Shown piece after piece: positions 1-43,821 of a DNA stretch of 43,821 nucleotides; position 1 is the first letter of the stretch; every line of letters starts with the position of its first letter. The DNA is from Lachnospiraceae bacterium (lineage in GTDB: Bacteria; Bacillota; Clostridia; Lachnospirales; Lachnospiraceae): positions 1 through 43,821 of the forward strand of contig JAQXNR010000034.1 in NCBI GenBank assembly GCA_029098105.1, read 5' to 3'. Made by a program: the position numbers and the translations under genes. Under the pieces are notes generated by a model, which saw only the letters and a list, made by a program, of their open reading frames with translations, was not told where the DNA came from and did no database searches.

Positions 1-784
1 AGGAGGATATGGTCTTCAACTTCTGTGTCTCAAAAGTTACCTTCTTCAGAGAGGTACAGTGATAGAAAACTTCCTTTTCTATGGTTGTTACTTTTTTCGG
101 AATGGTGATGTTGGTTAAGCCGGATTCATAAAATGCTCCATTTTCAATTCTGGTTATGTTTTTGGGCAGGGTTATGGTTTTTAACTTTACACACTGACAA
201 AACATAGCTTGACTTATTTTTTTCAAATTTGGGGAGAGGGTTACTTTTTCCAACTTTTTGCAATTCCAAAATGCATATCTTCCTATTTGTGTTACATTCT
301 TAGAAATTTTAATTTCTTTTAACTCACTATCCCAAAAAGCATATTCGCTTATTTTTTTTAACTGATTTGGTAAAGTAATTTCAGAAATACCTGAACTCAT
401 AAAAGCGTCTGTTCCAATTTCCTTTAAACTTTTGGGAAGAGTCACCTGCTTTAATTTCCGACAATAATGAAAGGTTCCTTCTCCAAGGTAAGTGACTCCC
501 TCCTTTACTACTGCCTTTTGTATATCATCACTCCATTCATGCCATGCCCAATAACCTCCATTATAACTGCTATACTCATCATCCATTCTTCCCTTACAAC
601 TCAAGGTTAGCGTTTTTCTCTTCGTATTATAACTCCACTTCGTATCATAGAAATTCCCCGAGGTTTTCTTTTTCGCCATTACCTCCGGCACCAAGGACAG
701 CAGAAGACTGCACACGAGAAGCATTACCGCTGCTCTGTGCCAATCGTTTTGTTTCGCATTCTTCTTGTCTTTTCTTTTAAGCAT
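1..784 (-). CDS. BspA-like leucine-rich-repeat (LRR_5) secreted protein, 3' part beyond window
   Basis: Manual reverse translation from ATG at 784 (MLKRKDKKNAKQNDWHRAAVMLLVCSLLLSLVPEVMAKKKTSG...) stays open to position 1. It has repeated LRR_5-like units (KLKQVTLPKSLKEIGTDAFMSSGISEITLPNQLKKISEYAFWDSELKEI...). SD AGGAGG lies upstream. Absent from the supplied ORF track because it runs off the edge. Confidence 0.85.
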   Translation of the reverse strand, partial: MLKRKDKKNAKQNDWHRAAVMLLVCSLLLSLVPEVMAKKKTSGNFYDTKWSYNTKRKTLTLSCKGRMDDEYSSYNGGYWAWHEWSDDIQKAVVKEGVTYLGEGTFHYCRKLKQVTLPKSLKEIGTDAFMSSGISEITLPNQLKKISEYAFWDSELKEIKISKNVTQIGRYAFWNCKKLEKVTLSPNLKKISQAMFCQCVKLKTITLPKNITRIENGAFYESGLTNITIPKKVTTIEKEVFYHCTSLKKVTFETQKLKTISS

Positions 785-964
785 TGTATAACCCTCCTAT
801 AGTTGTTTTTTTTAGTATACCACCACCAAACCATTAGTCAATACAATATGCACAAATTTCAATTAAACATGCACGCAAAAACCGCCTGTCAAAAATCAGC
901 AATTTTTCGCCGATTACCAACAAGCGGTTTTATTCTCTACTTTTCTTTTTTCCTTCTGTATTTT

Positions 965-1882
965 CTATTTTAATGTATTTAAAAATTCCTTCATTGTATC
1001 GCGGGACACAGCTCCATAATAGATATACTCAATTCCCTCATAAACAAACGTAGCATAATTGTACTCTGTCACCTGTTGATTACTACGCTCTACCGCATTT
1101 GCTACGCCATCTGTCGGAAACGTATACAAAACTGCTTTTACTCCCAGATGTTTTAATGGATACAATTCCACATCAGAAATGTTTTCATCCTCTGTCAAAT
1201 CCATTTTTCGTCCGGCATACTCAATTTCATGGTCAATATAAGCATCCTCTTTATTTTCATCTGTACGAATAACAATGTTAACCCCAATCGGAGACTGGTA
1301 CTGTTCCCCACAATCATAAATACAACTATTATTTGTAGTAACTTCCGGGGTACTCTCCAGTTCTACATTTTGCAAATCCCCCATCACATAAAAATCATCC
1401 ACCAATAATGCTCCATAAAGATTTCCATTTTTCGATATATGGGGATTATATCGAACTAAATTACTTCCCTTTTCATAGGCCTGAGAAGATTGCAAAAGAG
1501 AGATTCCCAATTCTTGTTCCACATCTGCCAAAGTATCATATTTCCTATCTTCTTTACTGGCATCTTTACATATTTTGATATATTCCCCTGTCATTTCTAC
1601 ATTTTGTGGTTTTGCCTCATCCTTACCACCCAGAGTAATCGTAATCTGACTAGTAAATTGTTTCACCAGCCCCCGAACCTCAGCCGAAACCGCTGGAATC
1701 TGATACACTCCCGCAAATAATGCTAGTGCCGCTGCCACATACGCTAACTTTCTCCAACCCGTCTTATATCCTGCTCTTTTTCTTCCATTTCTTGGTTCCT
1801 TTGTCATAGCAAGAATCTGCTCATCAAATTCTGATCTGGTTTCCATTTTATCATACAATGTTTGATATTCTTCTAATCTCAT
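965..1882 (-). CDS. Anti-sigma factor-like membrane protein (cytoplasmic N-terminus, one TM, extracellular domain)
   Basis: ORF directly downstream of and overlapping an ECF sigma gene. One TM segment (KLAYVAAALALFAGVYQIPAV). Start assigned at MRLEEY; the track starts at 1897. Confidence 0.65.
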   Translation of the reverse strand: MRLEEYQTLYDKMETRSEFDEQILAMTKEPRNGRKRAGYKTGWRKLAYVAAALALFAGVYQIPAVSAEVRGLVKQFTSQITITLGGKDEAKPQNVEMTGEYIKICKDASKEDRKYDTLADVEQELGISLLQSSQAYEKGSNLVRYNPHISKNGNLYGALLVDDFYVMGDLQNVELESTPEVTTNNSCIYDCGEQYQSPIGVNIVIRTDENKEDAYIDHEIEYAGRKMDLTEDENISDVELYPLKHLGVKAVLYTFPTDGVANAVERSNQQVTEYNYATFVYEGIEYIYYGAVSRDTMKEFLNTLK

Positions 1883-2390
1883 AATCCATTCCTCCATTCT
1901 CCAACTCCAGTTTCAACAGTTCTCTGCCTTTTTTTAATCGCATTTTTACTGCCGACTCTCCACAATTTAATATTTCTGCAATCTCCCGGACATGATATCC
2001 TTCATAGTAATACAAAATCATTGGTGCCTTACATTTTTCCGGCAGTGCCAGCACTTCATCCAAAAGCGTTTCTTCCCGTCGGTCAAGATGCATCTGTTCA
2101 TAATCCGCGGCCTCAATACCGATGCAATTCCGATTCCAATACTGCTTTAACTCATTTTTGCAAAGATTTACAGTAACCCGAATCAACCAGCGCTTTTTAT
2201 GTTCCTCACTGGCAAACTCTGGAGACTCATACAATAATTTGGCAAATACTTCCTGCAAAATGTCTTCCGTATTTTCCCGTGTTTTTAAATAAGTAAATGC
2301 TATACGAAACAACAAATCCTTATAGTTATAATAACTTTCTTCAAATTCCTGAGTACTCAATTTCTGAACCACATTTTTCCCTCCTTTCAC
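1851..2390 (-). CDS. RNA polymerase sigma-70 factor, ECF subfamily
   Basis: Region 2 (YKDLLFRIAFTYLKTRENTEDILQEVFAKL) and region 4 helix-turn-helix (ALPEKCKAPMILYYYEGYHVREIAEILNCGESAVKMRLKKGRELL). Confidence 0.93.
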   Translation of the reverse strand: MKGGKNVVQKLSTQEFEESYYNYKDLLFRIAFTYLKTRENTEDILQEVFAKLLYESPEFASEEHKKRWLIRVTVNLCKNELKQYWNRNCIGIEAADYEQMHLDRREETLLDEVLALPEKCKAPMILYYYEGYHVREIAEILNCGESAVKMRLKKGRELLKLELENGGMDYEIRRISNIV

Positions 2391-2424
2391 TTACTATACA
2401 ATTCAAAAACAAAAACGGTCAATA

Positions 2425-2456
2425 AAATAAAAAAGAAGCTTCCCGAAGGAAGCCTC
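2425..2456 (-). terminator. Intrinsic terminator downstream of the M14-like pair
   Basis: Minus strand GAGGCTTCC-TTCG-GGAAGCTTC followed by TTTTTTATTTTATT. Confidence 0.8.
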
Positions 2457-2483
2457 TCACTCTATATAATCCATTGTCCTTAT

Positions 2484-3416
2484 TCATTCCTCTTCAGGAA
2501 TCAGTTTGAAGACAGCCGTATTCTGGTATGCCATCGTTTCATTGTGGGCAAACGCTACCGTTCCCTCCACGGGTGCCGTAATCTCCTGCTTCTGAACCCC
2601 CAGGTAAGGGTCCATAATTCTTGCCAGAACCTGTCCCGGTTCCACCTTTTCTCCCACGCTTACCTGTCCTTCAAAAAATCCGGCACAACCGGTTCGCACA
2701 TTTACAAACTCCGTACTCTCCACCACTCTGGAAATATAGCCTTCATAACCTTTGTAGCGGATGATTTCCTGCTTGGACATAAAATTAAGAATCGCTGCCA
2801 CCGCCTGCCGGGCACTGACTTTGTCCACATCCTTCGTGCTGGAAGTATATATGGAAAAAGCATCCGTATTCCACATCTGCCAGTTATAATTCAACGTTGC
2901 CGTATCAAAAGGCCGGGGATGGTGCAAAACCACATAAGGCAATCCAAACTGCTTTGCCAGTTCTACGTTTTCATTTCCAGTTTTCATCATCCGCACCTGG
3001 GGCACAAAGTTGCCCGGCATATAAAAAGAGGCAAACTGAATTCCATAACGGTACTGTTTCACCGTCTCAAAAATTCCTGCCGCAATACGCTGGGTCGTCT
3101 CTCCCAGGTCATACCCCGGATACATCCGGTTAATGTCCGTGTTGTCAATACTCCAGAAACGCTTTTTGATATTTACGGAATACGGATTCCCACAGGGAAT
3201 CACCAATATTTGATGTCCATCTAATATTCTTCCCTTTTTTTCCAGTTCCTGTAGTTTGCGAATCAACTGGGAGCAGACATAAATCTGCTGAAATTCATTT
3301 CCCCGCATACTTCCCATCACACATAACGATTTCTCTCCACTGCCAAACGTATATCCGGTGACACGGTAATCATCCCGATACAATGCTTTGATTTCAAACA
3401 CGGTATTCTGTTCCAT
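2484..3416 (-). CDS. M14 succinylglutamate desuccinylase/aspartoacylase-like protein with degenerate metal-binding motif
   Basis: AstE/AspA-like fold signatures (VIPCGNPYSVN, DINRMYPGYD, C-terminal lipoyl-like APVEGTVAF). Has SMRGNE where HGxE is expected and no DxH. Confidence 0.7.
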   Translation of the reverse strand: MEQNTVFEIKALYRDDYRVTGYTFGSGEKSLCVMGSMRGNEFQQIYVCSQLIRKLQELEKKGRILDGHQILVIPCGNPYSVNIKKRFWSIDNTDINRMYPGYDLGETTQRIAAGIFETVKQYRYGIQFASFYMPGNFVPQVRMMKTGNENVELAKQFGLPYVVLHHPRPFDTATLNYNWQMWNTDAFSIYTSSTKDVDKVSARQAVAAILNFMSKQEIIRYKGYEGYISRVVESTEFVNVRTGCAGFFEGQVSVGEKVEPGQVLARIMDPYLGVQKQEITAPVEGTVAFAHNETMAYQNTAVFKLIPEEE

Positions 3417-3417
3417 A

Positions 3418-4173
3418 TTATCTGCCCTCCTGACTTCGATTATACACTTCCTGTTTCAGAACCCGCCCCATCAAAGAGCCTTCCTCCACAACCGGGTATT
3501 CCCGAGTAGTAAAAAGCCAGCCATCTGCCGGAGACTTAATATCCGCAAGAAGTTTTCCGGTCAAAGGATTTACGATAGAACCAATATGGTCTCCTTCTTT
3601 TACCAGCGTTCCATGCATTCTGTCTTTTACATAAATCCCGGATACAGGAGCATTCAAATAATACACATCATACCCTTCTTCATCATAGGAAATCACTGGT
3701 GTGCGCACTTCGGAAACCGGTCCCTCCCAGATTCCCAGTTCTTCCATCATGGCAAAAATTCCATCTACCAACTGGTCGCCATACTCTTTTGTAATGCGCA
3801 TTCCTACGCCCATCTCTACCACCAGAGTTGCAATCCCGCGGCTATTTAAACTGAAGGCAAAAGTAGATTCCAGCACCGTTGCCGCGCCATGTACCCAAAT
3901 AAAATCCACGTTAGATTTTTTAGCAATAGGTACCAGCCAGTCCCGGTGCAGTTCATTGATTCGAATCTGTGGCACCTCCGTCAGAAAAATATTGCTGGCA
4001 TGGATATCCACACAAAGTTCTGCCCCTTCCATGTCTCTCATAATTTCCGCCGCTAAATATTCATTCATATCACCGTCTTCACTGCCGGGAAAAATACGGT
4101 TCATATCCAGATCAAACGCCGGAATTCCCCGGGTAATGGAATCAATCCCAAAAGGATTCATCGCCGGATACAC
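3418..4173 (-). CDS. M14 succinylglutamate desuccinylase/aspartoacylase family protein, apparently truncated at the 5' end
   Basis: ORF opens with VYPAMNPFGIDSITRGIPAFDLDMNRIFPG, which is internal sequence in this family. Contains DIHAS and VVEMGVGMRI. An in-frame stop lies 5 codons upstream of the GTG, and no HGDE-containing N-terminus is present upstream. Confidence 0.75.
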   Translation of the reverse strand: MYPAMNPFGIDSITRGIPAFDLDMNRIFPGSEDGDMNEYLAAEIMRDMEGAELCVDIHASNIFLTEVPQIRINELHRDWLVPIAKKSNVDFIWVHGAATVLESTFAFSLNSRGIATLVVEMGVGMRITKEYGDQLVDGIFAMMEELGIWEGPVSEVRTPVISYDEEGYDVYYLNAPVSGIYVKDRMHGTLVKEGDHIGSIVNPLTGKLLADIKSPADGWLFTTREYPVVEEGSLMGRVLKQEVYNRSQEGR

Positions 4174-4206
4174 CTTCCTCCTTTCATCCTACCTGTATTT
4201 ATGAAA

Positions 4207-4241
4207 TAAAAAAAAGGCATCCTGCTCTCGCAAAACGCCTT
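4207..4241 (-). terminator. Intrinsic terminator between the 4311-4874 gene and the truncated M14 gene
   Basis: Minus strand AAGGCGTTTTGC-GAGA-GCAGGATGCCTT, a 12-bp stem including GU pairs, followed by TTTTTT. Confidence 0.75.
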
Positions 4242-4310
4242 CGTTTCTTTCATCATACCACCAACCTCTAAAAAACGTCAATAGTTTTTTGCAACACGAT
4301 ACAAATCCCG

Positions 4311-4874
4311 CTATGGCATAGGCACCGTTACCTGATTCGTGGGCTCTTTGCCATACTCCTCATACACCCACTCATAAAAACAAATGGAACTGGTATCTTT
4401 CACCTCTTCTTCCGGTATTCCTACAATATATTGCATGTCCCGGCTACTGCCCGCCGGAATCGACAGCCCGTCCTGAATATAATCATATTTCAATTCTCCA
4501 TAATAACTTACCGGCCAGACACTTACCCGCTCTTCCGCTTGATTTTTTGCCTCAATGGACATATATCTCACATCACTGCTATAATAATTCTCTACTTTTA
4601 TCGTCGCAAGGTAATACTTCATATCTATTTTAAGAGACACACCATTCTCTGTAATTCGGGGGTCGTCTATGGAAATTTCCTCCATGGAAACCGCTTCTGC
4701 CAATTTGTAGTTCTGCCTGCTTGTGCCATGCTTCGATTCATCTGAATAATATACACTTACTACAGGCAGTTCAATTAACAGTAGCAGCACCAGAATTCCA
4801 TTAATTCCCATTTTTCGAAAAATCCAGACAAAAAAACGAATGAACAGAGAAATCACTTCACTAAAAAGATGCAT
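4311..4874 (-). CDS. Hypothetical single-TM exported protein
   Basis: Intact ORF with N-terminal TM (GINGILVLLLLIELPVVSVYY). Overlaps the upstream gene by a base. Confidence 0.7.
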   Translation of the reverse strand: MHLFSEVISLFIRFFVWIFRKMGINGILVLLLLIELPVVSVYYSDESKHGTSRQNYKLAEAVSMEEISIDDPRITENGVSLKIDMKYYLATIKVENYYSSDVRYMSIEAKNQAEERVSVWPVSYYGELKYDYIQDGLSIPAGSSRDMQYIVGIPEEEVKDTSSICFYEWVYEEYGKEPTNQVTVPMP

Positions 4875-5728
4875 TACCGTGACACCTCCAATCCGTTCAC
4901 CTGAATATTCTCCCGCAGAGTTGTCATACTATATTCCTTCTCATCATAATCAAAACTGCCTACCCACAAACCAGCTACATCATCTTTTTTCACTAAATAA
5001 TAAATCAGCCCCTGGCGGTAACACAATGTTTCTTCCATTCCCAGTTTTCTCTCTTGTTCATAGTCCAGTCCCTTTGCCTCTCTCAATTTATACTCCCGTA
5101 CCGGCATCAGAATTGCACCACTTTTTGTCATCAGGTAACAAGTCATGTGAATATCAAAAATTTGCCAGTTTTCCTCTTCGATTTCTTCCAGTTCCTCCTG
5201 CGCCACAGAATTCTTCTCGCTTTGTGGAAAAATGGAATAGGACACAGCTACCGCTTCATATCCCTCCGGAATCGACAATCCCGTATTGTTGTCCACAACC
5301 GCTCCGGTAATAGAAATATCATAAGTGTCCTCCTCGCCTTCATAGGTAAAACTTTCCCCTACCGAACATTGCACCGCCTCAGGCAACTGCTGCACGCTCA
5401 TTTTCTCGTATTGCTGCTTTTGCTTTTCTTTTACCCCAATGATGGGAACCAATGCCGACAGTACAATCACCAACAGTAAAATCACCGTAACCATATAGTA
5501 GACTTTACTTCTTCGTTTTCTTTTCCCAGATTTTTCTGTGAAATCCCTATGTATTTCCTCCGGTTTCTTCTCCTCCCTTTTCTCCTGAGGAAACCCCCGC
5601 CATTCTTCCATCTTTGCTGCATCTGTCTCCGGCTCCTCTGTACGATAATACTCTCCGCATTTCGGACAGATGCCACTGTGCATTTCATAATCAAACCGTT
5701 TGTTACAACATTTACAACGAATCTTCAT
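4874..5728 (-). CDS. Zinc-ribbon membrane protein with extracellular domain
   Basis: N-terminal CKCCNKRFDYEMHSGICPKCGEYY, followed by TM YYMVTVILLLVIVLSALVPIIGV. Confidence 0.75.
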   Translation of the reverse strand: MKIRCKCCNKRFDYEMHSGICPKCGEYYRTEEPETDAAKMEEWRGFPQEKREEKKPEEIHRDFTEKSGKRKRRSKVYYMVTVILLLVIVLSALVPIIGVKEKQKQQYEKMSVQQLPEAVQCSVGESFTYEGEEDTYDISITGAVVDNNTGLSIPEGYEAVAVSYSIFPQSEKNSVAQEELEEIEEENWQIFDIHMTCYLMTKSGAILMPVREYKLREAKGLDYEQERKLGMEETLCYRQGLIYYLVKKDDVAGLWVGSFDYDEKEYSMTTLRENIQVNGLEVSR

Positions 5729-5744
5729 GTGCCCTCTCCTCTAC

Positions 5745-6641
5745 CTATTTTTCCAAAAAAGAAGGCGTCAGTATCATCGTACCCACCTTCTGTACTTCTC
5801 CTGTCAGATAGACCAATCCCTCTGGTGTCATTTCTACTTCCAGCGTTCCTCCCGGCATACTTACCAGAACCCGGGAATCCACTTTTCCAATCCGATACAT
5901 AACTCCCGCTGCCGCACAGCAACTGGTTCCGGAAGCCAGCGTATACCCCGCCCCTCTTTCATAAATCTCCATTTCCATATGTTGGCGGTCTACTACCCGC
6001 ACCAGATTCATATTGATTCGTTTCGAAAAATAAGGGGACTGTTCTGCCGCTTTCCCCAACTGACAAACCCGTTCTCTGGACAGTTCCGGGGCAGCAACGA
6101 CACAGTGAGGATTTCCCACTGAAACGCAACTGCACTTGATGATTTCTCCGTCAAACACCAGAGGGACTTCCACCATTTCTTCCCCATAGCCATCCGGAAC
6201 ATGAACCGCCCCTATGCTTTTGGCATCAAATGCCAGTGTGCCCATAGACGTACGAATTGAGGAACCGGATGGGTTTAAATAATCCACCTGTACCTCTCCT
6301 CCCATCATCTCCACCACACAGGAATTTCCTGTTACATACCCGGAGTCTTTTAAATATCTGGCAAAAATCTGCACGCCATTTCCACTCTTCTCCGCCTGGC
6401 TGCCATCAGGATTCCAGATAGTAACTCCAAACCGTTCTTCCAACACCTCATTGCTATCTTTTTTCCAAACTTTCTTTCCCCAGCCGGGACCAGAGAGAAT
6501 CCCATCTGAACCGAAACCATAATGCCGCTCACAAATTCTTTGGACCTTGCCGGAATCCAACTGGGTAACATTTTTATAACAATCATAAACAAGGTAATCA
6601 TTTCCGAGACCATGATATTTTTCAAATCTCATTTTCTCCAT
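5745..6641 (-). CDS. dapF: Diaminopimelate epimerase family protein; both catalytic Cys positions appear to be Ser
   Basis: KYHGLGNDYLVYD, ERHYGFGSDGIL, NPDGSQAEKSGNGVQIFARYL, SVGNPHCV, ERGAGYTLASGTSCCAAAGV. Confidence 0.85.
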   Translation of the reverse strand: MEKMRFEKYHGLGNDYLVYDCYKNVTQLDSGKVQRICERHYGFGSDGILSGPGWGKKVWKKDSNEVLEERFGVTIWNPDGSQAEKSGNGVQIFARYLKDSGYVTGNSCVVEMMGGEVQVDYLNPSGSSIRTSMGTLAFDAKSIGAVHVPDGYGEEMVEVPLVFDGEIIKCSCVSVGNPHCVVAAPELSRERVCQLGKAAEQSPYFSKRINMNLVRVVDRQHMEMEIYERGAGYTLASGTSCCAAAGVMYRIGKVDSRVLVSMPGGTLEVEMTPEGLVYLTGEVQKVGTMILTPSFLEK

Positions 6642-6673
6642 GCTGATAGCCCCTTATTCTTCCTTATCATAGT

Positions 6674-7720
6674 TTATTCGGAAGAATGCCTGCGGGTTCG
6701 ACAAATAGTAAACTTTTTCATCGCAGACACCCATGGACGGTACTCACTATTTCCCCCTACAAAGGCCCGTACATAGTATACGCCCGGTTCCCGGGGTTCC
6801 TCTGACAGCACTTCTCCATTCCTCCTGTAATACAGGATTCTCACATTGTCATCACCTTTTTTCCCCTGAACCCATGCCTGTACCGGATTACTGGCTGACG
6901 TTCTGGGAGCCAGAATCAGCCTATGTTCCTGCTCCTTTTGTGCCAATTCACATAGGGTATGGAAAGAATACCCCTTTTTCTTCATCTCCTGAATAATGGA
7001 GCCCAACGCCTCTGTATCCGATTCGGATATGACATGAAGCAGCGGAATCGCACCATTGTGGTAATAATCCAAAAATTGTTTCTTAATGGCGTCCGCTCCA
7101 GGCTGCTGGTTTACATCATAATCCATAAACGCCATACTCCAAAATACCGTCGTATAACCCAGGTCCTGCACTACTTTCAGTGTGCGCGGGCTCCATTCCC
7201 CCATAGGTGGTCGGAAATACCGGTCCATGGAGTAACCCGTCTTTTCTCTCATGTAGGCAGCACAATCGGCAAGTTCCTGGGAAATCTCTTTGGGACTCAA
7301 AGAAGGAGTGGACAAATGTCGACAGGTGTGGTTTCCCACCAGATGACCTTCCCGTTTCATCCGCTTGACCAAATCTACATTGTCAGCAATATAAGGCTTT
7401 GTTACAAAAAACAGCGCCTTCACCCCTTCTGCCTTTAAAACATCCAAAATTTTCCCAGTATAGCCGTTCTCATAACCGCAGTCAAAAGTTAAATATATAT
7501 TTTTCTCCTGGGTATTTACATAGTAATAAGCCCGTCTGTCAGCAAACACTTCACTGCCGGCATTGATTGGTACTTCATGGGACGTGTTCGTCATCAACCC
7601 CCAGCCCCGGGTCTCGTTATCATAATCCTCATAGGACGCCCCTCTTGTCTTCGTCCCTCCCATAGCCAGAAATATAGTTACCATCACAAAGCAAAATATT
7701 CGCCGGGTCGCGTTCCTCAT
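6674..7720 (-). CDS. pdaA: Polysaccharide deacetylase, PdaA-like (delta-lactam-biosynthetic de-N-acetylase)
   Basis: NIYLTFDCGYENGYTGKILDVL, GHLVGNHTCRHLSTPSLSPKEI, RPPMGEWSPRTL; N-terminal signal. Confidence 0.88.
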   Translation of the reverse strand: MRNATRRIFCFVMVTIFLAMGGTKTRGASYEDYDNETRGWGLMTNTSHEVPINAGSEVFADRRAYYYVNTQEKNIYLTFDCGYENGYTGKILDVLKAEGVKALFFVTKPYIADNVDLVKRMKREGHLVGNHTCRHLSTPSLSPKEISQELADCAAYMREKTGYSMDRYFRPPMGEWSPRTLKVVQDLGYTTVFWSMAFMDYDVNQQPGADAIKKQFLDYYHNGAIPLLHVISESDTEALGSIIQEMKKKGYSFHTLCELAQKEQEHRLILAPRTSASNPVQAWVQGKKGDDNVRILYYRRNGEVLSEEPREPGVYYVRAFVGGNSEYRPWVSAMKKFTICRTRRHSSE

Positions 7721-7738
7721 CCCACTCTCTTCCCTTCT

Positions 7739-9136
7739 CTATCTGTCGTCAATTCCCACATACTCCCGTTCCTGCATAATACTCTTATACGCCGGACGCA
7801 TGATTTTATCTACATTTACCAGTTCCTCCATCCTGTGTGCACTCCAGCCCACAATTCTCGCCATAGCAAAAATGGGCGTGTACAATTCCAAAGGGATGTC
7901 TAACATACTATACACAAATCCGCTGTAAAAATCAACATTTGCACTGACTCCTTTATAAATATGACGTTTCTCTGCTATTACCTGAGGTGCCAGCCGCTCA
8001 ATCATGGAGTAAAGTGCAAAATCCTTTTCTCTGCCTTTTTCCTTTGCCAACTGCTCTACAAAAGCCTTAAACACCTGTGCCCGAGGGTCTGACAGGGAAT
8101 ATACCGCATGCCCCATGCCATAAATCAGTCCTTTATGGTCAAACTCCTTTTTATCCACCAATCGCTCCAGATAGGCTTTTACCTCATCTTCATCACTCCA
8201 GTCAGAAACCTTGCTGCGAATGTCATCCATCATTTCCACAACCTTGATGTTGGCTCCACCATGCTTTGGTCCTTTCAGAGAAGAAAGAGCAGCAGCTACA
8301 ACAGAATAGGTGTCAGAACCCGCAGAGGTAACCACCCGTGTCGTAAAGGTAGAATTGTTTCCACCGCCATGCTCCATGTGAAGCACCAGAGCAATGTCCA
8401 GTACCTTCGCCTCCAAAGGACTATACTTTTTATCCGGACGCAGCATCAGCAAAATATTTTCTGCGGTAGACAATCCCGGTTCCGGACGGTGAATATAGAA
8501 ACTCTCATCCTGTTCATAATGATTGTAAGCGTGGTATCCATACACTGCCAGCATGGGCAGTTCACTAATCAAAGAAATGCACTGTCGAAGCACATTTTCC
8601 AGAGAATTGTCGCTGAGATTTTCATCATAAGAACCCAGTGTCAGTACACTCCGGGTTATGGAATTCATTAAGTCCTTGCTGGGTGCCTTCATAATGACAT
8701 CCCGGGTAAAATTGGTAGGAAGGGTGCGGCTTGCTGCTAATACCTCCACAAAATTTTTCAATTCTTCCCGGCTAGGTAATTCTCCAAACAAAAGCAAATA
8801 GGCAATTTCCTCAAAACCATAACGTTTACCGGAAAATCCCCGCACCAGTTCCATCACATCGTAACCCCGGTACCACAATTTTCCGTCACAGGGCACCTTT
8901 TTTCCATTCTCCATTGTAAAGGCTTCAATCCGGGAAATATTTGTGAGACCGGAGAGTACGCCATTTCCGTTTTTATCCCGCAATCCCCGTTTCACTCCAT
9001 ACTCTTCAAATAATTCCGGCGTAATGTAATCTCTTTTTCTACAAATGTCGGTATACTTTTTACATAACTCCTGTTGGCGCTGATCTAAATATTCGCTTTC
9101 CTGCAATTCTGATTTCTGTCTTTCTTCCATGTCCAT
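7739..9136 (-). CDS. gltA: Citrate synthase family protein
   Basis: LWYRGYDVMELV, LVLHMEHGGGNNSTFTTRVVTSAGSDTYSVVAAALSSLKGPKHGGAN, GMGHAVYSLSDPRA. Confidence 0.93.
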   Translation of the reverse strand: MDMEERQKSELQESEYLDQRQQELCKKYTDICRKRDYITPELFEEYGVKRGLRDKNGNGVLSGLTNISRIEAFTMENGKKVPCDGKLWYRGYDVMELVRGFSGKRYGFEEIAYLLLFGELPSREELKNFVEVLAASRTLPTNFTRDVIMKAPSKDLMNSITRSVLTLGSYDENLSDNSLENVLRQCISLISELPMLAVYGYHAYNHYEQDESFYIHRPEPGLSTAENILLMLRPDKKYSPLEAKVLDIALVLHMEHGGGNNSTFTTRVVTSAGSDTYSVVAAALSSLKGPKHGGANIKVVEMMDDIRSKVSDWSDEDEVKAYLERLVDKKEFDHKGLIYGMGHAVYSLSDPRAQVFKAFVEQLAKEKGREKDFALYSMIERLAPQVIAEKRHIYKGVSANVDFYSGFVYSMLDIPLELYTPIFAMARIVGWSAHRMEELVNVDKIMRPAYKSIMQEREYVGIDDR

Positions 9137-9149
9137 TCCTCCATTTATT

Positions 9150-9584
9150 TTATTTTCTCAACTCCATGCTGATGTTTGTTTTCATTTTCACTGCCACCTG
9201 CAACAGAACTTCTTTTTCCTCCCGGGTCACTCCCTTATAAAGAATATGCGAAACATTGTTCTTACACCGGGCAATCTCCCGCACCAGGGACTTCCCTTTC
9301 TCCGTGATTTCCAAATGTGTCAGACGGTAATCTTCCTGCGACTTGGTCACATTCAGGTAACCCCCTTCCCGCAAATGTTCGATAGATTTCGATACATGCG
9401 CTTTCGACACATTCCAGTTATCTACAATCTCCTTCGCCACTCGCAGAGCACTGGACTTTCCAAGAAAATATAAGATTTCCAGTTCAATCTGACGCAGCGA
9501 GTACTTCTTCATCAATTCCTCATACTGCAATTCACATAGTTTTTTCATCTGTTGCCCCATAAACAAAGACTCAAATTCATCCAT
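9150..9584 (-). CDS. MarR family transcriptional regulator
   Basis: Winged-helix signature: QIELEILYFLGKSSALRVAKEIVDNWNVSKAHVSKSIEHLREGGYLNVTKSQEDYRLTHLEITEKGKSL. Confidence 0.9.
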   Translation of the reverse strand: MDEFESLFMGQQMKKLCELQYEELMKKYSLRQIELEILYFLGKSSALRVAKEIVDNWNVSKAHVSKSIEHLREGGYLNVTKSQEDYRLTHLEITEKGKSLVREIARCKNNVSHILYKGVTREEKEVLLQVAVKMKTNISMELRK

Positions 9585-9603
9585 TTGTATCCACCGCCTA
9601 TCT

Positions 9604-9648
9604 GTTCATTTGCGAACTGTTCATTAGTGAACTGTTTGTTTGTGAACT
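9604..9648 (-). promoter_or_regulatory. Three tandem 15-nt imperfect palindromes, candidate MarR operator
   Basis: GTTCATTTGCGAACT GTTCATTAGTGAACT GTTTGTTTGTGAACT in exact 15-nt register, between the -10 box and the marR start. Confidence 0.75.
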
Positions 9649-9677
9649 AATTTACCACGGCTTTTCTTTTTTGTCAA
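9649..9677 (-). promoter_or_regulatory. Sigma-A type promoter of marR
   Basis: Minus strand TTGACA (9677-9672), 17-nt spacer, TAAATT (9654-9649). Confidence 0.8.
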
Positions 9678-9768
9678 GAAAAAGGCTTTTTATTCTGGAC
9701 GAATTTTTCATCCCAAACAAAAAGCCTTAATTTTTATTTTACCTATGTATTTATTTCTATCTGTGTTT

Positions 9769-10362
9769 TTATTTTCCTCTGGTCACCGTACAGTTGAGAA
9801 TACCTACACCTACAACATTACCGGATTTCCCATCTACCACATCCATGTATTCTTCAATTTCTTCCACATTTCCCCGTTTTCCTACTTTCCCCTCATACAA
9901 CTGCGGTGCCGTCTTCAAGGCATATACTGTAATCTGGTAGTGATGCGTTCCCTCCGGAGGGAATGGCCCCATATACATGGGAAGCATATGCATAGCGCCC
10001 TGTTTCATACTGGTCTCGGTCAAATCTGCTACCCGCCAATGCAAAAAATTCTGCGCATCGGCATCATACATGTAAACCGTATAACAAGTCGCATCCGACA
10101 CCATTTCCCAGGAAAGCTGGGGTGACTGGTTCTCTCCCTTCGGGGCCGCATCGGTATAACAGCATGCCGTATCCAGCACACCATCCTCTCCCACGGATTC
10201 CGAGGTTACTTTGAACGATTTTACCTTACCTGCCAGCCCGGAAACCGGATCCACTGCCCAATCCTCTCCCTTTTTCCCGGAAGTACCGGCACTACATCCA
10301 GTAAGGGATATCACCAATAGCACTAAAATGCTGGCGGTTACTAATTTCTTGCGTATCTTCAT
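9769..10362 (-). CDS. YbhB/YbcL (PEBP-like) family lipoprotein
   Basis: Lipobox LTGCSAG. PEBP features include APKGENQSPQLSWEMV, CYTVYMYDADAQNFLHWRVADL and GPFPPEGTHHYQITVYALK. Confidence 0.85.
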   Translation of the reverse strand: MKIRKKLVTASILVLLVISLTGCSAGTSGKKGEDWAVDPVSGLAGKVKSFKVTSESVGEDGVLDTACCYTDAAPKGENQSPQLSWEMVSDATCYTVYMYDADAQNFLHWRVADLTETSMKQGAMHMLPMYMGPFPPEGTHHYQITVYALKTAPQLYEGKVGKRGNVEEIEEYMDVVDGKSGNVVGVGILNCTVTRGK

Positions 10363-10422
10363 ATGTTTTCCTTCTTTCCGTCAAAATTAACGTATTTTGA
10401 ACTGTAAATTTTGCATTTATCT

Positions 10423-10455
10423 AAAAAACAGGAGTTACGCGACTCCTGTTTTTTG
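10423..10455. terminator. Bidirectional intrinsic terminator downstream of spoVG
   Basis: AAAAAACAGGAGT-TACGCG-ACTCCTGTTTTTT. Confidence 0.85.
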
Positions 10456-10484
10456 TACCCGACATCTTCTTCCACACAATTTCA

Positions 10485-10781
10485 TTACCACGCCTGCGCT
10501 GTCTCTTCCTCTACCTCAGACTCCAGCATTTCCTGGTACTTGCCCAGAATCAACTGCTGAATATTCTCCCGGGTATTGGAATTAATGGGATGCGCAATGT
10601 CACGGTATTCACCATCACTGGATTTGCGACTGGGCATGGCAATAAAAAGACCTTTCTCGCCCTCAATTACCTTAATGTCATGTACCACAAATTCATCATC
10701 CAGGGTAATGGACACTACCGCCTTCATTTTCCCTTCTTTTGCAACTTTACGAATGCGAACATCTGTTATCTGCATGTTCAA
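10485..10781 (-). CDS. spoVG: Septation regulator SpoVG
   Basis: [72 protein letters not shown]. Confidence 0.97.
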
Positions 10782-10834
10782 GACCCCCTTGCCTTAGGTA
10801 TATTAAAGTTGTTCTTTACATATATATCTTCATC

Positions 10835-11959
10835 CTACAAAATATAACGCGAATTCTTTTCGACTACGATTTTAATTTTACCATTTTCACCAATATGTGT
10901 AGAATTGGCACGAATCGTATCCCTGCTTTCCACAATACAATTCTCAATGTGAACATTATCGCCAATATATACATCATTGAGAATAATAGAATTCTTAATG
11001 ACACAATTATTTCCCACAAAGACCTCCTTAAACAAAACAGAGTTCTCTACGGTTCCGTTAATGATGCAGCCAGATGAAATCAGGCTGTTTTTCACCTCAG
11101 AACCTTTGTTGTACTTAGCTGGTGGAAGGTCATCCACCTTGGAATAAATGTCCGGATACTGCTTAAAGAAATAATTGCGGATATCCTTATTGAGGAAATC
11201 CATATTGGTTTTATAGTAAGCATCCACATCGCTGATGTTACTCCAATAAGAGTCCATCATATATGCATATATCTTCTTTACATTCTTATGGCGGATTAAA
11301 ATGTCTTTGACAAAATCGGTCCGCTCTTCCTTAGCGCAGTTTTCCAGCAATTCAATCAACTGTCTGCGACGCACAACATACACACCGATGGAAGCAATCG
11401 TGGAATCCGCTACCAGCGGTTTTTCCTCAAACTCCCGGATTCTTCCATCCTCTGCAGTTTTAACGACACCGAACCGTTCCAATTGGTCCGGCTCCTTTGT
11501 CAGGTCTTTACAAACCACGGTAATATCTGCACCCTTCTCAATATGGTATTCCAACACCTTATTGTAATCAATCTTATAAATACCATCTCCGGAAGCAATA
11601 ACCACATAGGGTTCATGGCTTTCCTTAAGGAAATTCAGATTCTGGTACAATGCATCTGCCGTTCCCTGATACCAATAACTATTGGTACTGGTAATCGTAG
11701 GAGTAAAAACAAATAAGCCACCCTGCTTACGTCCAAAATCCCACCATTTACTGGAACTTAAATGCTCGTTCAAGGAACGGGAATTGTACTGGGTAAATAC
11801 CGCTACTTTCTGAATATGGGAATTCGTCATATTACTCAAAGCAAAATCAATGCTCCGGTAACTGCCTGCCACCGGCATTGCGGCAATCGCTCTCTTGTTG
11901 GAAAGCTCCCTCATGCGGTTGCTGTTACCTCCCGCCAGAATAATACCTATCGCTCTCAT
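10835..11959 (-). CDS. glgD: Glucose-1-phosphate adenylyltransferase subunit GlgD
   Basis: [47 protein letters not shown] and a C-terminal hexapeptide-repeat region. 4-nt overlap with glgC. Confidence 0.95.
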
Positions 11960-13230
11960 GACAATTCACCTACCTTTATTAACGTCTCTCCACTTGCCAG
12001 TTTGCCATCCGTATAATCCTCTGGCTTTGTCACACCAAAAATGGCAGTGTTTTTACCAATCTGTACCCCTTGTGGAATTACAGAATGCTCTCCTATCGTC
12101 GCAAGTCCACCTGCATAAATATGCGGAGCCACCTTATTCGGCTGCTCGTCAAACGTACCCAGAACCACATAATCTCCCAGTTCCACATACTCTGAAATAA
12201 TCGCCTTGTTGACTTCACATCCCTTGCCAATGGTTGTACCGTTCATAATAATGGAATCCCGTACTACGGCTCCCTCCTCAATCGTTACACCAGTACCGAT
12301 TACGGAATTGTATACCGAGCCATAAATTTCTGAGCCTTCTCCAATAATACTTCCTTCTACTTTCGTATGATCCGCTATGTACTGTGGAGGAATCACATCG
12401 CTCTTCGTATAAATCTTCCAGAACTCCTCATAGAGATTGAACTCCGGAATGATGTCGATTAATTCCATATTGGCCTCCCAATAGGAATGCAGCGTTCCCA
12501 CATCCTTCCAGTAACCCTTGTACTCGTAGGCGCAAATCTTCTTGCCATTGTTATGGCAGTAAGGAATAATATGTTTTCCAAAATCACATGCCGGCTGCTC
12601 AGAAAGTTGTTGCAAAGCATCCTTTAAGACCGGCCAGTTAAATATGTAAATACCCATAGAAGCCTTCGTACTCCGAGGATGTTCCGGTTTCTCTTCAAAC
12701 TCTGTAATCCGTCCCTCCTCGTCTGTCAATACCACTCCAAAACGGGAAGCTTCCTCTTCTGAAACATTAAAGGTAGCAAGCGTTACATCCGCATGCCTTG
12801 TCTTATGAAAGTCCAGCATAACCTCATAGTCCATCTTGTAAATATGGTCACCGGAGAGAATCAGTACATAGTCCGGGTTATAATAGTCCATATATTCCAG
12901 ATTCTGGAATATGGCATTCGCAGTTCCGGTATACCACTCACTATTGGTACTTTTCTCGTATGGTGGAAGCACAGTAACGCCACCAATGTTCCGGTCCAAA
13001 TCCCAGGGTATACCAATTCCAATATGCTGGTTTAACCGCAACGGCCGATATTGTGTAAGGACGCCCACCGTATCAATCCCGGAATTAATACAATTACTCA
13101 GCGGGAAGTCGATGATTTTATACTTGCCACCAAAAGAAACAGCCGGCTTTGCCACCTTAGAAGTCAAAACCCCCAGTCTGCTGCCTTGTCCGCCCGCTAA
13201 TAGCATCGCTATCATTTCTTTTTTAATCAT
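11956..13230 (-). CDS. glgC: Glucose-1-phosphate adenylyltransferase GlgC
   Basis: [58 protein letters not shown]. Confidence 0.97.
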
Positions 13231-13516
13231 GTTGTCACCCCTTTACACGCATTATATATCTAAGTATATCATCCTTTTTGTAAAATGTGAACAAATATTT
13301 TTTATTTTTATGTAAATTTTCGTTCACCTGACCAAACAGAATGACTTTTAGTCATTTCTGTTTTGAAAAATTACACAATTTCCCATTTCCGGAAAATATT
13401 TATTATTACATATAGAAATTTATGCCAAAGGTGCAGGGAAAATGCATTGAACATTCCTCCTTTCTGGCGTATACTGTAGGTAATAAAAATTACAAAGAAA
13501 CGGAAGGATTATATTT

Positions 13517-14896
13517 ATGTACGAAATGGACTTTACCAATCCCTGTCATATTCATTTTATTGGAATTGGCGGTATCAGTATGAGCGGTCTCGCTGAGATT
13601 TTACTGGAAAAAGGATATATTGTGAGCGGTTCCGACAATCAGGAATCGGACATTGTAAATACGCTGCGCTCCCGAGGCGTTACGATTGCCATCGGGCAGA
13701 AGGCAGACAACATTACCAGAGATATTGATGTGGTATGTTACACCGCTGCCATCCACAAAGACAATCCAGAATTTGCCCAGGCGATGGCATTTCAGATTCC
13801 AATGTTGTCCCGGGCAGAACTTCTGGGACAGATTATGAAGCACTACAAACAGGCTATATGCATTTCCGGAACCCACGGCAAAACCACCACCACTTCTATG
13901 CTCAGCCACATTTTGCTAAAAGCTCATACCAACCCAACCATTAGCGTCGGCGGCATTCTGGATGCCATCGGTGGCAATATCCGGGTTGGTGGTCCTGACG
14001 TATTTTTGACAGAGGCATGTGAATACACCAACAGTTTTCTGTCCTTTTTCCCGACCATTGCCGCCATCTTAAATATAGAAGAAGACCATCTGGATTTCTT
14101 TCAGGATATTAATGACATCCGCAACAGTTTCCGTTCTTTTGCCTCTCTGATAGGAAAAGATGGGTTGTTAGTCATCAACGGCGACATTGACAAAGTTACA
14201 AAAATCACAAAGGGACTTGACTGCCGCGTAGTTACTTTTGGCACCCAGGAAAACAACGATTACACTGCGGGCAACATAGAATACGATGCCCAAGGCAACG
14301 CCCGGTACGATTTATTTTACAAAGACCAACTTGTAATGCACATTGATCTGGCAGTAAACGGCGACCACAATATTTACAATTCCATCGCCGCCATCATCAT
14401 CGCCCGGGAACTGGGTATCACCGATTCCGATATTCAGGCAGGACTGCTGTCATTCACCGGAACTAAGCGGCGGTTTGAATATAAGGGACGCATCGGCAAT
14501 GTCACCGTTATTGACGATTACGCCCACCATCCAACCGAAATTAAGGCTACGTTACACGCTGCTGCCCGATACCCCCACAGGGATACCTGGGTTGTCTTCC
14601 AGCCTCACACTTATTCCCGCACCAAGGCTTTCCTTCCCCAGTTTGCGGAAGCTTTAAGCCTGGCAGACCACGTTGTTCTGGCAGATATTTATGCTGCCCG
14701 GGAGATAGACACCGGGGAAATTTCCTCCCGGGATATTGAACAATTACTGATTGACATGAATGTAGATGTACATTATTTTCCTTCTTTTGAAGAAATTGAA
14801 AAATTTTTATTAACAAATTGCAAAGATAATGATTTGTTGATAACTATGGGGGCAGGAAACGTTGTATTAATTGGCGAAGAACTTCTCAACAAATAG
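13517..14896 (+). CDS. murC: UDP-N-acetylmuramate--L-alanine ligase
   Basis: HFIGIGGISMSGLAEILLEKGY, CISGTHGKTTTTSMLSHIL, VIDDYAHHPTEIKATL. Confidence 0.97.
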   Translation: MYEMDFTNPCHIHFIGIGGISMSGLAEILLEKGYIVSGSDNQESDIVNTLRSRGVTIAIGQKADNITRDIDVVCYTAAIHKDNPEFAQAMAFQIPMLSRAELLGQIMKHYKQAICISGTHGKTTTTSMLSHILLKAHTNPTISVGGILDAIGGNIRVGGPDVFLTEACEYTNSFLSFFPTIAAILNIEEDHLDFFQDINDIRNSFRSFASLIGKDGLLVINGDIDKVTKITKGLDCRVVTFGTQENNDYTAGNIEYDAQGNARYDLFYKDQLVMHIDLAVNGDHNIYNSIAAIIIARELGITDSDIQAGLLSFTGTKRRFEYKGRIGNVTVIDDYAHHPTEIKATLHAAARYPHRDTWVVFQPHTYSRTKAFLPQFAEALSLADHVVLADIYAAREIDTGEISSRDIEQLLIDMNVDVHYFPSFEEIEKFLLTNCKDNDLLITMGAGNVVLIGEELLNK

Positions 14897-14915
14897 TTAT
14901 GAACATTGTCCACAT
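14897..14915 (+). repeat. Copy 1 of a 19-nt direct repeat containing DnaA-box-like TTGTCCACA
   Basis: TTATGAACATTGTCCACAT. Copy 2 (15058-15076, TTATGAACATTTTCCACAT) differs at one position. Confidence 0.6.
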
Positions 14916-14957
14916 ATTTATGAACTGTATTCTTTCGTAAATATGTGGATTTTTTAG
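14910..14957 (+). terminator. Terminator downstream of murC
   Basis: CCACATATTTA ... TAAATATGTGG followed by ATTTTTTAG. Confidence 0.7.
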
Positions 14958-15057
14958 TTTACATAACATGCCCGTGAAAATTTTAACAACTCCCACATTT
15001 CAAGGCTTATTTTTTACCTCTTGTTTACGTGTAAATTATTTGTCAATTTTATGCACA

Positions 15058-15076
15058 TTATGAACATTTTCCACAT
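15058..15076 (+). repeat. Copy 2 of a 19-nt direct repeat containing DnaA-box-like TTTTCCACA
   Basis: TTATGAACATTTTCCACAT upstream of the DnaD operon. Confidence 0.6.
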
Positions 15077-15077
15077 T

Positions 15078-15100
15078 TTCGAAAACAACCCGTTTTCGAA
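15078..15100. promoter_or_regulatory. Palindrome TTCGAAAAC-N5-GTTTTCGAA, candidate regulator site
   Basis: Perfect 9-bp arms upstream of a TATAAT -10 box (15135-15140) that lacks a good -35 box. Confidence 0.55.
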
Positions 15101-15183
15101 CAAATGTACTATTTCTTTTTGCTTTTTCCTGTGCTATAATGTGCACACGTCAAAAAATTTCGGGATATAGAGGTGTGTTAACC

Positions 15184-16314
15184 ATGACTTCCATCAAGAT
15201 TTCTAATCAGCTTTCCACAACCTCGACGACAGTGAGTAATACCTTCATTGACCATTATATGCCCCCAGCGAATGGTGAATTTGTCAAGGTATACTTATAT
15301 TTAATTCGCATGGCGTCCTGTGGACAAGCACCAACCATTGCCGATATGGCAGATGCGTTGAATAATACCGAGTCCGACATTTTACGGGCATTAAAATATT
15401 GGCAGAAACAACAACTTCTGGTTCTCCATTGCAATGCTTTGAACGATCTGGAATTTATTGAACTGCTTCCTATTAAAGCGGAAAGTACTGAAGAACCATC
15501 CACATTCAGTATTATTTCCCGGAAGTCAAAGGAAGGTCCTTCCACCAATGCGGCAGAACCTTCTCTTGAAAATTCCAGAGAAGCAGAGAAGCGGGTCGCT
15601 GCCGTTGTTTCCATGCCCCCTAAAAAGCCGTCTTACGACATGCAGACGCTGACCCGTGCCTTTGATTCCACGGACTTGCAGCATTTGCCTTATGAGGCGG
15701 AGATTCTGTTGGGCAAAACATTGTCCTCCAAAGATCTTTCTACATTATATTACATACATGACCAGTTGGATTTTTCGGCAGATTTAATCTCCTACCTCAT
15801 TGAATACTGCGTTTCCATTAACAAGAAAAGTTTCCGGTACATGGAAAAGGTGGCATTGAATTGGCATGAACACCACATTCAGACCCGGGAGGAAGCCCGC
15901 AGCATAACAGAGAATTTTTCTAAACTGAACAGTGGAGTAAAGCGCGCTCTGGGACTTACTACATGGGGTGAGGAGGCAGGTAATTATGTACGGCTTTGGA
16001 CAACCCAGTACGGCATGAACCAGGATTTAATCATAGAAGCCTGCAACCGCTCCTACAAGCGTACTGGCGGAGAGAACAGTCTGAACTACGCCTCTGCCAT
16101 TCTGGAGAACTGGCACAAACTGGGGATTACCACATTGGAACAACTGGAACAGGCAGATGCCCAGTACCGTAAGAACCATCCCCACAAATCCACTATCAAA
16201 ACAACTACCCCTGTTAAAAATGCGTTCCACAATTTTGAACAGGGCGAGGATGTGGATTACGATGCACTGCTGCCCAAAGTAGCACAGCCACTGCCTGCAC
16301 AGAAGGAGAATTGA
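15184..16314 (+). CDS. DnaD-domain replication initiation protein
   Basis: DnaD-like N- and C-terminal features (EFVKVYLYLIRMASCGQAPTIADMADALNNTESDILRALKYWQKQQLL; LIIEACNRSYKRTGGENSLNYASAILENWHKLGI). Start chosen at MTSIKIS, with GAGGTG upstream. Confidence 0.88.
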   Translation: MTSIKISNQLSTTSTTVSNTFIDHYMPPANGEFVKVYLYLIRMASCGQAPTIADMADALNNTESDILRALKYWQKQQLLVLHCNALNDLEFIELLPIKAESTEEPSTFSIISRKSKEGPSTNAAEPSLENSREAEKRVAAVVSMPPKKPSYDMQTLTRAFDSTDLQHLPYEAEILLGKTLSSKDLSTLYYIHDQLDFSADLISYLIEYCVSINKKSFRYMEKVALNWHEHHIQTREEARSITENFSKLNSGVKRALGLTTWGEEAGNYVRLWTTQYGMNQDLIIEACNRSYKRTGGENSLNYASAILENWHKLGITTLEQLEQADAQYRKNHPHKSTIKTTTPVKNAFHNFEQGEDVDYDALLPKVAQPLPAQKEN

Positions 16315-16315
16315 C

Positions 16316-17287
16316 ATGAATATGGAGCCTTCCCTAAAGGAACTTTACGAAAAGCGAAGATATGAGAATCTTTTGCTTCGAAAAGAACGCATTGCTCAAG
16401 TATATGAAAAATGCCCCGCGCTGAAAGCACTGGATTTGCAACAAAAAGAACTCTCCATCGCCCGTGGTCGCAGCAAGTTGTCCGGACAGGAGTGGGACGA
16501 AACAGCCTACCAGCAGGAATGGGAGAAGTTACAGAGACAGCGAAGCCAATTGCTGACAGAACTGGGTTACCCCGGAGATTACCTGGAAGAGATTTATACC
16601 TGTCCGAAATGCCATGACATGGGTTATTACAACGGAGACCGCTGTAGTTGCTTTTGGCAGTGGAAAGCAGATTTATTGTTCCGCCATTCTCCGATTCGCC
16701 AACAGATGGAACGAGAGAATTTTGAAACCTTTGATTTTTCTCTTTACAGCGATGAGGTAACACCCCCTTACCCGGTGTCTCCCCGGGAGAATATTCGTAC
16801 TGTATACGAAACCGCCAGACAATTTGTCACAGATTTTCCCAACGGCACAAATCTGTTGATTCACGGTACTACCGGTGTAGGGAAGACCTTTCTTACCAAC
16901 TGTATTGCCGGAGAACTGCTTCATGCCAGTCATATGGTTACTTACCTGTCTGCCACCCGGTTTTTTGAGATTCTGGCGGACCATACGTTTCACAGAGATT
17001 CCCAAAAGGAGTCCGAAGAGCGTTACCAGTTCCTCACAGAGAGCGAACTTTTAATTATTGACGACCTTGGCACAGAAGTCAACAATGGCTTTGTCGGTTC
17101 CGCTCTGTTTAACTGTCTGAACCAACGCCATCTGGAACAAAAAAGCACCATTATTTCTACCAACCTCAGCATGAAACAGTTGGAAGAGAATTACAGCAAG
17201 CGGGTGGCGTCCCGAATTATGGAACAATACCATGTGCTTCCGGTATTTGGCAAGGACATTCGTCTAAAAAAGGGAATAAATGGTTAA
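16316..17287 (+). CDS. DnaC/DnaI-like helicase loader ATPase
   Basis: Walker A LLIHGTTGVGKTFLTNCIAGELL, Walker B LLIIDDLGTEV, and a Cys cluster CPKCHDMGYYNGDRCSC. Confidence 0.9.
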   Translation: MNMEPSLKELYEKRRYENLLLRKERIAQVYEKCPALKALDLQQKELSIARGRSKLSGQEWDETAYQQEWEKLQRQRSQLLTELGYPGDYLEEIYTCPKCHDMGYYNGDRCSCFWQWKADLLFRHSPIRQQMERENFETFDFSLYSDEVTPPYPVSPRENIRTVYETARQFVTDFPNGTNLLIHGTTGVGKTFLTNCIAGELLHASHMVTYLSATRFFEILADHTFHRDSQKESEERYQFLTESELLIIDDLGTEVNNGFVGSALFNCLNQRHLEQKSTIISTNLSMKQLEENYSKRVASRIMEQYHVLPVFGKDIRLKKGING

Positions 17288-17434
17288 AAAGCCCTTGACA
17301 TCCCTTTTTATTGATATATTATATAGGAGGTTGCGCAACTCACCTGACATCTGGCGGTGTTGTAATTTTCGCAATCACCTGAATATATTTGTACTTTCAT
17401 TATTACATTACATCACGTTATGGAGGAAAATAAA

Positions 17435-18613
17435 ATGCCACAAGATACTCATTTGCAAACTATCCCCGTTGGAACCCTGCAGTTAGTAGCCATGGAAAGC
17501 TGCAAGGAATTAGGACAGAAGGTAGACAACTACCTGGTACAGTGGAGAAAAGAGCGTCAGAACGAGAACAAATCGACGGTCGCTTTTCACGGGTACGAGC
17601 GGGACACCTACCTGCTGAATGCCTCCTGCCCTCGCTTTGGTTCCGGTGAGGCAAAAGGCATCATCAAGGAATCCGTCCGCGGCGGGGATCTTTATATTCT
17701 GGTGGATGTAGGTAACTACAGCATTGAATACTCCCTTTGTGGACAAACAAACCACATGTCTCCGGATGACCACTATGCAGACTTAAAGCGTATTATTGCC
17801 GCCGCTGCCGGAAAACCGCGAAAGATTACTGTAATTATGCCTTTCCTGTATGAAAGCCGTCAGCACAAGCGCTCTACAAGAGAGTCTCTGGACTGTGCTA
17901 TTGCCCTGCAGGAACTTACTGCTATGGGTGTGGACAACATCATTACCTTTGATGCCCATGACCCCAGAGTGCAGAATGCCATTCCCCGGGAAGGTTTTGA
18001 GAGCATCATGCCCACTTACCAGTTTGTAAAAGCACTGTTGCGTTCTACCCCGGATTTAGATTTTGACAAAGACCACATGATGGTCATCAGCCCGGACGAA
18101 GGAGCGATGAACCGCGCCATTTACTTTGCCAGCGTTATTGGTGTAGATGTGGGAATGTTCTACAAACGCCGCGACTATACAAGGGTGGTAAATGGACGCA
18201 ATCCGATTGTGGCACATGAATTTCTGGGTGATTCCGTAGAGGGAAAAGACGTCATTATCATCGACGACATGATTTCCTCTGGCGAGAGCATGATGGATGT
18301 CGCAAAGGAATTAAAACGCAGAAAGGCAAAACGAGTATTTGCCATTTCCACCTTTGGATTATTTACCAATGGATTGGATGCCTTCGACAAATGTCACGAA
18401 GACGGCATTATTGAAAAAGTCATCACTACTAACCTTACCTACCAGACACCGGAATTATTACAGCGCGACTGGTATGTAAGTTCCGATTTAAGCAAATACA
18501 TTGCTTTAATCATTGACAACTTGAACCATGACGCTTCCATCAGCAATCTGTTAAGTCCCACCGAACGGATTCAGGCGCGCATTGAAGAATATAATAAAAA
18601 ACGTGGCAAATAA
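17435..18613 (+). CDS. prs: Ribose-phosphate pyrophosphokinase
   Basis: ITVIMPFLYESRQHKR, ITFDAHDPRVQNAIP, VISPDEGAMNRAIYFA, DVIIIDDMISSGESMMDVA. Start chosen at MPQDTH after GGAGG. Confidence 0.93.
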   Translation: MPQDTHLQTIPVGTLQLVAMESCKELGQKVDNYLVQWRKERQNENKSTVAFHGYERDTYLLNASCPRFGSGEAKGIIKESVRGGDLYILVDVGNYSIEYSLCGQTNHMSPDDHYADLKRIIAAAAGKPRKITVIMPFLYESRQHKRSTRESLDCAIALQELTAMGVDNIITFDAHDPRVQNAIPREGFESIMPTYQFVKALLRSTPDLDFDKDHMMVISPDEGAMNRAIYFASVIGVDVGMFYKRRDYTRVVNGRNPIVAHEFLGDSVEGKDVIIIDDMISSGESMMDVAKELKRRKAKRVFAISTFGLFTNGLDAFDKCHEDGIIEKVITTNLTYQTPELLQRDWYVSSDLSKYIALIIDNLNHDASISNLLSPTERIQARIEEYNKKRGK

Positions 18614-18635
18614 GCAGTTGTTACCGAGAATTTTC

Positions 18636-18671
18636 ACCGCACCAGTCAGACTTTGTCTGGTGCGGTTTTTA
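18636..18671 (+). terminator. Terminator downstream of prs
   Basis: ACCGCACCAG ... CTGGTGCGGT followed by TTTTTATAA. Confidence 0.9.
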
Positions 18672-18711
18672 TAACCATATATTCCTGTAATCAGGAAATG
18701 AGGGAAGGAGA

Positions 18712-21558
18712 ATGATTATGAAACAGCACTACAAAATAGTAGCAATGGCTCTCGCCATCCTGTTTACACTCTACACAGTGGCAAGTTCCCTGGAATGCAC
18801 CATCGCTACCACCAGTTCCACAGCAAACACCGCCTCCTATCGTTGGGATTCAGTAAATATTGGCGGTGGTGGCTTTGTCACTGGCGTGATTCCCACCTGT
18901 GAGGACAATATTTTTTATGCCCGTACAGATGTGGGAGGAGCATACCGTCTGGATACCACTACGGGAAAGTGGACCCCTTTGAGCAATGGATTGTCTCAGA
19001 AATACTACGGTGGTCTGGGAGTAGATTCCATTGCGGTAGACCCCAGCGACGCCAACAAAGTATATATTTTCTGTGGTTATACCTACACTTCTACAGAGCC
19101 CTCTCTGCTCATGCGCTCCACAGATGGCGGTGCCACTTTTACCTATATTGAACTGCCCTTTCAATCCTACGGAAACGGAACCGCGCGAAATGTAGGAGAA
19201 CGACTGGCAGTAGACCCCCTTTGCCCTACTACGCTGTACTGCGCCACCAGACAGCAAGGCGTCTATAAATCCACTGATTCCGGCAGCACCTGGACACAGA
19301 TTCGGGAGTATGACAGTTCCACAGGGAAAGTGGGTACCTGCATGGTTATGCTGGACAGCAGCCATCCCGTCAACGGCACTTCTTCCTTATACATTGCGGA
19401 CTGGAAACCCAGCAGCCAGTTTTACAAATACAGCGGCTCCGGCACCACTTGGCAAACTCTTTCCACTACGGTCTGTGACGGAGCTTACCCCCAGCGCTAT
19501 GCTATTTTTGATGGAAAGGCTTACATCACCTTTGCCAATACCGATTTTGAAAGCCGTCCCAGCGAAGGTTTTCTGGGAGTTCTGGACTTTTCCAACGATA
19601 CTTTTCAAAAGATTAACGTCTCCTATACAGACAGCACAAACGGCACAAAGAATTACCCTCTCAGCGGTATCAGCATCGACGCTTCCGGCAGTGGCAGAAT
19701 GATTGTATCCACGTTAAATACCTATGAGGATTTATACTGGAACGAAAATACTACCCAGCCTTACGGAGAGGACTGGGGAACTGCTGTCTTCACCTCAACC
19801 GATGGTGGCTCTACCTGGACAAATGTAAATAAAGCAGAACGGATTGTTTTAAAAACCGGAGGCAAGGATTGGGTATCCGATGAAAAACCTCACTGGTCTG
19901 GTGACGTTACCTTTTTACCCAATGACACTTCAAAAGCCATCCTCACCTCAGGAAACGGTACTTATATGCTCAGCAGTCTCTTTGATGATGACGGCAAAGT
20001 ATACGCCACTTTCTACACACAAGGCATGGAAGAAATCGTTCCTCTGGACCTGGTCGCACCCAAAGACGGAAACACCGTCCTCGCCAGCGTTGCTTATGAT
20101 GCCGGCGGTTTTTGCCACGAAGATATTACAACGGCTCCTTCGAAACGTCTTGGTACTTCTGTAAAAGATAGTGTCACCATAGGAACCAAAGGCGTCGCTA
20201 TCGACAAAACCGGAATTGCGGTCTGCGAAAATGACTCCAATCTTCTGGTTACCTGTGGCGAGACCGACACCACCAGTGGCACCAGCGTGTCGCCTCTGCA
20301 ATATTCCACCGACAACGGCACCACTTGGAAAGATGTTCCAGGCGCCTCCTCTTATGGGGAGCGGGGAAGTTGCGCGATTTCCGCCGATGGCTCTATAATA
20401 TACTGGCTTCCTACCGCTACAGCAGATCGTTATACCGAAAATGTAGGACAAACTTTGTATTGTTTCCCTTACGACAAAACTGCAGACACCTTTGGTAGTG
20501 TTTCCAGCCAGACGGTCAGTGGCTCCACTCTGTACGGGGCAAGAGTTATGACCGACACAGTAGACAACAACCTCGTCTATGTCTCTTCCCAGGAGGGATT
20601 GTACTACAGTTTGAATCAAGGCAGTTCTTTTAACAAAATTACCTCCAGCGATACCAGCCGGGTAAACCGTATGACCGTAGTTCCCGGAGTCCGGGGATTG
20701 GTCTATGAAGCAAACGGACAATGGAGTGACCAATCACTCTCCTACTATGATATTGAAACGGGCACGAATACACTAATCGATGCAGTCGGAAACTGCGAAG
20801 CAGTCGGCTTTGGCAAGGCAGCCTCCGGATGCTCTTTCCCTGCTATGTATGTTTGGGGAACCATCTCCGGTGTCACCGGACTGTTCCGCTCCACAGATGC
20901 AGGCACAAGTTGGGTTAGAATCAACGATTCCAGCACCCAGTTTGGTGGTGTTGGTAATGGCAAAATGCTGTTGGGTGACCGTCGTGTATTCGGCAGAGTG
21001 TATATGACCACATATGGTCAGGGCATTGTATACGGAGATAGCCAGGAGACTGGTTCTGAAACTTCTGAGGCTTCTACGACCAGCAATCAGAGCAGTCAGG
21101 ACAATTCCTCTGCCACTACCACCAGTAGTCAGAGCAGTTCTCAAGCACCTGCCACTACTACCAGCAGCCAGAGCAGTTCTCAATCCTCTGCTACTTCCAC
21201 TAGCAGCCAGAATGACAAAAATACACCGAGCAGTTCAGAAGTTTCTGCTACTTCCACAACAGCAGTTTCCTCTACCGCCAAAAAGCTGGCAGCACCGACA
21301 AAATTAAAAGGAAGTTCCAAAAAGAAAGGCAAAGTAACCCTTTCCTGGAAAAAAGTGAAAAATGCAAAAAAATATAAAATTTATTACAGCAAAAAGAAAA
21401 AGGGCCCTTATAAAGCCCTTGTAAGTACCTCAAAAATAAAAGTGACATTTTCGAAAAAGATGGTGTCCGGAAAAGTATTTTACTTTAAGGTCACTGCTGT
21501 AGACAAAAACGGAAATGCTGGAAAATATTCCACCGTAAAACGAATCAAAGTAAAATAA
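18712..21558 (+). CDS. Secreted GH74-family (xyloglucanase-like) protein with Ser/Thr/Gln linker and C-terminal Lys-rich FN3-like domain
   Basis: Signal peptide. GH74-type motifs: YARTDVGGAYRLD, LAVDPLCPTTLYCATRQQGVYKSTDSGSTWTQI. Repeated SSQSSSQ linker, then PTKLKGSSKKKGKVTLSWKKVKNAKKYKIYYSKKKKGPYKAL. Confidence 0.87.
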   Translation: MIMKQHYKIVAMALAILFTLYTVASSLECTIATTSSTANTASYRWDSVNIGGGGFVTGVIPTCEDNIFYARTDVGGAYRLDTTTGKWTPLSNGLSQKYYGGLGVDSIAVDPSDANKVYIFCGYTYTSTEPSLLMRSTDGGATFTYIELPFQSYGNGTARNVGERLAVDPLCPTTLYCATRQQGVYKSTDSGSTWTQIREYDSSTGKVGTCMVMLDSSHPVNGTSSLYIADWKPSSQFYKYSGSGTTWQTLSTTVCDGAYPQRYAIFDGKAYITFANTDFESRPSEGFLGVLDFSNDTFQKINVSYTDSTNGTKNYPLSGISIDASGSGRMIVSTLNTYEDLYWNENTTQPYGEDWGTAVFTSTDGGSTWTNVNKAERIVLKTGGKDWVSDEKPHWSGDVTFLPNDTSKAILTSGNGTYMLSSLFDDDGKVYATFYTQGMEEIVPLDLVAPKDGNTVLASVAYDAGGFCHEDITTAPSKRLGTSVKDSVTIGTKGVAIDKTGIAVCENDSNLLVTCGETDTTSGTSVSPLQYSTDNGTTWKDVPGASSYGERGSCAISADGSIIYWLPTATADRYTENVGQTLYCFPYDKTADTFGSVSSQTVSGSTLYGARVMTDTVDNNLVYVSSQEGLYYSLNQGSSFNKITSSDTSRVNRMTVVPGVRGLVYEANGQWSDQSLSYYDIETGTNTLIDAVGNCEAVGFGKAASGCSFPAMYVWGTISGVTGLFRSTDAGTSWVRINDSSTQFGGVGNGKMLLGDRRVFGRVYMTTYGQGIVYGDSQETGSETSEASTTSNQSSQDNSSATTTSSQSSSQAPATTTSSQSSSQSSATSTSSQNDKNTPSSSEVSATSTTAVSSTAKKLAAPTKLKGSSKKKGKVTLSWKKVKNAKKYKIYYSKKKKGPYKALVSTSKIKVTFSKKMVSGKVFYFKVTAVDKNGNAGKYSTVKRIKVK

Positions 21559-21577
21559 TAAATAGAACTACTATGTT

Positions 21578-22681
21578 TTATTTATTTCGTGGAGTATCAT
21601 ACTCTGTTTTTGTAATTATAGTTGAACTGGCATCCTCTGTTTCATATGTTGTTATATTGCTGTTTTTAGGAATGTTATACTCTGTTTTTGTAATTGTGTC
21701 ATAGGGATTGGTTGCTGTCATATCCTGACACTCGGTTGTTACGTCTTTTAACGTACTGGCACCGACTGTTGACGCCATAGCACCCTTACTTTCAAATTTT
21801 AAATGCCCTATGATGCAAACAGCAACAATGAGACATAAAATAACATTTCTAATTACAGCATTTTTCTTTTTATTCATCATTATATTCCTCATCCTCCTTT
21901 TGATTATATTAAAATTTCTGCCCATTGCAGACATGAAATGGGCAGATTTTTTATTAACTGTAGGTATTGAAAGCAGCGTATCTAAATATATATTTCTTTT
22001 ATCTTCTCCCATATATTGAATGGCAATATTGTCACAGGATAATTCGCAATCCTCATCCATTACACAAAACAGTATCCAACACAGAGGATTAAACCAGTAC
22101 ACGCAGCAAACTATAAAGGCTAATATTTTCCACAAACAATCATTACGTTGACTATGAACCATTTCATGTAATAGTATACATTCCAAATATTGTTTGTCCA
22201 CCATGCAGGAATGTGGAATTATAATCTTCTTACGAAAAACTCCAAAACTGAAGGGCTGAGAGAGTCTTGAAGTAACAACAATTTGAAATTTTTTACTTTT
22301 ATAATAGTTACTCAACACTCTACGACATTGCTCAACTTCATTCGGTATGATAGATTGCTCTAACTTTCTCAATTCCATACAAGTCATTATATAATTGAAA
22401 ATCCCCCCTAAAAGAAGTAAAACCATAATTAAAAAATATCCTATATTGATATAACCCACTTGCCTATTTTTCAGTAAAACAGCACCCCGCTCGCTAGTAT
22501 AGCATAAGAAATGGCAAGAAATTGGAATTATTATTGGAAAAAACTGAATGACAATAAATTTCCATAGATTGTATATCAACTCTCTTGAAATATACTTCAT
22601 AAAAAAAGTACGACAAAAAAGTATAAACATAATAGCAACACTTGAAGTAATTATTAACATAAAATTAATTGTCACTATCAC
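21578..22681 (-). CDS. M56 family BlaR1/MecR1-like membrane metallopeptidase lacking a penicillin-binding sensor domain
   Basis: Multiple TM helices. HEMVHSQRNDCLWK (HExxH), CELSCDNIAI, and a short C-terminal tail after the last TM. Confidence 0.85.
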   Translation of the reverse strand: MIVTINFMLIITSSVAIMFILFCRTFFMKYISRELIYNLWKFIVIQFFPIIIPISCHFLCYTSERGAVLLKNRQVGYINIGYFLIMVLLLLGGIFNYIMTCMELRKLEQSIIPNEVEQCRRVLSNYYKSKKFQIVVTSRLSQPFSFGVFRKKIIIPHSCMVDKQYLECILLHEMVHSQRNDCLWKILAFIVCCVYWFNPLCWILFCVMDEDCELSCDNIAIQYMGEDKRNIYLDTLLSIPTVNKKSAHFMSAMGRNFNIIKRRMRNIMMNKKKNAVIRNVILCLIVAVCIIGHLKFESKGAMASTVGASTLKDVTTECQDMTATNPYDTITKTEYNIPKNSNITTYETEDASSTIITKTEYDTPRNK

Positions 22682-23039
22682 AATCCTCCTTCAAGTCCTG
22701 AACTAACTTACTCAATTCATTTATTTCATCCGAATTCAAATCTCTGCTTTTTAAAAAATAGGAAACAAACAAAGAAAGAGAGCCACCAAATTGTTGCTCT
22801 ACAATTTCATTTGCATTTGCACACTTTACATCTTGTTTTGAAATTAACGGTTTACACTGAAAATGTGGCTCAATGCGTTCAATAAATCCCTTCTTTATAC
22901 AACGATTGATTATTGTATAAGTAGTATTCCTGCTCCATCCTATTTTTTCTTTTAAAATTTTTGAAATAGCACCAGCAGTCAAATCTCCATTATCCCAAAG
23001 CACTTCCAAAACATTCCATTCTGATTGATGAACTTTCAT
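22665..23039 (-). CDS. BlaI/MecI-type transcriptional repressor
   Basis: MKVHQSEWNVLEVLWDNGDLTAGAISKILKEKIGWSRNTTYTIINRCIKKGFIER. Start placed at 23039 because the longer track start (23138) would run through the promoter and operator. Confidence 0.9.
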   Translation of the reverse strand: MKVHQSEWNVLEVLWDNGDLTAGAISKILKEKIGWSRNTTYTIINRCIKKGFIERIEPHFQCKPLISKQDVKCANANEIVEQQFGGSLSLFVSYFLKSRDLNSDEINELSKLVQDLKEDCDSDN

Positions 23040-23088
23040 TTGATTAAACATCCTTTCTATAATCGAACATCTCTGCTCAATTGATTCT

Positions 23089-23102
23089 ACTACAGTTGTA
23101 GT
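23089..23102. promoter_or_regulatory. BlaI-type operator 1, at the blaI promoter start-site region
   Basis: ACTACA-GT-TGTAGT, matching a TACAnnTGTA core. Adjacent to the minus-strand -10 box. Confidence 0.85.
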
Positions 23103-23109
23103 CAAATCA

Positions 23110-23138
23110 ATAATATCATACTTTATATAACAATTCAA
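23110..23138 (-). promoter_or_regulatory. Promoter for the blaI-blaR1-like operon
   Basis: Minus strand TTGAAT (23138-23133), 17-nt spacer, TATTAT (23115-23110). Confidence 0.75.
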
Positions 23139-23152
23139 GAATATATTTACTA

Positions 23153-23181
23153 TTGACAGTATCGATTGATAATGATAAAAT
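23153..23181 (+). promoter_or_regulatory. Divergent promoter for the 54-aa ORF
   Basis: TTGACA (23153-23158), 17-nt spacer, TAAAAT (23176-23181). Confidence 0.85.
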
Positions 23182-23184
23182 ACG

Positions 23185-23198
23185 ACTACAGTTGTAGT
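23185..23198. promoter_or_regulatory. BlaI-type operator 2, at the divergent sORF promoter start-site region
   Basis: ACTACAGTTGTAGT, identical to operator 1, beginning 3 nt past the -10 box. Confidence 0.85.
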
Positions 23199-23221
23199 AA
23201 TATTTTGAAAGGTGGTCTTTT

Positions 23222-23386
23222 ATGAAAACAACCGAAAAAACTCTAATCTCTCAACAAGACTGTGATGGATTTACCATTAGCAAATATGCCATATCCGATA
23301 ATTCTAATTTAAGTAGGACAACAACTAAGTTTAAAGATTTTGAATTTAGAATAACAAAAGATAATGTCTTTTGCTTTGCCTTTTGA
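23222..23386 (+). CDS. Small 54-aa protein under predicted BlaI-type control, function unknown
   Basis: ATG after AAAGGTGG. Translation: MKTTEKTLISQQDCDGFTISKYAISDNSNLSRTTTKFKDFEFRITKDNVFCFAF. It has its own promoter, operator and a nearby terminator. Below the 60-aa cutoff of the supplied track. Confidence 0.7.
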   Translation: MKTTEKTLISQQDCDGFTISKYAISDNSNLSRTTTKFKDFEFRITKDNVFCFAF

Positions 23387-23399
23387 TACCCTCAACGAA

Positions 23400-23432
23400 G
23401 AAGCGTCATATTATAATTTGATGCCTCTTTTC
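23400..23432 (+). terminator. Probable terminator downstream of the 54-aa ORF
   Basis: GAAGCGTCA-TATTATAATT-TGATGCCTC (one mismatch, one GU) followed by TTTTCC. Confidence 0.5.
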
Positions 23433-23447
23433 CTTACTATAAAAAAC

Positions 23448-23484
23448 AAAAATACCAGTACTACATAATGTACTGGTATTTTTG
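23448..23484. terminator. Bidirectional terminator between the sORF and the convergent PBP gene
   Basis: AAAAATACCAGTAC-TACATAAT-GTACTGGTATTTTT. Confidence 0.85.
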
Positions 23485-23494
23485 CATACTTCTA

Positions 23495-25723
23495 CTACTG
23501 TACCGTAGTCTCTGTAACTGGTGCCTGAGTTGCCGGTGCCTCCGTTACTGGTTCCTGGGTTGCCGGTGCCTCTGTTACCGGGGCTTCTGTTACTGGCGCT
23601 TCGGTAACAAGCGGTGCCTCTGTTGCAACCGGAGTCTCCGTATCGGCTTCCGTAGTTACCTCTTCGGTAACCTTCTCCGTCGTCTTCTCTTCTGTCGTTC
23701 CATCGTTTTCTTCAGTGGAGTCTTTCTTCTTACCATTGACTGTGTATTTTTCCCAATCCTGAGGTGCCAGTCCCTGATGTATCTGTTCCATGTAAATCTT
23801 CCAGATTTTACCCGGATAAGTTCCTCCAAACAATCCTGTAAGCCGCTGTGGTGTATCGTATCCTACCCATACCGAAGTAGTATAATACTTGGAAAATCCA
23901 CAGAACCAGCCATCCTTATTATCATCTGTCGTTCCTGTTTTACCCGCACAAGGCATATTTCCACTTAAAGCCAGACCGGCTCCGGTTCCGTATTTCAATA
24001 CCCCCTTCATGACATCCACCATCATCAGGTCGGCATTTTCTTCATAAATTTGTGTTTCCTCTACCTCATCCGAAACAATAATCTCCCCGTCAGAATCAGT
24101 AATGGAAACAATACAAGTAGGCTCCCGATACACACCATTATTCGCCAGCGTTGCATAGCCGGATGCCATTTCTTTCGTATTGGTTCCATAAGTGAGACCA
24201 CCTACAGATGCCGCCAATACATAATCGGAACTTACAATATTAGAATAATGCATGGATTTTAGGTAACTCAATCCTACCTGAGGGGTCAACTCTTTAAACA
24301 AACGCCATGCTACTACGTTTCTCGATTTTTCCACCGCTTTACGCAATGTAATCCGCCCCATATACACTCCATCGGAATTCTTCGGAGCATCTTTTTCATC
24401 TAGTTTCGTATCAGAAACAATGGAATCCGGAGTATATCCCCGCTCCAATGCCGGAGCATATACAATTAGCGGCTTAATCGAACTACCCGGCTGCCGGTAA
24501 CTCTGAAAAGCTCGATTTAAAGAATATCCTTCCACATCGTCCTGACTTCTTCCACCTACAATTGCCACAACCCGTCCACTGCTGTTGTCAATACAGGTAG
24601 CAGATGCCTGCAACTTATACATTTTTGTTTCCTCATCTACATCCGTATAATTAGTCAGAGTATCATCCACTGCAGCCTGCAACATTTTCTGCTTTTCCTG
24701 GTCAATTGAGGTATAAATACGGTAACCACCTGTATACAATGTGGCCTCACACTGGTCATAGGCAGTATTGTATTCCTTATCATACCTTTTTTTATCCTCA
24801 TCCGAATCAAAACTGTAACGGAATTCAAACCCTTGCTTTTTCATCAATGCTTTCGTGGCGCTGTCCATAACAAAAGAATCCACACTACTGATTTTAGTTT
24901 TTTTCGGTTTCTTTACTTTTATTTTTTCATTTATTGCTTCCTCGTACTGCTCCTCTGTAATCGCACCATCTTCCTTCATCTCTTTCAGAATCAAATCCCG
25001 CCGTTTCAGAGTATCCTCTTTATGCTGATAGGGGTCATACATGGAAGGACCATTCGGAATTGCGCATAAAAACGCAATTTGGGACAAACTCAGGGAACTC
25101 ACACTCTTGCGGAAATATCCATTGGCTGCCGCTTGAATTCCATAATATCCATTACCAAAATAAATATTGTTAATATAATACTCCAGAATCTGGTCTTTTC
25201 CATATTTCTTTTCCAGTCCAATGGAAATGAAAACCTCTTTAATCTTACGGGTATATGTGACGTCATTATTCAAATAAACACTTCTAGCCAACTGCTGCGT
25301 AATCGTAGAACCACCCTGGGAAATGCCCCCCGCCTTCAGATTCACCAGAAGAGAACCGGCAATACGCTTCACATCAATACCATTATGCTGGTAAAACTTC
25401 TTGTCCTCAATACAAATCAAGGCATTCTTTACATCTTCTGGAATGCTGGAGAAATCCAGGTAATATAAATCCTTTTCTCCTTTCAGCGTCTTCATCAAAT
25501 CGCCGCTTCCGTCATATACAAGACTTGTCTCCGTCGCCTTAAAATCCTTCTCAGAGGACTCTTCTACAATCTTCTGCGCAGTAGAGTACAGCGTCAGCAC
25601 AGTCTTTCCATATTTCATGTAAATGCCTACAGCAACAATCATGCAGGCCATGAACACAACAATAAAAAAGCTCTGGAATACTCTTGTTAAAAGCCAGAAC
25701 TTTTTCTTTTTTTTCTTAGTCAT
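23495..25723 (-). CDS. Class A penicillin-binding protein (glycosyltransferase + transpeptidase), Thr/Pro/Glu-rich repeat tail
   Basis: GT51 motifs (IEDKKFYQHNGIDVKRI, GGSTITQQLARSVYL, KYGKDQILEYYINNIYFGNG). Transpeptidase SxxK (QPGSSIKPL) and KTG (AGKTGTTDD). Tail with TEAPVTEAPATQEPVTEAP repeats. Confidence 0.95.
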   Translation of the reverse strand: MTKKKKKKFWLLTRVFQSFFIVVFMACMIVAVGIYMKYGKTVLTLYSTAQKIVEESSEKDFKATETSLVYDGSGDLMKTLKGEKDLYYLDFSSIPEDVKNALICIEDKKFYQHNGIDVKRIAGSLLVNLKAGGISQGGSTITQQLARSVYLNNDVTYTRKIKEVFISIGLEKKYGKDQILEYYINNIYFGNGYYGIQAAANGYFRKSVSSLSLSQIAFLCAIPNGPSMYDPYQHKEDTLKRRDLILKEMKEDGAITEEQYEEAINEKIKVKKPKKTKISSVDSFVMDSATKALMKKQGFEFRYSFDSDEDKKRYDKEYNTAYDQCEATLYTGGYRIYTSIDQEKQKMLQAAVDDTLTNYTDVDEETKMYKLQASATCIDNSSGRVVAIVGGRSQDDVEGYSLNRAFQSYRQPGSSIKPLIVYAPALERGYTPDSIVSDTKLDEKDAPKNSDGVYMGRITLRKAVEKSRNVVAWRLFKELTPQVGLSYLKSMHYSNIVSSDYVLAASVGGLTYGTNTKEMASGYATLANNGVYREPTCIVSITDSDGEIIVSDEVEETQIYEENADLMMVDVMKGVLKYGTGAGLALSGNMPCAGKTGTTDDNKDGWFCGFSKYYTTSVWVGYDTPQRLTGLFGGTYPGKIWKIYMEQIHQGLAPQDWEKYTVNGKKKDSTEENDGTTEEKTTEKVTEEVTTEADTETPVATEAPLVTEAPVTEAPVTEAPATQEPVTEAPATQAPVTETTVQ

Positions 25724-25870
25724 TATGTCACCTCTTAAATCTTTCTATCCTCTATTATGCAAAGTTCCCCTTATTATGTTCTACCACAACATATAGTCCC
25801 CAGTCAATGGAAATATCCCATTTATTTGTGAAATTCAGAAATTTTTAATATACTTTTTTTGAATTTTCAC

Positions 25871-25899
25871 TTGAAATATAAAATACTCTATGTTATAAT
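25871..25899 (+). promoter_or_regulatory. Sigma-A promoter of candidate ncRNA
   Basis: TTGAAA (25871-25876), 17-nt spacer, TATAAT (25894-25899). Confidence 0.8.
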
Positions 25900-25905
25900 G
25901 AATCC

Positions 25906-26031
25906 ATCGAAAAGTTAAATATTTGCTAATCACGACAAATATTCTTTAGATATCGCTATGTTTCTAAAGATATTTGCTCCCTATTAGATAGATGAAAGAC
26001 CACTCTCCCCCCGCTAATAGAGTGGTTTTTC
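25906..26031 (+). ncRNA. Candidate free-standing structured RNA, about 125 nt
   Basis: Consensus promoter. Long hairpin 25936-25976 (CAAATAT-t-CTTTAGA ... TCTAAAG-ATATTTG) with an alternative upstream pairing partner AATATTTG at 25918-25925. Ends in terminator ACCACTCT...AGAGTGGT-TTTT. No plus-strand ORF follows. Confidence 0.55.
25999..26031 (+). terminator. Terminator of candidate ncRNA
   Basis: ACCACTCT-CCCCCCGCTAAT-AGAGTGGT followed by TTTT. Confidence 0.75.
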
Positions 26032-26085
26032 TATTTCTATCTCTACAAAAATAAAATAGAATCTGTAAAAATATCATATAAAAAG

Positions 26086-26124
26086 AAAATCGCTGTAGAC
26101 CATAGAGTCTGCAACGATTTTTTT
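26086..26124. terminator. Terminator downstream of the 26149-30331 gene group
   Basis: AAATCGCTGTAGAC / GTCTGCAACGATTT imperfect stem with T-runs on both strands. Confidence 0.65.
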
Positions 26125-26148
26125 ATAATTAATTATGCACCAACTAAT

Positions 26149-26634
26149 TTAACTTGCCAACTGTTCTATAAATGTAATCAACCGGTCCCGGGATGCCTTT
26201 GAAGAAACCATGGAAACCGCATAAAGCACTACCCCGACTACCCAGAAACCCAAAATACAGGCATCTCCAGCCAGATTAAATTCGTTGCTCACAAAGGCAT
26301 ACACTGCCAATACAGTAATGGCAATCAGTATTATACTGGACAACAGAATCGCTCCCCGGAACTTACAAAATCGGTACCGAAGTCGCGTCTTTCCATCTTC
26401 CGTCGGGGACAAGTCTCCCCGTAACACAGTCATAAAACTAATATTCTTCATATAAGGCGGTTTATATAGCAGGTAAAACTTCTTCGCTGCAATTTTCCCC
26501 ATATATATGCCCCGCTCCCACTGTGCTTTTGCATTCTCCTTGGTATCCTCCAATACGGCATCCTGCAACCGGACGCGAAGACGCTCCGAGTCCATATCCA
26601 GCACTTTTTCATATTGTTCTCTCAATGCTTTCAC
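26149..26634 (-). CDS. Hypothetical protein with two C-terminal TM helices
   Basis: Intact ORF. TMs GAILLSSIILIAITVLAVYAFV and LGFWVVGVVLYAVSMV. Confidence 0.7.
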   Translation of the reverse strand: MKALREQYEKVLDMDSERLRVRLQDAVLEDTKENAKAQWERGIYMGKIAAKKFYLLYKPPYMKNISFMTVLRGDLSPTEDGKTRLRYRFCKFRGAILLSSIILIAITVLAVYAFVSNEFNLAGDACILGFWVVGVVLYAVSMVSSKASRDRLITFIEQLAS

Positions 26635-26641
26635 TTCCTAA

Positions 26642-27733
26642 CTACTCTGCCCAACCAGTCAAATCATCACCGTGAATCACCATATCGGTAACGCCATTGC
26701 GGGCGTTCTTCAGCATCTTCCGGTACATCATCTCATAGGCAATCTTACGCATACTCCGGAGTCCATAAAAATCTCCCTTACTCTTCTCCTCCAGAACCTT
26801 CTTATTGAACTCATCCTTCGCATCATCCGCTACCTGAAATCCATATTTTGCCAAAGGGTTGGCAACATACTCAAAATATTCCTTATAAGTAAAAGGCGGA
26901 AATACAACTTCTTCCGTATACAGCGCATCACTGATGGTCTGGTACACACGTCCCAAAGCCGGTTCTTCCATATAGGGCACGCGGAACACATATATGTAAT
27001 CCTTCTGAAGACTGCGCAACTTGCGTAACAGCCGCTTAAATCCCGGGTCATCCAGACTGTCTACCCACTGGCTCACGTCAAAACTGATTAATTTATTCTT
27101 GAACTTGCCAATGGCATTGTACTGCAGCCACGGGTCCTTGTCGTTCTTTTCTACTACTGTCTCAATAACCTTTGCCTCATCCGCGAATTCGAACAACCCC
27201 AGGCTGCTCACCAGATTCGCCAGAATACTCAAATAGGTAGACAACCCACATCCGTCATCCACAGAAAACAGATATGCCTTGGCGTTAAATACCCGCTGTA
27301 CCCCCAGTTGGGTAATCTGCGGTGCCACAATCCGGATCTCTTCCAGCATTTGCTTGTAGGCTCCCGCGCTGAGCAAACTATCTACCTTAGGCTTAATTGC
27401 AGCCAGCATCTGCGCTTTCTTCGCTTCCTCTGCCTCCTCGGCATCCAGAATCTTCTCATAACTGATGACTGCCTCTTTGGAACCCTTTCCAATCTGAAAC
27501 TCATCTTCCAGAGTCTGCCACAGCCGGATTTCAAATCCTTCAAAGGTGGTACTATCCATGAACAGCATCAGGTTACAATCAGTATAACCTGAATCCAGCG
27601 TCTTAATCTTCCCCTCTGCACCAATAATCTTCTGCACACACTCCCGCAAATGGTTAATGGGATTCTTTCCCATCGTCAATTCACGAGTCATAACCCAGTC
27701 TCTCGCAAATTCTGCTCTAAAACGTACCTTCAT
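26642..27733 (-). CDS. CbbX/SpoVK-like AAA+ fold protein with degenerate Walker motifs (tentative)
   Basis: KAYLFSVDDGCGLSTYLSILANLVSSLG resembles a Walker A region but lacks the Lys. A downstream lid-like segment (VVFPPFTYKEYFEYVANPLAKYGFQVADDAKDEFNKKV...FYGLRSMRKIAYEMMYRKM) follows. Start chosen after GGAGG. Confidence 0.5.
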   Translation of the reverse strand: MKVRFRAEFARDWVMTRELTMGKNPINHLRECVQKIIGAEGKIKTLDSGYTDCNLMLFMDSTTFEGFEIRLWQTLEDEFQIGKGSKEAVISYEKILDAEEAEEAKKAQMLAAIKPKVDSLLSAGAYKQMLEEIRIVAPQITQLGVQRVFNAKAYLFSVDDGCGLSTYLSILANLVSSLGLFEFADEAKVIETVVEKNDKDPWLQYNAIGKFKNKLISFDVSQWVDSLDDPGFKRLLRKLRSLQKDYIYVFRVPYMEEPALGRVYQTISDALYTEEVVFPPFTYKEYFEYVANPLAKYGFQVADDAKDEFNKKVLEEKSKGDFYGLRSMRKIAYEMMYRKMLKNARNGVTDMVIHGDDLTGWAE

Positions 27734-27793
27734 CTCCATTCCTCCGTTTTCCATAGTATCTTAATTATATTATATTTTTCTTTAAAATGCTAC

Positions 27794-30331
27794 TTATTTT
27801 AAATAACTGTAGAAAACATTTCCAGCATCTTTAAACTCCTGACGCATTGTATCGAAACTCTTGCGTTCCACTTCTCCCGTTACCGGGTCGGTATATTTCA
27901 ATAGAGAACTGTTAAAACTGGTCAAAAGCACATAGTATCCTTCTTTATTTTTCGCAATTACCGGATGCCCTTGACAAATATAATACATCACTTCATCCAG
28001 CGTACATCCCGTCAGATTTACACCATCTTTTTGCAAATATGCTTCCAGCAGTTCGTCTGCATCTTTCTTCTGCTCTATCAATTCCGTCAAGGCGGTATCC
28101 TTCTCCTCATAACTCAGTATCATGGCAACACAGGCTTCTTTAGAATCCTTTTTCTTGCTGGCGCGAACCGTAGCAACATCATCCCCGACTGTAGCATACT
28201 CCTGAATACCGGACTTTTCCCAAACTGTCTTATGCTTGCTGTTCACCACTCCACCACTCTGCTCATCGGCTTTTGCAATGGCGGTACTCACATCATTGTA
28301 GGAATCGGATATCGTTCCGTTCATATAGACAAAATATCTTAAAATCCCGCTCTCTCCCTGAATTTCCACTGTCCGGTTACCATCCATCCGGGTTTCTTTT
28401 GTCACCGTTAATTCCGGAACCGCATTCAGGTAAATATAATTCGGGAACACCAGATTCAATTCTTTATACCGGACACTGTTATAGGTATAATCCAGAATCA
28501 CACTGCTTCCATCTTCCTCATCACTGCTCATAATATAATCACTTCCCTTTTCCTGGAAAGTATCCCCATTGTACCGTGCCAGATTCATTTCCACCAGATT
28601 GTGGTTAACCGAAGCAGACAATACAAATTTTTTGGCACCGGAAGGCTTATAATTTTTTACTACATTGCCATCCTTGTCCATAATCTCAATCTCATACATT
28701 GGATAAACTGTCGTTTGGGAATCCCGTTTGACAATATCACGTTCTTTTACTTTGCCATATACCAGATCATCATCCACAAAGCCAATCACGCGCAGCACTT
28801 CCCCTGCCGCGGCATCCACCACCTGTTCCTCCCCGGTTTCCAGATTCCGCACAGTAATGCTGTGATTTATGGAAATGTCTGTATCCGCCAGAGAAGCAAT
28901 CAAATGAAAATCGGCAGAAGACACCACAGTATCACCGGTAACATTACTCATAATTGTCTCAATCTCATTCTTTTTGACATCCACATGGTACAATTCTCCT
29001 TCTAATGTCAAAAAGATTTCATCATCTCCGTTCATATAAGCCACCTGACCGATATCCTCCGCCAGTGCTGAATAGGGTTGAGAGGAAGGAATAAAGGCAA
29101 TCTCCTCAATCTGGTTTTCTTCTTTTTTGTAACGGTAGAATAAAATTCCATTCTGACCCTCATGCCGTCCACGGTTCATATACCCATACACCGCAAATGC
29201 CAGATTCCCCTCCGCATCCATATGAATCAATTTAATATTGTGCTGGTTGTAGCCATCTCTCACATCTGCCACGTTCTCCTGGCGGAAACTGAATACCCGG
29301 GTAATCTGGGTGTTCTGGTAATCATAACAGTACAACTCCCTGTTTTTTACAAAAGCCGCCAGTTTGCAATCCTCACTCACCAAATAGGGAACTTCTGAAT
29401 CTGTAGTAATTCCCAGTTTCAAACTGTTATTTGATGTGCTGGTAAATACTTTGTCGTAGATTGACTCCATCGTACGGTTGTAACTCAAAAGGTACATCCG
29501 GGTGTCGGTGTAGCGCACCTTATAATCCTCCACCACATCATAATACTCTGTGTTTTCACCGGTACTTTCTGCGTTGACCACATAGCGCATCTGCACGCAG
29601 GCAATATCCCCGTCAATATCGGTAATCGTCGGTATCGGTTCCGCTACCTTCTGAGGCTTCATATCTGCAAATGTAATCGCCTCAAAACTGGAAGTAATCG
29701 TAACCAATCCCAGGTTGTTACTCGTCTTTGCGGGATCACACTCCAAATACTGCTGGATGCTCTCTGCGTCATTTTTATCAAATACCACCTGATTAAAATT
29801 TTTAACAAAATCTAACTGCTCTTTCACATGCATATTTTGTCCAAATACAATGCGGGTGTAATATGTGGTATCCACACCACCCTCTCCGGAAAGCACCAGT
29901 TTCAAAATATAGTCCTGTCCCTCCTTGAGTTGCATGCGCACTGCAATCTCGGTCTGCAAATCCCCATGCTTGTCCTTTTTAAAATCGGTAATGTCCCCAT
30001 CCTCCACCAGGGAAGACGCGTCAGAACTACGCACCTCATAATGCAAATCGGAGATTTCCTGCTCGTCTGTGTCAATCAGCAGTTTTACAGTTTCCGTTCC
30101 TTCCAACGGAGTCACAGAATCCCGTAAAAGAGAAGCGTCAATGTCCGAAGTATACCCTCTCAGACAATTGATTTTCTCTCCTTCCACCCTTGTATACACC
30201 AGTGGCAATGTAGCCTGGTCCATCTCCGATGTATAATCCCCTGCATTTGAGTTCATGCACAGATTAATCACAAAAATCCCGCCAAAAAAGCAAACCAGAA
30301 ATACAATCGTTTGAATTACTATATTTCGCAT
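27794..30331 (-). CDS. Large single-TM extracytoplasmic protein, possible beta-propeller plus C39-peptidase-like C-terminus
   Basis: N-terminal TM (IVIQTIVFLVCFFGGIFVINLC), long beta-rich region, and C-terminal EACVAMIL...LDEVMYYICQGHPVIAKNKEGYYVLLTSFNSSLLKYTDPVTGEVERKSFDTMRQEF. Confidence 0.6.
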   Translation of the reverse strand: MRNIVIQTIVFLVCFFGGIFVINLCMNSNAGDYTSEMDQATLPLVYTRVEGEKINCLRGYTSDIDASLLRDSVTPLEGTETVKLLIDTDEQEISDLHYEVRSSDASSLVEDGDITDFKKDKHGDLQTEIAVRMQLKEGQDYILKLVLSGEGGVDTTYYTRIVFGQNMHVKEQLDFVKNFNQVVFDKNDAESIQQYLECDPAKTSNNLGLVTITSSFEAITFADMKPQKVAEPIPTITDIDGDIACVQMRYVVNAESTGENTEYYDVVEDYKVRYTDTRMYLLSYNRTMESIYDKVFTSTSNNSLKLGITTDSEVPYLVSEDCKLAAFVKNRELYCYDYQNTQITRVFSFRQENVADVRDGYNQHNIKLIHMDAEGNLAFAVYGYMNRGRHEGQNGILFYRYKKEENQIEEIAFIPSSQPYSALAEDIGQVAYMNGDDEIFLTLEGELYHVDVKKNEIETIMSNVTGDTVVSSADFHLIASLADTDISINHSITVRNLETGEEQVVDAAAGEVLRVIGFVDDDLVYGKVKERDIVKRDSQTTVYPMYEIEIMDKDGNVVKNYKPSGAKKFVLSASVNHNLVEMNLARYNGDTFQEKGSDYIMSSDEEDGSSVILDYTYNSVRYKELNLVFPNYIYLNAVPELTVTKETRMDGNRTVEIQGESGILRYFVYMNGTISDSYNDVSTAIAKADEQSGGVVNSKHKTVWEKSGIQEYATVGDDVATVRASKKKDSKEACVAMILSYEEKDTALTELIEQKKDADELLEAYLQKDGVNLTGCTLDEVMYYICQGHPVIAKNKEGYYVLLTSFNSSLLKYTDPVTGEVERKSFDTMRQEFKDAGNVFYSYLK

Positions 30332-31482
30332 ACCGGTTCCTCCTTTAACAAACGCTCCAGCGTCAGTTCACTCCCCAGAAAATCCCGAAATCTCTCATAC
30401 TGTCCGGTTTTCTTGTCTGAACTCAACTTGTCCCTTTTTACTCCCCGAATCAGCAGATTTTTAGGAGTATGTTCCATATCAATAAATTCCAGAATCTGTG
30501 TTTCATATCCCAACCCAGTGAGCAGTTGTGCCCGCATGGCATCCGTCGCCAAAGCGGCAAACCGCTCCTTTAAAATACCGTAGGAAAGCATGGGTTGCAA
30601 AATGTCATTGTGCAGCACCCCATTCAATTCATGCTGGCAACAGGGCACACTCAAAATTACCTTTGCTCCCCACCCCACCGCTTTGTGCAGGGCATAATCA
30701 GTAGCCGTGTCACAGGCATGAAGCGTAACTACCATATCCACCTTCTCCACCCCGTCATAATCCCGAATATCTCCGGTGTAAAAGGCAAGATTGTCATACC
30801 CATATTTTTCTGCCAGCGCATTGCAGTGCCTCATCACGTCTTCCTTTAAATCCAGTCCAATCATCTGCACTTCCCGCTTGCACAGCACCTTAAAGTAATA
30901 GTACATAGCAAAGGTTAAGTAGGACTTTCCGCAACCAAAATCAATAATCGTACAGGGACGTTCCTTGGGGAGTTCCGGTTCCACGTCCCGGACAAATTCC
31001 AAAAAGCGGTTTATTTGTCGAAATTTGTCATACCGTTTTTGTACAATCCTGCCTTCCTTTGTCATAACCCCTAAATCTACCAGAAAGGGAACCGGGGTTC
31101 CTTCCTCAATGATATAGCGCTTGCTGCGATTGTGGTCCAAAGAGACCGGAACCGCAGTTTTCACCCGCTTACGGGAAAGGGAAACCCCTCCCTTTTTATT
31201 CACCAGTGCAGTTACCGTTTCCTCCTTGTGAATCAACTGCAACTGCTTAAACTGCTTCATCCATTCCTCAATTTTCTCCCCAATAATGACTTCCTTACTT
31301 AAATTCTCATGCAGAACCTGGTTACCTACATAGGAAGTTACCTGGTAACACAGAGTATCCCGAATCAGAACCGGTCGAATCGTAATCTTAGTTACACTTC
31401 CCGTCTTCCGGGGATTACTGATTACTACTTGTTTACAATCTATTGTTAGATATTGGTCTAATATCTTAATCAATTTTTCCAT
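30319..31482 (-). CDS. SAM-dependent methyltransferase
   Basis: CTIIDFGCGKSYLTFAMYYYF, QMIGLDLKEDVMRHCN, VDMVVTLHACDTATDYAL. Confidence 0.85.
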   Translation of the reverse strand: MEKLIKILDQYLTIDCKQVVISNPRKTGSVTKITIRPVLIRDTLCYQVTSYVGNQVLHENLSKEVIIGEKIEEWMKQFKQLQLIHKEETVTALVNKKGGVSLSRKRVKTAVPVSLDHNRSKRYIIEEGTPVPFLVDLGVMTKEGRIVQKRYDKFRQINRFLEFVRDVEPELPKERPCTIIDFGCGKSYLTFAMYYYFKVLCKREVQMIGLDLKEDVMRHCNALAEKYGYDNLAFYTGDIRDYDGVEKVDMVVTLHACDTATDYALHKAVGWGAKVILSVPCCQHELNGVLHNDILQPMLSYGILKERFAALATDAMRAQLLTGLGYETQILEFIDMEHTPKNLLIRGVKRDKLSSDKKTGQYERFRDFLGSELTLERLLKEEPVCEI

Positions 31483-31583
31483 GTTATCTCACTTTCTCTA
31501 TCTTCCCGCGATTTTCATTGCTTTTCTTTTTCTCTCACCGTTTCTATTTTAATGAATGATGAATAAAAGCACAAGCCCTTTTC

Positions 31584-31964
31584 TCAATTATTGCAAAACA
31601 TTCTGTCCCGGCGGCATTTTCTGCAACGTCTCACATACATTTCATTACAGAGCAGTGTTAAAACAATAGGGTAAACCGTATCCCTGCAGGGTTTTTCCGG
31701 CGGACAGGTTTTTCTTCCGAACACGCTCTCATCGGAGAGACACTGGTCTGTAATCCGGTTTGCAATCCGCTCCAGAGCGTTTCGGTCTACTACTTGGGCA
31801 TACATGGCAGAACCGTCATATTCCAGTTTGTCACACTCCTGCTCCACGACTTCACTGTATTTTCCTACTTCTTCCGGGTAAAAATGTTTCATGCGGATAT
31901 AATCCAGCGCCCGTTCCTCTTCATTCGCTTCAAAACTCGTCAAAAACAGCAGTTCTTCCTGCAT
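31584..31964 (-). CDS. Hypothetical small Cys-rich protein
   Basis: MQEELLFLTSFEANEEERALDYIRMKHFYPEEV... with AAAGGAG upstream. The longer track start (32105) extends into the terminator/3' end of the neighbouring gene. Confidence 0.65.
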   Translation of the reverse strand: MQEELLFLTSFEANEEERALDYIRMKHFYPEEVGKYSEVVEQECDKLEYDGSAMYAQVVDRNALERIANRITDQCLSDESVFGRKTCPPEKPCRDTVYPIVLTLLCNEMYVRRCRKCRRDRMFCNN

Positions 31965-32040
31965 ACGAACTCCTTTGATGCATCGGCATGCATCTTTTTT
32001 TATTATAGTATGCAAAAGAAAAGAGCGGGTGCCCGCCCTT

Positions 32041-32757
32041 TTAAAAATCCTGATTGTAATAGGGAACCGCCAAATACAAACTGGTCTCATTCGCCTTTTC
32101 ATCATAGGTATAAATCAACTGGGTATTTACCTTTTTGCCGTTTACTATTTGATACATATCTAATCTCTGTGTAAATCCATAGTATATATCCGCTCCACTT
32201 ACCTTCTGTTTTTCCACATCCCGGCTTTCCAAAACTTTGAAAATCGTTTCCTTCATCTGCTCCTTACGCCCTTTGTCCAGTTCTCCTGCATAAGTCCCCT
32301 GCATACTGATGAAACAATCCGGCTTCATGTCCAGTTGGGAGTAGATTCGGCTCGCCTTCTCTTTCAAAGCAATAATTGAATCAATGGAATCCGTCAGTTC
32401 AATCTTCGTGATGACGGTTTCCTTTTGTCCCGATGCATCCTTTTGCAGCTGAATACAGGTTTTAGCCTGAGAATTCTCACTGCTGATGGAAGCCACCGGT
32501 TCGGATGTAAAATCATACCGGGAAATGTCCATCCCCTTTGCGATATAATCCAGAAGTTCCTTCTGCTCCTCGGCAGCAATTAAATATTTTCCATAAGTCC
32601 CGGTTATGGTGAGTGTACTTTTTACAGGCACAGAATTCCCAGCCTGAAACGCTTCCATAATTTTGTCATCACTGCGCATTCCTGCCACCACAACAAGTTG
32701 TAGCAAAACCGCCACCCAGACCAATACCAGCGAATAGATGATTACTCTTTTTTTCAT
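32041..32757 (-). CDS. YwmB-like secreted protein
   Basis: Signal peptide MKKRVIIYSLVLVWVAVLLQLVVVAG. Overall layout resembles the YwmB family. Start chosen at the internal MKKR. Confidence 0.55.
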   Translation of the reverse strand: MKKRVIIYSLVLVWVAVLLQLVVVAGMRSDDKIMEAFQAGNSVPVKSTLTITGTYGKYLIAAEEQKELLDYIAKGMDISRYDFTSEPVASISSENSQAKTCIQLQKDASGQKETVITKIELTDSIDSIIALKEKASRIYSQLDMKPDCFISMQGTYAGELDKGRKEQMKETIFKVLESRDVEKQKVSGADIYYGFTQRLDMYQIVNGKKVNTQLIYTYDEKANETSLYLAVPYYNQDF

Positions 32758-32838
32758 AAAAAACCCCCTTATTCTGGCAGTCATCCATATTTGTCATGGA
32801 TATTCTTTCCAAAAATCAAGGGGGTTATACATTTTTAT

Positions 32839-33492
32839 TTAATCGTTCTGCGCTGTCAGCAGCCGAACCGCGGAGGATGTTCCGATACGTGCACAGCCCA
32901 GGGAAATAAACGTCTCTAAATCTTCTTTACTGGACACACCGCCTGCTGCCTTCATTTTGACGCCTTCTCCAATCATATCTGCGAACAGACGGATATCTTC
33001 AAAAGTGGCTCCTGCCGCGCCAAATCCGGTACTGGTCTTAATGTAATCTGCACCTGCCTCCGTCACAACCTGACACATGGCAATCTTTTCACCTTCTGTC
33101 AGATTACAGGTCTCAATAATCACTTTTAAAATCTTACTGCCACATGCCTGTTTCAGACGTTCAATCTCCTCTTTCACTTTGACAAAATTGCCGTCCTTTA
33201 CATCTCCCTGATTAATCACCATGTCAATCTCATCTGCCCCCTGGGCAATGGCCTGCTTCGTCTCAAATTCCTTTACCTCGGTAGTCTGGTATCCATTGGG
33301 GAATCCGATTACGGTACATATATTCAAATCTGCAAAGGCTTCCCGCACCCGTTTGACATAACTGGGAGGAATACACACCGATGCTGTGTGGTAAGTCAGT
33401 GCCTCCTGGCACAGCGTTTCAATCTGCTCCCAGGTAGCCGTGGGTTTCAATAGTGTATGGTCTATATAAGGGTATATTTCTTCGTTTCTCAC
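32839..33492 (-). CDS. deoC: Deoxyribose-phosphate aldolase
   Basis: YIDHTLLKPTATWEQI, TVIGFPNGYQTTEVKEFE, EIDMVINQGDVK, KVIIETCNL, YIKTSTGFGAAGAT, KAAGGVSS. GTG start. Confidence 0.96.
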   Translation of the reverse strand: MRNEEIYPYIDHTLLKPTATWEQIETLCQEALTYHTASVCIPPSYVKRVREAFADLNICTVIGFPNGYQTTEVKEFETKQAIAQGADEIDMVINQGDVKDGNFVKVKEEIERLKQACGSKILKVIIETCNLTEGEKIAMCQVVTEAGADYIKTSTGFGAAGATFEDIRLFADMIGEGVKMKAAGGVSSKEDLETFISLGCARIGTSSAVRLLTAQND

Positions 33493-36400
33493 TTTATTTT
33501 ACCTCGTTTCTGTCCTTTTTTCGCAAATACCTTGCGGTAACTCTTTCTACATTTTGACGGCACCTTAATCATAATCCCATCTGCTGTTTTCTTCAAGGCA
33601 TTTTTGCCCACCTTTTTGAGTTTCGAAGATTTCACGGTCAGAGTCGCCAGTTTTCCATCTTTATAAAAAGCATATTTGCCCAGAGAGACTACCTTTTTGC
33701 CCAAAGTTACCTTCTCCAGTTTGGGGCAGGCGGCAAAAGCATATTTTCCAATTGTTTTGACATTGTCGCCGCCAGCAATGCTTTTTATTTTTTTATGTTT
33801 ATAAAATGCCTGATTACCTACTCGGTCCACTAAATAGTGAAATCCGTTAATGGTGACATAAACCGGAATGTTTGCCGTCTTAAGGCGGGGATTCACTACC
33901 CGGTTCAATTCCACGAAGCCTCCCGCCACAGTCGATTTCGTCACCTTGTACCGGTAGTTTCCGATTGTGTAGTATTGCCCTGTTTTCGGTTTTTCCCAAC
34001 CGTCAAAGTAAGAAATAACTTCGCCGTAGGAATTCACCTGAGGAGTCTGGTAATCCACCCCACTGCCCGGCACCTCTACGGGAAGTAATGGTGCACCACC
34101 GGATGGTGCCGATGTGGGCTCCTGCTGGGTATTTTCCTCAGTGGAATTCCCTGTGTGTTCTCCCTCCCCCGCCTCTTCCTGTTGCGCTGTCTTCTTCACC
34201 TTGACCTGCCGGGTAATCACATCGGTCATTGCCTTGGTACGGGCATCCTGTATATAGAAATGCAGCGTATAAGTATCAAATTCCTGAATTGCCTGAAAGG
34301 TAATGCCTTCTTCTGAATAAGTCCCATTCAGGCGGCTCCCCATCAGGTATCCCCCCTTCGGTACAATCTGCACCGAATCTAAAAAATAGCCATCCGCTTC
34401 CTCCCCCAGCAGTACATACATGTCTTCCGATGCAGGAAGGTAGGTGATAGAAAAAGGAAGTGTTACGGACCCACTGTAATTCCCTCCATTGCTGGCAGTG
34501 ACAACAGCCTGTGCCATACTTTGCTCTGTTGTCAGGTTTTGGTTGTTTTCGTAACGAACCTCATAGTCACTTTCTTTCATTAACCGGATTTCCGAATCCG
34601 CCGCACAAACCCCGGGAGCAACTGCCTCTCCGGTATAATACTGCGCCGGGATTTCCCCAAACAATTCTTTTGCTAGAGGCTTTTTCGTAATCGTCAGGGA
34701 AAAGGCGGGAGAATCTTTTGTTTTCCCGCTGGGAGCTGTTACCCGGCAAAACAGACTGTAACTTCCCACCGACAAATCCACAGGAACAGCATAGGAATTC
34801 CCGGTCTCCCCCGACAGTTCCCGCTCCTGCCCCTGTTCCACAATATACCACTGGTATAACAGGCTGTTCGTTTCCTCCGACATACTTCCCAGTGCCTTTA
34901 TGGAAAATGCTTCTCCCTGGTATACTCTGCCATACTCCAGACTGTATTCCTGCTCCTCACACTGAATGTCAATCCGCCCTTCTGCATCATACCAGGCATA
35001 CAGGTAACTATCCTCCTGTACCACAAAGCCCTCTGTAATCAGGGTTTTCCCCACTTCACTTGCCGGGGTTTTCGTCCAGCCCACAAAATAATGGGGCTCC
35101 TGGGCATCCGATGCATTCTGGGGATACACCGGGTATCCCTGAGGCAATGTCACTGTATATCCGGCATTCCCATACTTCTCTACCAACAGCCCATCCTTTT
35201 CATAAACCTGGTTTACATTAATAGCAGCATACCGGTACACTTGAAGTTGTTGCTTTTCCCCATCGCTTTTTCCCTCTGCAAAATGAGGAGTCAGTTGGCT
35301 TTTTCCTGCCGTCCCTTCTGTGGACAGTTTCTGACACCAGATTAAATCCTGGGAACGCAAAGTTACATCCTGAATCCCATCACTGCCAGTAAGACTGTCC
35401 GTTGCCTTGTAATCACTGGCAGCAATTCCCCGGTCTCCCTGCTGGGCAGATGCCTGCTGCAACAGCCAGGCTACTTTTCCGCCGGAAAACGCCTTCGTAT
35501 CCAGTCCCACCACAGAATTATCCTCATCCTCCCGTCCCTCATACTGATTGGTTCCGGTCTGCATATAATATGCCACTTGTACCCCTGCTGTCTGCTCTTC
35601 ATCGTAGTAACAGTCTGCCAGAGAAACCTTTTCCTGCTCCCCATTGACCTGTCGTGCCGCTGCCACGCCACCGCAAATACCACCAGCAAAAACATTGACC
35701 GAACCGGAACTGTCCACCGCCCGGTCACAGGAAGCATAACAGCGGTAAATTTCTGTCCCCAGTGTAGCCGAAGCATAGTCTGCCGCAGTTCCCACTGTAA
35801 TCACATCCGCATAGCCCGCAATTCCGCCGGAAAAACTGCCCCGTCCAATCACCGTTCCCGTCACATAACAATTTATCATTTTTGTGCCCAGCGCCACACC
35901 GCAGATTCCACCCACCCGGTCCTTGCCGGAAAGAGCCACATTTTCCAGTCCCAGACGACAAATCCGGGCTCCATAGGTGCAGCCAAACAACCCCATATAA
36001 GAAGTCCCTGACGCCTGAAGTCCGGTAATCACATGGTACTGACCGTCAAAACTGCCCTTATACGCTTCTTTGTAGCGCTCCCCTTCCTCGGTTGTTCCTG
36101 TATTCATCCCTCCTATCGGCGTCCAGTTCTCTCCCGTCATGTCAATATCTGCCAGCAATACTGCCGAAGCCTTTGTCGGGTCTGCCGTAGAAGCGCCATA
36201 TTCCACCTGCCCATTTACATAATCAGAAAACCATTTCAGGTGCATCGCATTTTTTATTTGAAAAACACCCCGGGCATCCTCTCCCGGTATCACGCTGATG
36301 CGGTTTACCGTAACATGGGCATCCTCTGTAATTTGGTTTCCGTCAAACATCTCACCTGCTTTTTCTGTGTCGGCATAGAAAAACTCATAAGTATATCCAC

Positions 36401-37913
36401 TCTCACCACAAACCGGGAGAACCGTACTGCTATTACAGTACACCTCGTCCTCATAGTCTCCTTCATAAGTAATTTGGTAAACTTCATTACTTCTTTCTTC
36501 ATTCAGAAAAACAGGCGCGTCCTCATCGCCCAACTGCTGCCCGTAAACAACTGGTACGGTCAGCCCAAACGCCTGGTACACTTCTGCTTTGGAACCATGG
36601 TTCAGCCAATATGCCACTTTTCCTGATGCAAAAACAGTTGGTGTTGCACCGGGAATCTGGGAATACTCGAGTGTCGACATGTCTATCGTATCCCTTTCTC
36701 CCATATAATAGCAGTTATAGGCAACCGGGTAGTATGCACCGGTTGTCTGCTCCCCTTCCGTCACCTCATAGTAGTAATTGTTTATTTCCTTTCCCGTTGC
36801 CTCAGAAATTCCCGTTGTAGGCACTTCACCAAAGCCCTTTTTTTCATACCCACTACCATAACAGTTAATGAAATACCCCCCAGTTGCCTTCCCAGCCAAT
36901 GCTCCAATATAGGCACCGGATTCGCTGCTGGAAACCTGCGCCCGGCTATAGCAGTTGATGACCAGCCCATAAGTGGCATTCCGATTGCCACCACAAGTTC
37001 CCACCAACCCTCCGGAATAACTGTGTACACTCGTAGCAGATGCCCCTCTGACGGAACCCTCTACCCGGCAATGGGTGACAATACCATTGTTCTGTCCCAC
37101 TAAGCCCCCGGCACCCATAACCGATTCCAGTTGGACATCACACCAGCAATTTTCCACCTCTCCCTGAATGGTGGACTGGTTTGCATTGGTTCCCAGCAGT
37201 CCCCCCGCCACAGAACCACTGCCCTTTATAACACCGGAAAATCCACAGTTGTAAATCCGTCCACCCCGGTTTACTCCTGCAATGCTTCCCAGATTTGTAG
37301 CCGTACTGGCAAAATAACTGTTTTCGATATCCAAATTAAAAATCCTGCCACGGTAAGTATTGGAATTCCATGTCCCAACTCCAATTTCTGAAAAGAATCC
37401 ATGATTACTTGCGGACGTTGTCGTCTCCACATTCAGGTACAACCCCGAGATGGAATGCCCCTGCCCGTCAAATTGTCCCGCATATTTATGGGTACTATCC
37501 CCAATCGGTGTCCAGGAAATCAATTCACTCAAATCCCCTGTCAGTTCCCCATTTTGTATATTAAGTGACTGCACCATAATATCATCGGTAAGTTTGGCAT
37601 TCAGAGGAACATACCCCTTGGTATTCTGGGTATCATACCCATTTACTTCCTGAGCAAACCAATACAATTCCGCCGCATCAGAAATCAAATACCATGCCAC
37701 CCCATTCTCATCCACCTGCATAGAAGGTGTGACCGGAACCACTTCCTCTGCTGCTCGCCGGGGCAATTTTGCCACTGGATTTTCACCATTCTTCTGTCCT
37801 TTGTCTCCCATCACCCTCAAGGAGAAAGGCAAAGAAAAAACGAGCACCGCAAAAAACATTACTGTCAGCACCCGTTTTGTTATTTCTCTATATTTTCTCT
37901 GATTCATCCTCAT
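33489..37913 (-). CDS. Large secreted surface protein with GLUG-type repeats, bacterial repeat domain and C-terminal LRR_5-like domain
   Basis: Signal peptide. Repeated GxFDGQYHVITGLQASGTSYMGLFGCTYGARI..., GGLVGQNNGIVTHCRVEGSV. C-terminal VGNQAFYKHKKIKSIAGGDNVKTIGKYAFAACPKLEKVTLGKKVVSLGKYAF. Confidence 0.88.
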   Translation of the reverse strand: MRMNQRKYREITKRVLTVMFFAVLVFSLPFSLRVMGDKGQKNGENPVAKLPRRAAEEVVPVTPSMQVDENGVAWYLISDAAELYWFAQEVNGYDTQNTKGYVPLNAKLTDDIMVQSLNIQNGELTGDLSELISWTPIGDSTHKYAGQFDGQGHSISGLYLNVETTTSASNHGFFSEIGVGTWNSNTYRGRIFNLDIENSYFASTATNLGSIAGVNRGGRIYNCGFSGVIKGSGSVAGGLLGTNANQSTIQGEVENCWCDVQLESVMGAGGLVGQNNGIVTHCRVEGSVRGASATSVHSYSGGLVGTCGGNRNATYGLVINCYSRAQVSSSESGAYIGALAGKATGGYFINCYGSGYEKKGFGEVPTTGISEATGKEINNYYYEVTEGEQTTGAYYPVAYNCYYMGERDTIDMSTLEYSQIPGATPTVFASGKVAYWLNHGSKAEVYQAFGLTVPVVYGQQLGDEDAPVFLNEERSNEVYQITYEGDYEDEVYCNSSTVLPVCGESGYTYEFFYADTEKAGEMFDGNQITEDAHVTVNRISVIPGEDARGVFQIKNAMHLKWFSDYVNGQVEYGASTADPTKASAVLLADIDMTGENWTPIGGMNTGTTEEGERYKEAYKGSFDGQYHVITGLQASGTSYMGLFGCTYGARICRLGLENVALSGKDRVGGICGVALGTKMINCYVTGTVIGRGSFSGGIAGYADVITVGTAADYASATLGTEIYRCYASCDRAVDSSGSVNVFAGGICGGVAAARQVNGEQEKVSLADCYYDEEQTAGVQVAYYMQTGTNQYEGREDEDNSVVGLDTKAFSGGKVAWLLQQASAQQGDRGIAASDYKATDSLTGSDGIQDVTLRSQDLIWCQKLSTEGTAGKSQLTPHFAEGKSDGEKQQLQVYRYAAINVNQVYEKDGLLVEKYGNAGYTVTLPQGYPVYPQNASDAQEPHYFVGWTKTPASEVGKTLITEGFVVQEDSYLYAWYDAEGRIDIQCEEQEYSLEYGRVYQGEAFSIKALGSMSEETNSLLYQWYIVEQGQERELSGETGNSYAVPVDLSVGSYSLFCRVTAPSGKTKDSPAFSLTITKKPLAKELFGEIPAQYYTGEAVAPGVCAADSEIRLMKESDYEVRYENNQNLTTEQSMAQAVVTASNGGNYSGSVTLPFSITYLPASEDMYVLLGEEADGYFLDSVQIVPKGGYLMGSRLNGTYSEEGITFQAIQEFDTYTLHFYIQDARTKAMTDVITRQVKVKKTAQQEEAGEGEHTGNSTEENTQQEPTSAPSGGAPLLPVEVPGSGVDYQTPQVNSYGEVISYFDGWEKPKTGQYYTIGNYRYKVTKSTVAGGFVELNRVVNPRLKTANIPVYVTINGFHYLVDRVGNQAFYKHKKIKSIAGGDNVKTIGKYAFAACPKLEKVTLGKKVVSLGKYAFYKDGKLATLTVKSSKLKKVGKNALKKTADGIMIKVPSKCRKSYRKVFAKKGQKRGKIK

Positions 37914-38009
37914 CGACCATCCATTTCATCATTAAGATTGCTGCTACACAGAATTTGCTGCAGCTTTGCTTTGCTCTATGAAATATATCGACCGATTGTC
38001 CCAATAGAA

Positions 38010-38441
38010 TTAGATTTCTTCAATTTTCCCGATTCTTCTCACATGTCGCTCATCGTTGGAAAACGGAGTATCCAGAAACGTATCTACAATCTTAAGCGCC
38101 AGTCCCGGTCCAATTACCCGGGCACCCATGGCAAGCATATTGGCATTGTTGTGCTCCTTTGTCGCCGCCGCACTGAAACAATCGTGACAGAGTGCAGCCC
38201 GGATTCCCGGCACTTTATTAGCGGCAATGGAAATCCCGATTCCTGTGCCACAAATTAAAATTCCACATTCACATTCTCCCTGGGCAACCGCATGTGCCGC
38301 CTTATGAGCAAAATCCGGGTAATCGCAGGACTCCTCGCTATAACAGCCATAGTCCTTATACTCCAGTCCCCGTTCCTCCAAATGCTTTTTAATCTCCTGT
38401 TTCAAACCATATCCACCATGATCACTCGCCAATGCTATCAT
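38010..38441 (-). CDS. rpiB: Ribose-5-phosphate isomerase B
   Basis: MIALASDHGGYGLKQEIKKHLEERG, CDYPDFAHKAAHAV, GILICGTGIGISIAANKVPGIRAALCHD. Confidence 0.96.
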   Translation of the reverse strand: MIALASDHGGYGLKQEIKKHLEERGLEYKDYGCYSEESCDYPDFAHKAAHAVAQGECECGILICGTGIGISIAANKVPGIRAALCHDCFSAAATKEHNNANMLAMGARVIGPGLALKIVDTFLDTPFSNDERHVRRIGKIEEI

Positions 38442-38462
38442 TTTCTTTCCTCCATTCTTTCT

Positions 38463-38921
38463 CTAATCCAGTTCTCCCATGTGAGTCACTGATATCTTTT
38501 CCAACAACCGCTTCAGTTCCCGGAAACAGTATTCATAATCCATCAATTCCTTGCCGTAAGGATCCAACACACTGCCTTCCTCTCCTGCCAATTCTTTTAA
38601 GGTGTAAACCCGGTCTGTATTTTCGTAGGATTCCCCAATCCGCTGCTTTACCAGTTCATCCATTACAATTACCACGTCACTGCTGTCAATATCGGACTGT
38701 TCCAACTGAAATACACAGTCAAATTCCAAAGGCACCTCATTATTCTCCAAAATCTGTACCACCTTGGAATTCACCGGCTCCGGAAACAAAACTACCATTC
38801 CCCGCGCTTTCACTTCCATGCCTGCGCTGCCACTTTTTTTCAACTGATTGTCCAGTATCGCTTTTGCCATAACCTCTCTGCCAGAGTCTCCTCTGCCAAC
38901 AAATAAAATACAATATGCCAT
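38463..38921 (-). CDS. Low-molecular-weight phosphatase (YwlE-like) homolog with degenerate catalytic loop
   Basis: ILFVGRGDSGREVMAKAIL in place of VCxGNxCRSPMAE. YwlE-like C-terminus VYTLKELAGEEGSVLDPYGKELMDYEYCFRELKRLLEKI. Lies between sua5/ywlC and rpiB. Confidence 0.75.
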   Translation of the reverse strand: MAYCILFVGRGDSGREVMAKAILDNQLKKSGSAGMEVKARGMVVLFPEPVNSKVVQILENNEVPLEFDCVFQLEQSDIDSSDVVIVMDELVKQRIGESYENTDRVYTLKELAGEEGSVLDPYGKELMDYEYCFRELKRLLEKISVTHMGELD

Positions 38922-38936
38922 AACTTCACCTCGGCT

Positions 38937-40007
38937 TTAATTCAAGTGTAATACATGGTATCCCGCTGCCTTCAGCAGCCGATTCATAATTGCCTGTCCC
39001 AGTTGTTCCCGCTCAAAACTTTCACAATAAATCATCTCTATGCCCCGGGTATCCATCTCCCGTAAGATGGCAAACAAGTTATGGGCAACCGACTCTTCAT
39101 CCTGCCTGCTACCAATCGTCACAACGAGGGGCGCTTTATAGCAGTCCCTGCTCTCCTTCGTAGCAATCACTGCCACTTTCTTGTTCTGTCCCATGGCTTC
39201 TTCCACCAATTGGTTAATCCGGGTGCTGACCTGCTCCATACTCCCGCCTTCTACCAGTATAAGTTGTCCCTTAGGCGCATAGTGCTTATATTTCATTCCG
39301 GGCGCTTTCGCCACCAGATGCTCCTGAACATGTTCCTCCAAAATCGCCGGATCCACTTCTATACGTCCCAGAATTCCGGCAATCTGTTCCTTCGTAATAT
39401 ACCCGGGGCGCAGAATAACAGGAGTCTTCCCTGACACATCTATAATTGTGGACTCCAGCCCGATGGCAACCGGTCCACCGTCCAGAATCATATCAATTCT
39501 TCCATCCAAATCCTCTATTACATGTTCGGCCCGGGTTGGACTTGGGCGTCCGGAAAGATTCGCACTTGGGGCCGCCACATAGACTCCAGATTCCCGTATT
39601 AACCGCAGAGCAACCGGATGGCTTGGAAACCGGACAGCCACTGTGTCAAGTCCTCCCGTTGTTTCTTTGGGAACCATCTCCTGCTTTTCAAAAATCAACG
39701 TCATCGGTCCCGGCCAAAACGCCTTCATCAGTTTATGGGCATCTTCTGACACATTCTTTGCCAGTTTGTCCACCGCATCGAAATCTCCAATATGCACAAT
39801 AAGAGGATTGTCACTAGGCCGACCCTTTGCCGCATAAATATTCTGGGCAGCACAGGGCATCAGAGCATCTCCCCCCAGACCATAGACCGTCTCTGTGGGA
39901 AAAGCCACCAGACCACCTTTCTTTAATATTCGGGATGCCTCGCAAAATATTTCTGCATCTTCCGGCTTTTCCCGTTCCAAATCAATCCTTTTAATTATTG
40001 TTTCCAT
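38937..40007 (-). CDS. ywlC: L-threonylcarbamoyladenylate synthase (Sua5/YwlC)
   Basis: KGGLVAFPTETVYGLGGDAL, IYAAKGRPSDNPLIVHI, SANLSGRPSPTRAEHV, plus a C-terminal Sua5 domain. Confidence 0.95.
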   Translation of the reverse strand: METIIKRIDLEREKPEDAEIFCEASRILKKGGLVAFPTETVYGLGGDALMPCAAQNIYAAKGRPSDNPLIVHIGDFDAVDKLAKNVSEDAHKLMKAFWPGPMTLIFEKQEMVPKETTGGLDTVAVRFPSHPVALRLIRESGVYVAAPSANLSGRPSPTRAEHVIEDLDGRIDMILDGGPVAIGLESTIIDVSGKTPVILRPGYITKEQIAGILGRIEVDPAILEEHVQEHLVAKAPGMKYKHYAPKGQLILVEGGSMEQVSTRINQLVEEAMGQNKKVAVIATKESRDCYKAPLVVTIGSRQDEESVAHNLFAILREMDTRGIEMIYCESFEREQLGQAIMNRLLKAAGYHVLHLN

Positions 40008-40147
40008 TTCTATCCATCACCATTCCATTAGGATTATATAGTTCCTGCAAACGTCCATATCATAACACAATCTCTTGATTCTTTCCACCTTTTCATTCTA
40101 AGAATTATACTTTTTTCATAAGATATACAAAAAAGCGAAAAAAATTT

Positions 40148-40882
40148 ATGAAAAAAGCAATACCCTTACTGGCACTGACCGCAATGGTGCTGACAGGCTT
40201 CACTCTGCACAACCAGCGGGACCAGATTTACCTTGCCACTTTAAAAATTCAGAAAAATCCCGCCACGGTTGTTCTTGATGCCGGTCATGGCGGTAGTGAC
40301 CCGGGCAAAATCGGAGTGAATCAAGTTCGGGAAAAGGATATCAATCTGTCAATTACTCTAAAGTGCAAAAAAATTCTGGAAAAGCAAAACATTACTGTAG
40401 TACTCACCCGTCAGGACGATTCCGGTCTGTACTCAGACTCGGATTCCAACAAAAAGACAGCAGATTTAAAGAAGAGACGGGAAATTATAGAAACAGCAAA
40501 GGCAGACCTGGCAGTCAGCATTCATCAAAACAGTTACCCGGCACCTTCCATATTTGGAGGACAGGTATTTTATTATGCTAATTCTGCCCAGGGAGAACTA
40601 CTGGCAGGCTACCTTCAAAAGTCAATTCTCTCCTGCAATCCCGCCAACACCCGCTCCATCAAAGCAAATACGGATTACTATATTTTAAAATCCGGCTCCT
40701 GCCCCGTAGTCATCTGTGAATGCGGCTTCCTCTCCAATCCGGAAGAATGTGCAAAATTAAACTCTGACGCCTATCAGGAACAGATGGCAAAAGCCATTGC
40801 CACCGGAATATTAAGTTATCTCTACCATTGCGACAATTCCACAGGGCAAGAGCCCTATACTGCCACAACACAATCAAAATAG
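40148..40882 (+). CDS. cwlD: N-acetylmuramoyl-L-alanine amidase, CwlD-like
   Basis: VVLDAGHGGSDPGKIG, REKDINLSITLKCKKIL, LAVSIHQNSY, VVICECGFLSNPEEC. Confidence 0.88.
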   Translation: MKKAIPLLALTAMVLTGFTLHNQRDQIYLATLKIQKNPATVVLDAGHGGSDPGKIGVNQVREKDINLSITLKCKKILEKQNITVVLTRQDDSGLYSDSDSNKKTADLKKRREIIETAKADLAVSIHQNSYPAPSIFGGQVFYYANSAQGELLAGYLQKSILSCNPANTRSIKANTDYYILKSGSCPVVICECGFLSNPEECAKLNSDAYQEQMAKAIATGILSYLYHCDNSTGQEPYTATTQSK

Positions 40883-41073
40883 TTTGGCGCAGATTTCTCT
40901 GCGCCACGTCAAATATTTCATGTGGGAATTATGCATACATTGTTTCTAAGGGTATTCGTATTATGGGAATCCCATGTACAGTGGGTGTATGAATTGTGAT
41001 TCCAACTAAAATCCTGTTTGGCAAACAGCCGAACACCCTTATGTATTACTGTGTGTTCAATGTATCCAATCAA

Positions 41074-41196
41074 TTATACTTCCTCATATACAAAATAAGA
41101 ATTGTGCTTCGCATCCCTCCTTTCGTTCTCTCGCAGCCGAATCAAAAACTGTGCCGCCTGGGCAATTACTTTCCTCTGTTCGGACTGTGGTAGTTG
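41074..41196 (-). pseudogene. Possible decayed coding fragment without start codon
   Basis: Open frame QLPQSEQRKVIAQAAQFLIRLRENERRDAKHNSYFVYEEV* follows an in-frame stop, in an otherwise empty ~760-bp gap. Confidence 0.3.
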
Positions 41197-41643
41197 TTAG
41201 AGAATTCCTTTGATGCTAACCGGTTAAAATTACAAATCTGTCTGTTTGTGCTAATTCTTAACGAAGGGTCATTCTGGCATCGTGTGATAATAAAACTGGA
41301 ACTCTCTCAAGCAATTCACCCCCATCCTTTTCCAATTTGAATTTACATTCGTAGTAACCGACCGCTCTCCAGCAGCCGTAAAAAGTGGCGAATCACTTTA
41401 CAATAACAGTGTACTATTTAATTGTTATTCTGTCTAAATCTTTGTTATTGTCATATTCACAACGACAACTTGTTATTACGACCTTTTTTGCGTTTCTTCC
41501 TTATTCATTCTGTCGAACACCGTCGAGCATTGCAGAATTTGTGTGTATAGATGGTAAGCATTTATTTTTCTTGCCTATAATTAACACAATCGTTTCCTTG
41601 TACATTCTTGAAAAATTTGATGTTAGAATTATTTTAGAAATCG

Positions 41644-41682
41644 AAAAAGCAGCGAACCGTTTTGACGGTTCCCTGCTTTTTT
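41644..41682. terminator. Terminator downstream of mecA
   Basis: AAAAAGCAGcGAACCG-TTTTGA-CGGTTCcCTGCTTTTTT. Confidence 0.85.
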
Positions 41683-41743
41683 CTATTTGCTCGACTGTAA
41701 TCTTCAAGTGCAAAGTTTGCATTTATAATACATATATTTTATA

Positions 41744-42541
41744 TCACGAAAGATTCGCCAACGTCTGTAATGCATTGGAGCGAATGACACAGAGAAAATG
41801 CTCTTCGTAGTAGGCCTGCATCGCATAGGAACTGCGCTCCCGCTTACCATACTCGGAGAGAATATTACAGATTCTGGTAAATGCATCCGGTTGCTGACCA
41901 CCACTGCCCAGCACCAAATAATACTCTCCACCAGTCATATTCTTATAGAGCGTATTGTCACCCCGGTAACTGTCTTTTAAATAGCGGGACACACTGCACA
42001 CGTCATCCAGATTCTGGAAGCAAAAAATAGCAGAATGGTTCTTAGGCTGTTCCTGTTTTTTACCGGAAGGCTTAGTATCTACCTTCTGTACTGACTCGTT
42101 CAGCGGAATAAATCCATCCTCTGCCGCCTTGGAAAGTCCTTCCACAGCACTGCGGACCGCATCCTTTACCACACCCAGTAAATTGGTGCTCTCCTCATCC
42201 AGTTCCATACCCTCTTCCAGTTCTTCCTCCAGATAGTCATCACTGTCTTCCTCATTGCTGGAAAAACGTGAGAAACGGGTATCTAACTCCTCTGGATCGG
42301 AAACCTTCGTCACAAACAGTATAATGCAATCCTGATTGACCGGAATCGCCTCAATCATCAAAGGAATATCCTCTGCCTCAAACCCTACCTCGTCTTCTGC
42401 CTGAAGCATCAGTTCCCGGAAAAATGCCCGCGCCTTCTCCGAACCATAGGCAAACTCTGTCAAAACAATATTTCGGCTGTCCAAATCCGCCCGGTTCAAT
42501 GTGCATTTAATTTTATTTTCACTAATTCTTTCTATTTTCAT
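41744..42541 (-). CDS. mecA: Adaptor protein MecA
   Basis: MKIERISENKIKCTLNRADLDSRNIVLTEFAYGSEKARAFFRELM... IEAIPVNQDCIILFVTKV; C-terminal FCFQNLDDVCSVSRYL. Confidence 0.93.
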   Translation of the reverse strand: MKIERISENKIKCTLNRADLDSRNIVLTEFAYGSEKARAFFRELMLQAEDEVGFEAEDIPLMIEAIPVNQDCIILFVTKVSDPEELDTRFSRFSSNEEDSDDYLEEELEEGMELDEESTNLLGVVKDAVRSAVEGLSKAAEDGFIPLNESVQKVDTKPSGKKQEQPKNHSAIFCFQNLDDVCSVSRYLKDSYRGDNTLYKNMTGGEYYLVLGSGGQQPDAFTRICNILSEYGKRERSSYAMQAYYEEHFLCVIRSNALQTLANLS

Positions 42542-42620
42542 TATGCATCATCCTTTACTCTGATTTAAAAACACGAGGATGTGTCCTGACCGGTCTTCCC
42601 GGAACGAACTGTAAAATCCG

Positions 42621-42830
42621 CTATGCGTTCTGTTCCTTTACAAATTCATTCAGACTTTCTACCAGCGTGTCAACATCCATACCATGCACCATAGCTGCCT
42701 CTTCCAGCGTCTCTCCCTGCGCAGATGGACAGCCCACACAGCCCATTCCGGATGCCATTAAAATTGCCGCATTGCCCGGATGAATCGCCAGAATATCTCC
42801 AATAATCATATCCTTTGTTATTTCTACCAT
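42621..42830 (-). CDS. DUF1858 domain protein
   Basis: [61 protein letters not shown]. Preceded by TTGAAA-17-TATAAT. Confidence 0.92.
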
Positions 42831-43003
42831 AATATATGTTCCTCCTTCAAAAAAGTTGAATGTTATTCTATTTTAGTTAGTCTACATTATTATAATACGC
42901 ACCTTACACAATTTCAAGCAATGTACTGAGAAAAATGCTTTGCAATTGCTGGAAAAGAAAATTTTTCACAAAATCGTCACAGAAATTTATATTTTGCTTG
43001 TAA

Positions 43004-43141
43004 TTACAATCCTTTTTCTTTTAATTCCCGTACTAATTGTACATAAAACTCCCGCACATCAAACCCTTTTATATTCTCCCGGTTCAGATCAATCATATCC
43101 CCATGAGAAATCCCCCGCTTTGCAGGTGGATTCAGTTCCAC
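43004..43141 (-). CDS. Possible 45-aa small ORF or gene remnant
   Basis: GTG start preceded by GGGGGGG. Translation: MELNPPAKRGISHGDMIDLNRENIKGFDVREFYVQLVRELKEKGL. Below the track cutoff. Confidence 0.45.
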   Translation of the reverse strand: MELNPPAKRGISHGDMIDLNRENIKGFDVREFYVQLVRELKEKGL

Positions 43142-43415
43142 AAAACGTTCCCCCCCTTATTTTACATCATTCGCATTTTTTCTATCTTATCTCATTCCCC
43201 CTAAGATTACAACAAATGTTTCAAAAAACTATACAAAGAAATTTCTCATTATTTATTAGGAAATAACAATGACTTTTGGGACAAAATTTGGTATAATGAA
43301 TTCAGGTTGCGGGCATAGAGGTTTCAAATATTGCGGCACTGGAAGGATTTGGACAAAACCCTTATTCTATAAGGGATTGTACCGAATAAAATACAAGAAA
43401 TTTGGTCAAATCCAA

Positions 43416-43444
43416 TTGACGTGTATACAGTATTCAACTATAAT
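43416..43444 (+). promoter_or_regulatory. Proximal promoter of pflB
   Basis: TTGACG, 17-nt spacer, TATAAT. Confidence 0.75.
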
Positions 43445-43526
43445 TATTTATAGTATCTGAGACATAATCTATGTCTTCACATATCAACACATAACAACAA
43501 TAATTTTTAAAGGAGGAATTTTTAAA

Positions 43527-43821
43527 ATGAAGATGAATTCAGAAGCATGGAACGGTTTTGAAGCTGGTCAGTGGATGCGTGACATCAATACCAGAGATTT
43601 CATCCAGCACAACTACACTCCATACGAAGGCGACGAGTCATTCCTGGCAGGTCCTACTCAGGCTACCAAGGATTTATGGCAGATGGTTCTGGACCTTTCT
43701 AAGAAGGAGAGAGAAGCAGGCGGTGTCCTGGATATGGATACCAAGGTGGTTTCTACTTTAACTTCCCACGGTCCTGGATATTTGGATAAGTCCAAGGAGA
43801 AGATTGTTGGTTTCCAGACTG
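43527..43821 (+). CDS. pflB: Formate C-acetyltransferase (pyruvate formate-lyase), 5' part
   Basis: AAAGGAGG then ATG. MKMNSEAWNGFEAGQWMRDINTRDFIQHNYTPYEGDESFLAGPTQATKDLWQMVLDLSKKEREAGGVLDMDTKVVSTLTSHGPGYLD; runs off the edge. Confidence 0.95.
   Translation, partial: MKMNSEAWNGFEAGQWMRDINTRDFIQHNYTPYEGDESFLAGPTQATKDLWQMVLDLSKKEREAGGVLDMDTKVVSTLTSHGPGYLDKSKEKIVGFQT

What the first reader, a model, noticed from the sequence alone, without database searches (positions are those of the whole stretch)
23039..23432. Unlisted 54-aa gene divergent from a BlaI-type repressor, with an identical operator on each promoter
Seen directly: TTGACA-17-TAAAAT, operator ACTACAGTTGTAGT 3 nt past the -10 box, SD AAAGGTGG, a 54-codon ORF (MKTTEKTLISQQDCDGFTISKYAISDNSNLSRTTTKFKDFEFRITKDNVFCFAF) and a hairpin with T-run. 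On the other strand TTGAAT-17-TATTAT has the same 14-mer at its start site and drives blaI and the M56 gene. Established: BlaI/MecI repressors bind TACAnnTGTA-type palindromes and are released by cleavage through M56 sensors. Inference: the small protein is the only non-autoregulatory output in this locus, so it should be the effector. It has no obvious TM or signal peptide and no family I recognise; it could be a peptide effector, RiPP-like precursor or regulator.
Basis: partly seen in the sequence, partly recalled or inferred. Interest (0 to 1): 0.78.

Follow-up and report, generated by a model that had tools for sequence, protein, structure and literature searches.

The report
Orphan small gene under BlaI-type control
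A gut-bacterium genome carries a small cassette in which a penicillinase-type repressor and its membrane protease control, besides themselves, only one strongly promoted 54-residue protein that resembles nothing searched here; the control system is of a known kind, the protein's job is unknown.

Summary
In detail: two near-identical operators, two promoters, a ribosome site, a 54-codon ORF and a hairpin lie where stated. Comparing 30 blaI promoters shows independently that this repressor clade uses the 14-mer ACTA-N6-TAGT (15 of 30 promoters, 0.25 expected); both window sites fit. In the 84%-complete genome no other such site sits in a clear promoter, so the 54-aa ORF is the only non-autoregulatory target found. 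It has a near-consensus promoter, gene-like codon choice and its own terminator, so it is probably expressed. It has no relative in any collection searched. The M56 partner keeps its catalytic residues but has no penicillin-sensing domain. Precedents exist: a Clostridium thermocellum BlaI regulon also includes its own operon plus a hypothetical protein, and two relatives here have secreted proteins with tandem operators beside M56. New variant of a known kind; 'effector' remains inference.

The parts
23222..23386 (+). 54-aa orphan ORF
   Evidence: SD, codon usage, no family match
23208..23215 (+). ribosome binding site AAAGGTGG
   Evidence: sequence
23153..23181 (+). promoter TTGACA-17-TAAAAT, extended -10
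   Evidence: 11 of 12 matches
23185..23198 (+). BlaI operator over the ORF start site
   Evidence: ACTA-N6-TAGT clade motif
23089..23102 (-). BlaI operator over the blaI start site
   Evidence: ACTA-N6-TAGT clade motif
23110..23138 (-). blaI promoter TTGAAT-17-TATTAT
   Evidence: 9 of 12 matches, extended -10
22665..23039 (-). blaI, 124-aa Penicillinase_R repressor
   Evidence: PF03965 1.3e-22
21578..22681 (-). M56 metalloprotease gene, 367 aa, no sensor domain
   Evidence: PF05569 1e-34; HEMVH and ELSCD
23397..23430 (+). terminator-like hairpin after the ORF
   Evidence: -11 kcal/mol, z -4.1
23447..23484 (.). strong bidirectional terminator between the ORF and the PBP gene
   Evidence: 15-bp perfect inverted repeat, -21 kcal/mol
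18614..23494 (.). stretch absent at this place in three congeners (BNR protein, M56, blaI, ORF)
   Evidence: flanking genes adjacent in G300, G301, G302

Best explanation
A recently acquired BlaI/M56 divergon. Shown: repressor gene blaI and its M56 protease gene lie in one operon arrangement, and a 54-codon gene faces away from it; each promoter carries one BlaI operator of the clade type ACTA-N6-TAGT over its start site. Inferred: a BlaI dimer sits on each operator and keeps both transcripts off; an envelope signal felt by the membrane part or the short (about 75 aa) outer tail of the M56 protein makes its cytosolic zinc protease cut BlaI (aligned site Tyr94-Phe95); both promoters then open, and the strong extended -10 promoter yields a burst of a small, soluble, probably beta-rich cytosolic protein that is the output. 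Its biochemical action is not known; I think a protein that binds and modulates another protein is likelier than a secreted peptide.
For: Clade operator found by comparing relatives: 15 of 30 blaI promoters, 28 sites, 0.25 expected (the counts include the window locus itself). Both window sites fit it. C. thermocellum BlaI_1845 binds GACTAT half-sites, and BlaI_0696 controls its own operon plus a hypothetical protein (PMC8457756). Promoter 11/12. Coding signal. Terminators. M56 has HEMVH, ELSCD and the equivalents of Asp210 and Tyr261 of BlaR1. BlaI P1' Phe kept. Only clear promoter sites in the genome. Two relatives have secreted-protein genes next to M56 with tandem operators.
Against: No homologue of the 54-aa protein, so no selection test. 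Relatives carry tandem operators mostly 23-31 bp apart in one promoter, and C. thermocellum seems to need two pairs per promoter; here there is one operator per promoter, 96 bp apart. No relative has a divergent small ORF with an operator. The Phe of the BlaR1 self-cleavage site is not at the aligned place in this M56 (SAMGR against SFNGK). The structure model rests on a single sequence, with five models ranging from pLDDT 50 to 78.
Confidence: 0.55

Rival explanations
1. The ORF is a chance or decaying reading frame: the cassette lost its real output gene (for example a beta-lactamase or a secreted protein) on insertion, and the promoter with its operator is left over, or mainly serves cooperative repression of blaI.
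For: No homologue in genus, family, order or class samples, GTDB species contigs, viral contigs, plasmids or phages. The cassette is foreign by composition and absent at this place in congeners. A 54-codon run at this base composition has about 1% chance, which is not negligible.
Against: Good SD at correct spacing, codon choice better than 400 of 400 shuffles, terminator directly after the stop codon.
Confidence: 0.22
2. The output is the roughly 240-nt transcript itself, a BlaI-controlled regulatory RNA.
For: Short monocistronic unit, strong promoter and two terminators; mild folding excess, z -1.77.
Against: No Rfam family at gathering score, only weak sub-threshold hits; coding signal and SD present.
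Confidence: 0.1
3. The 54-aa protein feeds back on the switch itself (anti-repressor or M56 modulator, in the manner of MecR2 or CopZ, both recalled from general knowledge) rather than acting as an end effector.
For: It is co-controlled with blaI and M56 and is the only other gene of the regulon found.
Against: No CxxC as in CopZ; no Pfam, NCBIfam or PDB match.
Confidence: 0.08
4. It is a precursor of a secreted or modified peptide (RiPP-like or signalling) that the outer tail of M56 may sense.
For: Two Cys, one near the C-terminus (NVFCFAF); small size.
Against: By eye no signal peptide and no double-glycine leader; no modification or export gene recognised in the inserted stretch.
Confidence: 0.05

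Closest known systems
Staphylococcal bla and mec divergons (BlaI/BlaR1/BlaZ, MecI/MecR1/MecA)
   Same: Repressor and M56 genes in one operon, a divergent output gene, inverted-repeat operators at the divergent promoters; BlaI aligns to MecI and BlaI structures, M56 to BlaR1.
   Different: M56 lacks the penicillin-binding sensor; the output is a 54-aa orphan, not a beta-lactamase or PBP2a; gene order is blaI then M56; operator outer arms are ACTA/TAGT.
[quoted passage not shown]
   Same: Clostridial BlaI, GACTAT-type half-sites, tiny regulons; BlaI_0696 controls its own operon plus a hypothetical protein.
   Different: Two inverted-repeat pairs per promoter there, one per promoter here; the hypothetical protein was not compared with this ORF.
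blaI/M56 operons of the same bacterial family with tandem ACTA-N6-TAGT operators (L134, L135)
   Same: Same 14-mer operator; a second operator-bearing promoter next to M56.
   Different: Outputs there are a 753-aa lipoprotein (SBP_bac_1) and a 181-aa secreted protein downstream of M56, not a divergent small ORF.
CopY/CopZ copper regulons
   Same: BlaI-fold repressor (TIGR02698 hit 3.8e-14, below its cut-off); a small co-regulated protein.
   Different: No metal-binding CxxC in the ORF; an M56 partner is present.

Membership tests
BlaI/MecI (Penicillinase_R) repressors | Winged helix plus dimerisation domain matching PF03965 | tested here: met
   1.3e-22, 80.7 bits against cut-off 22.6, residues 5-114
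BlaI/MecI (Penicillinase_R) repressors | Inverted-repeat operator at own promoter | tested here: met
   ACTA-N6-TAGT at 23089-23102; clade footprint 15 of 30 promoters; binding itself not tested
BlaI/MecI (Penicillinase_R) repressors | Proteolytic site Asn101-Phe102 | tested here: inconclusive
   Aligned residues are Tyr94-Phe95: P1' Phe kept, P1 not; cleavage itself not testable
BlaR1/MecR1 signal transducers | M56 gluzincin motifs HExxH and ExxxD, Asp210, Tyr261 | tested here: met
   HEMVH, ELSCD, aligned Asp and Tyr
BlaR1/MecR1 signal transducers | Extracellular penicillin-binding sensor domain | tested here: not met
   367 aa, only Peptidase_M56 found, alignment to BlaR1 ends at the last TM
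BlaR1/MecR1 signal transducers | Self-cleavage at Ser283-Phe284 | tested here: inconclusive
   Aligned as Ser-Ala; the loop alignment contains a gap
Any known family for the 54-aa protein | Match to Pfam, NCBIfam, PHROGs, a PDB sequence or a known fold | tested here: not met
RiPP precursor | Adjacent modification or export genes, leader motif | tested here: not met
   None recognised in the inserted stretch; rest of the genome not screened

The most novel reading that the evidence does not exclude
A BlaI/M56 switch without a beta-lactam sensor whose dedicated output is a new small, beta-rich intracellular protein that acts in an envelope-stress or antibiotic response by a mechanism not yet described, carried as a three-gene cassette gained by a single species.
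Probability: 0.2. Interest if true: 0.65.

Novelty: new variant of a known kind. Interest (0 to 1): 0.38.

Why it matters
Many clostridial M56 proteins are paired with BlaI repressors whose signals and outputs are unknown. Here the regulon found is only the switch itself plus one 54-residue protein, so the question of what the switch does reduces to the function of a single small gene. The clade operator ACTA-N6-TAGT found here also gives a simple way to look for the outputs of other such systems.

Tried and rejected
Homologue searches of the 54-aa ORF in own genus, 299 family genomes, 392 class genomes, GTDB contigs, viral contigs, plasmids and phages: nothing beyond chance-level hits. Spaced double-operator search in 299 genera: two other genomes matched, neither at a blaI. 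Small divergent ORFs at 30 related blaI genes: none recurrent, none with an operator. Further operator-like sites in relatives G076, G264 (C78) and G152 (C33) lie in terminator-like hairpins, two of the places next to small holin-like ORFs, so rejected as operators. Three extra clade-pattern sites in the own genome are intragenic or at a start codon, rejected. RNA-family explanation rejected. Fold search: no PDB or BFVD match at E<=0.001. Similarity of ORF residues 3-43 to residues 245-282 of the neighbouring BNR protein (41%) was reached by 3 of 200 shuffles and is treated as chance. Terminal repeats of a mobile element around the cassette: none convincing. Source of the cassette on plasmids or in viral contigs: none.

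Full report
Observation. The promoter facing the ORF is the best match in the region (11 of 12, extended -10), the operator 23185-23198 begins three bases after it, and the ribosome site AAAGGTGG stands six bases before the ATG. On the other strand the blaI promoter (9 of 12, extended -10) has the same 14-mer seven bases past its -10. Two hairpins follow the ORF: 23397-23430 (-11 kcal/mol) and a perfect 15-bp one at 23447-23484 (-21 kcal/mol) that can also serve the convergent penicillin-binding-protein gene.

Is the ORF a gene? Shuffling its bases gives a 53-codon stop-free run in about 1% of cases; with stops excluded, none of 400 shuffles fits the codon usage of blaI+M56 as well, and the true frame scores better than the five others. 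The positional base model alone is weaker (9% of shuffles reach it). I take it as probably coding, not proven.

Relatives. The 54-aa protein has no Pfam, NCBIfam, PHROGs or significant PDB match and no relative in the sampled genus, family, order and class genomes, GTDB contigs, viral contigs, plasmids or phages. The M56 protein is also isolated, with best matches around 36% identity, and BlaI reaches 51%.

History. GC falls from 45-50% to about 30% over 21.5-23.45 kb. In three congeners (G300, G301, G302) the gene left of the inserted stretch (window 17420-18613) is followed directly by the PBP gene (window 23495-25723); in a fourth (G299) only the PBP matched in the fetched stretch. The 948-aa BNR-repeat protein, M56, blaI and the ORF are absent from that place. 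Both flanks are native to the genus, which argues against a chimeric contig. The BNR gene is about 50% GC, so the 4.9-kb stretch may be two separate gains.

Operator. Upstream regions (250 bp) of 30 blaI genes (the window's plus relatives at 42-51% identity) contain ACTA-N6-TAGT in 15 cases, 28 sites, against 0.25 in shuffles. The window sites fit. In Clostridium thermocellum, DAP-seq and EMSA gave GACTAT and GTCTAT half-sites for two BlaI proteins, with regulons of one and three operons, one of the targets being a hypothetical protein that the authors suspect to be the response gene (PMC8457756). That is the closest published precedent found. In the own genome (84% complete) only the two window sites lie clearly in promoters: the search with one mismatch gave one further site, which falls inside a predicted ORF, and the wider clade pattern gave three more, two inside predicted ORFs and one at the start codon of an aspartate-kinase-like gene. 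In relatives, operators mostly come as tandem pairs 23-31 bp apart; in G264 and G283 such pairs also precede a lipoprotein gene (SBP_bac_1) and a secreted 181-aa protein gene next to M56. The window differs: one operator per promoter, 96 bp apart, and a divergent small ORF.

M56. All catalytic positions named for BlaR1 (H201ExxH, E242xxxD, Asp210, Tyr261; PMC9834060) are kept. There is no sensor domain; about 75 residues follow the last membrane helix, with a repeated TKTEY motif (27-nt direct repeat). The Phe of the self-cleavage site is not at the aligned position, whereas most relatives have one; in BlaR1 the F284A change still allowed reduced BlaI cleavage. In BlaI the aligned cleavage pair is Tyr94-Phe95 in place of Asn101-Phe102.

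Structure. AlphaFold2 on the single sequence gives an all-beta model, mean pLDDT 78 in the best of five models and 50-62 in the others, without a fold match. This is a hint only.

Verdict. BlaI control is well supported by sequence; expression of the ORF is probable; an effector role is plausible by analogy and by elimination; the mechanism is unknown. New variant of a known kind.

Noticed in passing
window 18712-21558 (+): 948-aa BNR/Asp-box secreted protein (weak Sortilin-Vps10 and GH85_C hits) in the same insertion, absent from that place in congeners.
   Followed up: partly
L132, L133 (and the L136 hairpin): Small membrane ORFs (MYVTYSDLIQVGIFICALVGLCYTIFKGKGK type, holin-like) whose neighbouring terminator-like hairpins contain ACTATTGCAGTAGT-like 14-mers, false positives for BlaI operator scans.
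   Followed up: partly
L134:2-2260(-) and L135:1818-2363(-): Lipoprotein and secreted 181-aa protein genes next to M56 with tandem ACTA-N6-TAGT operators, likely outputs of related systems.
   Followed up: partly
window 21591-21695: 27-nt direct repeat in the M56 tail, coding TKTEYNIPKN / TKTEYDTPRN.
   Followed up: no
window 21907-21956: 23-nt inverted repeat inside the M56 reading frame, terminator-like on the minus strand.
   Followed up: no
L037-L065 and L080-L107: The M56 self-cleavage Phe (AFGE, NFSK) is widely conserved in relatives but not at the aligned position in the window protein.
   Followed up: partly
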